DNA of 64,000 nt. Origin: Paracoccaceae bacterium (GTDB lineage Bacteria; Pseudomonadota; Alphaproteobacteria; Rhodobacterales; Rhodobacteraceae). The position numbers were made by a program, and so were the translations under genes. Below are positions 1 to 64,000 of the stretch, piece by piece; within the stretch, counting starts at the first letter, position 1, and the number at the start of each line of letters is the position of its first letter. The notes beneath the pieces are model-generated. The model was given only the letters and a program-made list of their open reading frames with translations, was not told the origin of the DNA and searched no databases. Where the stretch lies: contig JAHEAO010000010.1 of NCBI GenBank assembly GCA_024642725.1, positions 1 through 64,000 on the forward strand. Reading direction: 5' to 3'.

Positions 1-77
1 CCGGCGTAGATTGGGCTGATGTGGAGCATGGTTCGGGAGTCCTTTGATTGCCGGGCAAAGTTAGCTCCCGTGCCTGA

Positions 78-3000
78 TCAGTCCAGTTCTATCAGCAAGT
101 CCTTGGCGTCGATCTGCGCGCCCGGCGTGACGTGGACGGCCTTGACGGTGGCGTCGCGGTCGGCATGCAGCCCGGTTTCCATCTTCATCGCCTCGATGGT
201 CAGCAAGAGGTCGCCCTGCTTGACCTTCATCCCCGGCTTCGCGGCGACGGTCGCAACGACGCCCGGCATCGGCGCGCCGATATGGTTGGGATTGCCGGCT
301 TCAGCCTTGGGGCGCACCACGGCGGTGGATTTGACCCGGCGGTTGGGAACCCGGATCAGGCGCGGCTGGCCGTTGAGTTCGAAGAACACCTTGGCCTCGC
401 CTTCGGCATTGGTTTCGCCGATCGCCTGGCAACGGATTTCGAGCGTCTTTCCGGGGTCGATTTCTGCCGTGATCTCTTCGCTGGGCTCCATGCCGTAGAA
501 GAAAGTGCGCGTCGGCAGCGTGCGCACGGGGCCATAGGTGCGGTGGCGACCCATGTAATCGAGGAACACCTTGGGATACATCAGGTAGCCGTTCAGATCC
601 TCGTCGTCGACCTTGAAGCCTTCGAGCGTTTTCGACAGTTCGGCCCGCGTCGCTTCCAGATCGACCGGGGGCAGGGCCTTGCCGGGGCGTTCGGACAACG
701 GTTTGTCGCCCTTCAGGATCTTTTTCTGGATGGCCTTGGGCCAGCCGCCCGGAGGCTGGCCGAGATTGCCGTGCATCATGTCGATGACGCTGTCGGGAAA
801 TGAAACCTCGATATCCGGGTTTTCGACATCGGCACGGGTGAGGCCCTGACTGACCATCATCAGCGCCATGTCGCCGACGACCTTGGAGGTAGGCGTCACT
901 TTGACGATATCGCCGAACATCTGGTTGACGTCGTGATAGGTCTGGGCGACCTCGTGCCAGCGGTCTTCAAGGCCAAGGGACCGCGCCTGCGCCTTGAGGT
1001 TGGTGAACTGGCCACCGGGCATTTCGTGCAGGTAGACCTCGGACGAGGGGGCCTGCAACCCGGATTCAAAGGCGGCGTAATGGGCGCGGACCTGTTCCCA
1101 GTAGTTGGAGATCTCGCGGATCGCACCGATATCGAGCCCGGTGCTGCGATCGGTCTGCGAGAGGGCTTCGACAAGTGTGCCGAGCGTCGGCTGCGAGGTG
1201 TTGCCCGAGAGCGAGTCCATCGCCGCGTCGACAGCATCGACCCCTGCCTCGGACGCGGCAAGGATGGTGGCGCAGGCAATGCCGGCGGTGTCATGGGTGT
1301 GGAAGTGGATCGGCAGGCCGACCTCTTCTTTCAGTGCCTTGAAAAGCACGCGGGCGGCGGCGGGTTTCAGAAGGCCCGCCATGTCCTTGAGGCCGAGGAT
1401 ATGAGCCCCCGACGCCTCGAGTTCCTTGGCCATGCCGACGTAGTATTTCAGGTCATATTTCGACCGGGCCGGGTCCAGCATGTCGCCGGTGTAGCAGATC
1501 GACGCCTCGAGCACCTTGTCGGCCGCGATCACAGCATCCATCGCGACACGCATGTTTTCGGCCCAGTTCAGCGGGTCGAAGACGCGGAAGATATCCACCC
1601 CGGATTTCGCCGACTGGGCAACGAAACTTTGCACGACATTATCGGGGTAGTTGGTGTAGCCGACGCCGTTTGAGGCGCGCAGCAGCATCTGTGTCATCAC
1701 ATTGGGCATTGCTGCACGCAGGTCGCGCAGGCGCTGCCATGGGCATTCCTGCAAGAAGCGATAGGCGACATCGAACGTCGCGCCGCCCCAGCATTCGACC
1801 GAGAACAGTTCTGGCAGGTTGGCGGCATAGGCGGGGGCCACGCGGATCATGTCGATCGAGCGCATCCGGGTCGCCAGAAGCGACTGGTGACTGTCGCGCA
1901 TCGTGGTGTCGGTGATCAGCAGGCGGTCCTGCGCCTTCATCCAGTCGGCTACCCCCTTGGGGCCTTTCGCCTCAAGTATCTGGCGGCTGCCCTGCAGCGG
2001 GGGGGTTGAACGCAGTCTGGGTGCCTTGGGCAGTCGCGCCTCTGCCGGTGGCAGGGCGCGGCCTTCGGTTTCAGGATGACCGTTGATGGTGATGTCCGCG
2101 ATATAGGTCAGGATTTTCGTTGCCCGGTCGCGGCGCTTGCGGAATTGGAACAGTTCCGGCGTCTGGTCGATGAATTTGGTGTGGTATTCGTTGTTCAGGA
2201 AGGTCGGGTGCTTCAAGAGGTTTTCGACGAAGGCGATGTTGGTGCTGACGCCGCGAATCCGGAACTCGCGCAGGGCGCGGTCCATCCGGGCGATGGCGGC
2301 CTCTGGCGTGGGTGCCCAGGCGGTGACCTTTTCAAGAAGTGAATCGTAGTAGCGGGTGATGACGGCACCGGAATAGGCGGTGCCGCCGTCAAGCCGGATG
2401 CCCATGCCGGTGGCCCCCCGATAGGCTGTGATCCGGCCATAATCGGGGATGAAGTTGTTCTGCGGGTCTTCGGTGGTGATCCGGCACTGGATCGCGTGAC
2501 CGTTGAGCCGCACATCGTACTGGCTGGCGGTGCCGGTCGCTTCCATCAGGCTTTTGCCTTCGGCGATCTTGATTTGCGCCTGCACGATATCGATGCCGGT
2601 GACTTCCTCTGTCACCGTATGTTCGACCTGCACGCGGGGGTTTACCTCGATGAAGTAGAATTTGCCGGTTTCCATATCCATCAGGAATTCGATGGTGCCG
2701 GCGCATTCGTAGCCGACCTGTTCGGCGATGCGTTTGCCCAGATTGCAGATTTCCTCGCGCTGGGCAGGGGAGAGATAGGGCGCGGGGGCGCGTTCGACGA
2801 CCTTCTGGTTGCGCCGCTGCACCGAGCAGTCGCGTTCCCAGAGGTGATAGATATTGCCCATGCTGTCGCCGAGGATCTGGACCTCGACATGGCGGGCGCG
2901 CAGGATCATCTTTTCAAGGTAACCTTCGCCATTGCCAAAGGCTGCTTCCGCCTCGCGTCGGCCTTCCTTGACCTTTTCCACGAGTTCCTCGGGCTTCAGG

Positions 3001-3521
3001 ATTGGACGCATACCGCGCCCGCCGCCGCCCCATGAAGCCTTGAGCATCAGCGGATAGCCGACCTCTGCCGCCTGTTTCCTGATCTTGTCCATGTCATCGC
3101 CGAGCACTTCGGTCGCAGGGATGACGGGGACGCCGGCCTTGATCGCGACCTTACGGGCGCTGGCCTTGTCGCCAAGCGCGCGCATGGTAGCGGCTTTCGG
3201 GCCGATGAAGGTCAGCCCGTTGGCGGTGCAGGCATCGACGAAAGCGGGGTTTTCGGACAGAAGCCCGTAGCCCGGGTGGATCGCATCGGCGCCGCATTCG
3301 AGCGCAACGCGGATCATCTCGTCGATCGAGAGATAGGCCGCGACCGGGCCAAGGCCTTCGCCGATCTTGTAAGCCTCGTCCGCCTTGAAGCGGTGCAACG
3401 ACAGCTTGTCTTCCTCGGCGTAGACGGCGACGGTTCGTTTGCCCAGTTCGTTGGCCGCGCGCATGACGCGGATGGCAATCTCGCCGCGGTTGGCAATCAG
3501 GATCTTCTTGAACTCGGGCAT
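78..3521 (-). CDS. pyc: pyruvate carboxylase
   Basis: Full-length biotin carboxylase (MPEFKKILIANRGEIAIRVMRAANELGKRTVAVYAEEDK), carboxyltransferase and C-terminal biotinyl domain (EAMKMETGLHA). Start placed at the internal MPEFKK rather than the longer ORF start. Confidence 0.97.
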   Translation of the reverse strand: MPEFKKILIANRGEIAIRVMRAANELGKRTVAVYAEEDKLSLHRFKADEAYKIGEGLGPVAAYLSIDEMIRVALECGADAIHPGYGLLSENPAFVDACTANGLTFIGPKAATMRALGDKASARKVAIKAGVPVIPATEVLGDDMDKIRKQAAEVGYPLMLKASWGGGGRGMRPILKPEELVEKVKEGRREAEAAFGNGEGYLEKMILRARHVEVQILGDSMGNIYHLWERDCSVQRRNQKVVERAPAPYLSPAQREEICNLGKRIAEQVGYECAGTIEFLMDMETGKFYFIEVNPRVQVEHTVTEEVTGIDIVQAQIKIAEGKSLMEATGTASQYDVRLNGHAIQCRITTEDPQNNFIPDYGRITAYRGATGMGIRLDGGTAYSGAVITRYYDSLLEKVTAWAPTPEAAIARMDRALREFRIRGVSTNIAFVENLLKHPTFLNNEYHTKFIDQTPELFQFRKRRDRATKILTYIADITINGHPETEGRALPPAEARLPKAPRLRSTPPLQGSRQILEAKGPKGVADWMKAQDRLLITDTTMRDSHQSLLATRMRSIDMIRVAPAYAANLPELFSVECWGGATFDVAYRFLQECPWQRLRDLRAAMPNVMTQMLLRASNGVGYTNYPDNVVQSFVAQSAKSGVDIFRVFDPLNWAENMRVAMDAVIAADKVLEASICYTGDMLDPARSKYDLKYYVGMAKELEASGAHILGLKDMAGLLKPAAARVLFKALKEEVGLPIHFHTHDTAGIACATILAASEAGVDAVDAAMDSLSGNTSQPTLGTLVEALSQTDRSTGLDIGAIREISNYWEQVRAHYAAFESGLQAPSSEVYLHEMPGGQFTNLKAQARSLGLEDRWHEVAQTYHDVNQMFGDIVKVTPTSKVVGDMALMMVSQGLTRADVENPDIEVSFPDSVIDMMHGNLGQPPGGWPKAIQKKILKGDKPLSERPGKALPPVDLEATRAELSKTLEGFKVDDEDLNGYLMYPKVFLDYMGRHRTYGPVRTLPTRTFFYGMEPSEEITAEIDPGKTLEIRCQAIGETNAEGEAKVFFELNGQPRLIRVPNRRVKSTAVVRPKAEAGNPNHIGAPMPGVVATVAAKPGMKVKQGDLLLTIEAMKMETGLHADRDATVKAVHVTPGAQIDAKDLLIELD

Positions 3522-3656
3522 TCCGTCCTCCGCCGTTTGGGCCGAGCTTAGGTCAATGCTGCACTGCAGTAAACGTATTGAAACGACATGGCGAAAATCG
3601 GCGGCGACAGCGCCTTTGCACTGCAACCATATGCGCTCTGGGGGGATCTGAGCGGA

Positions 3657-4793
3657 TCAGATCAGCCGGTCGCGGGCCTCGTTTGGCCGGGTGATGCCCA
3701 GTTGCCCCATGTTGCAGAGCATATCTTCGGTCAGGATATGGACGGTGTGATCGCCGCCCTTTTCCCCCAGCGCGCCAAGGCCGTAATGAAACGCCTTGCC
3801 GAGCATCACGAAGTCAGCGCCGAGCGCTATCGCGCGCAGGATGTCGAGTCCGTTTTCGATCCCCGAGCAGTAGAGCAGCGGGTAATCCGGGCCGACGGCC
3901 TTGCGGACCGGCGCGACGCAATCGATGGCGGCGGGTCCGCCGTCGAACTGGCGGGCGGCGTGGTTCGACACCCAGACGGCATCGACGCCGGCCGCTTTGC
4001 AGGCCTTGGCATCCTCGGGGTTCAGCACGCCCTTGATGATGAACGGTCCGTTCCACAGGTCGCGCAGCCGTTTGACATAGTCCCAATCGGGCGGCACCCG
4101 CAGCAGGTAGCCGATATGAGCGGTCGAGGGCAGCGGCCCCTTGTGGGTCGAGTATTTGCCGATGAAGGGCATCTTGGGCATGCCGTGTTTCAGCGTGCCC
4201 ATGGCCCATGCCGGGCAGGTCGCGATATGGGCGAGCGTGCGCGGCGTGATCGCGGGCGGGTGAGTCAGCCCGCCGCGCGTCTGACGTTCGCGGCGGCTTT
4301 GGCTGGGAACATCGACGGTCAGCACAAGCGTGTGGAAGCCCGAGGTCCGGATGCGGTCGAGCATGTCCTGCAGGATCTCCGGCTGGCCCGGCGGATAGAG
4401 CTGAAACCAGCCGCGATTACCGATATCGTCCTTGAGGTCTTCGGGCGCGCGGGTTGCCATCGTCGACAGGCAGAACGGCATTTCTTTTCGCACCGCCAGC
4501 CGGGCCAGCATGCCTTCGGCCCCCGGCCACATGGCCCCCGACATGCCGACGGGCGAGATGCCGAAGGGCCGGGCGTAGGTCTGGCCGAGGAATGTGGTTG
4601 TCAGGTCGTGTTCAACCTCGCCTTTCAGCACCTGCGGGCGCAACAGGATACGGTCCAGCCCGGCGCGGTTGCGATGCATGCCCTGTTCGGTGCCGGTGGC
4701 GCTGTCGAGATATTCCCACATGAAATGCGGGATGCGACGGCGGGCGCGGGCGCGCAGGTCGGAGAGAGCGGGGTATCGGTTGTCGAGATCCAT
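3657..4793 (-). CDS. FMN-dependent alpha-hydroxy-acid oxidase / L-lactate dehydrogenase-like protein
   Basis: FMN-dependent dehydrogenase fold motifs: FGISPVGMSG, WFQLYPPGQPEI, FIIKGVLNPEDAKACKAAGVDAVWVSNHAARQFDGGPA. Confidence 0.88.
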   Translation of the reverse strand: MDLDNRYPALSDLRARARRRIPHFMWEYLDSATGTEQGMHRNRAGLDRILLRPQVLKGEVEHDLTTTFLGQTYARPFGISPVGMSGAMWPGAEGMLARLAVRKEMPFCLSTMATRAPEDLKDDIGNRGWFQLYPPGQPEILQDMLDRIRTSGFHTLVLTVDVPSQSRRERQTRGGLTHPPAITPRTLAHIATCPAWAMGTLKHGMPKMPFIGKYSTHKGPLPSTAHIGYLLRVPPDWDYVKRLRDLWNGPFIIKGVLNPEDAKACKAAGVDAVWVSNHAARQFDGGPAAIDCVAPVRKAVGPDYPLLYCSGIENGLDILRAIALGADFVMLGKAFHYGLGALGEKGGDHTVHILTEDMLCNMGQLGITRPNEARDRLI

Positions 4794-4894
4794 CAGGCAT
4801 TTCTACGGAGTTGCGCTGCAAAGGCAATATTGCTGTGAAGAACAGAGTGTGAACAAGTCTTTTACTTTTGCCGCCGCGCACGTATGTTCGGGCC

Positions 4895-7270
4895 ATGAGC
4901 AGTTACGATGAAACCGATGCCTTCGAGGCGGCGGCGCGGCCTTCGCTGTCGGCCATGGCAATGGCGGCGCGGGGTGCGCCCTATCTGGACGGGCTGAACC
5001 CGGCGCAGCGCGAGGCGGTCGAGGCGCTGGACGGGCCGGTTCTGATGCTCGCGGGGGCCGGCACCGGCAAGACCAAGGCGCTGACGACGCGGATCGCGCA
5101 TCTGCTGAACACCGGCCGCGCGCGGCCAAATGAGATCCTGGCGGTGACCTTCACCAACAAGGCGGCGCGCGAGATGAAAGGCCGGGTCGAGCGGCTGATG
5201 GGCCAGACGGTCGAAGGCATGCCGTGGCTCGGCACATTTCACGCGATCTGCGTGAAGCTCTTGCGTCGGCATGCTGAACTGGTCGGACTGAAGACGAATT
5301 TCACCATTCTCGATACCGACGATCAGGTGCGGCTGCTCAAGCAGCTGATCGTGGCTGCGAATATCGACGAAAAGCGCTGGCCCGCGCGGATGTTGGCGGG
5401 GCTGATCGACAACTGGAAGAACCGCGCCTGGACGCCCGACAAGGTGCCTGCAGGCGAGGCTGCGGCCTTCAACCAGCGCGGCGTGGGACTCTATGCCGAA
5501 TATCAGGCGCGGCTAATGGCGCTGAACGCGGTCGATTTCGGCGACCTTTTGCTGCATGTTGTGACGATCTTCCAGAAACACCAGGATATTCTCGCGCAGT
5601 ATCAGCGCTGGTTCCGCTTCATTCTGGTGGACGAATATCAGGATACCAACGTCGCCCAGTATCTGTGGCTGCGGCTTCTGGCGGGCGGGCACAAGAATAT
5701 CTGCTGCGTCGGCGATGACGACCAGTCGATCTATGGCTGGCGCGGCGCGGAAGTGGGCAACATCCTGCGGTTCGAAAAGGATTTTCCCGGCGCCAAGGTG
5801 GTGCGGCTGGAACAGAACTACCGATCCACGCCGCATATTCTGGCCGCCGCCTCGGGCGTGATCGCGGGCAATGAGGGGCGGCTGGGCAAGACGCTGTTCA
5901 CCGATCTGACCGAGGGTGAAAAGGTCCGGCTGATCGGCCACTGGGACGGCGAGGAAGAGGCGCGCTGGATCGGCGAAGAGGTCGAGGCGATGCAGGGCGG
6001 CACGCGCGGTCTGGACCCGATAGGGTTGGATTCCATGGCGATTCTGGTGCGTGCCAGCCACCAGATGCGCGCCTTCGAGGATCGGTTCCTGACCATCGGC
6101 CTGCCTTACCGCGTGATTGGCGGGCCTCGGTTCTATGAGCGGATGGAGATTCGCGACGCGATGGCCTATTTCCGGGTCGCGGTGTCGCCGGACGACGATC
6201 TGGGTTTTGAGCGCATCATCAACACCCCCAAACGCGGCGTCGGCGACAAGGCCTTGCAGGTGGTTCAGCGGGTGGCGCGGGGCAATGGCGTTTCGCTGCT
6301 TGAGGGCGCGCGGCTGGCGGTTGCCGCTGGGGAACTCTCTGGCAAGGCCAAGGGTGAAGTGGGTAAACTTGTGGACAGTTTTGATCGGTGGCACCGATTG
6401 ACCCTGAACCCGCAACAATCGCATATCGAATTGGCCGAGCAGATTCTGGAAGAGTCCGGCTACACCGACATGTGGCAGAACGACAAGACCCCGGAGGCAC
6501 CGGGGCGGTTGGAAAACCTCAAGGAACTGGTCAAGGCGCTGGAGCAATTCGACAATCTTCAAGGATTCCTCGAACATGTCGCGCTGATCATGGACAACGA
6601 GACCGACGAGGCCGAAGAGAAGGTTTCGATCATGACATTGCACGCCGCCAAGGGGTTGGAATTTCCCGCCGTGTTCTTGCCTGGTTGGGAAGATGGCCTG
6701 TTTCCGAGCCAGCGCAGCATGGATGAAAGCGGGCTCAAGGGGCTCGAGGAAGAACGTCGGCTGGCCTATGTCGGCATCACCCGCGCCGAGGAATTGTGCA
6801 CGATTTCCTTTGCCGCGAACCGGCGGGTCTACGGCCAGTGGCAATCGGCGCTGCCCAGCCGCTTTATCGACGAATTACCGGCCGAGCATGTCGAAGTGCT
6901 GACCCCGCCGGGCCTGTACGGCGGCGGCTATGGCGCGGCTGCGCCCAGCTTTGGCGGGGGCAACGACATCGAGGATCGGGCGGCCTCGGCCAATGTGTAT
7001 AACTCTCCGGGCTGGAAGCGTTTGCAGTCCCGCAGCCAGCAGCGCGGGATGAGCCAGCCGTCTGAAGCGCGCAATATGGTCATTGATATCAACGCGGTCA
7101 GTTCGTTCACTCAGGGCGACCGGATATTTCACCAGAAATTCGGCTATGGCTACGTGATGGGGATCGAAGGCGACAAGCTGGATATCGAGTTCGAAAAGGC
7201 CGGATCGAAAAAGGTCGTGGCCAAGTTTGTTGATCCGGCTGGGCGCGACGGGGACGATGTGCCGTTCTGA
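4895..7270 (+). CDS. uvrD: UvrD/PcrA-family ATP-dependent DNA helicase
   Basis: LNPAQREAVEALDGPVLMLAGAGTGKTKALTTRIAHLL (Walker A), VDEYQDTN, GDDDQSIYGWRGA, MTLHAAKGLEFPAVFLPGWEDGLFPSQRS. Confidence 0.96.
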   Translation: MSSYDETDAFEAAARPSLSAMAMAARGAPYLDGLNPAQREAVEALDGPVLMLAGAGTGKTKALTTRIAHLLNTGRARPNEILAVTFTNKAAREMKGRVERLMGQTVEGMPWLGTFHAICVKLLRRHAELVGLKTNFTILDTDDQVRLLKQLIVAANIDEKRWPARMLAGLIDNWKNRAWTPDKVPAGEAAAFNQRGVGLYAEYQARLMALNAVDFGDLLLHVVTIFQKHQDILAQYQRWFRFILVDEYQDTNVAQYLWLRLLAGGHKNICCVGDDDQSIYGWRGAEVGNILRFEKDFPGAKVVRLEQNYRSTPHILAAASGVIAGNEGRLGKTLFTDLTEGEKVRLIGHWDGEEEARWIGEEVEAMQGGTRGLDPIGLDSMAILVRASHQMRAFEDRFLTIGLPYRVIGGPRFYERMEIRDAMAYFRVAVSPDDDLGFERIINTPKRGVGDKALQVVQRVARGNGVSLLEGARLAVAAGELSGKAKGEVGKLVDSFDRWHRLTLNPQQSHIELAEQILEESGYTDMWQNDKTPEAPGRLENLKELVKALEQFDNLQGFLEHVALIMDNETDEAEEKVSIMTLHAAKGLEFPAVFLPGWEDGLFPSQRSMDESGLKGLEEERRLAYVGITRAEELCTISFAANRRVYGQWQSALPSRFIDELPAEHVEVLTPPGLYGGGYGAAAPSFGGGNDIEDRAASANVYNSPGWKRLQSRSQQRGMSQPSEARNMVIDINAVSSFTQGDRIFHQKFGYGYVMGIEGDKLDIEFEKAGSKKVVAKFVDPAGRDGDDVPF

Positions 7271-7272
7271 GG

Positions 7273-7302
7273 GCGGGGCCGGAAGGCCAGCCCCGCGCTT
7301 TT
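7273..7302 (+). terminator. Rho-independent terminator after uvrD
   Basis: gcggggccgg-aagg-ccagccccgc (10-bp stem with one mismatch) followed by gctttt. Confidence 0.65.
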
Positions 7303-7303
7303 G

Positions 7304-7648
7304 TCAGGCCTTTTTGACGTCGTCTCGGATGATTTCGACTTTGACCTTCGTGGCCCAAGCCGCCAGTGCGCCGATTACGGCAAGTACGGGTGCGGCAACA
7401 ACAAAGGCCCCGCCAGCAATTGCGCCGTAGGACAGCGGTATTTCCAGTGCGATATCGCCATCGGGTTCGATGACGCGGATCCGCTTGACATGACTTTCTG
7501 CGGCCAGTTCCTTGACCTTCTTCACCAGATTTTCGCCGGTGACCTCAATTTCCTGAATCCAAGTGCGCCCGTCTTCGGCCTTTTCCGCCGATGCCGGGAC
7601 CGGTGTCGGTGCTTCTGCCTTCGATTTGGTTGATTTCGCTTTAGCCAT
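7304..7648 (-). CDS. DUF4342 domain-containing protein
   Basis: IQEIEVTGENLVKKVKELAAESHVKRIRVIEPDGDIALEIPLSYG...AAWATKVKVEIIRD resembles the DUF4342 pattern. Confidence 0.7.
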   Translation of the reverse strand: MAKAKSTKSKAEAPTPVPASAEKAEDGRTWIQEIEVTGENLVKKVKELAAESHVKRIRVIEPDGDIALEIPLSYGAIAGGAFVVAAPVLAVIGALAAWATKVKVEIIRDDVKKA

Positions 7649-7800
7649 GGTAGCCCCCACTAACGTTACAAGATTGAATATGGTCCTGTTCGGCGATGTC
7701 TGCCTTGCGGCATGTCAATCTTAGATGGGAATTGGAATCGCATTTGCCAGAGGGCGGGTCGCGTGTCAGGTTGGCACAGGATATGCTGGGAGGGCGAAAA

Positions 7801-8550
7801 ATGAACAAACGTTCAGATATTGCGGTGGATGAAGCGGCGCTGCGGGTGGATCTGGCGGCGGCGTTTCGGCTGGCGGTGCATTTCAACTGGCACGAATCCG
7901 TCGGTAACCATTTCAGCGTTGCGGTGTCGCCGGACGGGTCGAAGTTCCTCATGAACCCGAAATGGCGGCATTTCTCGACCATTCGGGCCAGCGATCTTTT
8001 GCTGCTGGATGCCAATGACGACAGCGTCATGAATGGGCCGGATGCGCCCGATCCCAGTGCATGGTGCATTCACGGCACCATCCACCGGACGCAGCCCAAT
8101 GCGCGGGTGCTGTTGCATTGCCATCCGAGATATTCGACTGCACTGGCGACGCTGAAAGATCCCACGATGCTGCCGATTGACCAGAATACGGCGCGGTTTT
8201 ACGGCAAGGTGGCCATTGATCTGGGGTTCGGCGGGATTGCCGACAATGCCGAGGAGGGGCTGCGGATCGCGCGGTCCTTGGGCAACCATTCGGTGATGCT
8301 GATGGGCAATCACGGCGTCACGACGACGGCCGGCACCGTGGCGGAAGCGTTTGAGAGCCTCTATTTCTTTGAACGGGCGGCGGAAACCCAGATGCTGGCC
8401 TATGCCAGCGGGCAGCCGCTGAACGTGATGTCGGATGAGATCGCGGAACGCACCGCCGAGGACTGGGTGGCCTATAACGACAGCGCTTTCGCGCATTTCG
8501 AGGCGCTGAAGGCGATGCTGGACCGGACCGATCCGTCCTACCGCGACTAA
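7801..8550 (+). CDS. class II aldolase/adducin family protein
   Basis: Aldolase II signatures: NWHESVGNHFSVAVSPDG, IHGTIHRTQPNARVLLHCHPRYSTALATL, MLMGNHGVTTTAGTVAEAFESLYFFERAAETQ. Confidence 0.88.
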   Translation: MNKRSDIAVDEAALRVDLAAAFRLAVHFNWHESVGNHFSVAVSPDGSKFLMNPKWRHFSTIRASDLLLLDANDDSVMNGPDAPDPSAWCIHGTIHRTQPNARVLLHCHPRYSTALATLKDPTMLPIDQNTARFYGKVAIDLGFGGIADNAEEGLRIARSLGNHSVMLMGNHGVTTTAGTVAEAFESLYFFERAAETQMLAYASGQPLNVMSDEIAERTAEDWVAYNDSAFAHFEALKAMLDRTDPSYRD

Positions 8551-9149
8551 TGCGGCATCAGGATTGGATAGAGCGAGGCCAGCAGCAACGCCGCCGCGGT
8601 GAAATTGAAGGCGCGCAGTTTCCAAGGCACGTTCAACAGTCGGCGCAGCTGTGTGCCGAGCATGACCCAACAACTGATCGACGGAATGTTCACCAGTCCG
8701 AACACCACCGCGACCAAGAAAACACCGATCAGCCCGCTGCCTTCGGGCCGGTAGGCGCCGATTGCGGACAGCGCCATAGCCCAGGCCTTTGGGTTGACCC
8801 ATTGAAAGAGTGAGGCCTGCAGGAACGTCAGTGGCGTGCCAGTTTCGTCCTGCGCTGCGGCTGGCGGCGCGGCATTGGCGATTTTCCATGCCAGATAGGC
8901 GAGAAAGAGCACGCTTGCGATTTTCAGGATCGTGTGGGTCAGCGGCCAGAGCTCGAAGACCTGGATCAGACCGGCACCGATCAGAACGATCATCACCGTG
9001 AAACCGATGCCGACGCCCAGCATATGCGGGATCGTGCGGGTCCAGCCGAAATTGGCTCCCGAGGTCATCAGCATCAGGTTGTTCGGCCCCGGGGTGATCG
9101 AGGTCACGAAGGCGAAGGCGACGAGGGCGGGGAGGAGTTGCATGGTCAT
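8547..9149 (-). CDS. LysE family translocator
   Basis: VTSITPGPNNLMLMTSGANFGWTRTIPHMLGVGIGF and the typical hydrophobic profile of LysE/RhtB exporters. Confidence 0.9.
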   Translation of the reverse strand: MTMQLLPALVAFAFVTSITPGPNNLMLMTSGANFGWTRTIPHMLGVGIGFTVMIVLIGAGLIQVFELWPLTHTILKIASVLFLAYLAWKIANAAPPAAAQDETGTPLTFLQASLFQWVNPKAWAMALSAIGAYRPEGSGLIGVFLVAVVFGLVNIPSISCWVMLGTQLRRLLNVPWKLRAFNFTAAALLLASLYPILMPH

Positions 9150-9223
9150 GGTGTGCAATTTTAAGCCGGATATGGCGCAATGAAATTGACTTTGATTGGA
9201 GATCAAGAGATTTTGCGCAACGA

Positions 9224-9676
9224 ATGAGCGGAATCGATCATATCTCCAGACGAATATTGCAGGTGCTGGCCCGCGAGGGCCGGATCAGCAATATCGAACT
9301 GGCAGACCGGGTCGGCCTGTCGCCATCGGCCTGCCTGCGACGGGTGCAGGAGTTGGAGCGGTCCGGCGTGATTGCGGGCTACAGGGCGGTTCTGAACCCT
9401 GCCGCTCTGGGCGTCGGATTTGTGGCCTATGTGACAGTCGGCCTGTCGGAACATTCCAAACACGCGCAGGACAAGTTCGAAAAGTCCATTTCCCGATCGC
9501 CTGAAGTGCGTGAATGCCACAACATCACGGGCAGCGTTGAATACCTGTTGCGGGTCGAAGCCCGCGACTTGGCCGATTTCAAGCATTTCCATACGGAAGT
9601 CCTTGGCGCGCTGCCGCAGGTCAAGAGCATCACATCCTATGTCGTGATGGGATCTCCGAAGGATGAACGCGGCTAA
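9224..9676 (+). CDS. Lrp/AsnC family transcriptional regulator
   Basis: HTH IDHISRRILQVLAREGRISNIELADRVGLSPSACLRRVQELERSGVI plus an AsnC ligand domain. Divergent from lysE. Confidence 0.93.
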   Translation: MSGIDHISRRILQVLAREGRISNIELADRVGLSPSACLRRVQELERSGVIAGYRAVLNPAALGVGFVAYVTVGLSEHSKHAQDKFEKSISRSPEVRECHNITGSVEYLLRVEARDLADFKHFHTEVLGALPQVKSITSYVVMGSPKDERG

Positions 9677-10623
9677 CGCGCGTGGTGCAGGATGCGCCCG
9701 ATCGTGTTGAGCAGCAGTTGCGCGGCAAGAATCGCCGTGGTTCCGGTATGGTCATAGTCCGGCGCGACCTCGACGAGGTCGATGCCGACGATGCGCTGGC
9801 GCCGGGCGACGCCCGCGATCAGCTCCAGCACCTCGTAATAGGTGAACCCGCCGTGGCTGGGCGTGCCGGTGCCCGGCGCGATGGAGGGATCGAAGCCGTC
9901 GATGTCGATGGTCAGGTAGATGTCGGTCTTTTCCGGGATGCGCGCCAGCACCGCATCGGTTCCCAGCGTGCGAATCTGGCGGACTGACAGGATGTCTGAC
10001 CCCATCTTGCGGGCGTCGTCATAGCCTTCCTTGGCAGTTGACGAGACATTTCTGATGCCGAACTGCGAGAGGCCGGTGACGTAAGGCAATTCGGCGGCGC
10101 GGCGCATCGGGTTGCCGTGGCCGAAGCGCACGCCGTGGCGTTCGTCGACAAAGTCGAGATGGGCGTCGAATTGCAGGATGTGGATCGGGCCGTGTTCTGA
10201 AAAAGCGCGCACGCAGGGGATATTGATGGAGTGATCGCCGCCCAGCACGACAGGCAAAGCGCCGGATTTCAGAATCGCGCGGACGCCGGTCTCGATATTG
10301 GCGTGGCTTTTGATCGTGTCGGTATGGACGATATCGGCATCGCCGATGTCCACGATCCTGGTGCCGGCACCGAGATAGGTGGTGTCATCCTCGTGGTCGT
10401 AGGCGCCGGCATGACCAAAGGCGAAAAGCGTCGACGCCTCGCGGATCGCGCGCGGGCCGAAGCGGGCGCCGGGCCGCCACTGGGTGCCGAAATCAAACGG
10501 TGCCCCCAGAATCGCGACGTCGGCGTCGATTGCCGACCAGTCAGGCTGATAGGGGTACTTGCCGAATGTCGCGATGCCGACAAAGGGCAGGTCAAGGCGG
10601 CCGCTTTCATATCCATGGCTCAT
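9673..10623 (-). CDS. speB: agmatinase/ureohydrolase family protein
   Basis: Ureohydrolase motifs: GGDHSINIP, LQFDAHLDFVDERHG.RFGHGNPMRR, YLTIDIDGFDPSIAPGTGTPSHGG, GIDLVEVAPDYDHTGTTAILAAQ. Confidence 0.92.
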   Translation of the reverse strand: MSHGYESGRLDLPFVGIATFGKYPYQPDWSAIDADVAILGAPFDFGTQWRPGARFGPRAIREASTLFAFGHAGAYDHEDDTTYLGAGTRIVDIGDADIVHTDTIKSHANIETGVRAILKSGALPVVLGGDHSINIPCVRAFSEHGPIHILQFDAHLDFVDERHGVRFGHGNPMRRAAELPYVTGLSQFGIRNVSSTAKEGYDDARKMGSDILSVRQIRTLGTDAVLARIPEKTDIYLTIDIDGFDPSIAPGTGTPSHGGFTYYEVLELIAGVARRQRIVGIDLVEVAPDYDHTGTTAILAAQLLLNTIGRILHHAR

Positions 10624-10735
10624 GCCGGTGTCCTTCCCCATCCCGCATTAATTCATGCTGGCGTGACTTTGACGGGATTTGCAGGCCGGTCGCAATGGCG
10701 AATTGACGGAATCCGAAACAGGCCGCTGCGGGGAC

Positions 10736-10775
10736 AAAAAAACGGCGGTGCTCAGGGAGGGCGAGCACCGCCGTT
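10736..10775 (-). terminator. Rho-independent terminator formed by the last CcsR-like hairpin
   Basis: Perfect 13-bp stem aacggcggtgctc/gagcaccgccgtt with a 9-nt loop, followed on the minus strand by a run of seven T. Confidence 0.85.
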
Positions 10776-10891
10776 CTGGACACGGATACTTTGGGGGAGG
10801 ACCGAAGTATCCGTATTGTTGCGGCGACATCAGGGAGGAGGTCGATGCCGCCGCTCTTTACAGAAAGCTCAAGGGAGGAGAGAGCTGTCTG
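10736..10891 (-). ncRNA. CcsR1-4-like tandem sRNA hairpins (CCUCC-loop / 'cuckoo' type)
   Basis: Four consecutive stem-loops on the minus strand downstream of the DUF1127 gene. Stems at 10861-70/10882-91, 10821-31/10844-54, 10782-91/10805-14 and 10741-53/10763-75. Minus-strand loops are UCUCCUCCCUU, GACCUCCUCCCU, CGGUCCUCCCCCA and GCCCUCCCU. Confidence 0.88.
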
Positions 10892-10901
10892 ATCCGAATT
10901 C

Positions 10902-11117
10902 TTACTTGCCGAAAGCTGCTTCGCGGGCGATGTCGCCGATCATCGAGCGGTTAAGCCCGAGATCCGCCAGATCGCGGTTCGACAGCCGGCTGAGTTCGCG
11001 AACCGTTTCACGGTAAACGCGCTGTTGTGCATTGAAAGCAGACCAGTCCTTGGCGAATTTCGAGATACGCTCGAAAATGCTCGGGGCGATGCTGCGGGTT
11101 TCAGTTGCGAATGCCAT
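10902..11117 (-). CDS. DUF1127 domain-containing small protein (CcaF1-like)
   Basis: VYRETVRELSRLSNRDLADLGLNRSMIGDIAREAAFGK is the DUF1127 core; located directly upstream of the CcsR-like hairpins. Confidence 0.92.
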   Translation of the reverse strand: MAFATETRSIAPSIFERISKFAKDWSAFNAQQRVYRETVRELSRLSNRDLADLGLNRSMIGDIAREAAFGK

Positions 11118-11213
11118 TTTAGTGCCTCTTAGGTATCTGTTGTCTGGAGCTTCGTTCTCCGTTGACACCAAGATAGGTGAATGCTGCGGGTGCACAATAG
11201 GGCGCGTCGACAA

Positions 11214-11228
11214 TGCTGCTATGCAGCA
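11214..11228. promoter_or_regulatory. TGCTGC-TAT-GCAGCA palindrome (PhaR-like CTGCN3GCAG) upstream of the DUF1127 gene
   Basis: Direct reading of the sequence; 6-bp perfect arms with a 3-nt spacer. Confidence 0.5.
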
Positions 11229-11608
11229 AATGCATAAGTAAAACTGACCTAAAGTCAGGCAGTTAGATCAATTTCCGGGCAGAATGTTAGCGGTCACGGG
11301 AAAGGGCTGCTTTCGAATGTGGCACAAGGCCTATTCTCGCGGCGTTTTGTGAGAATCTGACCGGATCAGGGATTTCACTGGGTGGCTTGTGGGCCAGATA
11401 TGCGAGTCGAATCACGGTTCTGACCGACCGTTGGCGGCAATCCGTTTACCCGATCTGGCCCAGCAGGCGGCCGGTCCCGAAAAAAATCCGACTTTTTTGG
11501 GAATTCGCGGGAAACCATCTTCTGGTCAGTAAATTGTCTATATTTAGTAGATAACTTTCGGATCAATACAATTTGTCGCGCCTAAAAGCTTGTGGAACCC
11601 ACCAGATT

Positions 11609-11638
11609 TTGCCCGAGGGGGGTCCCAAAAACTATATA
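11609..11638 (+). promoter_or_regulatory. putative housekeeping promoter of the dcw cluster (TTGCCC-N18-TATATA)
   Basis: -35-like ttgccc at 11609-11614 and -10-like tatata at 11633-11638, upstream of the mraZ leader. Confidence 0.45.
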
Positions 11639-11645
11639 TGCCCGC

Positions 11646-11695
11646 GATGTCCCATATTTTTCTATTGATTTCCATGAATTCCCATGCCATCCCTA
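11646..11695. repeat. 10-bp-phased MraZ-box-like decamer repeats
   Basis: Minus-strand decamers in perfect 10-bp phase: TAGGGATGGC ATGGGAATTC ATGGAAATCA ATAGAAAAAT ATGGGACATC. Confidence 0.6.
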
Positions 11696-11862
11696 ATAGC
11701 ACGATGAGGACGGGCAAAACGGGGCGACCAAGACCCCAAACTCCCAAAGTCAGGTTTCATACAGGCACCCGCTTTCATCGAACCAAGAGATCCGGCGCGC
11801 GAGCGAGCAGACATCCCCCCAGGTGGCGCGCGCAGTCGGACACCCCAGAAATGGGACGAGGG

Positions 11863-11902
11863 CGGCGGGTTGATCAGTGGCAGCAGATCAATCCGCCGTT
11901 TC
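11863..11902 (+). terminator. hairpin upstream of mraZ, possible partial terminator/attenuator
   Basis: cggcgggttgatc (11863-75) pairs with gatcaatccgccg (11886-98): 13 bp with one G-U; loop agtggcagca; followed by the weak U-tract tttcc. Confidence 0.6.
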
Positions 11903-11947
11903 CATGTCTGGGGCCCGAAGGGGTAGGAAATAAGGAGCCGCGGGACA

Positions 11948-12451
11948 GTGGCGCGAAGGTTCAGAGGCGAAAGCCAACACAAGGTCGATGTGAAGGGCAG
12001 GGTGTCTATCCCGGCCCTGTTTCGCCGTGTGCTGGAGGCTGGCGACCCGGACTGGACCGATGGCCTGCGCCCGCAACTCGTCATCGTGTACGGCGATCAT
12101 CGCCGCAAATTCCTGGAATGCTTCACGATCGAGGCGATCGACGAGGTCGACGACAAGATCAGCAAGATGCCGCGCGGCACGATGGAACGCCGGATGCTGG
12201 AACGGCTGATCCACGGCCAGTCGCACCCGACCGAAGTCGATGGCGACGGCCGTTTGGTGCTGCCCCAAAAGCTGCGCGAGAAGATCGGCCTGGACGATGA
12301 GGCGTTTTTTATCGCCTCTGGCGACACGTTCCAGATCTGGAAGCCGGAGACCTACCAGTCCGAAGAAGCCGCGAAGACCGAGAAGTGGCTTGATGAACTG
12401 CCGGATGATTTCGACCCCCTCAGCCTGCTGGACAGGGTCGAAGGAGAATAG
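11948..12451 (+). CDS. mraZ: MraZ division/cell wall cluster transcriptional repressor
   Basis: GTG start after aaggag; FRGESQHKVDVKGRVSIPALFRRVLE and DGDGRLVLPQKLREKIGLDDEAFFIASGDTFQIW (two MraZ/AbrB-like repeats). Immediately upstream of rsmH. Confidence 0.95.
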   Translation: MARRFRGESQHKVDVKGRVSIPALFRRVLEAGDPDWTDGLRPQLVIVYGDHRRKFLECFTIEAIDEVDDKISKMPRGTMERRMLERLIHGQSHPTEVDGDGRLVLPQKLREKIGLDDEAFFIASGDTFQIWKPETYQSEEAAKTEKWLDELPDDFDPLSLLDRVEGE

Positions 12452-12454
12452 GGT

Positions 12455-13453
12455 ATGGCCGTGAAAACACGCGCGAACCCTACAGAGAAACCCCATATTC
12501 CCGTTCTGCTGCGCCCGCTTCTGAAAGCCGTGGCACCGGTGTCCGGCGTCTGGCTGGACGGAACGTTCGGGGCGGGCGGCTATGCGCGCGGGTTGCTGGA
12601 GGCCGGGGCCGACACGGTGATCGGCGTTGACCGCGACCCCGCGGTATTCGACATGGCCGCGGCATGGGCCGGGGACTACGGCGACAGGCTGAAACTGGTC
12701 AGAGGCACGTTCGGGCGGCTTGACGACTATGCGACCGATCTGGACGGGGTGGTGCTGGATCTGGGGGTTTCCTCGATGCAGCTCGATCAGGCGGAGCGCG
12801 GGTTCTCGTTCATGAAGGATGGCCCCCTGGACATGCGGATGAGCCAGTCCGGGCCATCGGCCGCTGATCTGGTGAACGAGGCCGATGAAGGTGAATTGGC
12901 CGATATTCTTTATCAATACGGCGAAGAGCGTGCGTCGCGCAGGATCGCGCGGGCGATTGTCGCGGCACGTGACGAGGGGCGGATCGAGACAACGGGCGCG
13001 CTGGTCAGGATCGTCGAGAAATGCCTGCCGCGTCCGAAGCCGGGGCAGAGCCATCCGGCAACCCGCAGCTTTCAGGCGATCCGGATCGCGGTGAACGATG
13101 AATTCGGCGAGCTGGTTTCGGGGCTTGAGGCGGCAGAGCGGGCGCTGAAGCCGGGCGGCAAACTGGCGGTTGTCAGTTTTCATTCGCTCGAAGACCGGAT
13201 CGTCAAGCGGTTCTTGCAAGCGCGCGCGTTCTCGGGCGGCGGCGGCAGCCGTTACGCGCCCGAAGTGGCAGCAGCGGAACCCGCGTTTGAAGACCTTTCG
13301 AAAGCGATCGGTCCCGACAGGGATGAGTTGGAAGAAAACCCGCGCGCGCGCTCTGCAAAGCTGCGCGTTGCCGTCAGGACGACGGCCCCGGCCGCGCCGG
13401 TGGATCGGGCGGCACTGGGGATGCCGGGATACAAGAAGGAAGGAAAGCGGTAG
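12455..13453 (+). CDS. rsmH: 16S rRNA (cytosine(1402)-N(4))-methyltransferase
   Basis: [66 protein letters not shown]. Confidence 0.97.
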
Positions 13454-13801
13454 ATGCGGTCGATGTTGTTTGTTCTGTCGGCGCTGGCGGTGATGGCACT
13501 GGGGTTTTGGGCCTATCAGGAGAATTACAAGACGCAATTGGCGATCCGCAACGTCGAGGATGTCCAGCAAGAGATCGGTTCCTTGCGCGAAGAGCTTGCG
13601 GTGCTCAGGGCGGAATGGGCCTATCTGAACCGCCCCGACAGGCTGCAGGAACTGGCGGACCTGAACTTTGACCGGCTGGGGCTGTTGCCGCTGATGCCCG
13701 AGCAGTTCGGGCGCGTTGATCAGATTTCCTACCCGGTGGAGGTGCTGGGTCCGGTGGTGAACCCGATCGATGTCGTTGGCATTCTGGAGGCGTCGCAATG
13801 A
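13454..13801 (+). CDS. ftsL: cell division protein FtsL-like
   Basis: Short single-TM coiled-coil protein (VQQEIGSLREELAVLRAEWAYLNRPDRLQELADLNF) between rsmH and ftsI. Confidence 0.85.
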   Translation: MRSMLFVLSALAVMALGFWAYQENYKTQLAIRNVEDVQQEIGSLREELAVLRAEWAYLNRPDRLQELADLNFDRLGLLPLMPEQFGRVDQISYPVEVLGPVVNPIDVVGILEASQ

Positions 13802-15582
13802 TCCGCACCCCGCTGCGCCCGCTGGCCCGCATCCTGTCCGCCCGCCAGAACGGTGAGAACCCCGATGCGATCGAGCGCGAGAATATCCGGGTCCGTCACG
13901 AAGCGATGCGCGACAAGGCGCGGCGGCGCGCCGAGGGCCGCCTGCTGGTGATCGGCGCGTTCTTCCTGTTCGCGTTTGTTGCGGTCGGCGTTCGGATGGG
14001 GTCGCTGGCGTCAAGCCAGCCGACGGAACCGCATTCTGCAGGCACCGGCACCAGCATCGTTGCGCAACGTGCTGATATCGTGGATAGAAATGGCCGGATT
14101 CTGGCAACGAACCTGATTACCGATGCGCTGTATGCTCAGCCGCCCATGATGGTGGACAAGCCGCGCGCGGCAGCGGAGCTGGTCAAGGTGTTCCCCGATC
14201 TCGACGAGGCGATGCTGCTGAAGCAGTTCGAGAGCAACCGCAAGTTCATGTGGATCAAGAAGCGGATATCTCCTGAGCAGAAACAACTGGTCCATGACAT
14301 CGGCGACCCGGGTCTGCTGTTCGGTCCGCGCGAGATGCGGCTGTATCCCAATGGCAAGCTTGCCGCGCATGTGCTTGGAGGATCGTCCTTTGGGCGCGAG
14401 GGCGTGCATTCGGCGGAAGTGATCGGCGTGGCCGGGGTTGAAAAGACCTTCGACGATTTCCTGCGCGATCCCGCGATGGGCGGGGAGCCTTTGCAACTGT
14501 CGCTGGATCTGACGATCCAGACCGCGACGGAGCGGGTGCTTTATGGTGGCATGAAGCTGATGAATGCGCGCGGTGCAGCGGCAATTCTAATGGATGTGCA
14601 TACCGGCGAAGTCATAAGCATGGTCTCGTTGCCGAATTTCGACCCCAACACCCGGCCCAACCCGCTTTTGGCAGGGGTGCCGGCGGACAGCCCGCTGTTC
14701 AACCGGGCCGTTCAGGGTGTCTATGAACTGGGATCGACCTTCAAGATCTTCGCCGTGTCGCAGGCGCTTGAGGAACGGCTGGTCAACCCCTCGACGATGA
14801 TCGAGACCAAGGGGCCGCTGACCTGGGGCAAGTACCGCATCCGCGACTTTCACGACTACGGCAAGGAACTGAGCGTCACCGATGTTATCGTGAAAAGCTC
14901 GAACATCGGCACCGCGCGCATCGCGATGATGATCGGCGCCGAGCGCCAACAGCGGTTCATGGGCGCGCTCGGGTTCCTTGAACCAACAAAGGTCGAGCTC
15001 GTCGAAGCGCCCGGCGCGAGACCCTTGTCACCGAAGAACTGGTCGGAGATCTCGACGATGACGATTTCCTATGGCCACGGCTTGTCGGCCAGCCCGCTCC
15101 ATCTGGCGACGGCCTATGCCAGCATTCTGAACGGCGGCACCAAGGTGACGCCGACCCTGTTGAAGCAGGGCCATGTCGAGCCGGGGCCGCGCGTGGTGTC
15201 CGAATCGACCTCGGCCGCGGCGCGGAGCATGTTGCGGCAGGTCGTGCAGCGCGGTACCGCGAGTTTCGGCGAGGTTCCGGGCTATGCGGTGGGCGGCAAG
15301 ACGGGCACCGCGGACAAGCCCAAGGAACGCGGCGGCGGCTACTACAAGGACAAGGTCATCGCGACCTTCGCCAGCGTCTTTCCAGCCAACGATCCGAAAT
15401 ATGTGCTGGTCGTGACGTTGGACGAACCAGTGGAAACCTCGGGGTCCGAACCTCGCCGGACGGCGGGTTGGACATCGGTGCCGGTTGCCGCGGAAATCAT
15501 CCGCCGCATCGCGCCGCTTCTGGGCCTCAGACCCGAGATTGAACCGGGTGCGGTAGATAAGGTAACACTGACCTCGAATTAG
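13798..15582 (+). CDS. ftsI: peptidoglycan D,D-transpeptidase FtsI (PBP3)
   Basis: PBP transpeptidase motifs: YELGSTFKIFAVSQALE (SxxK), KSSNIGTARI (SxN), VGGKTGTADKP (KTG). Confidence 0.96.
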   Translation: MIRTPLRPLARILSARQNGENPDAIERENIRVRHEAMRDKARRRAEGRLLVIGAFFLFAFVAVGVRMGSLASSQPTEPHSAGTGTSIVAQRADIVDRNGRILATNLITDALYAQPPMMVDKPRAAAELVKVFPDLDEAMLLKQFESNRKFMWIKKRISPEQKQLVHDIGDPGLLFGPREMRLYPNGKLAAHVLGGSSFGREGVHSAEVIGVAGVEKTFDDFLRDPAMGGEPLQLSLDLTIQTATERVLYGGMKLMNARGAAAILMDVHTGEVISMVSLPNFDPNTRPNPLLAGVPADSPLFNRAVQGVYELGSTFKIFAVSQALEERLVNPSTMIETKGPLTWGKYRIRDFHDYGKELSVTDVIVKSSNIGTARIAMMIGAERQQRFMGALGFLEPTKVELVEAPGARPLSPKNWSEISTMTISYGHGLSASPLHLATAYASILNGGTKVTPTLLKQGHVEPGPRVVSESTSAAARSMLRQVVQRGTASFGEVPGYAVGGKTGTADKPKERGGGYYKDKVIATFASVFPANDPKYVLVVTLDEPVETSGSEPRRTAGWTSVPVAAEIIRRIAPLLGLRPEIEPGAVDKVTLTSN

Positions 15583-15598
15583 GGCAAAGGGCGGGCAT

Positions 15599-17089
15599 AT
15601 GGCGGAGCGGGCAGAGACGAAATCGCTGGCAGAGCTTGGCCTGACCGCGCAGGGACGGCGCGAAGCCCGGATCAGCGGCCTGTCGGTAGACAGCCGCGCG
15701 GTCAGGCCGGGGCATCTGTTCGTCGCAATGTCCGGAACGCGTGTGCATGGCGGCGAGTTCATCCAGTATGCGTTGCGGATGGGGGCTGCGGCCGTGCTGA
15801 CCGACCGCGAGGGTGCGGCGATCGCGAAAGACGAATTGGCGGCGGCGGACGTGCCGGTGGTTCTGGCCGAGGATCCGCGTCAGGCGCTGGCCTATGCCGC
15901 GGCGCTGTGGTTCGGGCGGCAGCCGGAAACGGTGGTCGCCGTCACCGGGACCAACGGCAAGACATCCGTTGCGACCTTTACCCGGCAGATCTGGTCGGCG
16001 CTGGGCTACGCGGCGATCAATATCGGCACGACCGGGGTTGAGGGCGCCTACACCGCGCCTTCGGCGCATACCACGCCCGAGCCGATCACCCTGCACAGGC
16101 TGCTGGCCTCGGCCGCCGATGCCGGTGTGACACATGCCGCGATGGAGGCGTCGAGCCACGGGCTGGAGCAGCGGCGGCTGGACGGGGTGCGGCTGGCGGC
16201 GGCGGCTTTCACCAATTTCAGTCAGGACCATCTGGATTATCACGCCACGTTCGAGGATTATTTTGCCGCGAAGGCAGGTCTTTTCGACCGTGTTCTGCCC
16301 GAGGATGCCGTCGCGGTGGTCAATCTGGACGATGACCGGGGCCCCGATATCGCGGAAATCGCGCTGGACCGGGGGCAGGACCTGTTGACGGTCGGGCGCG
16401 GTATGGGCGCGCATCTGCGGATTGCCGGGCAGCGGTTCGACGCAACCGGGCAGAACCTTCGGTTCGAATGGAACGGCGAGCCTCATCAAGCCCGGCTGGC
16501 GCTGATCGGCGGTTTTCAGGCCGAAAACGTGCTGGCGGCTGCGGCTTTGGCCATCGGCGCCGGCGCCGCGCCGGACCAGGTCTTCCGGACCTTTTCCGAA
16601 TTGACGACGGTGCGGGGCCGGATGCAGCTTGCCGCGACGCGGGACAATGGATCTGCCGTTTTCGTCGACTATTCTCATACCCCCGATGCCCTGGCGACGG
16701 CGCTGCAGGCGCTCAGGCCGCATGTGATGGGTCGTCTGGTGGTGGTTTTCGGCGCCGGCGGGGATCGCGACACAAGCAAGCGGATTCTGATGGGGCAGGC
16801 CGCTGCGGAATATGCCGACGTGGTCATCGTCACCGACGACAATCCACGCTCGGAAGTGCCGGCTTCGATCCGCGCCATGGTCATGCAGGGCTGTCCGGAG
16901 GCGACCGAGGTCGGTGACCGGGCCGAGGCCATCCTGCGCGGGGTCGATGCGCTGCAGCCCGGTGATGCGCTCTTGATCGCTGGCAAGGGCCACGAGACCG
17001 GTCAGGTGATCGGCGACGATGTCTATCCGTTCGACGATGCGGAACAAGCAAGCGTGGCGGTTGCGGCACTTGACGGACGGGTGTCTTGA
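15599..17089 (+). CDS. murE: UDP-N-acetylmuramoyl-L-alanyl-D-glutamate--2,6-diaminopimelate ligase
   Basis: VVAVTGTNGKTSVATFTRQIWSALG, EASSHGLEQRRLDGV, VTDDNPRSE (meso-DAP specificity motif DNPR). Confidence 0.97.
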   Translation: MAERAETKSLAELGLTAQGRREARISGLSVDSRAVRPGHLFVAMSGTRVHGGEFIQYALRMGAAAVLTDREGAAIAKDELAAADVPVVLAEDPRQALAYAAALWFGRQPETVVAVTGTNGKTSVATFTRQIWSALGYAAINIGTTGVEGAYTAPSAHTTPEPITLHRLLASAADAGVTHAAMEASSHGLEQRRLDGVRLAAAAFTNFSQDHLDYHATFEDYFAAKAGLFDRVLPEDAVAVVNLDDDRGPDIAEIALDRGQDLLTVGRGMGAHLRIAGQRFDATGQNLRFEWNGEPHQARLALIGGFQAENVLAAAALAIGAGAAPDQVFRTFSELTTVRGRMQLAATRDNGSAVFVDYSHTPDALATALQALRPHVMGRLVVVFGAGGDRDTSKRILMGQAAAEYADVVIVTDDNPRSEVPASIRAMVMQGCPEATEVGDRAEAILRGVDALQPGDALLIAGKGHETGQVIGDDVYPFDDAEQASVAVAALDGRVS

Positions 17090-18534
17090 TGCCGCTCTGG
17101 ACTTCGGATGACGCCGCCGCCGCGACGGGAGGTCAGAACACGCGCGACTGGGCAGCCACCGGGGTTTCGATCGACACCCGCAGCCTGCAGCCGGGCGATC
17201 TTTTCGTCGCACTCACCGATCAGCGGGACGGGCATGATTTCGTCGCGCAGGCCTTGGCCAAGGGCGCGGCCGCTGCACTGGTCAGCCGTACCCCTGAAGG
17301 CGTGCCGCAGGATGCGCCGCTTTTGCGGGTGCCCGATGTATTGGAGGCGCTTGGCGATCTTGGCCGGGCTGCGCGGGCGCGCACGGCGGCGCGGGTCGTT
17401 GGCGTCACCGGATCGGTCGGCAAGACCTCGACCAAGGAAATGCTGCGCGCGGTTCTGAGCAGGCAAGGGCGGACCCATGCCGCCGAAGGCAGTTTCAATA
17501 ACCATTGGGGGGTGCCCCTGACATTGGCGCGGATGCCCTCGGATACCGAATTCGCGGTGATCGAGATCGGCATGAACCATCCCGGCGAGATCGCGCCTTT
17601 GGCGAAGATGGCGCGGCCGCATGTGGCGATGATCACGACGGTCGCGGCGGCGCATCTGGAGGCATTCGACAGTATCGAAGGGATCGCGCGGGAAAAGGCC
17701 TCGATCTTCGAAGGGCTGGAGCCGGGCGGTATCGCCGTCATCAACGCCGATCTGCCGGTGACGCCCATTCTGGTCGCGGCGGCAAAGGCCGCGGGTGCGT
17801 CGGTGGTCAGCTTCGGCGAGGCTGACGGCGCCGACTACCGGCTGGAAACCGCGCAACTGGCGCAGGACACGCTGATCGTTCACGCGCGACACCGCGGCGA
17901 ACGGATCCTGTTCAAGGTCATGTCACCGGGCCGCCATTTCGCCCGCAACGCGCTGGGCGTTCTGGCGGTGGCAGAGGCGCTTGGCGGCGATCTGGCGCTG
18001 GCGTCCTGCGATCTGGCCAGCTGGGACCCACCCTTGGGACGCGGCGCGCGCGAAACGGTGGTTCTTGACATTGTCGACGACCATCTGACGGTGGACCTGC
18101 TGGATGACGCATTCAACGCGAACCCGACATCCATGGCCGCGGCACTGGACATCCTCGCCGCCAGCCGCACGACGGACGGGATCGGCCGGGTCGCGGCGGG
18201 TCGCAGGATCGCCGTTCTGGGCGATATGCTTGAACTGGGTCCGGACGAAGGCCGGATGCACGAAGAAATCGCTGCTCTACCGACATTGAAATCCGTGGCG
18301 CAGGTCCATTGCGTCGGCCCGCTGATGCGCCGGCTTTACGATCGCCTGCCGCCGCAGCAAAGGGGCGAATGGCACGAAACGGCCGAACGTCTGGCCGCGC
18401 GCGCGCATGTGCTGGTCGATGCGGGTGACGTGATCCTGATCAAGGGGTCGAAAGGCAGCAAGGTGTCGCTAGTCGTTGACGCCATCCGAAAACTGGGCCA
18501 TCCGCTGAGCCGGGAACCGCGGGGGAACGCGTAA
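17086..18534 (+). CDS. murF: UDP-N-acetylmuramoyl-tripeptide--D-alanyl-D-alanine ligase
   Basis: VVGVTGSVGKTSTKEMLRAVLSRQGRTHAAEGSFNNHWGVPLTL; position in dcw. Confidence 0.97.
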   Translation: MMPLWTSDDAAAATGGQNTRDWAATGVSIDTRSLQPGDLFVALTDQRDGHDFVAQALAKGAAAALVSRTPEGVPQDAPLLRVPDVLEALGDLGRAARARTAARVVGVTGSVGKTSTKEMLRAVLSRQGRTHAAEGSFNNHWGVPLTLARMPSDTEFAVIEIGMNHPGEIAPLAKMARPHVAMITTVAAAHLEAFDSIEGIAREKASIFEGLEPGGIAVINADLPVTPILVAAAKAAGASVVSFGEADGADYRLETAQLAQDTLIVHARHRGERILFKVMSPGRHFARNALGVLAVAEALGGDLALASCDLASWDPPLGRGARETVVLDIVDDHLTVDLLDDAFNANPTSMAAALDILAASRTTDGIGRVAAGRRIAVLGDMLELGPDEGRMHEEIAALPTLKSVAQVHCVGPLMRRLYDRLPPQQRGEWHETAERLAARAHVLVDAGDVILIKGSKGSKVSLVVDAIRKLGHPLSREPRGNA

Positions 18535-19620
18535 ATGTTATTCTGGCTTACCGAGCTGTCGGACGGCGGCGATTTTTTCAACCTGTTTCGCTATATCACC
18601 TTTCGCGCAGGCGGGGCCTTTTTCACGGCGCTGATCTTCGGGTTCATCTTCGGGCGTCCACTGATCAACCTTTTGCGGCGCAAGCAGGGAAAGGGCCAGC
18701 CGATCCGCGAAGATGGCCCCAAGAATCACATCCTGGAAAAGGCGGGCACCCCGACCATGGGGGGCTTGCTGATCCTGAGTGCGCTGGTCGTGTCGACGCT
18801 GCTCTGGGCGCGGCTGGACAATGTCTATGTCTGGACCGTTCTGCTGGTGACCGTGGGCTTTGGGGCAGTCGGTTTCGTCGATGACTATCAGAAAGTCGCC
18901 AAGCGCAATGCCAAAGGCGTGCCGGGCCGGGTTCGGTTCGGTGTCGGACTGCTGATTGCGGCGGTGGCCACCTATGTCGCTTCGCATGCCCATCCGCTGG
19001 ATCTGACCAACCAGCTGGCCATGCCGGTGTTCAAGAACGTGCTGATCAATCTGGGCATTTTCTTCATCCCCTTCGGAATGATCGTTATCGTTGGCGCTGC
19101 GAACGCGGTGAACCTTACGGACGGGCTGGACGGTCTTGCGATCATGCCGGTGATGATCGCCGCAGGGACTTTGGGTGTCATTTCCTATCTCGTCGGTAAC
19201 GCGGTCTTTGCACCGTATCTGGAGGTGCACTACGTCCCGGGCACCAGCGAGATTCTGATCTTCTGCGCCGGGCTGATCGGCGGCGGACTTGGCTTCTTGT
19301 GGTACAACGCACCGCCGGCCGCCGTTTTCATGGGTGACACAGGCTCGCTGGCGCTTGGGGGCGCGCTGGGCGCGATCGCGGTCGTCACCAAGCACGAGAT
19401 CGTGCTGGCCATCGTCGGCGGTCTTTTCGTGGTCGAGGCGTTGAGCGTCATCATCCAGGTGCTTTACTTCAAGCGAACCGGGCGGCGCGTGTTCCTGATG
19501 GCCCCGATCCACCATCATTTTGAACAGCTTGGCTGGAAAGAGCCGCAGATTGTGATCCGGTTCTGGATCATCTCGCTGATCCTTGCCCTGATCGGCCTTG
19601 CCACTCTGAAGCTCCGGTGA
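18535..19620 (+). CDS. mraY: phospho-N-acetylmuramoyl-pentapeptide-transferase
   Basis: [71 protein letters not shown]. Confidence 0.98.
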
Positions 19621-20036
19621 TGACTGCGGTTCGCGAAACCAATGCGATGATAGCGGGAATGGCGCCTGTCGCCCTGTCGGGGCGATGGCATTTCTGCACA
19701 GTGGCTGCGGACGATCCGCGGTGCGACAGGCTGCGCCTGATCGCGCGGGCAACGCTGGCCGAGACCGAGGGCTGGTCTCTGATCCTTGACGAAGCGGCGG
19801 CGGTCGCCGAGGGGATGACCACGGATATGCCAATGACGCAGATCTCGCTTGAGGTCCATTCCGCGCTGGACGGAATTGGTCTGACGGCGGCGATTTCCAA
19901 GGCGCTGACGGAGGCGGAGTTGCCCTGCAACATCGTTGCCGGATATCATCATGATCACATCTTTGTCCCCTCGGGCCGCGCAGACGAAGCCGTCGCGCTG
20001 CTTCGGGCGCGGGCGAAGGAAGCGGGGGCGATGTGA
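19617..20036 (+). CDS. ACT (CASTOR/ACT-7 type) domain-containing protein
   Basis: [16 protein letters not shown]...[55 protein letters not shown]; overlaps both mraY and murD by 4 nt. Confidence 0.75.
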
Positions 20037-21439
20037 TACCGGTTCGCGGATTTGAGGGCCGTAAGGTTGCGGTGCTGGGGCTTGGGCGATCTGGGCTGGC
20101 GACGGCGCGGGCGCTTCGGGCCGGTGGCGCCGAGGCGCTTTGCTGGGACGACAGCGCCGAGGTGCGCGAGGCCGCAGAAGGGCAAGGCATCGCGATCCAT
20201 GATCTGACCCGCGGCAACTCTTGGGCCGAGATATCCGCACTGATCGTTTCGCCGGGCATTCCGCACCTTTATCCCGAGCCCAACAAGGTCATTGCCGCGG
20301 CGATGGCAGCCGGCGTGCCGGTCGACAATGATATCGGGCTGTTCTTCCGATCTTTCGCCACGGACGACTGGGACAGTTTTGAGACCACGCCTCAGGTGAT
20401 CGCGGTCACCGGGTCCAATGGCAAGTCGACGACCTCGGCCCTGATCCATCACATCCTGACCGAAAACGGCCGGGCATCGCAGCTTGCCGGAAATATCGGG
20501 CGCGGGGTTCTGGATATCGAACCGGCCGAAGACGGCGGCGTCGTGGTCCTGGAATTGTCGAGTTACCAGACCGATCTGGCGCGGGCCATGACACCTGACG
20601 TTGCGGTCTTCACCAACCTGACGCCGGACCATCTGGACCGGCACGGCGGTATGGGGGGATATTTCGCGGCCAAGCGCCGGTTGTTCGCCGAAGGTGGGCC
20701 GGACCGCGCGGTCATCGGCGTGGATGAGGCCGAGGGCGTCTATCTGGGCAACCAGCTGTCCGAAGGCCCCGAAGACGACCGTGTCATCCGGGTTTCAGTC
20801 GAGCGCAAGTTGACCGGGCCGGGCTGGGCGGTCTTTGCGCGAAAGGGGTTCCTGTCCGAATTCCGCAAGGGACGTCAGGTCTGCGCGATCGATTTGCGCG
20901 GCGTTGCGGGGTTGCCGGGGACGCATAACCACCAGAATGCCTGCGCCGCCTATGCTGCCTGCCGGTCGCTCGGGCTGGCGCCGAAGGCCATCGAGAGGGC
21001 GTTTGCGTCTTTTCAGGGTTTGCCGCATCGCAGTCAGCTTGTGGGCGAGCGGGCCGGGGTGCGTTTCGTCAACGATTCCAAGGCGACGAATGCCGATAGC
21101 GCAGAGAAAGCGCTGCAGGCCTTTGGCCGCATTCGCTGGATCGCGGGCGGGCTGGGCAAGGACGGTGGCATCGAGTCCCTGCGCCCGGTCCTTGGCTCTG
21201 TGGTGAAGGCCTATCTGATCGGCCATTCGGCGCGCGATTTCGCGCTGCAACTGGGCGACACGCCCTATGAGATCTGCGAAACCATGGCGCGCGCGGTTGC
21301 CCGAGCGGCAGAGGAGGCCGTCGAGGGCGAGGTCGTGCTGCTGGCTCCTGCCGCGGCGAGTTTCGATCAATATCCAAACTTCGAGAAGCGCGGTGAGGAT
21401 TTCATGGCTGCCGTCAACGCAGTTCTCGCCGGCGTCTAG
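20033..21439 (+). CDS. murD: UDP-N-acetylmuramoylalanine--D-glutamate ligase
   Basis: [82 protein letters not shown]. Confidence 0.97.
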
Positions 21440-22581
21440 TCGCGGCCCAGCGCGGCAGCGACGCGGGCCAGAGTCTTTGGCCTGTAGGGGGGGGAGGCTT
21501 CGCGCCAGCGCCGTCGTGCGGCGGGCGAAACGGTCGCAGCATCCTTTGGGCCCTCGCGGTCGGCGCGACTGGCAACGATGGCAAAGAACCCCTTCTTCGG
21601 GTTCGAGCGGTTGTGGAGCGGCGCGAAATCATCAATCTGGCGGCGGAAGCTGTCGAGCGCTCCCTTCGTGAATTTGAGACCTGCGGCCTCGGCGCCTTCC
21701 GCGATCCAGACCAGGGTGTTGTCGGAGAGGCCGGTGATGTCGCCACCGCCACCGACCGAGCCGTGATCGCCCGGAAACCAAAGCTGCTGATACGGCGCAG
21801 CATCGCCCGTTGCACCGCCATTCAGCCGGTCGAGATTGTCCCAAAGCGTTGGCGGATAGGCTCTGCGCCTTTCGTCGGTTGATACGGCATGCCGGGCCGC
21901 GCCGACACTGCGCGACAGGTCCGCATCGTGAAACCGGTATTTGTCGTTGAAAATCTTGGTGAAGCCGCCGAGATATCTGGGCACGCCGAGCGCACCTACG
22001 GTATCCCAGACACCGAGATAGGCGATCTGCAGAAGATGGCCGGGTTTGTGGCCGTTGTCGCGCCGCCATTCCTGTTCTTCAGGGCTGGTGGCAATTTCGG
22101 GGTTGATCGTCAGGCGGAACGCGCAGTTCTTGGGGTGGTTCGGGTGCCCGTCCTTGTCGCTGGCCCGGTAATGATCCATTGCATCGCGGACCATGTTGAT
22201 CTTGTTGCGGGTTGGAATGCCGCAAGACCGGATGAGCCCGGCCAGCGACCGTGCGGTATAAGCGCCGCGCGAGAAGCCGAAGATGAAGATCTCGTCCTTG
22301 GGCTGGTAGCTGTAGGCCAGTGCGCGGTAGGCCGTTTCGATCTTTGCGTCGAGGCCCCAACCGAATGCCCCGCCGCCGAATTTGTCTATCGTCCGCGAGA
22401 GCCAGCTTGCCCCGCTATCGGTGCCGACACCGGGGACGTAGATCAGTTGCTGAAACGTGCGCCCGTCGGTCAGGCTCATTGCTTGCGAGAGAGCTACGAC
22501 GTTGGTGCCGTATTCGGCATCCGCGTGGTTCCAGGTTCCGTCACAGAAAATCGCTATGCGTTTCAACAGGTTCTCTCCCAA
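21436..22581 (-). CDS. DUF2235 domain-containing protein (alpha/beta-hydrolase-like)
   Basis: [30 protein letters not shown] nucleophile motif, [25 protein letters not shown]. Confidence 0.88.
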
Positions 22582-22669
22582 ACACCAAACCGGGGCGCGA
22601 CGAAATTCGCGTTAAAGGAGAGTATAGCAGATTGTTGACGCCCTGTCGCAGTCGGATCGGCGCTGTCGT

Positions 22670-23014
22670 TCAGTCGGAGGGGTGGTTGTGATCCGTGCGG
22701 ATCTTGCTGAGCACCTTGTCGAGTCGGCTGGATTTGAATTCCCAAGTCTGGCGATATTCATCAAGCCAGTCATATGCAAAACGCATGGGCAGGGCGCGCA
22801 ATTTGCGCGGACGGGCCTGAGCTTTCTTGCCGCCTTCGATCAGTCCGGCTTCTTCCAAGACCTTAAGATGACGGGAAATTGCAGGCTGGCTCATGCTAAA
22901 GGGTTCGGTCAATTCCTTGACCGTGGCTTCGCCTTGCATCAGGCGTTCCAAAATTGCACGCCGGGTAGGATCGGCGAGTGCAGAAAAGGTCTTATCCAAA
23001 CGAGTCTTCGACAT
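22670..23014 (-). CDS. ArsR-family HTH transcriptional regulator
   Basis: MSKTRLDKTFSALADPTRRAILERLMQGEATVKELTEPFSMSQPAISRHLKVLEEAGLIEGGKKAQARPRKL. The longer ORF (to 24844) is antisense to ftsW/murG and rejected. Confidence 0.92.
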   Translation of the reverse strand: MSKTRLDKTFSALADPTRRAILERLMQGEATVKELTEPFSMSQPAISRHLKVLEEAGLIEGGKKAQARPRKLRALPMRFAYDWLDEYRQTWEFKSSRLDKVLSKIRTDHNHPSD

Positions 23015-23188
23015 TGGCAGACTTTTATAAAATAGAGCCCGATAGTTCCGAGTCACTGATGAAAAGTCAACGCCACATTTTGGACACAATCTGTTGCGCC
23101 AAAGTGCTGGCGAACTGCCGGAAACTTGTCTACACTTGCGCTCAGACCCGGAAAACGGGCGATTTGAGGCAGTGTTAGGCAGTAGCTC

Positions 23189-24355
23189 ATGACGGAAATG
23201 GTCTATGGCACAGTCCCCATGCGGGACGGCGAACCGATTCTTCCGCGATGGTGGCGCACCATCGACAAGCTTTCGATGGTTTGTGTTTTCATCCTGTTCG
23301 GTATCGGCCTTTTGCTGGGGCTGGCGGCCTCTCCTCCGCTCGCCGAACGCAACGGGTTTGACGCCTTCTACTATGTCGAACGGCAGGCGTTTTTCGGCGG
23401 GCTTGCGCTGGTCGCGATGATATGTACGACGATGATGTCGCCGCAACTGGTGCGGCGTCTTGGGGTGATCGGTTTCATCGCCGCATTCGTTGCGCTCGCC
23501 TTGCTGCCCTTTTTCGGAACCGATTTCGGCAAAGGTGCCGTGCGCTGGTATTCGCTGGGGTTCGGCAGCTTCCAGCCTTCGGAATTCCTGAAGCCCGGCT
23601 TTATCATCGTTGCCGCGTGGCTCATGGCCGCAAGTCAGGAAATCAACGGGCCCCCGGGTCGGATGTATTCGCTGATCGTCACGGCGGCGATCGTCATGAT
23701 GTTGGCGTTGCAGCCCGATTTCGGTCAGGCCTGTCTGATCCTCTTTGGCTGGGCCGTGATGTATTTCGTCGCCGGTGCGCCCATCGTTCTTCTGGTCCTT
23801 CTGGCGGGCGGGACGGTTTTGGCCGGTTCGCTGGCCTATAACAGTTCCGAACATTTCGCGCGCCGGATCGACGGTTTCCTGTCGCCCGATGTCGATCCCC
23901 GGACGCAACTTGGCTATGCGACCAACGCCATTCAGGAGGGCGGCTTTTTCGGTGTCGGTGTCGGCGAGGGTCAGGTGAAATGGTCTTTGCCGGATGCGCA
24001 TACCGATTTCATCATCGCCGTCGCGGCCGAGGAATACGGGTTGATCCTGGTGCTGGTCATAATCGGGCTGTTCACCACGATCACCGTTCGATCGCTCTTG
24101 CGGCTCATGCGCGAGCGCGATCCCTTCATCCGACTGGCGGGCACCGGGATGGCCTGCATCTTCGGGATCCAGGCCATGATCAATATCGGCGTTGCGGTCC
24201 GCATGTTGCCTGCGAAAGGTATGACCTTGCCGTTCGTCAGCTATGGAGGATCGTCTTTGATTGCCGGCGGGATCGCGGTGGGTGCGCTTCTGGCGTTCAC
24301 CCGCAGCAGGCCGCAAGGACAGATCGGCGACATCCTGATCAACAGGGGCAAGTAG
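23189..24355 (+). CDS. ftsW: lipid II flippase/polymerase FtsW (SEDS family)
   Basis: GFGSFQPSEFLKPGFII, DFGQACLILFG, VGVGEGQVKWSLPDAHTDFIIAVAAEEYG, LPFVSYGGSSLIAGGIAVG. Confidence 0.97.
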   Translation: MTEMVYGTVPMRDGEPILPRWWRTIDKLSMVCVFILFGIGLLLGLAASPPLAERNGFDAFYYVERQAFFGGLALVAMICTTMMSPQLVRRLGVIGFIAAFVALALLPFFGTDFGKGAVRWYSLGFGSFQPSEFLKPGFIIVAAWLMAASQEINGPPGRMYSLIVTAAIVMMLALQPDFGQACLILFGWAVMYFVAGAPIVLLVLLAGGTVLAGSLAYNSSEHFARRIDGFLSPDVDPRTQLGYATNAIQEGGFFGVGVGEGQVKWSLPDAHTDFIIAVAAEEYGLILVLVIIGLFTTITVRSLLRLMRERDPFIRLAGTGMACIFGIQAMINIGVAVRMLPAKGMTLPFVSYGGSSLIAGGIAVGALLAFTRSRPQGQIGDILINRGK

Positions 24356-24358
24356 ACG

Positions 24359-25468
24359 ATGGCCAAGCCCCCCCTTCTTGTCATCGCGGCGGGCGGAACC
24401 GGCGGGCACATGTTCCCGGCCCAGGCCTTGGCCGAGGCGATGCTGCGCCGGGGCTGGCGGGTGAAGCTGTCCACCGATGCGCGGGGCGCGCGCTATACGG
24501 GCGGCTTTCCGCATGTCGTGCGGATCGAGCAGGTCGCCAGCGCCACATTCGCAAGGGGCGGGGCGGTGGCAAAGGCGGCAGCGCCGTTCCGGATCGCGGG
24601 TGGTGTGATAAGCGCCGTGGCGGCGATGTTGCGCGACAGGCCGGCGGTTGTTGTTGGCTTTGGTGGCTACCCTTCGATTCCGGCGATCTCGGCCGCGAAG
24701 ATCCTGCGGCTGCCACGGATGATCCACGAACAGAACGGCATTCTGGGCAAGGTCAACGATTTCTTTGCCCGCAAAGAGCGGGTCAACGCGGTTGCCTGTG
24801 GCACATGGCCGACGAAACTGCCGGGCGGCGTGCAGGGTGTGCATACCGGAAATCCGGTGCGCGCGGCGGTCCTCGACAAGGCCGGCGCGCCCTATATTCC
24901 GCCCGGAGACTATCCGATGTCCTTACTGGTCATCGGCGGGTCTCAGGGGGCCCGAATTCTGTCCGATGTCGTGCCGGAAGCGATCACGATGCTGCCTGAG
25001 GCTTTGCGCGCGAGGCTGCGGGTCGCGCATCAGGCGCGGGACGAGGACGAGGCGCGGGTCACGGAATTTTACGCAGCGGCCGGGATCAAGGCCGATGTGC
25101 AGCCGTTCTTCACGGACATTCCGCGCCGCATGTCCGAGGCGCAGCTGATCATCAGCCGCGCCGGCGCGTCATCTGTTGCCGATATCAGCGTGATCGGCAG
25201 GCCTTCGATACTGATCCCCTTTGCAGCCGCCGCTGCCGATCACCAAACCGCAAATGCGCGCGGGCTGGTTAACGCCGGGGCAGCGATACTGATACCGGAA
25301 TCACGGCTTGAACCCGGATCGCTGTCGGAGCAGATAGAGGCCGTCTTTTCCAATCCAGAGGCCGCGGTGAAAATGGCGCATGCAGCACTCGATGCGGCGC
25401 GCCCGGATGCGACCGAGCGATTGGTGGAGATGGTCGAGGGTCTGGCAGGCAAGGGGCAGAACGAATGA
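24359..25468 (+). CDS. murG: UDP-N-acetylglucosamine--N-acetylmuramyl-(pentapeptide) pyrophosphoryl-undecaprenol GlcNAc transferase
   Basis: [78 protein letters not shown]. Confidence 0.97.
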
Positions 25469-26868
25469 ACGCAGCGGCAACGAAACTTCCCACCGAGATG
25501 GGACCGATCCACTTCGTGGGCATCGGCGGAATCGGGATGTCGGGCATTGCCGAGGTGTTGCTCAATCACGGCTATACCGTCCAGGGGTCGGACCTGAAGG
25601 CCAGCAAGATCACCGACCGGCTGAAAAAGCTGGGTGCAACGATCTTTGAAGGCCAGCGGGCCGAGAACCTCGAGAATGCCGAGGTCGTTGTCATCTCGAG
25701 CGCGATCAAGCGCGGCAATCCGGAACTCGACGCGGCGCGGAACATGGGGCTGCCGGTAGTTCGCCGGGCCGAGATGCTGGCCGAACTGATGCGGCTGAAG
25801 TCGAACGTCGCGGTGGCGGGGACGCATGGCAAGACGACCACGACAACGCTGGTGGCGACGCTTCTGGACGCGGGCGGTCTGGACCCGACGGTGATCAACG
25901 GCGGCATCATTCACGCCTATGGCTCGAACGCGCGGATGGGGCAGGGCGAATGGATGGTGGTCGAGGCCGACGAAAGCGATGGCACGTTCAACCGCCTGCC
26001 TGCAACGATCGCGATTGTCACCAATATAGACCCCGAACACATGGAGCACTGGGGGTCCATCGAGAATCTGCGGCAAGGCTTTTACGATTTCGTATCGAAT
26101 ATTCCGTTTTACGGGCTGGCGGTGTGTTGCACCGATCATCCCGAAGTGCAGGCGCTGGTCGGCAGGATCACCGATCGCCGGGTCGTGACCTTCGGCTTCA
26201 ACGCGCAGGCCGACGTGCGGGCCGTGAACCTGCATTACAAGGGCGGCGTGGCGCAATTCGACATCGCACTGCAGGCCGATGAGATGGTGATCGAGGGTTG
26301 CTCGTTGCCGATGCCGGGCGATCACAACGTGTCAAACGCTCTGGCCGCTGTCGCGGTTGCACGGCATCTGGGGATGAAGGCTGCGGAAATCCGCGACGCT
26401 CTGGCCAAGTTTGGCGGGGTCAACCGGCGCTTTACCAAGGTGGGCGAGGTCAATGGCGTCACGATCATCGACGACTACGGTCACCACCCGGTCGAGATCG
26501 CGGCTGTTCTGAAGGCCGCGCGGCAAGCCAGTGACGGTCGCGTCATCGCGGTTCACCAGCCGCACCGTTACACGCGCCTGTCGAGCCTGTTCGAAGACTT
26601 TTGTGGTTGTTTCAACAATGCCGATGTTGTCGGCATTGCCGATGTCTATTCAGCCGGGGAAGACCCCATTCCCGGAGCGTCCCGCGATGATCTGGTTGCG
26701 GGGCTGATCCGCCATGGTCATCGCCATGCGCGCGCCATCGGGTCCGAGGATGACCTTCTGAAGCTGGTCAAGGAACAGGCGCAGCCGGGCGATATCGTTG
26801 TCTGCCTGGGGGCCGGCACGATCAGCGCCTGGGCCAACAACCTTCCAGCGCGCCTGAAGGAGAGCTGA
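25465..26868 (+). CDS. murC: UDP-N-acetylmuramate--L-alanine ligase
   Basis: [63 protein letters not shown]. Confidence 0.98.
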
Positions 26869-28064
26869 TGACGCAAGCCACGCTCAAACGCCGGATCGGC
26901 CCGGGGCTGCTGACAGCTTACGGCGTCGGTGTGATGGTGGGGGCGGGGATTTACGTGCTGACGGGGGCCGCCGCGGGGGCGGCGGGAATGTGGGCCCCCG
27001 TCGCGTTCCTGCTGGCTGCCGTGATCGCGGTCCCGACGGCATTGACCTTTTCCGAGCTTTCCGCGCGCATTCCCGAGGCGGCGGGCGACAGTTCCTATAT
27101 CGAAGCCGGGTTGCGCCGCCATGATCTGGCGCTGGCGGTGGGCTGGATCAACATCATCGCGGGGACCGTGGCTGCGGCCGCGGTACTGCGCGGTGGCGTG
27201 GGGTATCTTGTCTCCTTCGTCGACATTCCGTTCCACTGGGCTGTTTTTGGCATTGGCGTCGGGCTGGTGCTGATCGCGATTGTCGGGGTTCTGGAGAGCC
27301 TGGCCTTCGCCGCTGTGCTGACCGTGGTCGAAGTCATCGGCCTGATGCTGGTGATCTGGGCCGGCTTCGCGGCCGCGCCGGTTTCGGACTGGGCGCTGCC
27401 ATTGCCGCCGCCCGAATGGGCCGGAATTGCCGGCGCGACGGTCTTTGCCTTCTTTGCCTATATCGGCTTCGACGACATCGTGAACATCGCCGAGGAAGCG
27501 CGCGACCCCGAGCGGACGCTGCCCCGCGCCATCCTGTGGTCGCTTCTGCTGACCGGACTGCTTTACGCGCTTGTTTCACTTGCCGCGACCCGTTCGATTC
27601 CGCGCGAGGTTCTGGCGGTGTCCGAGCGGCCGCTTGCTCTGGTCTGGGAGGCGGGCTCTGGAAGGTCAGGCGTGTTCCTGTCCGCCATCGCGGTCGCGGC
27701 GGCGCTGAACGGCGTGCTGGCGCAGATCGTCATGGCCAGCAGGATCCTGTACGGCTTGGGGAAGCGGTCACGGTCGCTTCTGGTGTTCCGACAAGCGCAT
27801 CCACGCTTTGGGACGCCCGTTCTGGGCTCCGTGATCATGGGCGCGGCGGTGATCGTTTCGGCGATGACCCTGCCGGTCGCGACACTTGCCGAACTCACGA
27901 CGCAGGCGCTGTTGATCGTCTTCGCGATCGTCAACCTGTCGCTGATCGGATTGAAGCGGCGTGATCCGGCAACGCCGTTCGATGTACCTGTCTGGGTCCC
28001 GGCGTTGGGGTTCGGCGCCTGTGCCCTGGCTTTCGTCGGCTCGATATGGGCGGTGGCGTCATGA
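26868..28064 (+). CDS. APC-family amino acid permease
   Basis: GLLTAYGVGVMVGAGIYVLTGAAAGAAGMWAPVAFLLAAVIAVPTALTFSELSARIPEAAGDSSYIEAG; multi-TM. Shares one nucleotide with murC (TGATG). Confidence 0.92.
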   Translation: MTQATLKRRIGPGLLTAYGVGVMVGAGIYVLTGAAAGAAGMWAPVAFLLAAVIAVPTALTFSELSARIPEAAGDSSYIEAGLRRHDLALAVGWINIIAGTVAAAAVLRGGVGYLVSFVDIPFHWAVFGIGVGLVLIAIVGVLESLAFAAVLTVVEVIGLMLVIWAGFAAAPVSDWALPLPPPEWAGIAGATVFAFFAYIGFDDIVNIAEEARDPERTLPRAILWSLLLTGLLYALVSLAATRSIPREVLAVSERPLALVWEAGSGRSGVFLSAIAVAAALNGVLAQIVMASRILYGLGKRSRSLLVFRQAHPRFGTPVLGSVIMGAAVIVSAMTLPVATLAELTTQALLIVFAIVNLSLIGLKRRDPATPFDVPVWVPALGFGACALAFVGSIWAVAS

Positions 28065-28336
28065 GCTGGTCGCTGATCCTTGCCTGCCTTTGGGTTCTTG
28101 TTTCGGCCATCACCGCGATGCTGCCGATGCGCCTGCAATACGTACCGGGGATTCCGCTGCTGATCGCGGCGCCCGTCCTGCTGGTCTATCTGGGGGTTCA
28201 GCACGGGATCTGGGTGGCGCTTCTGGGCCTGGCCGCCGTGCTGTCGGTGCTGCGCAACCCGATCATCTATTTTGGCAGGAAGGCGCTTGGCCTGCCGGTT
28301 GAATTGCCCAAGGAATTTAAGGAGGGGAAACCATGA
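28061..28336 (+). CDS. DUF2484 family small membrane protein (copy 1)
   Basis: MSWSLILACLWVLVSAITAMLPMRLQYVPGIPLLIAAPVLLVYLGVQHG...; alignable with the following ORF. Confidence 0.8.
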   Translation: MSWSLILACLWVLVSAITAMLPMRLQYVPGIPLLIAAPVLLVYLGVQHGIWVALLGLAAVLSVLRNPIIYFGRKALGLPVELPKEFKEGKP

Positions 28337-28599
28337 GTCTCTCGCTCGTTCTGGCGTTGTGCTGGTTGGTGGCTGCGAATGTCATCGGGATGTTTCCCAG
28401 CAAGCGCAACCACTGGCCCGCCGCCTATGCCCTGATTGCCATCGGCATCCCGCTTGTCGGCTACGTCACCTACGAGAACGGCCCGATGGTCGGTTTGATT
28501 GCGCTGGCTGCCGGAGCCTCTATCCTGCGCTGGCCGGTCTTCTATCTGTGGAGATGGCTCCGGCACTTGGGACGGGCGCAAGGAAACAAGGCTGAGTGA
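28333..28599 (+). CDS. DUF2484 family small membrane protein (copy 2)
   Basis: [50 protein letters not shown]...; paralogue of the preceding ORF. Confidence 0.8.
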
Positions 28600-29522
28600 C
28601 GAAACTTCCGCAAGTCAGGGGTGTCCTGACCCCGAACCGCCCCTTGGCGGATCTGACGTGGTTGCGGGTCGGAGGGCCTGCCGACTGGCTGTTTCAGCCG
28701 GAGGACGAACAGGATCTGGCCGATTTTCTGGCGGCGCTTGATCCTGCTGTGCCGGTCTTTCCGATGGGGGTCGGATCGAACCTGATCGTGCGCGACGGCG
28801 GGTTGCGTGCGGTGGTTGTCCGCTTGGGCAGGGGATTCAACGCGATCTCTGTCGCTGACGGTCGCGTGACTGCCGGGGCCGCCGCGCTGGATGCCCATGT
28901 CGCACGCAAATCGGCCGCAGAGGGTGTCGACCTGACATTCCTGCGCACGATCCCCGGGGCAATCGGCGGCGCGATCAGAATGAATGCCGGATGCTACGGG
29001 TCTTATGTTGCAGACCGGCTCTTGTCGGTGCGGGCGGTGACGCGAGCGGGTGAAATCGTGACCATGGCCGCTGCCGACCTGAACCTTCGCTACCGCCAGA
29101 GCGATTTGCCCGAGGGATGGGTGCTGATCGAGGCGACCTTTGAGGGGCCGCGTGGCGATCCGGCGGATTTGGAGGCGAAGATGGCCGATCAGATCGCCAG
29201 ACGCGATGCATCCCAGCCCACCAAGGACCGGACCGCCGGGTCTACGTTCCGCAATCCCGCCGGGTTTTCCAGCACTGGCCGCGCCGATGACAGCCATGAC
29301 CTGAAGGCCTGGAAAGTGATCGACGATGCGGGCATGCGCGGCGCGCGGCGCGGCGGGGCGCAAATGTCGGAGATGCATTCCAACTTTCTTGTCAACGCGG
29401 GTGGCGCAACTGCCGCAGATTTGGAAGGTTTGGGCGAAGAAGTTCGAAAAAAGGTATTCCAAAACAGTGGCATCTGTTTAGAATGGGAAATCATGCGCGT
29501 CGGCGAACCGGCGGCGGAATAA
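28596..29522 (+). CDS. murB: UDP-N-acetylenolpyruvoylglucosamine reductase
   Basis: [97 protein letters not shown] start. Confidence 0.97.
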
Positions 29523-29569
29523 GAAAGCAAAAAAAGGACCGCGAACAAGGTCCGGTAAAGAGGCACGAA

Positions 29570-30490
29570 GTGGGACTGTCGAGCAGGACATCCCCCAAAG
29601 TGGCGGTACTGATGGGCGGCCCCTCGGCGGAACGGGAGGTGTCGTTGTCTTCGGGGCGCGAATGCGCCGCCGCGCTGCGGGAAGCGGGCTATGAGGTCGT
29701 GGAGCTGGACGCGGGTCTGGATCTTGCGGCCCGTCTTGTCGAGCTTGCCCCCGACGTCGCCTTCAATGCGCTGCATGGCCGCTGGGGAGAAGACGGCTGC
29801 GTGCAGGGCCTGCTGGAATGGCTGCGCATTCCTTACACGCATTCCGGGGTTCTCGCTTCGGCCCTTGCGATGAACAAGCAGCGCAGCAAGGAAGTTTACC
29901 GCGCCGCCGGGTTGCCGGTGGTCGACAGCGTGATCGCCTGCCGCGATGAGGTCGAGGCGCGCCATGTGCTGCCGCCGCCCTATGTGGTGAAGCCCAATAA
30001 CGAAGGATCGTCGGTCGGGGTCTATATCGTCACCGAGGCGGCCAACGGCCCGCCGCAGCTCGCGCGGGAAATGCCCGAGCACGTCATGGTCGAAACCTAT
30101 GTGCCGGGACGGGAATTCACGGTGACGGTGATGGGCGACCGGGCGCTGACGGTGACCGATATCATCACCGAAGGCTGGTATGACTACCATGCGAAATACG
30201 CGGTCGGCGGTTCACGGCATGAAGTGCCGGCCAATGTGCCGGCTGAGATATTCGATGCCTGCCTCGATTACGCATTGCGTGCGCATCAGGTTCTGGGCTG
30301 TCGCGGCCTGAGCCGGACCGATTTGCGCTGGGATGCGACGCGCGGGCTTGCCGGGCTGTTCCTGCTGGAAACCAACACGCAGCCGGGCATGACCCCGACA
30401 TCGCTTTCCCCCGAACAGGCGGCGCATTGCGGCACCAGTTTTCCCGAGCTTTGCAGCTGGATGGTGGAGGATGCGTCATGCGACCGCTGA
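29570..30490 (+). CDS. ddl: D-alanine--D-alanine ligase
   Basis: [76 protein letters not shown]. Likely GTG start at 29570 after aaagagg. Confidence 0.96.
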
Positions 30491-31356
30491 GCGCGCCCGC
30501 CCGCGACCCGGCTCCGAGCCGCACGGCCTATCGCATGCACCGGCTCTGGCTGACCCCGATGTATCGTCGGATGCTGCGCGTCGGGCTGCCCCTGCTTGTC
30601 GTCGTTTCTGCGGTCGGATGGTATCTGAGCGACCCCGACCACATCAGGGGGATTTCGGACAAGGCTGCCGAGATCCGGCGGTCAATTCAGGAACGTCCTG
30701 AATTCATGGTCAAGCTGATGGCGATCGATGGCGCATCGGAGGAGATCGCCGAGAGCATCCGGGCCGTCCTGCCCGTGGATTTCCCGGTCAGTTCATTCGA
30801 CCTCGACCTGCCGGCGATGCAGGACCGGATTGAAGAACTTGATGCCGTTGATCGTGCCGATCTGCGCATCCGTCCCGGCGGCATCCTGCAGATTGAAGTG
30901 CGCGAACGTGTTCCGGCTGTAGTTTGGCGTACCGCGCAGGGCCTTGAATTGCTCGATGCCGAAGGTCACCGGGTTTCCTCGATCGAGTCGCATTTGAAGC
31001 GGATGGACCTGCCATTGCTGGCGGGTGAGGGCGCGGATGAAATGGTGCCGGAAGCGCTTGAGGTTCTGGCGACGGCGGAACCGGTGGCCAGCCGCATCCG
31101 GGGCCTCGTGCGCATGGGCGAGCGGCGCTGGACGCTTGTTCTGGACCGGGATCAGAGCATCCTCTTGCCGGAGTCGCGGCCGGTTCAGGCGCTGGAACAG
31201 GTCATGGCGCTGGAACATGCGCAGGATCTGCTGGCCCGCGACATTGCCGTCGTGGATATGCGGAATGAGAACAGGCCGACATTGCGGATGTCGGGAAAGG
31301 CCGTCGAAGAATTGCGTCGGGCCAAGGGTTTAGTTGCGGGAGCGGGTGCGGAATGA
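30478..31356 (+). CDS. ftsQ: cell division protein FtsQ
   Basis: N-terminal TM plus POTRA/FtsQ region ([69 protein letters not shown]); position between ddl and ftsA. Confidence 0.93.
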
Positions 31357-32687
31357 TGGATCTATATTCGAGCCAGAGAGCGATGCGTGGCATGCGGAAG
31401 GCGGCGATGCAGCGTGGCGTGATCGCGATCCTCGATGTGGGAACGTCGAAGATCGCCTGCCTTGTGCTGCGTTTCGACGGGCCGGATCATTTCCGCGAGT
31501 CCGACGGCGTCGGGTCGATGGCCGGGCAGTCCTCGTTCCGGATCATCGGGGCCGCGACCACCCGGTCGCGCGGCGTGCGTTTCGGCGAAATCGATGCCAT
31601 GCAGGAAACCGAACGGGCGATCCGCACCGCCGTTCAGGCCGCCCAGAAAATGGCGAACGTCCGGGTCGATCACGTCATCGCCTGCTTTTCCGGCGCGGAA
31701 CCGAGATCTTACGGGCTGGCCGGGTCGATCGAGTTGCATGACACGCAAGTGAGCGAGCAGGATGTCGCCCGCGCACTGGCGTCCTGCGACGTGCCGGATT
31801 ACGGCGCGGGCAGGGAGGTGCTCCATGCTCAGCCGGTGAATTTCGCGCTCGACCACCGGACCGGAATGGGCGATCCGCGAGGCCAGATCGGCAACAAGCT
31901 GGCGGTGGACATGCATTTGCTGACCGTTGACAGCGACGTGATCCAGAACCTGCTTTATTGTATCAAGCGCTGCGATCTGGAACTGGCAGGGATCGCGTCT
32001 TCGGCCTATGCCTCGGGGATCTCCAGCCTTGTCGAAGACGAACAGGAACTTGGCGCGGCCTGTATCGACATGGGCGGCGGCACATCCGGCATCTCGATCT
32101 TTATCAAAAAGCACATGATCTACACCGATTGCGTCCGGATGGGGGGCGATCATGTGACCATGGATATTTCGAAGGGTTTGCAGGTTCCGCTGACGACGGC
32201 GGAGCGGATCAAGACCTTCTACGGCGGTGTTGTTGCGACCGGTATGGACGATCGCGAGATGATCGAAATTGGGGGCGACACGGGCGACTGGGAACATGAC
32301 CGCAGAACCGTGAGCCGTACCGAACTGATCGGAATCATGCGGCCTCGGGTCGAGGAGATACTGGAAGAAGTCCGCGCCCGTCTGGATGCCGCCGGCTTCG
32401 AACATTTGCCGAGCCAGCAGATCGTGTTGACCGGGGGCGCAAGCCAGATACCGGGGCTTGACGGTCTCGCGCCCAAGATCCTGGGCCAGCAGGTGCGGAT
32501 CGGGCGCCCGCTGCGCGTGCAAGGGCTGCCGCAAGCCGCGACCGGAGCTCCGTTTGCCTCGGCGGTCGGACTGTGCCTTTTCGCGGCCAATCCGCAGGAC
32601 GAATGGTGGGATTTCGAAATCCCGTCAGAGCGATACCCGGCACGGTCGCTGAAACGGGCAATGAAATGGTTCAAGGATAATTGGTAG
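31353..32687 (+). CDS. ftsA: cell division protein FtsA
   Basis: IAILDVGTSKIACLV, GAACIDMGGGTSGISIFIKKHMIYTDCVRMGGDHVTMDISKGL, IVLTGGASQIPGLDGLAPKILGQQVRIGRP. Confidence 0.97.
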   Translation: MMDLYSSQRAMRGMRKAAMQRGVIAILDVGTSKIACLVLRFDGPDHFRESDGVGSMAGQSSFRIIGAATTRSRGVRFGEIDAMQETERAIRTAVQAAQKMANVRVDHVIACFSGAEPRSYGLAGSIELHDTQVSEQDVARALASCDVPDYGAGREVLHAQPVNFALDHRTGMGDPRGQIGNKLAVDMHLLTVDSDVIQNLLYCIKRCDLELAGIASSAYASGISSLVEDEQELGAACIDMGGGTSGISIFIKKHMIYTDCVRMGGDHVTMDISKGLQVPLTTAERIKTFYGGVVATGMDDREMIEIGGDTGDWEHDRRTVSRTELIGIMRPRVEEILEEVRARLDAAGFEHLPSQQIVLTGGASQIPGLDGLAPKILGQQVRIGRPLRVQGLPQAATGAPFASAVGLCLFAANPQDEWWDFEIPSERYPARSLKRAMKWFKDNW

Positions 32688-32752
32688 GGGCCGAAGAAAT
32701 CTTACCCGGAAATCGAGAATCAACATGACGTTCGGGGCACGGTCTGCTATAG

Positions 32753-32761
32753 TTATCCACA
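32753..32761 (+). promoter_or_regulatory. perfect DnaA box TTATCCACA in the ftsA-ftsZ intergenic region
   Basis: Direct sequence: ctatag-ttatccaca-gggccc. Confidence 0.5.
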
Positions 32762-33070
32762 GGGCCCAGAGAGGCCTAGGGCAGACAGAGCAGTCGCCGT
32801 GACAACCTAGGATTGAACCGCGCTGTCGGGTCCCGCAGCGGAGGCGGTTTGAAAGCCGTGATCCCAATTGGTTGTGGCGCTGTATGAACACCTCGCAACA
32901 TCTCGATAAATCGGCGAAATCCCGCTAGTTGACCCCCGTGCCCCACTACATTTTGTGGCATTTCCATGTTTTTTGGATGACGCGGCGACCGACTCTCTTT
33001 AGATTGGCGCTGAGTAGCGAATGGCGGCCGGTATTCCCGGTTGGTAAAAAAACGACAGGCGGACAGATCT

Positions 33071-34666
33071 ATGACATTGAATTTGAAGTTGCCCGAACAT
33101 GATGACCTGAAACCCCGGATCACGGTTTTCGGCGTCGGGGGCGCGGGCGGTAACGCAGTCAACAACATGATCGAGAAGAACCTCGAAGGCGTCGAGTTCG
33201 TGGTTGCGAACACCGATGCTCAGGCGCTTCAGCAATCGACTGCACCGGCAAAAATTCAGATGGGTGTCAAGGTCACCGAAGGTCTGGGTGCGGGCGCGCG
33301 CCCGTCAGTGGGGGCCGCCGCCGCCGAAGAGACCATCGAGGAAATCGTCGACCATCTCGCTGGCGCGCATATGTGTTTCATCACGGCCGGTATGGGTGGG
33401 GGCACCGGAACCGGCGCGGCGCCGATTATCGCGCAGGCCGCACGCGAACTTGGCGTTCTGACGGTCGGTGTCGTGACCAAACCGTTCCAGTTCGAGGGCG
33501 GCAAGCGGATGCGGCAGGCCGATGAGGGCATCGAGACGCTGCAGAAGATGGTCGATACGCTGATCATCATTCCGAACCAGAACCTGTTCCGCCTCGCGAA
33601 TGAAAAGACCACCTTTACCGAGGCCTTCAGCATGGCCGATGACGTCCTTTACCAGGGCGTAAAGGGTGTGACGGACCTGATGGTGCGTCCCGGCCTGATC
33701 AACCTCGACTTCGCGGACGTCCGCGCGGTGATGGACGAGATGGGCAAGGCGATGATGGGCACCGGCGAAGCGACCGGCGAAGATCGCGCAATTCAGGCGG
33801 CAGAAAAGGCGATCGCCAACCCGCTGCTCGACGAAATCTCCCTGCGCGGTGCAAAGGGTGTCCTGATCAACATCACCGGTGGATACGACCTGACGCTGTT
33901 CGAACTGGACGAAGCCGCCAACCGGATCCGCGAAGAGGTCGATCCGGATGCGAACATCATCGTCGGCTCGACGCTGGACACCGAGATGGAAGGCGCCATG
34001 CGCGTGTCCGTGGTGGCAACCGGGATCGATGCAAGCGAGTCGGTCCACGACATTCCGGTTCCGCGCCGCTCGATGGCCGCGCCGTTGCAGTCCATTGAAA
34101 AGGTAGAGGAAAAGGTTGCCCCGGTTGCGGCCAAGCTGGAAGAAGAGCTGGTCGCGCGTGAGCACAAGCCGCATGCGGAACCCAGCCTCTTCCGCGATAT
34201 CGAGCCGCAGGTCGAAGCCGAGATGCCGCGCCGCGAAGAGCCGCGCAAAGAGGCCGCAGACGACTTGCCACCGCCCGCATATCAGCCGCGCGTTGCAGAG
34301 TTTCAGCCGCAGCGTGAGGAGTACACCGAGGCTCCTGCACAGGAAGAATTCGTGGCCCCTCGTGCGCCCATTGCCGGGACACCATCGCCAGAAGCGATGG
34401 CCCGTCTTCAGGCTGCTGTGAACAAGGTTCCGGCCCATCAGACCCGGCCGGGAATGGCGACGCATCAGCCCCAGGAACGGCCGCGTTTTGGCATCAATTC
34501 CCTGATCAACCGGATGACCGGGCATCAGGGCGAAGTGCCCCAGGAACGCAGCGCAACGGTAACACGACAGCAGCCGCAAATGCGCCCGGTCGAGGCTGAC
34601 CCAGAGCCGAATCCGGAACAGGAAAAGATCGAGATTCCTGCCTTCCTGCGGCGTCAGGCCAACTGA
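33071..34666 (+). CDS. ftsZ: cell division protein FtsZ
   Basis: [41 protein letters not shown] tubulin signature, C-terminal [11 protein letters not shown]. Confidence 0.98.
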
Positions 34667-34689
34667 ATCGACCTCACAATTTTATCGGG

Positions 34690-34721
34690 AATGGCCAGCG
34701 CGAGCTGGCCATTTTCATTTT
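34690..34721 (+). terminator. Rho-independent terminator after ftsZ
   Basis: aatggccagc-gcga-gctggccatt: perfect 10-bp stem, tetraloop, followed by ttcattt. Confidence 0.85.
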
Positions 34722-34893
34722 GAATCAATGGATTGGATCGCGCACTTACCGTAATCGGCGATAAGTCGCGCATGTGATTCTTTCATGTTTCAGAGCGTTG
34801 CAAAGATTGAGTTGAGCAATCGCGTGGGGGGCGGTAGGTCGAATTAGCCGGCGAGGGGGGCACCGCCGTTGCGACTGAAATTTGGGGTAAATC

Positions 34894-35814
34894 TTGCAGA
34901 CGACCATCAAATCTCCTGTCTCGTTCAAGGGCACCGGGCTTCACTCGGGGGCACCTGTTCGGCTGACGATTCACCCCGCCTCGGCAGAATATGGAATCTG
35001 GTTTCGCCGCGCGGACATTTCCGTTGGTGACGCGCTTATTCCTGCGAAATGGGACGCGGTTGTTTCATCGTCGCTGTGCACCAAGCTGCGCAACGCCGCG
35101 GGAGCGGAAGTCTCCACGGTAGAACATGTGATGGCGGCTTTGGCCGGGTGTGGCGTGCATAATGCGCTGGTCGAGGTGGATGGCCCGGAAGTGCCGATCC
35201 TCGATGGCAGTGCTGCACCATTCGTGGACGGTATACTTGCCAGCGGCGTGCGCCAGTTGGCCGCGCCGGTGCGGGCAATCGAGATCCTGCGGCCGGTGAC
35301 AGTGCGGATCGGAAGTGCGTCGGCGACGCTGAGTCCGGCAGACATTTTCGAGATCGAGTTCGCAATCGAGTTCGACGAAGAAGCGATCGGCCATCAGTCG
35401 AAGACGCTGAACATGGCGAATGGTGCCTTTGTGCGCGAATTGTGCGACAGCCGTACCTTCTGCCGCCAGAGCGACGTCGAGGAAATGCGCGCCAATGGTC
35501 TTGCGCTTGGCGGAACACTGGCGAATGCGGTCGTTGTGGACGGTGGCTGCGTGCTGTCTCCGGGCGGGCTGCGGCACCGTGACGAGGCGGTTCGGCACAA
35601 GATGCTGGATGCGCTCGGTGACCTCGCCCTGGCTGGCGTTCCGATCTTCGGGCGGTATTCCGGTAATCGCGCGGGCCATGCCTTGACGAACAAATTGCTG
35701 CGCGCACTTTTTGCCCAGCCTGATGCCTTCCGGATGGTAATCTGTGACGACGACGCCGCCCTTCGGTTGCCCGGTGTGGGTGTCCGTCATGCGGATGTTC
35801 CTGCCGTCGCATAG
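34894..35814 (+). CDS. lpxC: UDP-3-O-acyl-N-acetylglucosamine deacetylase
   Basis: QTTIKSPVSFKGTGLHSGAPVRLTIHPA, TVEHVMAALAG, EVPILDGSAAPFVDGI, HKMLDALGDLALAG. Confidence 0.97.
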   Translation: MQTTIKSPVSFKGTGLHSGAPVRLTIHPASAEYGIWFRRADISVGDALIPAKWDAVVSSSLCTKLRNAAGAEVSTVEHVMAALAGCGVHNALVEVDGPEVPILDGSAAPFVDGILASGVRQLAAPVRAIEILRPVTVRIGSASATLSPADIFEIEFAIEFDEEAIGHQSKTLNMANGAFVRELCDSRTFCRQSDVEEMRANGLALGGTLANAVVVDGGCVLSPGGLRHRDEAVRHKMLDALGDLALAGVPIFGRYSGNRAGHALTNKLLRALFAQPDAFRMVICDDDAALRLPGVGVRHADVPAVA

Positions 35815-35932
35815 TCCTGTCATCAAAAGCCAGTCAAAGCCATTTTGCATGGTTTTTTTCTGTGCTAGGACCAGTGTAGCAAAGTGCTGACATGATGGTT
35901 TTCGCGGGGATTGCGTGTTGAATGGGCGTTTG

Positions 35933-36772
35933 ATGGCAAAGGCTGGAACAATCGCCAGAATCGGGGTTTCGATCTTGTCTGTCGCGCTGATGGTCGGCTG
36001 CAGCAATGTTGCGTCGCAGCAGATCCCGCTCGACAACTTTTCTGCGGAAGAGATCTACCAGCGCGGCGAATATGAACTGGTGAACCGCAAGCCCGACGAT
36101 GCTGCATATTTCTTTGGTGAGATCGAGCGCCTCTATCCCTACTCGGAATGGGCCAAGCGCGCGTTGATCATGCAGGCGTTCGCCTATCACAAGGACCGCG
36201 ACTATCCCAATAGCCGGGCCAGCGCGCAGCGATATCTTGATTTCTACCCGGCCGAGGAAGATGCCGCCTATGCTCAGTACCTGCTGGCGCTGTCCTACTA
36301 CGATCAGATCGACGATGTCGGGCGCGACCAGGGGCTGACATACCAGGCACTGCAGGGACTGCGCGAAGTCATCGAAAAATACCCCGACAGCGAATATGCA
36401 AGCTCTGCGATCCTCAAGTTTGATCTTGCCTTCGACCATCTGGCGGCGAAGGAAATGGAGATCGGGCGCTATTACCTGAAGAAAAGGCACTATGCGGCGT
36501 CGATCAACCGGTTCCGCGTCGTTGTTGAACAGTTTCAGACCACAAGCCACACGCCTGAAGCGCTCTACCGGCTGGTCGAAGCCTATCTGTCGCTTGGTTT
36601 GACGGACGAGGCGCAAACGGCAGGCGCAATTCTTGGCTATAACTTCCAGTCGAGCGAATTTTATCAGGACGCTTACGGCCTGTTGGCCGGCAATGGATTG
36701 CGGCCCGAGGCGAAGGGCGACAACTGGCTGGCAAGCACCTATCGTCAGGTCATCCGCGGCGAATGGCTCTGA
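35933..36772 (+). CDS. bamD: outer membrane protein assembly factor BamD
   Basis: Lipoprotein signal SVALMVGCSN, TPR motifs EEIYQRGEYELVNRKPDDAAYFFGEIERLYPYSEWAKRALIMQAFAYHKDRDYPNS. Alternative GTG start at 35915. Confidence 0.94.
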   Translation: MAKAGTIARIGVSILSVALMVGCSNVASQQIPLDNFSAEEIYQRGEYELVNRKPDDAAYFFGEIERLYPYSEWAKRALIMQAFAYHKDRDYPNSRASAQRYLDFYPAEEDAAYAQYLLALSYYDQIDDVGRDQGLTYQALQGLREVIEKYPDSEYASSAILKFDLAFDHLAAKEMEIGRYYLKKRHYAASINRFRVVVEQFQTTSHTPEALYRLVEAYLSLGLTDEAQTAGAILGYNFQSSEFYQDAYGLLAGNGLRPEAKGDNWLASTYRQVIRGEWL

Positions 36773-36794
36773 TCTAGGGCGGGGGCGAGGGGCC

Positions 36795-38444
36795 ATGCTC
36801 AGGGGGCTCGACATCCGGGACATGTTGATCATCGAACGGCTGGAACTGGAGTTTCAGCCGGGGCTCAACGTGCTGACGGGTGAGACAGGGGCAGGAAAAA
36901 GCATTCTGTTGGATGCGCTTGGCTTTGTTCTGGGCTGGCGCGGGCGCGCCGAACTCGTGCGCGCCGGTGCCGAGCAGGGGGAGGTTGTCGCGGTCTTCGA
37001 TCTGGGCAGGGATCATCCGGCGCAGGCCATTCTGGAAGAAGCGGGGTTGGGCGAAGCCGATGAGTTGATCCTGCGGCGGGTCAATGCGTCGGACGGGCGC
37101 AAGACGGCTTGGGTCAACGACCGGCGCGTCAGCGGCGAGGTGTTGCGCCAACTCTCGGATACGCTTGTCGAATTACATGGTCAGCAAGACGACAGAGGGC
37201 TGTTGAACCCGCGTGGACATCGTGTCCTGCTGGACGATTTCGGTCAGTTGGGTGCGGATGTCGAGGCCGTGCACGCGGCGTGGCGAGAACTGGGGGCGGC
37301 GCGCAAAAACCTGAGACTTTCCGAGCAGGCCTTGGCGGAGGTGGCCAAGGAAGAGGAGTTCCTGCGCCATGCTGTCAGTGAATTTGACAAGCTTGCCCCG
37401 CAGCCTGGCGAGGAAGAAACGCTCGATGCGAGGCGGCGCTTGATGCAGGCGTCAGAACGGATTGGTGAAGATATTGCAAAGGCTTATGCGGCACTTGGCA
37501 CCGATGGAGCCGAGGGTTTTCTGAGCGACTCTGTCCGTTGGTTGGAGGCCGTCGCGGACAAGGCAGAGGGGCGCTTGGACGAACCGCTGGCTGCCCTTTC
37601 GCGTGCGTTGAATGAAGTTGGCGTCGCGCAGATGGCCGTCGAGGATTGCATCAGCGAACTGGCTTTCAATCCGGCAGAGCTGGAATCGGTCGAAGAGCGG
37701 CTGTTCGCGATCCGAGGATTAGCCCGTAAACACAATGTATTGGCGGATGATCTGGCGGCATTTGCCGACGGTTTGCGGAACAAGCTGGCGGCCCTTGAAG
37801 GTGGCGAAGCGGATCTGAAGGCATTGCGTGCCGGCGTTGCCAATGCTGAGGCGGAATATCAGAAACTGGCATCCGCGTTGAGTGAAAGACGCAAGGCGGC
37901 GGCGACCAGGCTGGATCATGCAATGGCGGCGGAACTGGCGCCACTGAAGATGGAGCGAGCTGTCTTTGCTACTGAAATCAAGGAAGCCCCGGCCGGGCCA
38001 GAGGGGTGCGATGAAGTGGCTTTCACTGTTGCGACGAACCCCGGCGCCCCTGCCGGTCCGCTTAACAAGATCGCATCTGGCGGTGAGCTTAGCCGGTTCC
38101 TGCTGGCGCTGAAGGTTTGCCTGACCAAACATGCCAGCGGGCTGACGATGATATTCGACGAAATCGACCGCGGCGTGGGCGGTGCGACGGCGGATGCCGT
38201 GGGGCGCAGGCTGGCGCAACTCGCTGAAAACACACAAGTTCTTGTCGTCACCCATTCGCCGCAGGTGGCGGCACGCGGGCGGCATCACTGGCGGGTCGAA
38301 AAGGCTGTCGCTGCGGGGATGACGACCTCGACCGTCACGTCTTTGGACGCGGCGGCCCGAATCGATGAGGTGGCACGGATGCTGGCGGGAGATACCGTCA
38401 CGGAAGAGGCGCGCGGCGCCGCAAAGGCACTGTTGGCGGGTTAG
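36795..38444 (+). CDS. recN: DNA repair protein RecN
   Basis: MLRGLDIRDMLIIERLELEFQPGLNVLTGETGAGKSILLDALGFVLG, LSRFLLALKVCL, IFDEIDRGVGGATADAVGRRLAQL, QVLVVTHSPQVAARG. Confidence 0.96.
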   Translation: MLRGLDIRDMLIIERLELEFQPGLNVLTGETGAGKSILLDALGFVLGWRGRAELVRAGAEQGEVVAVFDLGRDHPAQAILEEAGLGEADELILRRVNASDGRKTAWVNDRRVSGEVLRQLSDTLVELHGQQDDRGLLNPRGHRVLLDDFGQLGADVEAVHAAWRELGAARKNLRLSEQALAEVAKEEEFLRHAVSEFDKLAPQPGEEETLDARRRLMQASERIGEDIAKAYAALGTDGAEGFLSDSVRWLEAVADKAEGRLDEPLAALSRALNEVGVAQMAVEDCISELAFNPAELESVEERLFAIRGLARKHNVLADDLAAFADGLRNKLAALEGGEADLKALRAGVANAEAEYQKLASALSERRKAAATRLDHAMAAELAPLKMERAVFATEIKEAPAGPEGCDEVAFTVATNPGAPAGPLNKIASGGELSRFLLALKVCLTKHASGLTMIFDEIDRGVGGATADAVGRRLAQLAENTQVLVVTHSPQVAARGRHHWRVEKAVAAGMTTSTVTSLDAAARIDEVARMLAGDTVTEEARGAAKALLAG

Positions 38445-38506
38445 GCTTTAACCTGTTGGTCAAAGTCGGTCGAGGTTCTTTAACGCATTCGTCAAAGCCT
38501 GGCGCC

Positions 38507-39898
38507 TCAGATCACCGCGAACTGCGCCATCATTCCCGCGTCTTCGTGTTCCAGAATATGGCAATGCAGCATGAACGGTTTCTGGGGTGATGCGGGTTGG
38601 TCGAAGCGTACCAAGATCTCGGTCTCGCGGGTTACCAGAGTGGTGTCCTTCCAGCCGGAATTTTGCGGCAGGGCGGGGAGTCCATCCTCTTTGATCACCT
38701 GGAACTTGACGCCATGCACGTGGAAGGGATGCGCCATCATCGAACTTTGGATAATCCAGCGTTCTACTGACCCGAGCGCGACTTCGAAATCTATCCGCCC
38801 CATGTCATAGGGCGTCCGGTTGATGCCGAAACCGCCGCCAGCCATATTGCCCATTTCCATGTCGAGCGTGAAGGTCCGTGTCTGAACCTCGCTTCCCGCA
38901 AGGTTGTCAGGCGGGCTGTCAAAGCTTTGGGGAAGGCTGGTGATGCGGGCGCTCAGATTGTCGTCGGTCATGAAATCCTGCACGATGAAGGCCCGACCCG
39001 GATCGCTGAGCAGGGTGGCGGAACCTCCGGCGGAAAAGTCTACGAGGACTTCGGCGCGTTCGCCGGGCGAAAGGATCAGCGCGGCAAGTTCGATCGGTGC
39101 CGGAAGATAGCCTGCATCTGTGGCGACCAGATGCAGCGGGCGGGCGTCCTCGAAATGCAAGGTGTAAACGCGCGCGTTCGAGCCATTGACCAAGCGCAAG
39201 CGGGTGATCCCTTTCGGCACGGCCGCGACGGTTCCGGTCTGCCCGTTCACCGTCATCACATTGCCGGCGAAACCATGCATCTGGTCCATCATTCCCGGCG
39301 CATAGGAAGACCGACCGGCCTCGTCAAAGCGACGGTCCTGCAGGACGAGCGTGAGGTCGTCAATGCCGTAAGCCGACGGCAGGCCCCGGTCATCGTCGCG
39401 ACCGTCGGTCATATGGATGACGCCAGCCAGACCGGAATAGACCTGCGGCGCGGTCTTTCCGTGCATATGCGCGTGATACCAGAGGGTTGCGGGTTCCTGT
39501 CCGATCTGCATGTCGGGTGTCCAACTGGTGCCCGGCGCGATTGGCAGATGTGGGCCACCATCCTGTTCCCCCGGTACCATCAGGCCGTGCCAGTGGAGGC
39601 TGGTTGGCTCCGCGAGCGTGTTTGAAATCTCTGCGCCAAGTGGTCCATTCGCCATGCGGATTGTCGGGCCGAGATAGGGCTGGCTGAAGCCGAGGGTCGC
39701 AGAGGCGACGCCTGCGCCATAGTCATGCTGACCGGTCATTGCGGAAAGCGCGAGGCGTCCCGTCGTGGTTACATCGAGCATCGGTGGCAAGGTCAGCCGT
39801 GGTGCTGTCGCGGGATCGAAGGCCAAAGCGCGCAACGGCAGGAATGGTACAGCGCTGGCCGCGAGGGTTGAGGCAAGGAAGTGGCGCCTGTTGATCAT
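38507..39898 (-). CDS. multicopper oxidase family protein (Tat-exported)
   Basis: Twin-arginine start MINRRHFLASTLAASAVPF; copper motifs LHWHGLMVPG, LWYHAHMHGKT, HPFHVHGVKFQV, FMLHCHILEHEDAGMMAQF. Confidence 0.94.
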   Translation of the reverse strand: MINRRHFLASTLAASAVPFLPLRALAFDPATAPRLTLPPMLDVTTTGRLALSAMTGQHDYGAGVASATLGFSQPYLGPTIRMANGPLGAEISNTLAEPTSLHWHGLMVPGEQDGGPHLPIAPGTSWTPDMQIGQEPATLWYHAHMHGKTAPQVYSGLAGVIHMTDGRDDDRGLPSAYGIDDLTLVLQDRRFDEAGRSSYAPGMMDQMHGFAGNVMTVNGQTGTVAAVPKGITRLRLVNGSNARVYTLHFEDARPLHLVATDAGYLPAPIELAALILSPGERAEVLVDFSAGGSATLLSDPGRAFIVQDFMTDDNLSARITSLPQSFDSPPDNLAGSEVQTRTFTLDMEMGNMAGGGFGINRTPYDMGRIDFEVALGSVERWIIQSSMMAHPFHVHGVKFQVIKEDGLPALPQNSGWKDTTLVTRETEILVRFDQPASPQKPFMLHCHILEHEDAGMMAQFAVI

Positions 39899-40134
39899 CG
39901 GATGTTCCTGGCTCGAATGGGCAAATGAGAGATAGGCCGACCGGATAGGCTGGACAAGAGACCGATGCGCGTGAAGTTGCAACGGGACTCACACAGTCTT
40001 GATGCAAATCAATGCTCGGGGGAACCGGCAGTGCCAACATTTGAATGTGATGTTTGACCAAGCCGCGTCAAGAGGTTGAGTCGTTGGGTATGGGCGCGGT
40101 CGAACCGAACCGTCATCTTACTGGGAGGCACGAA

Positions 40135-40533
40135 ATGAAACGTCTTGCACTGATCACCACGATCCTGATGGCCGCGACCGGGCTGGCGGCCCAAGCTCAA
40201 GAGAGCGCGGGCCAAAAGGAATTCATGATTGCCTGTGCCGTTTGCCACGGTGAAAGCGGTATGGGCAACGGCCCGTTCACATCCTTGATGAACGTGCCTG
40301 TGCCGAACCTGACAACGCTTTCGGCGCAGAATGAAGGGAACTTTCCGTTTCTGAAGGTTTTCATGACCATTGACGGTCGGGCGATGGGGGCCGGGCATGG
40401 CGGGCCGATGCCGGTCTGGGGCGACAGGTTCACGGCAAATGCCGGTGACCAATATGGCCCCTACGGTGCCGAACTGATTACCCGGGGGCGCATACTGGCG
40501 CTCGTGAATTATCTGGAGACGATCCAGCAATAG
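40135..40533 (+). CDS. c-type cytochrome
   Basis: Signal peptide MKRLALITTILMAATGLAAQAQ; single heme motif CAVCH; divergent from the multicopper oxidase. Confidence 0.85.
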   Translation: MKRLALITTILMAATGLAAQAQESAGQKEFMIACAVCHGESGMGNGPFTSLMNVPVPNLTTLSAQNEGNFPFLKVFMTIDGRAMGAGHGGPMPVWGDRFTANAGDQYGPYGAELITRGRILALVNYLETIQQ

Positions 40534-40581
40534 CGGCAAGTCGGCCGCAGCCGAAAATGCGCCTGGCAGGGTGGCGCGGGC

Positions 40582-41955
40582 TCAGTTCAGCCTGACCATC
40601 TTGCCCGGGTTCAGAATGTTGTGCGGGTCGAGCGCGCGCTTGAGGTCTGCCATCACGGACCATGCGGTGCCATGTTCCTTTTCCATATAGTCCAGTTTGC
40701 CGATGCCGATGCCGTGTTCGCCGGAGATCGTACCGCCAAGTGCCAGTGCGCGGTCCGACATCCGCCCGGCGAGGCGTTGCGCTTCGGCCATGTCGGCCTT
40801 GTCCGCCGGATCGACCAGCAGAATGGCGTGGAAGTTGCCGTCACCGACATGTCCAAGGATGGGGCCCTGCAGGGGTGAGGCTTCGATATCGGCGCGGGTC
40901 TGCTCGACCGCTTCGGCGAGGGCGGAGATCGGGACGCAGATATCGGTGACGACGGCGCGGGCACCGGGCCGCAGGGAAAGACAGGCGTAATAGGCATCGT
41001 GGCGCATTTTCCACAGCGCGTTCCGGTCTTCGGGGCGATCGGACCAGCGGAATTCCGTGCCGCCGAAATCGGCTGCGATTTCACCGAACCGTTTGGCGTC
41101 TTCCGCAACCGAGGCGGGGGAGCCATGGAATTCGATCATCAGGTGCGGGGCCTCCGGCATGTTGGCGCTGGCGTAGCGGTTGAAGGCGGCGGCGGTCGCG
41201 GGATCGACGAATTCGATCCGGGCCATCGGCACGCCGATCTGGATCGTGGCGATGACCGCATTGACGGCGGCGTCGATGGTCGGGAAGGCGCAGACGGCGG
41301 CCGAAATTGCTTCGGGCTGGCCATAAAGCCGGAGCGTCAGTTCGGTGATCAGGCCAAGTGTACCTTCGGACCCGACCATCAGGCCAGTGAGGTCGTAGCC
41401 CGCACTTGATTTGCGCGCGCGGCTGCCGGTGCGGATGATGCGTCCATCGGCCAGAACCACCTCTGTGGCCAGCACATTGTCGCGCATGGTGCCGTAGCGC
41501 ACGGCAGTCGTGCCCGAAGCGCGGGTACCGGCCATGCCGCCGATCGAGGCATTGGCTCCGGGGTCGACAGGGAAGAACAGGCCAGTCGTTCGCAGCTCGG
41601 TGTTCAGCGCTTCTCGGGTGATGCCAGGCTGGACGGTGACATCCATGTCTTCGGGGCTGAGATGCAGCACCCGGTTCATATTTCGAAAATCGACGCAGAC
41701 CCCGCCCCGGATTGCCAAGCCGTGGCCTTCGAGCGATGTCCCCGCGCCCCAGGGAATGACCGGGCAGGCGTTGGCCGCACAAATCTTGACGATTTCTGCG
41801 ACCTCTCTGGTCGTTTCGGGGAAGGCGACGGCATCGGGTGGGGCTGGTGCAAAATGGGTTTCAGAGGTTCCGTGCGCCTCCAGTTCGGACTTGGATCGTG
41901 AGAGGCGATTGCCTAAGAGGGAAGAAAGCTCTGTCAGGGCGTTGGAGATGGGCAT
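40582..41955 (-). CDS. FAD-linked oxidase (D-lactate dehydrogenase/glycolate oxidase-like)
   Basis: PVIPWGAGTSLEGHGLAIRGGVCVDFRNMNRVLHL (FAD-binding 4), RKSSAGYDLTGLMVGSEGTLGLITELTLRL, GTISGEHGIGIGK, LKRALDPHNILNPGKMV. Confidence 0.93.
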   Translation of the reverse strand: MPISNALTELSSLLGNRLSRSKSELEAHGTSETHFAPAPPDAVAFPETTREVAEIVKICAANACPVIPWGAGTSLEGHGLAIRGGVCVDFRNMNRVLHLSPEDMDVTVQPGITREALNTELRTTGLFFPVDPGANASIGGMAGTRASGTTAVRYGTMRDNVLATEVVLADGRIIRTGSRARKSSAGYDLTGLMVGSEGTLGLITELTLRLYGQPEAISAAVCAFPTIDAAVNAVIATIQIGVPMARIEFVDPATAAAFNRYASANMPEAPHLMIEFHGSPASVAEDAKRFGEIAADFGGTEFRWSDRPEDRNALWKMRHDAYYACLSLRPGARAVVTDICVPISALAEAVEQTRADIEASPLQGPILGHVGDGNFHAILLVDPADKADMAEAQRLAGRMSDRALALGGTISGEHGIGIGKLDYMEKEHGTAWSVMADLKRALDPHNILNPGKMVRLN

Positions 41956-42018
41956 GTCGTCCTCGTCATTTCTGCAGAGCGATCCTAGGCCCATCGGACG
42001 GGCCGGGGAAGGGGACGG

Positions 42019-43707
42019 ATGGGCAGAACACCGCGAAAGGTGATCGCGAAGCAGCTGGATGCCGGGCGGGCTGCCGGGTTGCAGGCATGGGACGTCGTGC
42101 GTCAGCAGGGGCTGGGGCAGGTCCAGTTCTGGTTCATCGCCTTGGCCATAGGTATTGGCGCAGGGGTCGCTGCATTGGGGTTCCGGATGGGCATCTCGGC
42201 GCTGCAGTCGTTTCTGTATGGCACCGATGACCCGGCGATGCTGCACAGCTTTGCCGAAACGCTCGACTGGTACTGGATTGTCGGGCTGCCCATTGTCGGC
42301 GGGCTGGTCGTGGGCCTGATCCTGCATTTCTTTACCGACGATGCACGTGTGCGATCGGTTGCCGATGTCATCGAAGGGGCGGCCCTCTATGAGGGCCGGG
42401 TTGAGAAGCGCGCAGGACTTGCCTCTGCAGCTGCATCCCTGATCACGCTTTCTTCCGGGGGGTCATCGGGGCGCGAGGGCCCCGTGGTGCATCTGGCATC
42501 CCTCATTTCAAGCTGGGTATCGGACCGGATCAATGCCGATGGCATTACCGGGCGCGAGCTTATGGGCTGTGCTGTTGCGGCAGGCGTTTCAGCCAGTTTC
42601 AATGCGCCGATCGCAGGCGCGCTTTTCGCGATGGAAGTGGTTCTGCGGCATTTCGCTGTTCATGCCTTCGCGCCGATCGTCATCGCCTCTGCCGCCGGCA
42701 CGGTCATCAGCCGGCTGGAATACGGCAATGTCAATGAATTCGTCCTGCAGCCCGATACGATGCTGGGCTTCTACGTTGAACTGCCTGCCTTTCTGGTGCT
42801 CGGGCTGGTGTGCGGCCTTGTCGCCGTCATCCTGATGCGGGCGATTTTCTGGGCCGACGACATCGGCGACAAGGTGCAGGCCGCGTTGCGGATGCCACGC
42901 TATCTGCGTCCCGCGTTGGCCGGCGCGATGCTGGGCGTGCTTGCGGTTTTCTGGCCTCATATCATCGGCGTCGGCTATGAAACGACCGCCGACGCGCTGA
43001 CAGGCAATCTTGTCCTGCGCGAGGCGATCGTCTTTGCGGTTCTCAAGGTCGCTGCTGTCGCCATCACCATGGCCGGGCGGATGGGCGGAGGTGTGTTTTC
43101 GCCCTCGCTGATGGTTGGCGCGCTGACCGGGCTCGCCTTCGGGCTGATCGCCACGGCGGTCTTCCCCGAAGTGTCGGGATCCGAGACGCTTTACGCGCTG
43201 GCGGGCATGGGGGCCGTGGCGGCGGCGGTTCTGGGCGCGCCCATTTCGACGACACTGATCGTGTTTGAACTGACGGGCGACTGGCAGACCGGGCTGGCGG
43301 TCATGGTGACGGTGTCGATTTCATCGGCGCTTTCAAGCCGGCTGGTCGACCGGTCGTTCTTCCTGACCCAACTCGAACGGCGCAACATTCATCTGGCGGC
43401 GGGGCCGCAGGCCTATCTTCTGGGCACGTTCCGGGTGGCCCGGGTGATGCGCAAGATGGATGATCCGCGCGCGGCGAAGGAAGATGCCTGCTGGGAACTG
43501 ATCGAAGAAGGGCTATACGTCGATGGCAATGCCACGCTGGACAGCGCGATGCCGATTTTTGAGCGAAGCGGTGTGGCCTTCCTGCCGGTCGTGACGCTGG
43601 GAGGAGAGGGCGACCCACCAGAGCTTTGGGGCGCTCTCTTTCAGGTGGACGCCTTGCAGGCCTTCAACAGGGCGCTCGCGGCCAGGGCAGCCGAAGAACA
43701 CAGCTAG
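42019..43707 (+). CDS. ClC-family chloride channel/antiporter with C-terminal CBS-like region
   Basis: SSGGSSGREGPVVHLAS, ASFNAPIAGALFAMEVVLRHF, GGVFSPSLMVGALTG, APISTTLIVFELTGD. Confidence 0.95.
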   Translation: MGRTPRKVIAKQLDAGRAAGLQAWDVVRQQGLGQVQFWFIALAIGIGAGVAALGFRMGISALQSFLYGTDDPAMLHSFAETLDWYWIVGLPIVGGLVVGLILHFFTDDARVRSVADVIEGAALYEGRVEKRAGLASAAASLITLSSGGSSGREGPVVHLASLISSWVSDRINADGITGRELMGCAVAAGVSASFNAPIAGALFAMEVVLRHFAVHAFAPIVIASAAGTVISRLEYGNVNEFVLQPDTMLGFYVELPAFLVLGLVCGLVAVILMRAIFWADDIGDKVQAALRMPRYLRPALAGAMLGVLAVFWPHIIGVGYETTADALTGNLVLREAIVFAVLKVAAVAITMAGRMGGGVFSPSLMVGALTGLAFGLIATAVFPEVSGSETLYALAGMGAVAAAVLGAPISTTLIVFELTGDWQTGLAVMVTVSISSALSSRLVDRSFFLTQLERRNIHLAAGPQAYLLGTFRVARVMRKMDDPRAAKEDACWELIEEGLYVDGNATLDSAMPIFERSGVAFLPVVTLGGEGDPPELWGALFQVDALQAFNRALAARAAEEHS

Positions 43708-43711
43708 GGCG

Positions 43712-44053
43712 TCAGACCTGCTCGACGGTGGCCTTGTCGGGGTAGAAGGCGAGGTGGCCCGCGATTCGGGCGACCGCCTCTATCGGGGTCTCGTACGACC
43801 AGGCCGCATCCGGGATCAGTTCGGATTTCGTCTGGATCGCGTAATAGGTCGCATCTCCCTTGTGCGCGCAGGTCGTGACCGTGTCTGTCTTGTCCAGAAA
43901 GGCCATCGCGATGTCTTCGCGCGGGAAGTAGATCACCGGGGGGTAGCTGCCTTCGGTGAGTTCCAGCGCGTTCGAGGATTCGCCCAGAACCGCGCCTCCT
44001 GCCCGGATCACCCAGGTGCCATCGGCTTTGCGGATCTTGATGTGTTCTGACAT
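43712..44053 (-). CDS. DUF427 domain-containing protein
   Basis: VLGESSNALELTEGSYPPVIYFPREDIAMAFLDKTDTVTTCAHKGDATYY is the DUF427 pattern. Confidence 0.88.
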   Translation of the reverse strand: MSEHIKIRKADGTWVIRAGGAVLGESSNALELTEGSYPPVIYFPREDIAMAFLDKTDTVTTCAHKGDATYYAIQTKSELIPDAAWSYETPIEAVARIAGHLAFYPDKATVEQV

Positions 44054-44117
44054 GGTGATTTCCCCGGATTTGTCTTGCGAGCGCTCAGGCTAGCAGGGTT
44101 ATGGTGACAGGTATATG

Positions 44118-45920
44118 TCAGATCGGCAATGTCGCCCGCTGCAACCAGTCGAGCGCCGTCGCACTGACGCGCGGCCCGATCTTGTCCAGGACTTCGGCAT
44201 GATAGGCGTCCAGCCAGGCGCGTTCGGCCTCTGTCAGCATAGAGACCTCGACAAGGCACCGGTCGATCGGAACGAATGTGAGCGTGGCGAAGTCCAGCAT
44301 TTCGCGCGCCGTGTCGCCGCCAGGCAGGCTCGGGGCGGGCCGCACCACGATCAGGTTTTCAATGCGAATTCCGAAGGCGCCCTCACGGTAATAGCCGGGT
44401 TCGTTTGACAGCACCATGCCGGGCTCCAGCGCGACATCCGAGCGGCGGCTGAGGCCCTGCGGCCCTTCATGGACCGACAGGAACGCGCCAACCCCGTGGC
44501 CGGTGCCGTGGTCGTAATCCTGTCCGGCCAGCCAGAGCGGTGCACGGGCCAGCGCATCAAGATGGCAGCCCGCAACACCCTTTGGCCAGCGGGCGCGGGA
44601 AATCGCGATCATGCCCTGAAGGACGCGGGTGAAGCAGGCGCGCTCATCGCTTCCGGCATTGCCAATGACCACCGTGCGGGTGATGTCGGTTGTGCCGTCC
44701 AGATATTGTCCGCCGGAATCGATCACCACCAAGTCGCCTGCCTGCAGCGCGCGGTCGGTGTCCCGGGTGACACGGTAATGGATGATTGCCCCGTTCGGGC
44801 CTGATCCGGCGATGGTTTCGAAACTGATATCCTGCAGCGCATTGGTCGCACGCCGGAATCCTTCCAACTTCTCGACAAGTGCGATTTCGCTCAGGCTTCC
44901 CGGCGCGGTGGCATCGAGCCAGGCCAGGAATTCGACCATCGCCGCGCCGTCCCGCAAATGCGCAGCTTGTGCCCCGGCGATCTCAGTCGCATTCTTGCAG
45001 GCTTTCGGCAGGCGGCATGGATCAGCGGCATAGGCGATCTCGATTCCGGCATCTTGCAGGATCGTGCTGACAGCCAGCGGCGCGCTGCCCTTGTCGACGC
45101 GAACCGGTCCCGAAAGCGTACCCAGGGCGGCCGTGAATGCCTCTGGCTCTGCCAGAGAGACGCCCGACCCGAAATGCCGCTCGAGCCCCGCTGCCTTTCC
45201 CGGCGCGGTGAAAAGTTCCACATGGCCGGTCTCGCCGACGATTGCAAAGGCATGGGCGATCGGTGTATTCGCGACGTCGGCGCCCCGGATATTCAAGAGC
45301 CAGGCAATGCTGTCGGGCAGGGTCAGAACCGCCGCGGTCTGGCACGCCGCGACCAGATCGGCAGCGATGCGCGCACGCTTTTCGTCATGGGATTGCCCTG
45401 CATATTCAATTGGGTAGGGGCTGATCTTGCCCAGCGGGGGCTGCGGCTGGTCTGCCCAGATATGGTCCACGAGGTTCCGCGAACTGGTCAAGCCGATCCC
45501 GGTGCCGTCAAGTGCGGCGCGAAGTGTCTCGATCTCGCCCAGCGTATGGAGCCATGGGTCGAATCCAACCTGACCGCCCTCGGGCAGCGCCTCTTTCAGC
45601 CAGTCCGCAAGACGCGTTTCGGGCCAGTTGACCGGCGTAAAATCCGAAAGTGCCACCTGGCGCCTGACTTGCACACGGTATCGGCCATCGATGAAGACGC
45701 CGGCGCGGTCAGCAAGAACGGCGCAGAAGCCTGCGGAACCGGTGAAACCGGTCAGCCAGGCCAGCCGTTCGTCATGCGGTGCAACATTCTCTCCCTGATG
45801 TGCATCGGCGCGGGGGACAAGGAACCCATCAAGCGCGTCATGGCGCATCGCCGCCCGCAGCGCCGCCAGCCGGGGCGGGCCGTTTTCGGGGCGCGTTGTC
45901 ACCTCGAAACTCTGGAACAT
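44118..45920 (-). CDS. M24 aminopeptidase P family protein
   Basis: DGFLVPRADAHQGENVAPHDERLAWLTGFTGSAG, DSGGQYLDGTTDITRTVVIG, GTGHGVGAFLSVHEGPQG, GMVLSNEPGYYREGAFGIRIENL. Confidence 0.95.
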   Translation of the reverse strand: MFQSFEVTTRPENGPPRLAALRAAMRHDALDGFLVPRADAHQGENVAPHDERLAWLTGFTGSAGFCAVLADRAGVFIDGRYRVQVRRQVALSDFTPVNWPETRLADWLKEALPEGGQVGFDPWLHTLGEIETLRAALDGTGIGLTSSRNLVDHIWADQPQPPLGKISPYPIEYAGQSHDEKRARIAADLVAACQTAAVLTLPDSIAWLLNIRGADVANTPIAHAFAIVGETGHVELFTAPGKAAGLERHFGSGVSLAEPEAFTAALGTLSGPVRVDKGSAPLAVSTILQDAGIEIAYAADPCRLPKACKNATEIAGAQAAHLRDGAAMVEFLAWLDATAPGSLSEIALVEKLEGFRRATNALQDISFETIAGSGPNGAIIHYRVTRDTDRALQAGDLVVIDSGGQYLDGTTDITRTVVIGNAGSDERACFTRVLQGMIAISRARWPKGVAGCHLDALARAPLWLAGQDYDHGTGHGVGAFLSVHEGPQGLSRRSDVALEPGMVLSNEPGYYREGAFGIRIENLIVVRPAPSLPGGDTAREMLDFATLTFVPIDRCLVEVSMLTEAERAWLDAYHAEVLDKIGPRVSATALDWLQRATLPI

Positions 45921-45978
45921 CGGTGAAAGCCCCTTCATCATTCGTCTGGAAATATCCCCGCCGGAGGCAAGGGATTTC

Positions 45979-47853
45979 TTAGCGCGCCGCCTTTGGCCGG
46001 ATTCCCATGACCCGGGCGCGGGCGCGCGGGTCGTTGTCGAACAGCGCCGCAAGCTGCTCGGTCATCGCGCCCGCCAACTGCTCGACATCGGTGATCGTGA
46101 CGGCGCGATTATAATAGCGCGTGACGTCGTGGCCGATGCCGATTGCAAGCAGTTCGACCTGCCGCCGCTTTTCGACCATCGCAATCACGTCACGAAGGTG
46201 TTTCTCCAGATAATTCGCAGGGTTAACGGACAAAGTTGAATCATCGACCGGTGCTCCGTCCGAGATCACCATCAGGATCTTGCGAACCTCGCGCCGCGCC
46301 GTGATGCGACGATGAGCCCATTCCAGCGCCTCTCCGTCGATATTTTCTTTCAGCAGGCCCTCTTTCATCATCAGGCCAAGGTTCTCGCGCGACCGGCGCC
46401 ACGGCGCGTCGGCGGATTTGTAGATGATGTGACGCAGGTCGTTCAGGCGTCCGGGCTGCTGCTCGCGTCCCTCTGCCAGCCATTTCTCGCGCGCCTGGCC
46501 GCCTTTCCAGGCACGGGTCGTGAAGCCAAGAATCTCGACCTTGACCTGGCAGCGTTCGAGGGTGCGGGCGAGAACGTCGGCGCAAATCGCAGCGATCGAA
46601 ATCGGCCGCCCGCGCATGGAACCGGAATTGTCCAGAAGCAGAGTCACCACCGTGTCGCGGAATTCGGTGTCCTTTTCCATCTTGAAGCTGAGCGGCGTCG
46701 TCGGGTTCGCAACCACACGGGCAAGGCGGCCAGCGTCGAGCGTACCCTCTTCAAGATCGAACTCCCACGACCTGTTCTGTTGTGCCTGCAGGCGGCGTTG
46801 CAGCTTGTTGGCCAGCCGGGACACGGCCCCTTTGAGCGGGTCCAGTTGCTGGTCGAGATAGGCGCGGAGGCGTTCAAGCTCTGCCGGTTCCGCTAGGTCT
46901 TCGGCTTTGATTTCCTCATCGAAATCAGTCAGGTATACCTTGTAGTTCGGGTCGGCGTCCGAGATCGGTTGCGGCGCGGGCGGTTCCAGCGGAGCCTCCC
47001 CTTCGGGCATCTCCGCTTCGTCGCCCATCTCCATCTCGGCCAGATCATCCATCGTCAACTGGGCCTCGGCCGCATCCTGACTGTCGTCCTGGCTCTGCTC
47101 GGGGCTGGCCTCGTCTTCGGACTCGCTCTGGTCCTCGTCGCCCTGGCTGTCCTGCTGGTCTTCCTCTTCCGAAGACGCTTCGTCGTCCTGGTTCTCGTCT
47201 TCCATGTCAGGATCGTCGCCAAGCTGGTCGCCATAGCCGAAATCCTCGATGATCTGGCGGGCGAACTTGGCAAAGGCGGTCTGGTTCGAAAGCTTGTCGC
47301 CCAGATCCTCCAGCGTTTCCCCTGCATGGCTTTCCATGAAACCGCGCCAGAGTTCCAACACGTTGTCCGCCCCCTTGGGCAGCGGGCGTCCGGTCGCCAG
47401 GTGGCGAACAAGATAGCCGGCGGCGACGGCCAGCGGCGCGTCTTGCGACTTGGTGATCTGGGCGTAACCCTTGCGTTCTGCCTCACTCGCGATCTTGGCG
47501 TCGATATTGCCGGCGGTTCCCGGCATGGTCTGCGCGCCGACCGCCTCGCAGCGTGCGACTTCCATCGCCTCGTACAAATCGCGGGCCATCTGGCCCTGCG
47601 GCATGTAGCGGTTGTGGGTCTTGGCGTCGTGATACTTGTGGCGCAGCGCGAAGGCATCGGCGGTTCCGCGCGCCAGCAGGACCTCTTGCTTTGTCATGCG
47701 ACGCGACACCTGCGGCAGGCGTACGGCGTCATTGGTCAGCCCGGGCGGGTCGACCGAAAAGCTGACCGCAAGATCCGGGTCATCTGCCATTACCTTGGTG
47801 GCTTCGGCGAGGGCCTTCTTGAATGGCTCGGCTGGGTTATCGGACTGGGTCAT
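45979..47853 (-). CDS. cobT: cobaltochelatase subunit CobT
   Basis: Acidic Asp/Glu-rich central region and VWA-type MIDAS ([34 protein letters not shown]); adjacent to cobS. Confidence 0.95.
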
Positions 47854-47922
47854 GGGATTGGTAAAGCACCAGAGTCAGAGTGTTGCAAGAGTGTGAAAGC
47901 GGCGCAGGCAGTTCCGCCGGTA

Positions 47923-48300
47923 TCACGGCAGGTTCAGGGTTTCAGGCAAGGTTGCGGCCAGTTCGCCGCACCCCTCGACCAGCCGTTCCGAAATTTCGCG
48001 GGACTGGCGGTCATTGTCATAGATATAGGAATCGACAAGTAGCGTCATCAGGGGACGCTGATCTTCGATGAACCTCAGTGTTTCGGCCGGATCGTTCGAT
48101 AGCCGCAGGGCAGCGGCAGAAAAGGCATCGCCAAGGCTGCGCGCGGCTCCTTCTTCGTCAAGATAGGCTGAAACCGCGGCATAATCCGCCCGTCCCAGCC
48201 AATAGGCGGCGCATTGGGCTGCATCTGGATAGCTCTGCTGGGCCATGGCTGCTGCGGCAAGCGTGCCGCCCGCAAGACTGCAGGCGGCCCGAAGGATCAC
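47923..48300 (-). CDS. hypothetical secreted protein between cobS and cobT
   Basis: Signal-peptide-like N-terminus [22 protein letters not shown]; 4-nt overlap with cobS. Confidence 0.6.
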
Positions 48301-49283
48301 TCCGCCGCCGTTGTCGCTGCACTTTCCGGCAATTCCTCGTCAAAGCAGCGCTGGTAGAATTCGGCCACGGTCTGGCGTTCCAGCTCATCGCATTTGTTCA
48401 GGAATGTCAGGCGGAAGGCGTAGCCGAGGTTGCGGAAGATCTGCGCGTTCTGCGCCCATGTGATGACGGTCCGGGGGCTCATGACGGTGGACAGGTCGCC
48501 GTTCATGAAGGCGGTCCGCGTCAGGTCCGCGACGGTAACCATCTGGCTGATCGTCTTGCGGCCCTTTTCGGTGTTGTAATGCGGGTTTTTGGCCAGAACG
48601 ATCGCGGCCTCTGCATCATGGCTGAGATAGTTCAGCGTCGCCACAAGGCTCCACCGGTCCATCTGGGCCTGATTGATCTGCTGGACGCCGTGATAGAGCC
48701 CCGTCGTGTCGCCAAGGCCGACGGTGTTTGCCGTTGCGAACAGGCGGAACGACGGGTGCGGGGTGATGATCTCGTTCTGGTCGAGAAGCGTCAGCTTGCC
48801 GTCATGCTCCAGCACGCGCTGGATGACGAACATGACGTCGGCGCGGCCCGCATCGTATTCGTCAAAGACGATGGCGACCGGGTTGCGCAGTGCCCAGGGC
48901 AGGATACCTTCGTGGAACTCGGTGACTTGCTTGCCGTCGCGCAACTTGATCGCATCCTTGCCGATCAGGTCGATTCGGCTGATGTGGCTGTCGAGGTTGA
49001 CCCGCACAGCCTGCCAGTTGAGCCGGGCGGCGACCTGTTCGATATGGGTCGATTTTCCGGTGCCGTGATAGCCTTGGATCATGACGCGGCGATTGTGGGA
49101 AAAGCCCGCAAGGATCGCCAGCGTCGTGTCCGGGTCAAACTTGTAGGTGGGGTCGATATCGGGCACGCGTTCGCCGCGTTCTTCGAACCCCTTGACGACC
49201 ATGTCGGTGTCGATGCCGAAGGTGTCCCTGACAGAGATTTCCTCGGTTGGTTTCATATGTGGGTCCATCGTGCCGTCCGCCAT
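48297..49283 (-). CDS. cobS: cobaltochelatase subunit CobS
   Basis: AAA+ MoxR-like: [88 protein letters not shown]. Confidence 0.96.
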
Positions 49284-49508
49284 GTCCGTGATTGGGTGTC
49301 ATTCGTCCTGTCACCGGAACGCACTCCGGCAACCCGCGTGTTTTGGTGGATATTGCGCGGGAGGTCAACGGCAACCGACCGTGCATTTTGCGTGCCCCCG
49401 GCAACGTCACGGCGGTTGAACTCTGTTCACGTTTGGTGGAGCGGCGTGGGCAGGTCGAGGATTTCGTGGCTTAGTGCGGCAAATGAATTCAAACGGAGGC
49501 TCCGGCCC

Positions 49509-49973
49509 ATGGATCGTAGACATTTTCTTTTGCTGACGGCGACCGCAAGCGTGGTGCCTGCCGCGTTGTGGGCGGAGGAGTTCGAGGTGACGCGCACGGA
49601 TGCCGAGTGGCGGGCGATGCTGAGCCAACTGGAATATGACGTGATGCGGCGCGAAGCGACCGAACGCGCCGGGTCGAGCCCGCTCGACAAGGTTTATGAC
49701 AAGGGCACCTACATCTGCCGGGGCTGCGACCTGCCGCTTTATTCCTCGGAGGCGAAATACGACAGCGGCACCGGCTGGCCGTCATTCTGGAAGCCGATTG
49801 ATGGCGCGGTCGAGACGAAGGCCGACTGGGGCATTCTGGGCAAACGGACCGAGGTGCATTGCCGTCGCTGCGGCAGCCACCTGGGGCATGTCTTCAACGA
49901 CGGCCCAAAGCCGACCGGCAAGCGCTATTGCATGAACGGGGTTAGCCTGAAGTTTGTGCCTGCTTCAGCTTGA
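49509..49973 (+). CDS. msrB: peptide-methionine (R)-S-oxide reductase with Tat-like signal
   Basis: MDRRHFLLLTATASVVPAALWA signal; MsrB core GTYICRGCDLPLYSSEAKYDSGTGWPSFWKPI, RCGSHLGHVFNDGPKPTGKRYCMNGVSLKF. Confidence 0.94.
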   Translation: MDRRHFLLLTATASVVPAALWAEEFEVTRTDAEWRAMLSQLEYDVMRREATERAGSSPLDKVYDKGTYICRGCDLPLYSSEAKYDSGTGWPSFWKPIDGAVETKADWGILGKRTEVHCRRCGSHLGHVFNDGPKPTGKRYCMNGVSLKFVPASA

Positions 49974-50667
49974 CACAGGGCCCGGTGCGACTCGGGTCGC
50001 ATTCGTAGATTTGCGGCCGAGCCTCGAAATACTTTCGCCAGTTCGCTTCTTTTAGCATCGTCGTTGAGACTTTGTGTTGGGTGAACATCTTCGCGCCGAG
50101 GGTGACCAGGCTGAGTTGGCCATTATTGCCGTCGCGACGAATTATTGCGCGGATTTGTTTATCCATCTCTTTAGATGGTGCAACTTGTTTGAGAGGATTT
50201 GGAGGTGGAGTTGGCGAAGGTTTTTCGCTGACCTCAAGCAGAATAAAACTGGTGCAGGCTGCACGGAATTCTTCCTTTGCTTTCTCCTCACCGATACCGA
50301 TTACCGTGAAGTTCCGTTCACGAAGATAATGTGCAAGGTGGCCAAAATCGCTGTCGGATGACGCGATGATGAAGGTCGCGATATTGCCGTTATGTGCCAA
50401 GTCAACCGCCTGAATCGTGAGCATAATGTCGGCGGAATTCTTGCCGGAACCACTATGTATGAAGCGAAATCCCGGAGTAGCTTCTCATTGGGGAAGCTGC
50501 TTGGCGTTGCCGTAAACACGTTTTACGGCTATCTCTCCGCGCCGAACGGAGCGACGGAGAATGGCATCCGCATGTTTGTGCGAGACATTCTCACCGTCCA
50601 CCAGGATCGCCACCCCAAGCCCGTGACGAGCCTGCGTCTGTGTCATGCCAGAAACGTCGTTCATCAT
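49942..50667 (-). pseudogene. NYN (LabA-like) domain protein interrupted by one in-frame TGA (50485-50487), with C-terminal OST-HTH/LOTUS-like region
   Basis: Same frame on both sides of the stop: ...VAILVDGENVSHKHADAILRRSVRRGEIAVKRVYGNAKQLPQ * EATPGFRFIHSGSGKNSADIMLTIQAVDLAHNGNIATFIIASSDSDFGHLAHYLRERNFTVIG... Confidence 0.8.
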
Positions 50668-50733
50668 TGCCTCGAAACCTTGTTTGGTTCCGGACTTTGC
50701 AAAGAAACATGGCGAAAGAATGGAGGCCGCGGC

Positions 50734-51366
50734 CTAATCCTTGAAGTACCGGCTTTCCTTGATCTGTTCCCAGGCCCAGACGACCTCTTGCAGCTGCTCT
50801 TCCTGAGACCGGTCGCCGCCGTTCATGTCGGGATGCAGGACCTTGATCAGCGACTTGTATTGCTTACGGACCTCGGTCTTGGTCCAGTGATCCTTGGCTT
50901 CCAGAATGTCGATGGCCTTGCGCTCGGTCGCGGGCAGCTTACGGCTGCCGGTGATCGATTTGCCGGGGTTCATCGTGGCATTTCCGCCCAGCACCTGATG
51001 CGGGTCGTCGACGCCGAGGCGGGACCAGGCGCGCTGCTCCTCTCCCTTCTTGCCGAAGGGTTTGGTCGGGCGCTCCCAAACACGATCCTTGTCGATCTGT
51101 TCGTTAAGCTCTTCTTCGGTCGCGCCGTTGAAGAAGTTCCATTTCAGATTGTATTCGCGGACGTGGTCTTTGCAGAACCAGAAAAAGTCGTCGAGGATGT
51201 CGGGCGATTTCGGCGCACGGTATTGGCCCGGCTCTGTGCAGCCGGCATGTTCGCATTCACGCGTCGAGGTTTCAAAAGCCCCCGACATCCCGCGTTTGCC
51301 CCGCGTACGCTTCTTCTTGTCTGCCGATACCGAAATATCGAATCCGAATGGGTCTGACTTTGCCAT
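50734..51366 (-). CDS. J-domain (DnaJ-like) protein
   Basis: C-terminal J domain: KDHWTKTEVRKQYKSLIKVLHPDMNGGDRSQEEQLQEVVWAWEQIKES (HPD motif). Confidence 0.92.
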   Translation of the reverse strand: MAKSDPFGFDISVSADKKKRTRGKRGMSGAFETSTRECEHAGCTEPGQYRAPKSPDILDDFFWFCKDHVREYNLKWNFFNGATEEELNEQIDKDRVWERPTKPFGKKGEEQRAWSRLGVDDPHQVLGGNATMNPGKSITGSRKLPATERKAIDILEAKDHWTKTEVRKQYKSLIKVLHPDMNGGDRSQEEQLQEVVWAWEQIKESRYFKD

Positions 51367-51440
51367 GCTACCTGCCTTTTCGACTCGGACCAGAGAGTTT
51401 AGACCAATCTCCGAAGGATTGAAGGGGTCAGAGGCGAAAA

Positions 51441-51698
51441 ATGAGAATTGAAGACGAAATGCGCGACAAACTGCGGGCAGCTTTTCAGCCGCGCGAGCTG
51501 GTGATCGTGGATGAGAGTGAGAAACATAGGGGGCACGCGGGGTATCGGGAAGGGGGCCAAAGCCATTTTCAGGTGACGATCGCTGCGGATGCTTTCGAAC
51601 CGATGAACCGGATCGAAAGGCACCGGGCCGTGCATGACGCTTTGGGCAAGGACCTGGTTGGTCGAATCCACGCGCTGTCGTTGCAAATCACGGCTTAG
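51441..51698 (+). CDS. BolA family protein
   Basis: MRIEDEMRDKLRAAFQPRELVIVDESEKHRGHAGYREGGQSHFQVTIAADAFEPMNRIERHRAVHDALG. Confidence 0.94.
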   Translation: MRIEDEMRDKLRAAFQPRELVIVDESEKHRGHAGYREGGQSHFQVTIAADAFEPMNRIERHRAVHDALGKDLVGRIHALSLQITA

Positions 51699-51751
51699 GG
51701 TGCCGACGGTCTTGCGGGCGGATCGCATCGGGCCTGCATGATTGTGCCGGC

Positions 51752-52183
51752 CTATTGCGCCGCGACATCCGGGGTTCCCGATGTCTTGCCGGGATCACCT
51801 TTGAGCACGCCGCCCACGGGGGGCGCTTTTCCCGTTGCTTCGGCCCTGCTGCCGATCATCCCGATCGCCGGGGTTTCTTCGGAAGGCTTGCCCTGCTCGG
51901 GCTCGGCCTGCTTTTCCAGAAGTTTCGGTTTCTCGGCGGGGGCCTTTTCCGCAAGAGCGCGGCGGAAGACCAGCAGGTTCTGGTAGGTTGTCGTGCGCCC
52001 GGTCAGGCCAACACGTTCTTCGCAAGGCAGGGTGTCGGTGCGCTGGTATTCCCAGCCCTGCAGCCCCTGTTCGTTCATAAGGCTTTGCAGAGCGAAGGCG
52101 AACTTGCCGTCCGTCCCTTTGACGCCCTTCCCACGCTGGCCCTTTCTGGGCGCTGGGACCACCTTGTACTCGTAACGCAGCAT
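51752..52183 (-). CDS. DUF4177-like domain protein
   Basis: MLRYEYKVVPAPRKGQRGKGVKGTDGKFAFALQSLMNEQGLQGWEYQRTDTLPCEER...NLLVFRR with a low-complexity C-terminal tail. Confidence 0.65.
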   Translation of the reverse strand: MLRYEYKVVPAPRKGQRGKGVKGTDGKFAFALQSLMNEQGLQGWEYQRTDTLPCEERVGLTGRTTTYQNLLVFRRALAEKAPAEKPKLLEKQAEPEQGKPSEETPAIGMIGSRAEATGKAPPVGGVLKGDPGKTSGTPDVAAQ

Positions 52184-52257
52184 CAGATCACTCCCCTTCC
52201 ACGCCGTCCGACATTAGCAAGAGTCTTCGGGCTGGCCAAGGTTCTGCTTGGCATGGC

Positions 52258-53769
52258 TCAGAGGCTGAGTTTTTCGGCAACGATATCGTTTACGGCCTTC
52301 GGGTTCGCCTTGCCGCCCGTCGCCTTCATCACCTGGCCGACGAACCAGCCCGCGAGTTTCGGATTGGCCTTGGCTTTCTCGACCTGATCGGGGTTGGCGG
52401 CGATCACCTCGTCCACCGCCTTTTCGATGGCGCCGGTATCGGTGACCTGCTTCATGCCGCGTTTCTCGACGATCTCGGCCGGATCGCCGCCCTCGGTGTA
52501 GACGATTTCAAAGATGTCCTTGGCGATCTTGCCAGAGATGTCGCCCTTGGCAATCAGGTCGATGATGCCGCCAAGCTGCGCCGCCGTGACCGGACTTTCC
52601 GTGATGTCGTGGTCTTCCTTCTTGAGCCGTCCAAAGAGTTCGTTGATCACCCAATTGGCAGCCAGCTTTCCGTCGCGTCCCTGCGCTACGGCTTCGAAAT
52701 AAGCGGCATTGGCGACATCGGCTGTCAGCACCGAGGCATCGTATTCGGTCAGGCCGAATTCAGCGATGAACCGTGCCTTCTTGTCGTCGGGCAGTTCGGG
52801 CAGGCTTGCCTTGATCTCATCGACCCAGGCCTGCTCGATTTCCAGCGGCAACAGATCCGGGTCGGGGAAGTAGCGATAGTCGTGGGCTTCTTCCTTGGAC
52901 CGCATCGAACGGGTTTCGTTCTTGTCAGGATCGTAAAGCCGGGTTTCCTGATCGACCTTGCCGCCGTCTTCCAGAATGGCGATCTGACGGCGGGCCTCAT
53001 AGTCGATGGCCAACTGGATGAACCGCATCGAATTCATGTTCTTGATCTCGCAGCGCGTGCCGAGATGAGCGAAATCCTGGGTTTCCCAGTATTTTTCGTA
53101 ATCGCCGGGCCGGCAGACCGATACGTTGACGTCGGCGCGCAGGTTGCCGTTCTGCATGTTGCCGTCGCAGGTGCCCAGATAGCGCAGGATCTGGCGCAAC
53201 TTGACGACGTAGGCGGCGGCTTCCTCTGGTCCGCGCAGATCGGGGCGGCTGACGATCTCCATCAGCGCGACGCCGGTGCGGTTGAGGTCGACGAAGGACA
53301 TCGCAGGGTCCATGTCGTGGATCGACTTGCCGGCGTCTTGTTCGATATGGATGCGTTCTATGCGGACGCGGCGGGCGATGCCGGGGGCCATGTCGACGAT
53401 GACTTCGCCTTCGCCGACGATCGGGTGGTAGAGCTGGCTGATCTGGTAGCCCTGCGGCAGGTCGGGGTAAAAGTAGTTCTTGCGGTCGAAGGCCGAGACA
53501 AGGTTGATCTGTGCTTTCAGGCCTAGGCCGGTGCGCACGGCCTGTTCGACGCAGAATTCGTTTATGACGGGCAACATGCCGGGCATAGCCGCGTCGACGA
53601 AGGCAACGTTCGAGTTCGGTTCCGACCCGAACTTGGTCGAAGCGCCAGAGAACAGCTTGGCCTTGGATGCGACCTGGGCATGGACCTCCATCCCGATGAC
53701 GAGTTCCCAGTCATGTTTCGCGCCGGAAATGACTTTCGGTTTCGGGGTTTCGAAGGTGAGATCGAGCAT
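52258..53769 (-). CDS. gatB: Asp-tRNA(Asn)/Glu-tRNA(Gln) amidotransferase subunit B
   Basis: [87 protein letters not shown]. Confidence 0.97.
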
Positions 53770-53958
53770 CGGATATGGTCCTGTCATCGCTTTGAAAGGC
53801 GTTCTAGGACAGCGTGGGCAAGGGGGCAAGGGGGGCGGCGCGGTGAGTCGAAGTGGCGAAAGACCGCCGACGCAGAGTCAAGGCCATAGACGTGCAGGCG
53901 AAAGTTGGGGCAAAACCCCTGCGCCGGGCAGGACCCGGGGGCTGCCTGAGTTATACAG

Positions 53959-54573
53959 ATGCAATTCATGTCTTTTGGCCGCGCTGCGGTCTTCTGCGTT
54001 TCTTTGATTTTGCCTGCCGCCTGCACGATGGCCAATCAGGACGAAGTATCACGGCGCGAGACCTTGCCGACCATGAGATGGGATCACCGCCCAGAATCTG
54101 ACGTTTGGACGAAAGCGACTTTGGCGGCGGTCCAGACCCATGGGACCGCGCTGGTCGACACGGTTCCGGCCGACATCGCCGCATGGTGCCCCGGATACGA
54201 GGAGGCGAGCGAGACCGAGCGTGCTGAATTCTGGGTCGGCCTGCTTTCAACTCTGGCGAAATACGAAAGCACCTGGAATCCGAAAGCTTCCGGTGGCGGG
54301 GGCAAGTGGATCGGCCTGACGCAGATCGATCCGCGCACCGCGCGCGGCTATGGCTGTTCGGCGCAAAGTGTCGACGCGCTGAAAGACGGCGTTGCCAACC
54401 TGTCCTGTGCGGTTCGGATCGCGGCTGTTCAGGTTGCTCGGGATGACGCGCTGATTTCGGATGCAAGCGGGTCGTGGCGTGGTGTTGCGCGCGACTGGGC
54501 GCCGTTCCGTTCCAGCGCCAAGCGTGCCGATATGGCCGCGTGGACCCGGTCGCAGGATTATTGCAGGGGCTAA
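53959..54573 (+). CDS. SLT/lysozyme-like (transglycosylase) lipoprotein
   Basis: Lipobox-like LPAACTM; LLSTLAKYESTWNPKASGGGGKWIGLTQIDPRTARGYGC resembles an SLT domain. Confidence 0.75.
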   Translation: MQFMSFGRAAVFCVSLILPAACTMANQDEVSRRETLPTMRWDHRPESDVWTKATLAAVQTHGTALVDTVPADIAAWCPGYEEASETERAEFWVGLLSTLAKYESTWNPKASGGGGKWIGLTQIDPRTARGYGCSAQSVDALKDGVANLSCAVRIAAVQVARDDALISDASGSWRGVARDWAPFRSSAKRADMAAWTRSQDYCRG

Positions 54574-55208
54574 GTTGCGACCGTCGGGGTCGTGCCCGCC
54601 ATCACGTAGCTTTCCCATGCGATATCGCCAGACCAGCGCCAGATTGCCAAAAGCGGATCCGCGCCAGTGAACGTGGCATGCGGCGCCATAGAGGGGTGAA
54701 AGATGACCTCACCCGTTGTCCGCTGCGCGGGGGCGCTGTCATAAAGGCTCCATCGCCCTGAGTCTGTCAGGGCGACATAGGTTTCTTCGGCGGCATGGCT
54801 TCGCGAAGTATAGGCGACGTGTCTGGCCTGCAGGAACAGGCCGGCGCGAACCGTTGGAGAATGGATCATTCCTGTTGGGCCGATAATCTCTGCCGTCAGC
54901 ATCTGGACCGCGACATCGGCACGAATGCGACCGTTCTCCAGCCCGGCATGTTGCCAGCGAATGACGGGCAGCACATTCGCGATCAGCCCCGCGATCGGAT
55001 GGGATGACAATGCCAGCGCTTCGTTAACCTGATCGAGCAGCGGCGGCGGGGCAGGCGGCTGATCGGAGAGGCTGAAACGTGATTGCCTGAGGGCCGCCGC
55101 AACTTGGTCCCCTCCGGCGCGGCCTTCGGCGGCATAGAGATCGGCAATGGACAGTATCAGCGCGCGGAAGTTCTCTGTGTCGGCCATGGCGGTGTCCCGG
55201 TCATTCAA
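54570..55208 (-). CDS. DMSP lyase family-like cupin protein (DddL/DddQ-like)
   Basis: Cupin region ARHVAYTSRSHAAEETYVALTDSGRWSLYDSAPAQRTTGEVIFHPSMAPHATFTGADPLLAIWRWSGDI; N-terminal helical region as in the family. Confidence 0.6.
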   Translation of the reverse strand: MNDRDTAMADTENFRALILSIADLYAAEGRAGGDQVAAALRQSRFSLSDQPPAPPPLLDQVNEALALSSHPIAGLIANVLPVIRWQHAGLENGRIRADVAVQMLTAEIIGPTGMIHSPTVRAGLFLQARHVAYTSRSHAAEETYVALTDSGRWSLYDSAPAQRTTGEVIFHPSMAPHATFTGADPLLAIWRWSGDIAWESYVMAGTTPTVAT

Positions 55209-55280
55209 GCAAAGAGAATGCCCGCGCGCCTGCCTTATGCCCGCCAGAATGCGACGCGATTACTGTCGGATATGGCCGGG

Positions 55281-56030
55281 TCAGCGGCCCCCCGATACGT
55301 CGAGCGTGGTTCCGGTCACGTAGGAAGCCTTGTCGGAGAGAAGCCACAACACCGCCTCGGCCACTTCCTCGGCGCTGCCGGTGCGCTTCATCGGGACCAT
55401 GCCTGCGAGTCTTTGGGCGCGGTCGGGGTCTCCTCCCTTGCCGTGGATCGGGGTTTCGATAAGACCGGGGCGGATGCCCACAACACGGATGCCTTCGGCG
55501 GCGACCTCGTCGGACAGGCCTTTGGTCAGGATGTCGATGCCGGCCTTGGCGGCGGCGTAATCGACATAAAGAGCGCCGGCGCCAAGGCGCGCGGCGGCTG
55601 AGGAAATGTTGACGATCGCGCCCCCTTTTCCGCCCTTCGCCGTCGACATCCGGCGCACGGCCTGACCGGCGACGAGGATCGGGCCCATCAGGTTGGTGTC
55701 GAGCATCCGGCGCAGCCGATCGGGGGCCATCTGATCCACGCGCGCGGCAACGTCGACAACCCCCGCATTGTTCACGAGCCCGTCGAGGTGATCGAAATGC
55801 GCATCAAATTCAGCAAAGAACCGCTCGATCTGATCGGGGTCGGACAGGTCAGCCTGTATCAGGACAGCGCGGCCCCCCGCGGCCTCGACGTCCTTGGCGA
55901 CTTCCGACGCTCCTTTCTGGTCGGTACGATAGCCGATGGCCACATCGTAGCCGTTCTGCGCGGCAAGGCGCGCGGCGGCTGCGCCTATGCCAGTGGACGC
56001 TCCGGTGACGATGAGGGTTTTTCGGGTCAT
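55281..56030 (-). CDS. SDR family oxidoreductase
   Basis: TLIVTGASTGIGAAAARLAA, LVNNAGVVD, YVDYAAAKAGIDILTKGLSDEVAAEGIRVVGIRPGLIETPIH. Confidence 0.95.
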   Translation of the reverse strand: MTRKTLIVTGASTGIGAAAARLAAQNGYDVAIGYRTDQKGASEVAKDVEAAGGRAVLIQADLSDPDQIERFFAEFDAHFDHLDGLVNNAGVVDVAARVDQMAPDRLRRMLDTNLMGPILVAGQAVRRMSTAKGGKGGAIVNISSAAARLGAGALYVDYAAAKAGIDILTKGLSDEVAAEGIRVVGIRPGLIETPIHGKGGDPDRAQRLAGMVPMKRTGSAEEVAEAVLWLLSDKASYVTGTTLDVSGGR

Positions 56031-56034
56031 GGGC

Positions 56035-57075
56035 TTACTCCGGCAATTGGATTTGCAGTTTGATATCGGTCGGGCGGGCCTCTGCCGCGCGTTCGAAGGC
56101 TCGGACAGCGTCGGCGAAAGCGAAAGTTTCGGTGATCAGCGGATTGAGATCGATCTTGCCGCTGGCGATGAATTCAACCGCGCGGTCATAGACGTTGGCA
56201 TAGCGGAATACGGTTTCCATGCGTAGTTCCTTGGTCTGGGCGGTGACCACGTCGAATCCCACGGGGGCCACGGGCATGCCGACAAAGACCACGCAGCCGC
56301 CCGGCCGGGCGTGATGGAAAATCTGCGTGAAGGCCGAGGGATGGCCAGAGCATTCGAAGATCACGTCTGCCCCCCAGCCGCCTGTGGCGGCCATGACCTG
56401 ATCGGTCAGGTCTCCGCCCGCGGGAGTCAGCGGGACTATGCCCCTATAGGCCCCGGCGGTTTCAAGCTTGTCCGCAACCACGTCGAAGATCATCACCCGC
56501 GCGCAGCCACCGGCAAGGGCGGCAAGCGCGGTCAGGATTCCGATGGGACCGGCTCCGACCACGAGCCCGACGTCGCCGGGTGCAATCTTGGCCTTGGCCG
56601 CTGCCTGCATCCCGATGGCGAAGGGTTCGACCATCGCGCCTTCGGCGAAACTGACGTTGTCGGGCAGCTTGTAGGTATAGGCGGCCGGGTGGATCACCTC
56701 TGGCGTCAGGCAGCCATGGATCGGCGGAGTGGCCCAGAAGGTCACCGAAGGGTCGACATTATAAAGGCCAAGCTTCGAGGCGCGGGAGTTGGGATCGGGA
56801 ATGCCGGGCTCCATGCAGACCCGGTCGCCGGGTTTGAGCGTCGTCACATTCTGCCCGACCTCCCGGACGGTGCCCGATGCCTCATGCCCCAGAACCATCG
56901 GTTCCCTGACGATGAAGGGCCCGATGCGCCCATGCGTATAGTAATGCACGTCGCTGCCGCAGATGCCGACGGTATTGATCGCGATCCTTACGTCGTTCGG
57001 GCCAAGGGTGCCGGGCAGGTCAATGTCGCGGATCGAGAGTTGACGTGTTCTTTCAAGGACAAGTGCCGTTGCCAT
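56035..57075 (-). CDS. zinc-dependent alcohol dehydrogenase (xylitol/sorbitol dehydrogenase-like)
   Basis: [74 protein letters not shown]. Confidence 0.9.
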
Positions 57076-57076
57076 G

Positions 57077-59641
57077 TCAGCCCCCCAGAATGCGCGTGAC
57101 CATCTCTGTCGTGTCGCGCGACAGGCCCGTGGCGGCCCTGATGCGCTGAAGCTCGGCGCGGATCATCTGCTGGCGGTCGGCATCATAGCGGCGCCAGGCG
57201 TCGAAGGTGCCCGCCGCGCGCGCGGCGACTTGAGGGTTGGCGGCGTCGATCCGGATGATCCAGTCAGCGAACCACCGGTAAGCCGCGCCATCCGGCTGGT
57301 GGAACGCCGCCGGATTTGCAGAGGCGAGGCCGTAGATCAGCGCGCGCAGCCGGTTGGGGGTCTTCCAATTGAAATCTTTGTGAGATTCCAGAGCCTTGGC
57401 GATCCCGAGCGCGGCTTCGGGATTGCTGCGGGCGGGCTGGATCATGAACCATTTGTCCATAACAAGCCGGTCATGGCGCCATTGGTCGTAGAAGCTTTTG
57501 ACAGCCGCCTTTCCATGCTCGGTCGGAATCAGCTGCCCCAGTGCAGCGAGCTGCTCGGTCATGTTGTCGGCCTTTTCGAAAAGCGCTTTTGCTGCCTTTC
57601 CATTGTCAAGTCGGGTGATCAGCGACAGGGCGGTGCTGCGCAGATCGCGTCGCCCGGCGGCGGCGGCATCGGGGGAATAGGGGCCGGTTACGGCCATCGC
57701 CGTGTAAAGCCCCGGCAGATCACGTTCCAAGCGCAGGGCCATCGCGTCCAGCAAGGCCTCGCGTCGGGCATGGATCGCGCTGGGGTCCGGCGTGGTGCCC
57801 GCGTCATGAAGCGTTTGGGCCAAATCGTCTTCGCTGGGCAGTGCGAGGGCCAGAGACCGGAACGCCGGGTCAAGGCTATCGTCCAAGGCGACTTGGGCGA
57901 TCGCGTCAAGATAGGCCGGGGCCGGGGCGCTGCCCTTGGCGATCATCGAGGTCAAGACGTCCTTGGCCAGGGCGCGACCGGATTCCCACTTGTTGAAGGG
58001 GTCGGTGTCATGGGCCAGCAGGAAGGCGCGTTCTTTCGCCGAGGTCTCGCGGTCGAGAATGACGGGGGCAGAGAAATGCCGCAGGATCGATGGGATCGGG
58101 CGGCTGCCAAGTCCGTCGAACTTGAAGCTCTGCGTGACTTTCGTCATCTCCAGCACGGTTGTCGGAACGACCTCATCCCCATTGGGATTGAGTAGCCCGA
58201 CCGCGATGGGGATGACCCGTGGCGGCTTGCCGTCCTGACCCGGTGTCGGGGCGGTTTCCTGCCGGAAGGTCAAGGTATAGGTGCCGTCCGACCATGCCTC
58301 CGACACTGACAGATGCGGTGTGCCGGCATCGCTGTACCAGCGTTTGAACTGTGTCAGATCGCGGCCGGTGGCGTCTTCAAAGACCTTCAGCCAATCCTCG
58401 ATCGTCGCGGCGTCACCATCGTGGCGGTCAAAATAGAGATCGAGCGCCTTCTTGTAGCCGTCGTCCCCGACGAGTGTCTTGAGCATGCCGATGACCTCGG
58501 CGCCCTTTTCATAGACGGTGGCGGTGTAGAAATTGTTGATCTCGACGAAGCTCTCGGGCCGGACCGGGTGCGACAGGGGGCCGTTGTCTTCACGGAACTG
58601 ACGGGCGCGCAGTTGCAGCACGTCCTCGATCCGCTTTACGGCACGGCTGCGCATGTCCTGCGAAAACTGCTGGTCCCGGAAGACCGTCAGACCTTCCTTG
58701 AGGCACAGCTGGAACCAGTCGCGGCAGGTGATGCGGTTGCCTGTCCAGTTATGAAAATATTCATGCGCGATGATGCCTTCGATCAGGTCGTAGTCGGTGT
58801 CGGTGGCAGTCGCGGGGCTCGCAAGAACATATTTGGAGTTGAAAATGTTCAAGCCCTTGTTCTCCATCGCCCCCATGTTGAAATCATCCACTGCGACAAT
58901 GTTGAAAACGTCCAAGTCGTATTCCCGACCATAGACATCCTCATCCCATTTCATCGACCGTTTGAGCGCGTCCATTGCATAGGCGCATTTGTCCTCATCG
59001 CCCTTGCGGACCCAGATGTTCAGATCGACCGACTTGCCCGATGCGGTGGTAAAATGGTCGGAATGGGCCACGAGGTCGCCTGCGACGAGCGCAAAGAGAT
59101 ACGCCGGTTTCGGCCAAGGGTCATACCATTCGGCCCAGCCGTTGCCGCTGGCCGCCGGATTGCCGTTTGACAGCAGGATGGGCTGGTCGCCCTCGACCCT
59201 GACTGTGAATGTCGCCATGACATCCGGGCGGTCGGGGTAATAGGTGATCTTGCGAAAGCCCTCGGCCTCGCATTGCGTGCAATACATGCCGTTCGACATG
59301 TAGAGCCCTTCCAGCGCGGTATTGCCGGCCGGGCCGATTGTTACCTCGGCTTCGAAGGTGAAGGGGCCGGATGGCAACTCGTCGGCAGCGACTACAAGAC
59401 AGGTGTCAGTGATCTTGGGATGGATCGGCCGACCGTCGATCTTGGCCGAGATCAGCTTCAGTCCTTCACCGTCCAGTTTCAGATCGCCGCCCGACGAGGC
59501 GGCATTGGGCCGGAAAACGATGCGCGAGAGCACGCGTGTCGCGTTCGGATCAAGCCGGAAGGTCAGGTGAACCGAGTCGATCAGGTGGCTGAATGGTTTG
59601 TAATCCGACAGGTGGATCGTTTGCGGCGCGGCGTCTTTCAC
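57077..59641 (-). CDS. pepN: aminopeptidase N
   Basis: [20 protein letters not shown] (GAMEN), [38 protein letters not shown] (HExxH...E). Confidence 0.97.
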
Positions 59642-59705
59642 GAGGAACTCTCCGGGGGAATGGTCCCGGAGAGCCTAGACCGCGCGGGCGGCAGCTTCAA
59701 TGGGG

Positions 59706-60155
59706 TCAGGCAGCCCTGGAATTGACGAAGGCCGCGAGTTTGCCGAGCGTTTGCAGGCCAAGCTCCGCAGCGCCAAAGCCCTTGGCGTTTTCGTATTCCT
59801 CGACTGTGACGAAGGTCATCGACAGCGTCACCTTGGTCTTGCCGCCCAGATCCTCGAAGGTCGCCGTGGCATCGGCATGCTTCGGTCCGTTTTCGCCCCA
59901 GTGCAGCGTGTAGTCGATACCTGCAGGATCAAAGCGGGAATAACGATGATGGTTGGGAAAGACCGTGCCGTCGGGCGCGATCATGTCGAACACCCATTCG
60001 CCGCCGGTGCGCAGGTCGATCCGGGCGGTTCGGCAGGAAAAGCCGTCGGGCCCCCACCACTGGGGCAGGCAATCGGGGTCGGCCCATGCCGCATAGACCA
60101 GTGCGGCGGGAGCGGCGATGAAGCGCTCGATGACCATTGTCCGGTCGTCAGTCAT
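59706..60155 (-). CDS. SRPBCC (AHSA1-type) domain protein
   Basis: RFIAAPAALVYAAWADPDCLPQWWGPDGFSCRTARIDLRTGGEWVFDMIAPDGT. Confidence 0.92.
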   Translation of the reverse strand: MTDDRTMVIERFIAAPAALVYAAWADPDCLPQWWGPDGFSCRTARIDLRTGGEWVFDMIAPDGTVFPNHHRYSRFDPAGIDYTLHWGENGPKHADATATFEDLGGKTKVTLSMTFVTVEEYENAKGFGAAELGLQTLGKLAAFVNSRAA

Positions 60156-60631
60156 CTGGACGTCTCCATTCCCGTCTGAATGTATTCCACAAGCTGGTCC
60201 ACGACTGTGCCCCAGCCGTCGAAAAAGCCCATCTCCTCATGACTCTTGCGGGTTTCGGGCGAACGATGGCGGGCCGTGGCCGTGTATGTCGTGCCGCCGT
60301 CCGGCGTGTCTTCAAGGTCCAGAATGGCCGTCATGAAAGGGTCGGGCGACGGTTTCCAGCCCTCTGTGTAAGTATCTGTGAAAACGAGTCTTTTCCCGTC
60401 CACGACTTCCAGGAAGACGCCGTTGTTCTCCATCGCGTTGCCGTCGACGTCGAAGGTCGTGTTGAACTTGCCGCCGACCCGCAGATCGAGATCGCATTTG
60501 GTGACCCGGTGCGGTCGGGGAACGAAGAAATTCGGGATATGCTCGGGCGATGTCCAGCATTCCCAGATCAGGGCGCGGGGGACGGGCAGGGTCCGCGTGA
60601 AGGTCAGGTCAGTCCTTGGATCGAGTTTCAT
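60152..60631 (-). CDS. SRPBCC (AHSA1-type) domain protein
   Basis: LTFTRTLPVPRALIWECWTSPEHIPNFFVPRPHRVTKCDLDLRVGGKFNTTFDVDGN. Confidence 0.92.
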   Translation of the reverse strand: MKLDPRTDLTFTRTLPVPRALIWECWTSPEHIPNFFVPRPHRVTKCDLDLRVGGKFNTTFDVDGNAMENNGVFLEVVDGKRLVFTDTYTEGWKPSPDPFMTAILDLEDTPDGGTTYTATARHRSPETRKSHEEMGFFDGWGTVVDQLVEYIQTGMETSR

Positions 60632-60968
60632 CGGCGCGTTCCTTCATGAGTTTCGTGACATAGTCGTCCAGTCGGTCGAGCCGACTTTCCCAGATCGCGC
60701 GTTGTTCATCGATCCAGCTGCGCGCCGGTTCCAGCGCGCCGGGGCGCATCGCGCAGGTGCGCACGCGACCGGACTTGGTGGTTTCGATCAGGCCGCCGTC
60801 TTCCAGCCTCTTCAGATGACCCATGAACGAGGGCAGGGCCATTTCGAACGGCTCTGCCAGTGCGCTGACCGGGGCGGGGCCTTTTGCCAGCCGGGTCAGG
60901 ATCGCGCGTCGCGTGGGGTCCGACAGGGCCTGAAAGAGCGAATCGAGGTCTGGTGAATGGTAAGTCAT
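60609..60968 (-). CDS. ArsR-family HTH transcriptional regulator
   Basis: LDSLFQALSDPTRRAILTRLAKGPAPVSALAEPFEMALPSFMGHLKRLEDGGLIETTKSGRVRTC; first gene of the ArsR-SRPBCC-SRPBCC unit. Confidence 0.93.
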   Translation of the reverse strand: MTYHSPDLDSLFQALSDPTRRAILTRLAKGPAPVSALAEPFEMALPSFMGHLKRLEDGGLIETTKSGRVRTCAMRPGALEPARSWIDEQRAIWESRLDRLDDYVTKLMKERADETRSKD

Positions 60969-61178
60969 ATGGCTAAGTATTCACTTGCCAGCCGTTCTGG
61001 CAACAAATATTTAGGTTATCGCCTAAGTTTTGCCGCGAATATGGAAGGTGCAACAAATTGTCCTTGGCAATTGGACGGAATTATTGACCGGAACGGTTGC
61101 GACTGCCCGAGTTTTCGCTAGGTTCCCGGCCAGTCAACCAGCATTGCATGCGGTGGTATTCAGTACGGAGGAGCCGGG

Positions 61179-63317
61179 ATGAGCAAGCGGATCGAGAAAC
61201 ACGGACTTCAGGTCGCCGAAGAACTGGTCAGGTTCATCGAGAAAGATGCTTTGCCGGGCACCGGCGTTACTGCGGACGCCTTCTGGAAAGGGATGGCGCG
61301 ACTGGCCCATGACCTTGGCCCGAAGAACACTGCGCTGCTGGAGCGCCGGCAGGACTTGCAGAGGCAGATTGACGCTTGGCATGTCGCACGCAAGAATCAG
61401 GCACATGATCCGGCGGCCTACAAGGCTTTCCTGACAGAGATCGGTTATCTCGAAAAGGAAGGGGCGAAGTTCAAGATCGACACCGCCAATGTCGATCCCG
61501 AGATCGCCAAGGTGCCGGGGCCGCAACTCGTCGTGCCGGTTACCAACGCCCGCTATGCGATCAATGCAGCGAACGCACGCTGGGGGTCCTACTACGACGC
61601 GCTTTACGGCACCGATGCCATGGGCACACCGCCCGAGGGCAAGGGCTATGACCGGGGGCGGGGCGGCCGCGTCGTTGCGCGGGCCCGGGTCTTTCTGGAT
61701 GACATCTTTCCAGTCGACCGGATCAGCCATGTCGATGCGCGCCGCTACTGGGTGGAACGCGGTGAGTTGATGATCGACGGCTACCGGCTGAAAGACGCAT
61801 CGAAATTCGTCGGATACCGAGGTGACCCGGACGAACCCGAGGCGATCCTCCTGGTCAATAACGGTCTGCATGTCGAACTGGCCTTTGACGCGGCACACCC
61901 GATCGGCCGCCATGACCCGGCGAACATGTCCGACGTGATCCTTGAGGCGGCGATGACCACGATCATGGATTGCGAGGATTCCGTTGCCTGTGTCGATGCC
62001 GAGGACAAGGTTCTGGCCTATTCCAACTGGATGGGCCTCATGAAAGGCGATCTGGTGGCCGAGATGGAAAAGGGCGGCAAGCGCTTTACCCGCCACCTGT
62101 CGCCCGATCGTGAATATGTTTCGCCCAAGGGCACGCCCTTCAGCCTGAAAGGGCGCTCGCTGATGTGGGTGCGCAATGTCGGTCATTTGATGACCAACCC
62201 GGCAATTCTCGACCGCGACGGCAACGAGATCTATGAAGGGCTGATGGATGCGCTGTGCACGACGATGATCGCGATGCACGACCTGAAACGCGATGGCGGC
62301 AATTCCATGCATGGCTCGGTCTACGTTGTGAAGCCGAAAATGCACGGGCCTGCGGAGGTTGCCTTCGCCGATGAAACGTTCGACCTTGTCGAAGAGGTTT
62401 TGGGCCTGCCGCGCCATACCGTGAAACTTGGCATCATGGACGAAGAGCGGCGGACAAGCGTCAACCTCAAGGAATGTATTCGGGCCGCGAAGCACCGTGT
62501 TGCCTTCATCAACACCGGGTTCCTCGACCGCACCGGCGACGAGATTCATACCTCGATGGAAGCCGGCGCGTTCAGCCGCAAGGATTTCATCAAGCGCAAG
62601 TCGTGGATCGGCGCTTATGAAAACCAGAATGTCGATATCGGGTTGGAATGCGGGCTGCAGGGCAAGGCCCAGATCGGCAAGGGAATGTGGGCCGCGCCCG
62701 ACCTGATGGCCGCGATGCTAGAACAGAAGATCGAGCATCCGCGCGCCGGCGCCAATACCGCCTGGGTTCCCAGCCCGACCGCCGCGACGCTGCACGCGAC
62801 GCATTACCACCGGGTTGATGTTTTCGCGGCACAGGACAAGATCGCCAAGGGCGGTAAGCGCGCCTATGTAGAAACGGTGCTTGAGATCCCGCTGGCGACA
62901 TACCGCGCGTGGTCGCCAAAGGATGTCGTGCGAGAAGTCGAGAACAATGCGCAGGGTATTCTGGGATACGTGGTGCGCTGGATCGATCAGGGCGTCGGCT
63001 GCTCCAAGGTGCCGGATATCAACGATGTCGGGCTGATGGAGGACCGCGCGACCTGCCGCATTTCGGCGCAGCATATTGCGAACTGGTTGCACCACGGCGT
63101 CGTCAGCCGCGATCAGGTCATGGAGGCGATGCGCAAGATGGCCGCCGTCGTCGACCGGCAAAACGCCGGGGACCCGACCTACAAGCCGATGGCGCCGGGA
63201 TTCGACGGGATCGCATTTCAGGCGGCCTGCGATCTGGTGTTGCAGGGGCGGGAGCAGCCTTCGGGCTATACCGAGCCGATCCTTCACGCCAGACGGCTGC
63301 AGCTTAAGGCGCGCTAG
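61179..63317 (+). CDS. glcB: malate synthase G
   Basis: [82 protein letters not shown]. Confidence 0.97.
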
Positions 63318-63545
63318 CGGCGCGTCCTGCAGGCGAAGTTCGAACCAGATCCGAAGACAATCGGCTCGCGTCGCCAACGGGTGAGCGGTCCGATCCAATA
63401 TATTGGGGGCTCCGCTCTTGCGTGCGAAGCCCCCGCATACCGACCAATGTGAAAAATGGGGCATGCCCCGGGGATGCTGGCCGGTATCTTGGCATTCACC
63501 CAAACCTGACAGGAGAGGGCGGAAGCGCGTTCTTGCGGCCGATCG

Positions 63546-64000
63546 TCAGCGGCTCGGCGGCAGCAGCACCGTGTCGATCACGTGAATAACACCGTTGGAG
63601 GCTTCGATGTCTGCGCTGGTTACCGTGGCGTCGTTCACCTTAACGCCATCGCTGGTGGTGATGGTCACATCGGCACCGTTCAGCGTCGTGGCCGTCATGC
63701 CATCCGACAGGTCGCCGGACATCACTTTGCCCGCGACGACATGATAGGTCAGAACGGCCGTCAGCTTGTCCTTGTTTTCAGGCTTCAGCAGATCCTCGAC
63801 CGTGCCAGCCGGCAGCGCTGCAAATGCATCGTCGGTCGGAGCGAAGACGGTGAAGGGGCCATCGCCCTTCAGAGCATCCACCAAACCGGCGGCACCAAGT
63901 GCAGCGGCAAGAGTGGTGAACTGTCCGGCTGAAACGGCGGTGTCCACGATATCGGCGGCTTGGGCGCTTGCGAAAATGCCGGTCGAGGCAGCAACTGCGA
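63546..64000 (-). CDS. fasciclin domain-containing secreted protein (5' end beyond the window)
   Basis: [49 protein letters not shown]...[15 protein letters not shown]. The frame stays open to the window edge with a signal-peptide-like [21 protein letters not shown]. Confidence 0.93.

Follow-up and report, generated by a model that had tools for sequence, protein, structure and literature searches.

The window, by which we mean the whole 64,000-nucleotide stretch of DNA that was analysed, very probably carries an operon of the ccaF1-CcsR (CIN1) kind, encoding stress-induced small RNAs whose loops would pair with Shine-Dalgarno sequences. Judged from its sequence, the locus appears to be the Brevirhabdus version of the known Rhodobacter ccaF1-CcsR ('CIN1', cuckoo RNA) operon. 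The earlier note had proposed this identity, and the proposal is largely right: it is supported by significant sub-threshold matches to the ar14 and CcsR1 families, by a gene-plus-array arrangement found in nearly all relatives together with a position divergent from mraZ, and by loops that are conserved while their stems covary. The genus is probably Brevirhabdus, going by the closest named relative of the DUF1127 protein, a 'Brevirhabdus sp.' homologue with 62% identity; the homologue in the one Brevirhabdus genome that was compared is equally close, and Cereibacter and other relatives reach 44-53%. The features of the locus are collected in Table 1.

Table 1. Features of the DUF1127-hairpin locus and its surroundings, in window coordinates.
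Feature	Position	Strand	Remarks
T run of intrinsic terminator	10736-10742	minus	seven T
Hairpin 4	10741-10775	minus	loop CCCUCCCU; 13-bp stem, doubles as terminator stem
Hairpin 3	10780-10816	minus	loop UCCUCCCCC
Hairpin 2	10821-10854	minus	loop ACCUCCUCCC; two G-U pairs, one adjoining the loop
Hairpin 1	10861-10891	minus	loop UCUCCUCCCUU; 9 pairs and an internal mismatch
DUF1127 gene, CcaF1-like	10902-11117	minus	71 codons and stop; Pfam PF06568, E 1.3e-12
Second promoter box	11170-11198	minus	ATTGTGCAnnnGCAGCA; RpoHI/RpoHII-like TTG (11197-11195) and TAT (11175-11173)
Upstream dyad	11211-11236	minus	YATGCA-n-CTGCATrGCAGCATTG; hardly varies among 59 family loci with arrays
mraZ, first dcw cluster gene	11948-12451	plus	PF02381; divergent neighbour marking the syntenic position

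The 71-codon DUF1127 gene is confirmed as first described, and the match of its product to PF06568 exceeds the curated cut-off. The array starts 10 nt past the stop codon and spans 10741-10891 on the minus strand. Folding bears out the four C/U-loop hairpins that had been proposed behind the gene; the minimum-energy fold contains all of them at -81 kcal/mol, compared with -43.3 +/- 4.0 kcal/mol for dinucleotide shuffles of the array (0/200 as low; z -9.4). When both strands of the window were scanned, no other place had four CUCC-loop hairpins in a row within 170 nt, and 3.84 Mb of dinucleotide-shuffled window yielded zero runs of four and zero runs of three. Hairpin detection was heuristic, and counts differ by one or two between scripts. 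The loop motif is CUCCUCCC in hairpin 1 and the full CCUCCUCCC in hairpin 2, followed by a shortened form in hairpin 3 and CCCUCCC in hairpin 4. That two of the four loops depart from the full motif counts against our reading.

Several details of the stems required correction. The 13-bp stem of hairpin 4 stands, while hairpin 1 reaches its nine pairs only with an internal mismatch; the G-U pair reported for hairpin 2 is present but is one of two. Seven T do close the array, but two of them pair within the last stem, leaving five unpaired. The statement that the stems differ almost completely was too strong, since hairpins 2 and 4 have a GGCGG core in common.

We pooled 394 hairpins from a first set of 63 loci with at least one CCUCC-type hairpin, and CCUCCUCCC was present in 334 of them. 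Loop columns outside this anchor carry 1.2-1.7 bits, and columns eight or more positions away about 0.5 bits or below. As these hairpins had been chosen by complementarity, their complementarity was left out as evidence for covariation and the terminal hairpin was used instead. Aligned from its outer ends across 19 loci, mostly of different genera, the terminal hairpin has 99.6% of cells paired and both-sided changes at 6 of 12 pairs; its covariation score is 0.397, against 0.177 when shuffled and at most 0.151 with the partner slid. In the Brevirhabdus relative all four hairpins are present, their stems altered and their loops the same. In hairpin 3 of that genome, GGUCCUCCCCC is identical and one A-U pair of the stem has become G-C, and hairpin 2 shows compensatory stem changes in relatives. 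The earlier note had read covariation into a single G-U pair; one sequence cannot provide this, but the comparison of relatives does. Conserved stems with lost loops had been named as the refuting outcome, and the reverse was found.

These observations also bear on the reading of the array as a DNA-level or neutral repeat of the REP type that came to lie behind the gene by chance. Stems of neighbouring hairpins do have GGCGG cores in common and copy number varies widely, as such a repeat would lead one to expect. However, the loop motif is strand-specific, the covariation fits RNA pairs including G-U, and the arrays hold a fixed place behind one promoter and end in a terminator, with zero clusters in the shuffles. 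We strongly disfavour the REP-like reading, to which we give almost no credence.

Searched at gathering scores, Rfam returned nothing in the whole window; the matches to ar14 (RF02344) and CcsR1 (RF02791) surfaced in a permissive scan only. The ar14 alignment covers the model's full 123 positions with hairpins 2-4 and scores 57.6 bits (E 8.8e-10), 1.2 bits short of the gathering cut-off of 58.8. CcsR1 model positions 1-83 match hairpins 1 and 2 with 35.1 bits (E 8.6e-7), below a cut-off of 65.3. Because the array scores below both cut-offs, we do not file it as ar14 or CcsR1 itself. In the genome to which the window belongs, the array is the sole place found with ar14 (next best E 0.96). Weaker names on the array (ar7, Scr3202, sX13, Pseudomon-1, Xoo2 and FinP) were rejected as overlaps driven by the C/U loops or the terminator, far below cut-off.

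All 80 nearest named relatives carry arrays behind a DUF1127 gene, with 2-15 hairpins each, and mraZ adjoins 62 of these 80 operons. CcsR1 scores rise to 84-106 bits in Cereibacter johrii, C. changlensis, C. ovatus and Luteovulum azotoformans, all four with mraZ as neighbour; the comparison took in such Cereibacter and Luteovulum loci rather than R. sphaeroides itself. Since the mraZ-adjoining Cereibacter loci score strongly with CcsR1, the window locus can be taken to correspond by position to the ccaF1-CcsR operon of Rhodobacter. The operon is widespread and largely syntenic across its family, and the comparison identifies a probable sRNA operon of this kind in Brevirhabdus. Around the operon, an arginase-family gene (9673-10641, minus strand) lies between the array and an Lrp-type regulator, with no homologue within 3 kb in the 80 named relatives. 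On the other side, non-coding DNA before mraZ (11652-11914, plus strand) is nearly identical in the Brevirhabdus genome; it is probably an UpsM-type leader of the dcw cluster, as reported for Rhodobacteraceae (PMC5089854).

Work on R. sphaeroides (PMC10253847) describes ccaF1 (71 aa) and CcsR1-4 as sharing one transcript, which starts at an RpoHI/HII promoter and has a terminator at the 3' end, and the CcsR RNAs as processed by RNase E; the ccaF1-CcsR association is there named CIN1. Two reports present CcsR1-4 as RNAs that RNase E releases from a transcript induced by stress (PMC10253847; PMC8625941). With this locus of Rhodobacter (Cereibacter) sphaeroides (RSP_6037) the window shares a DUF1127 gene of 71 aa, a tandem array of CCUCC-loop hairpins immediately behind it, TTG/TAT elements of a putative RpoH-like promoter and a terminator at the end; as in Cereibacter relatives, mraZ is the divergent neighbour. 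It differs in hairpin number, with four (two units) where C. johrii has eight, and in the loops of hairpins 3 and 4, which depart from CCUCCUCCC. The terminator of C. johrii is separate and without CCUCC, whereas here the last CCUCC hairpin takes on that role. At the protein level, the Cereibacter DUF1127 homologues are less than 50% identical to that of the window.

The earlier note had equated the four hairpins with CcsR1-4, which is wrong: each CcsR is a two-hairpin unit, and the locus holds two. In a survey of 132 loci (1058 hairpins, from 2 to about 18 per array), linkers alternate in length, with medians of 6, 9 and 9 nt for hairpins 1-2, 3-4 and 5-6 and of 32.5, 32 and 19.5 nt for 2-3, 4-5 and 6-7. 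C. johrii has eight CCUCC hairpins besides its terminator, and the CcsR1 model holds two hairpins. Taken together, these make the window array two units, with a shortened 2-3 linker. Across the surveyed loci the repeat unit is the hairpin pair, and CcsR1-4 would fit four pairs. Free-standing two-hairpin CCUCC units also occur away from the promoter module, at two loci in one genome (L212 and L216 in G096) and one locus in another (L215 in G094); the G096 units have a T-rich end.

Upstream of the gene, the TTG and TAT elements are present and conserved across the family loci, and the dyad scores at least 12/15 in 60/60 loci with two or more hairpins. The same TTG/TAT pair is the RpoHI/HII signature reported for another R. 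sphaeroides DUF1127 gene (PMC10673084), and by analogy our operon would be under RpoH control. The window's own genome has one exact copy of the two-box module. Among 121 family genomes, roughly one for each genus, 55 have the exact pattern, all but one of them in a single copy; it is present in 0/188 genomes from other families of the class. From this distribution, the module seems to be family-specific and to stand before array operons.

VtlR/LsrB was considered as regulator of the dyad and rejected. The small DUF1127 genes of Brucella and Agrobacterium and their AbcR sRNAs resemble our locus in that one upstream regulator, there VtlR, governs both DUF1127-type genes and sRNAs of the anti-SD type, but the dyad misfits the published VtlR box, GCAT-N3-TG-N3-T (PMC7486931). 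According to PMC11975290, moreover, only Rhizobiales have LsrB/VtlR, which counts against it as the dyad's owner.

The module also allowed us to look at protein and array separately. Of 84 distinct module-bearing loci, 77 have both DUF1127 and an array, five have an array without DUF1127 (L189, L190, L191, L193 and L194), and two have DUF1127 without an array (L038 and L202). At the DUF1127-less loci the first hairpin follows 27-194 nt past the module, which leaves too little room for a gene of 70 aa. In one of these genomes (G049), array and DUF1127 lie on different contigs, each behind its own module copy. The genomes of the separated loci have two to six DUF1127 genes elsewhere, so help in trans is possible. 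A strict need for CcaF1 in cis is excluded at the five loci, though with paralogues present. A homologue is present in 104 of the 121 sampled family genomes, and the window's own genome has four DUF1127 genes, with no array behind the two others that could be placed.

These separations weigh against the idea that the array works only in cis on the DUF1127 mRNA (as a stabiliser, a terminator or an autoregulatory site bound by the DUF1127 protein) and gives rise to no trans-acting RNA. The array does sit in the 3' UTR and ends in a terminator, and CcaF1 is reported to bind RNA and alter CcsR levels (PMC10253847). However, promoter and array persist without DUF1127 at five loci and promoter and DUF1127 without array at two, stand-alone two-hairpin units have their own T-rich end in G096, and conservation lies in the loop and not the stem. 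We consider a pure cis element improbable. We are evenly divided over a broader proposal, namely that the conserved unit in Rhodobacteraceae is not the DUF1127-array pair but the dedicated promoter module, with its dyad for some regulator. Arrays and DUF1127 proteins would then be separable outputs, the arrays growing and shrinking by two-hairpin units, with protein and array split onto two promoter copies in at least one lineage. The separations, together with the single-copy module and its dyad, make it testable whether the DUF1127 protein has to be encoded in cis and which factors other than RpoH act on these RNAs.

Under the favoured reading as a ccaF1-CcsR operon, the RpoH-type promoter would start one transcript about 45 nt before the DUF1127 gene, ending at hairpin 4. 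By analogy with R. sphaeroides, RNase E probably cuts its 3' part into sRNAs of one hairpin pair each (hairpins 1 and 2, hairpins 3 and 4), perhaps with help from the DUF1127 protein; alternatively, a single four-hairpin RNA may remain uncut. The C/U-rich loops mimic the anti-Shine-Dalgarno end of 16S rRNA and would base-pair with mRNAs at the Shine-Dalgarno sequence, reducing translation during stress; the targets are probably genes for transport and metabolism. A parallel comes from ar14/NfeR1 of Sinorhizobium meliloti, which likewise presents three anti-SD loops on unlike stems; these act as redundant seeds and repress ntrB (PMC10746234). NfeR1 differs in that it stands alone as an sRNA and has a sigma70 promoter controlled by LsrB/NtrC, whereas here the hairpins follow a DUF1127 gene.

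The loops could instead serve as a sponge that captures some other RNA (for instance an sRNA whose seed is GGAGG) or a protein, rather than pairing with mRNA leaders. Many near-identical loops per transcript, up to the highest hairpin numbers in relatives, would fit titration. Yet NfeR1, whose loops are related, acts on the translation initiation region of ntrB to silence it (PMC10746234), and we think a sponge quite unlikely. Analogy with NfeR1 and CcsR1-4 makes mRNA repression at Shine-Dalgarno sequences the most likely function of the array. We also searched the window's own genome for GGGAGGAGR and found 27 other occurrences, nine of them before a plausible start (33% vs 16% for random positions). 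This enrichment is too weak for targets to be named, and the sites are weak leads. The starts that they precede belong to a periplasmic binding protein, a SoxA-type cytochrome, a short-chain dehydrogenase, an NMT1-type binding protein, TctB, a response regulator and malic enzyme.
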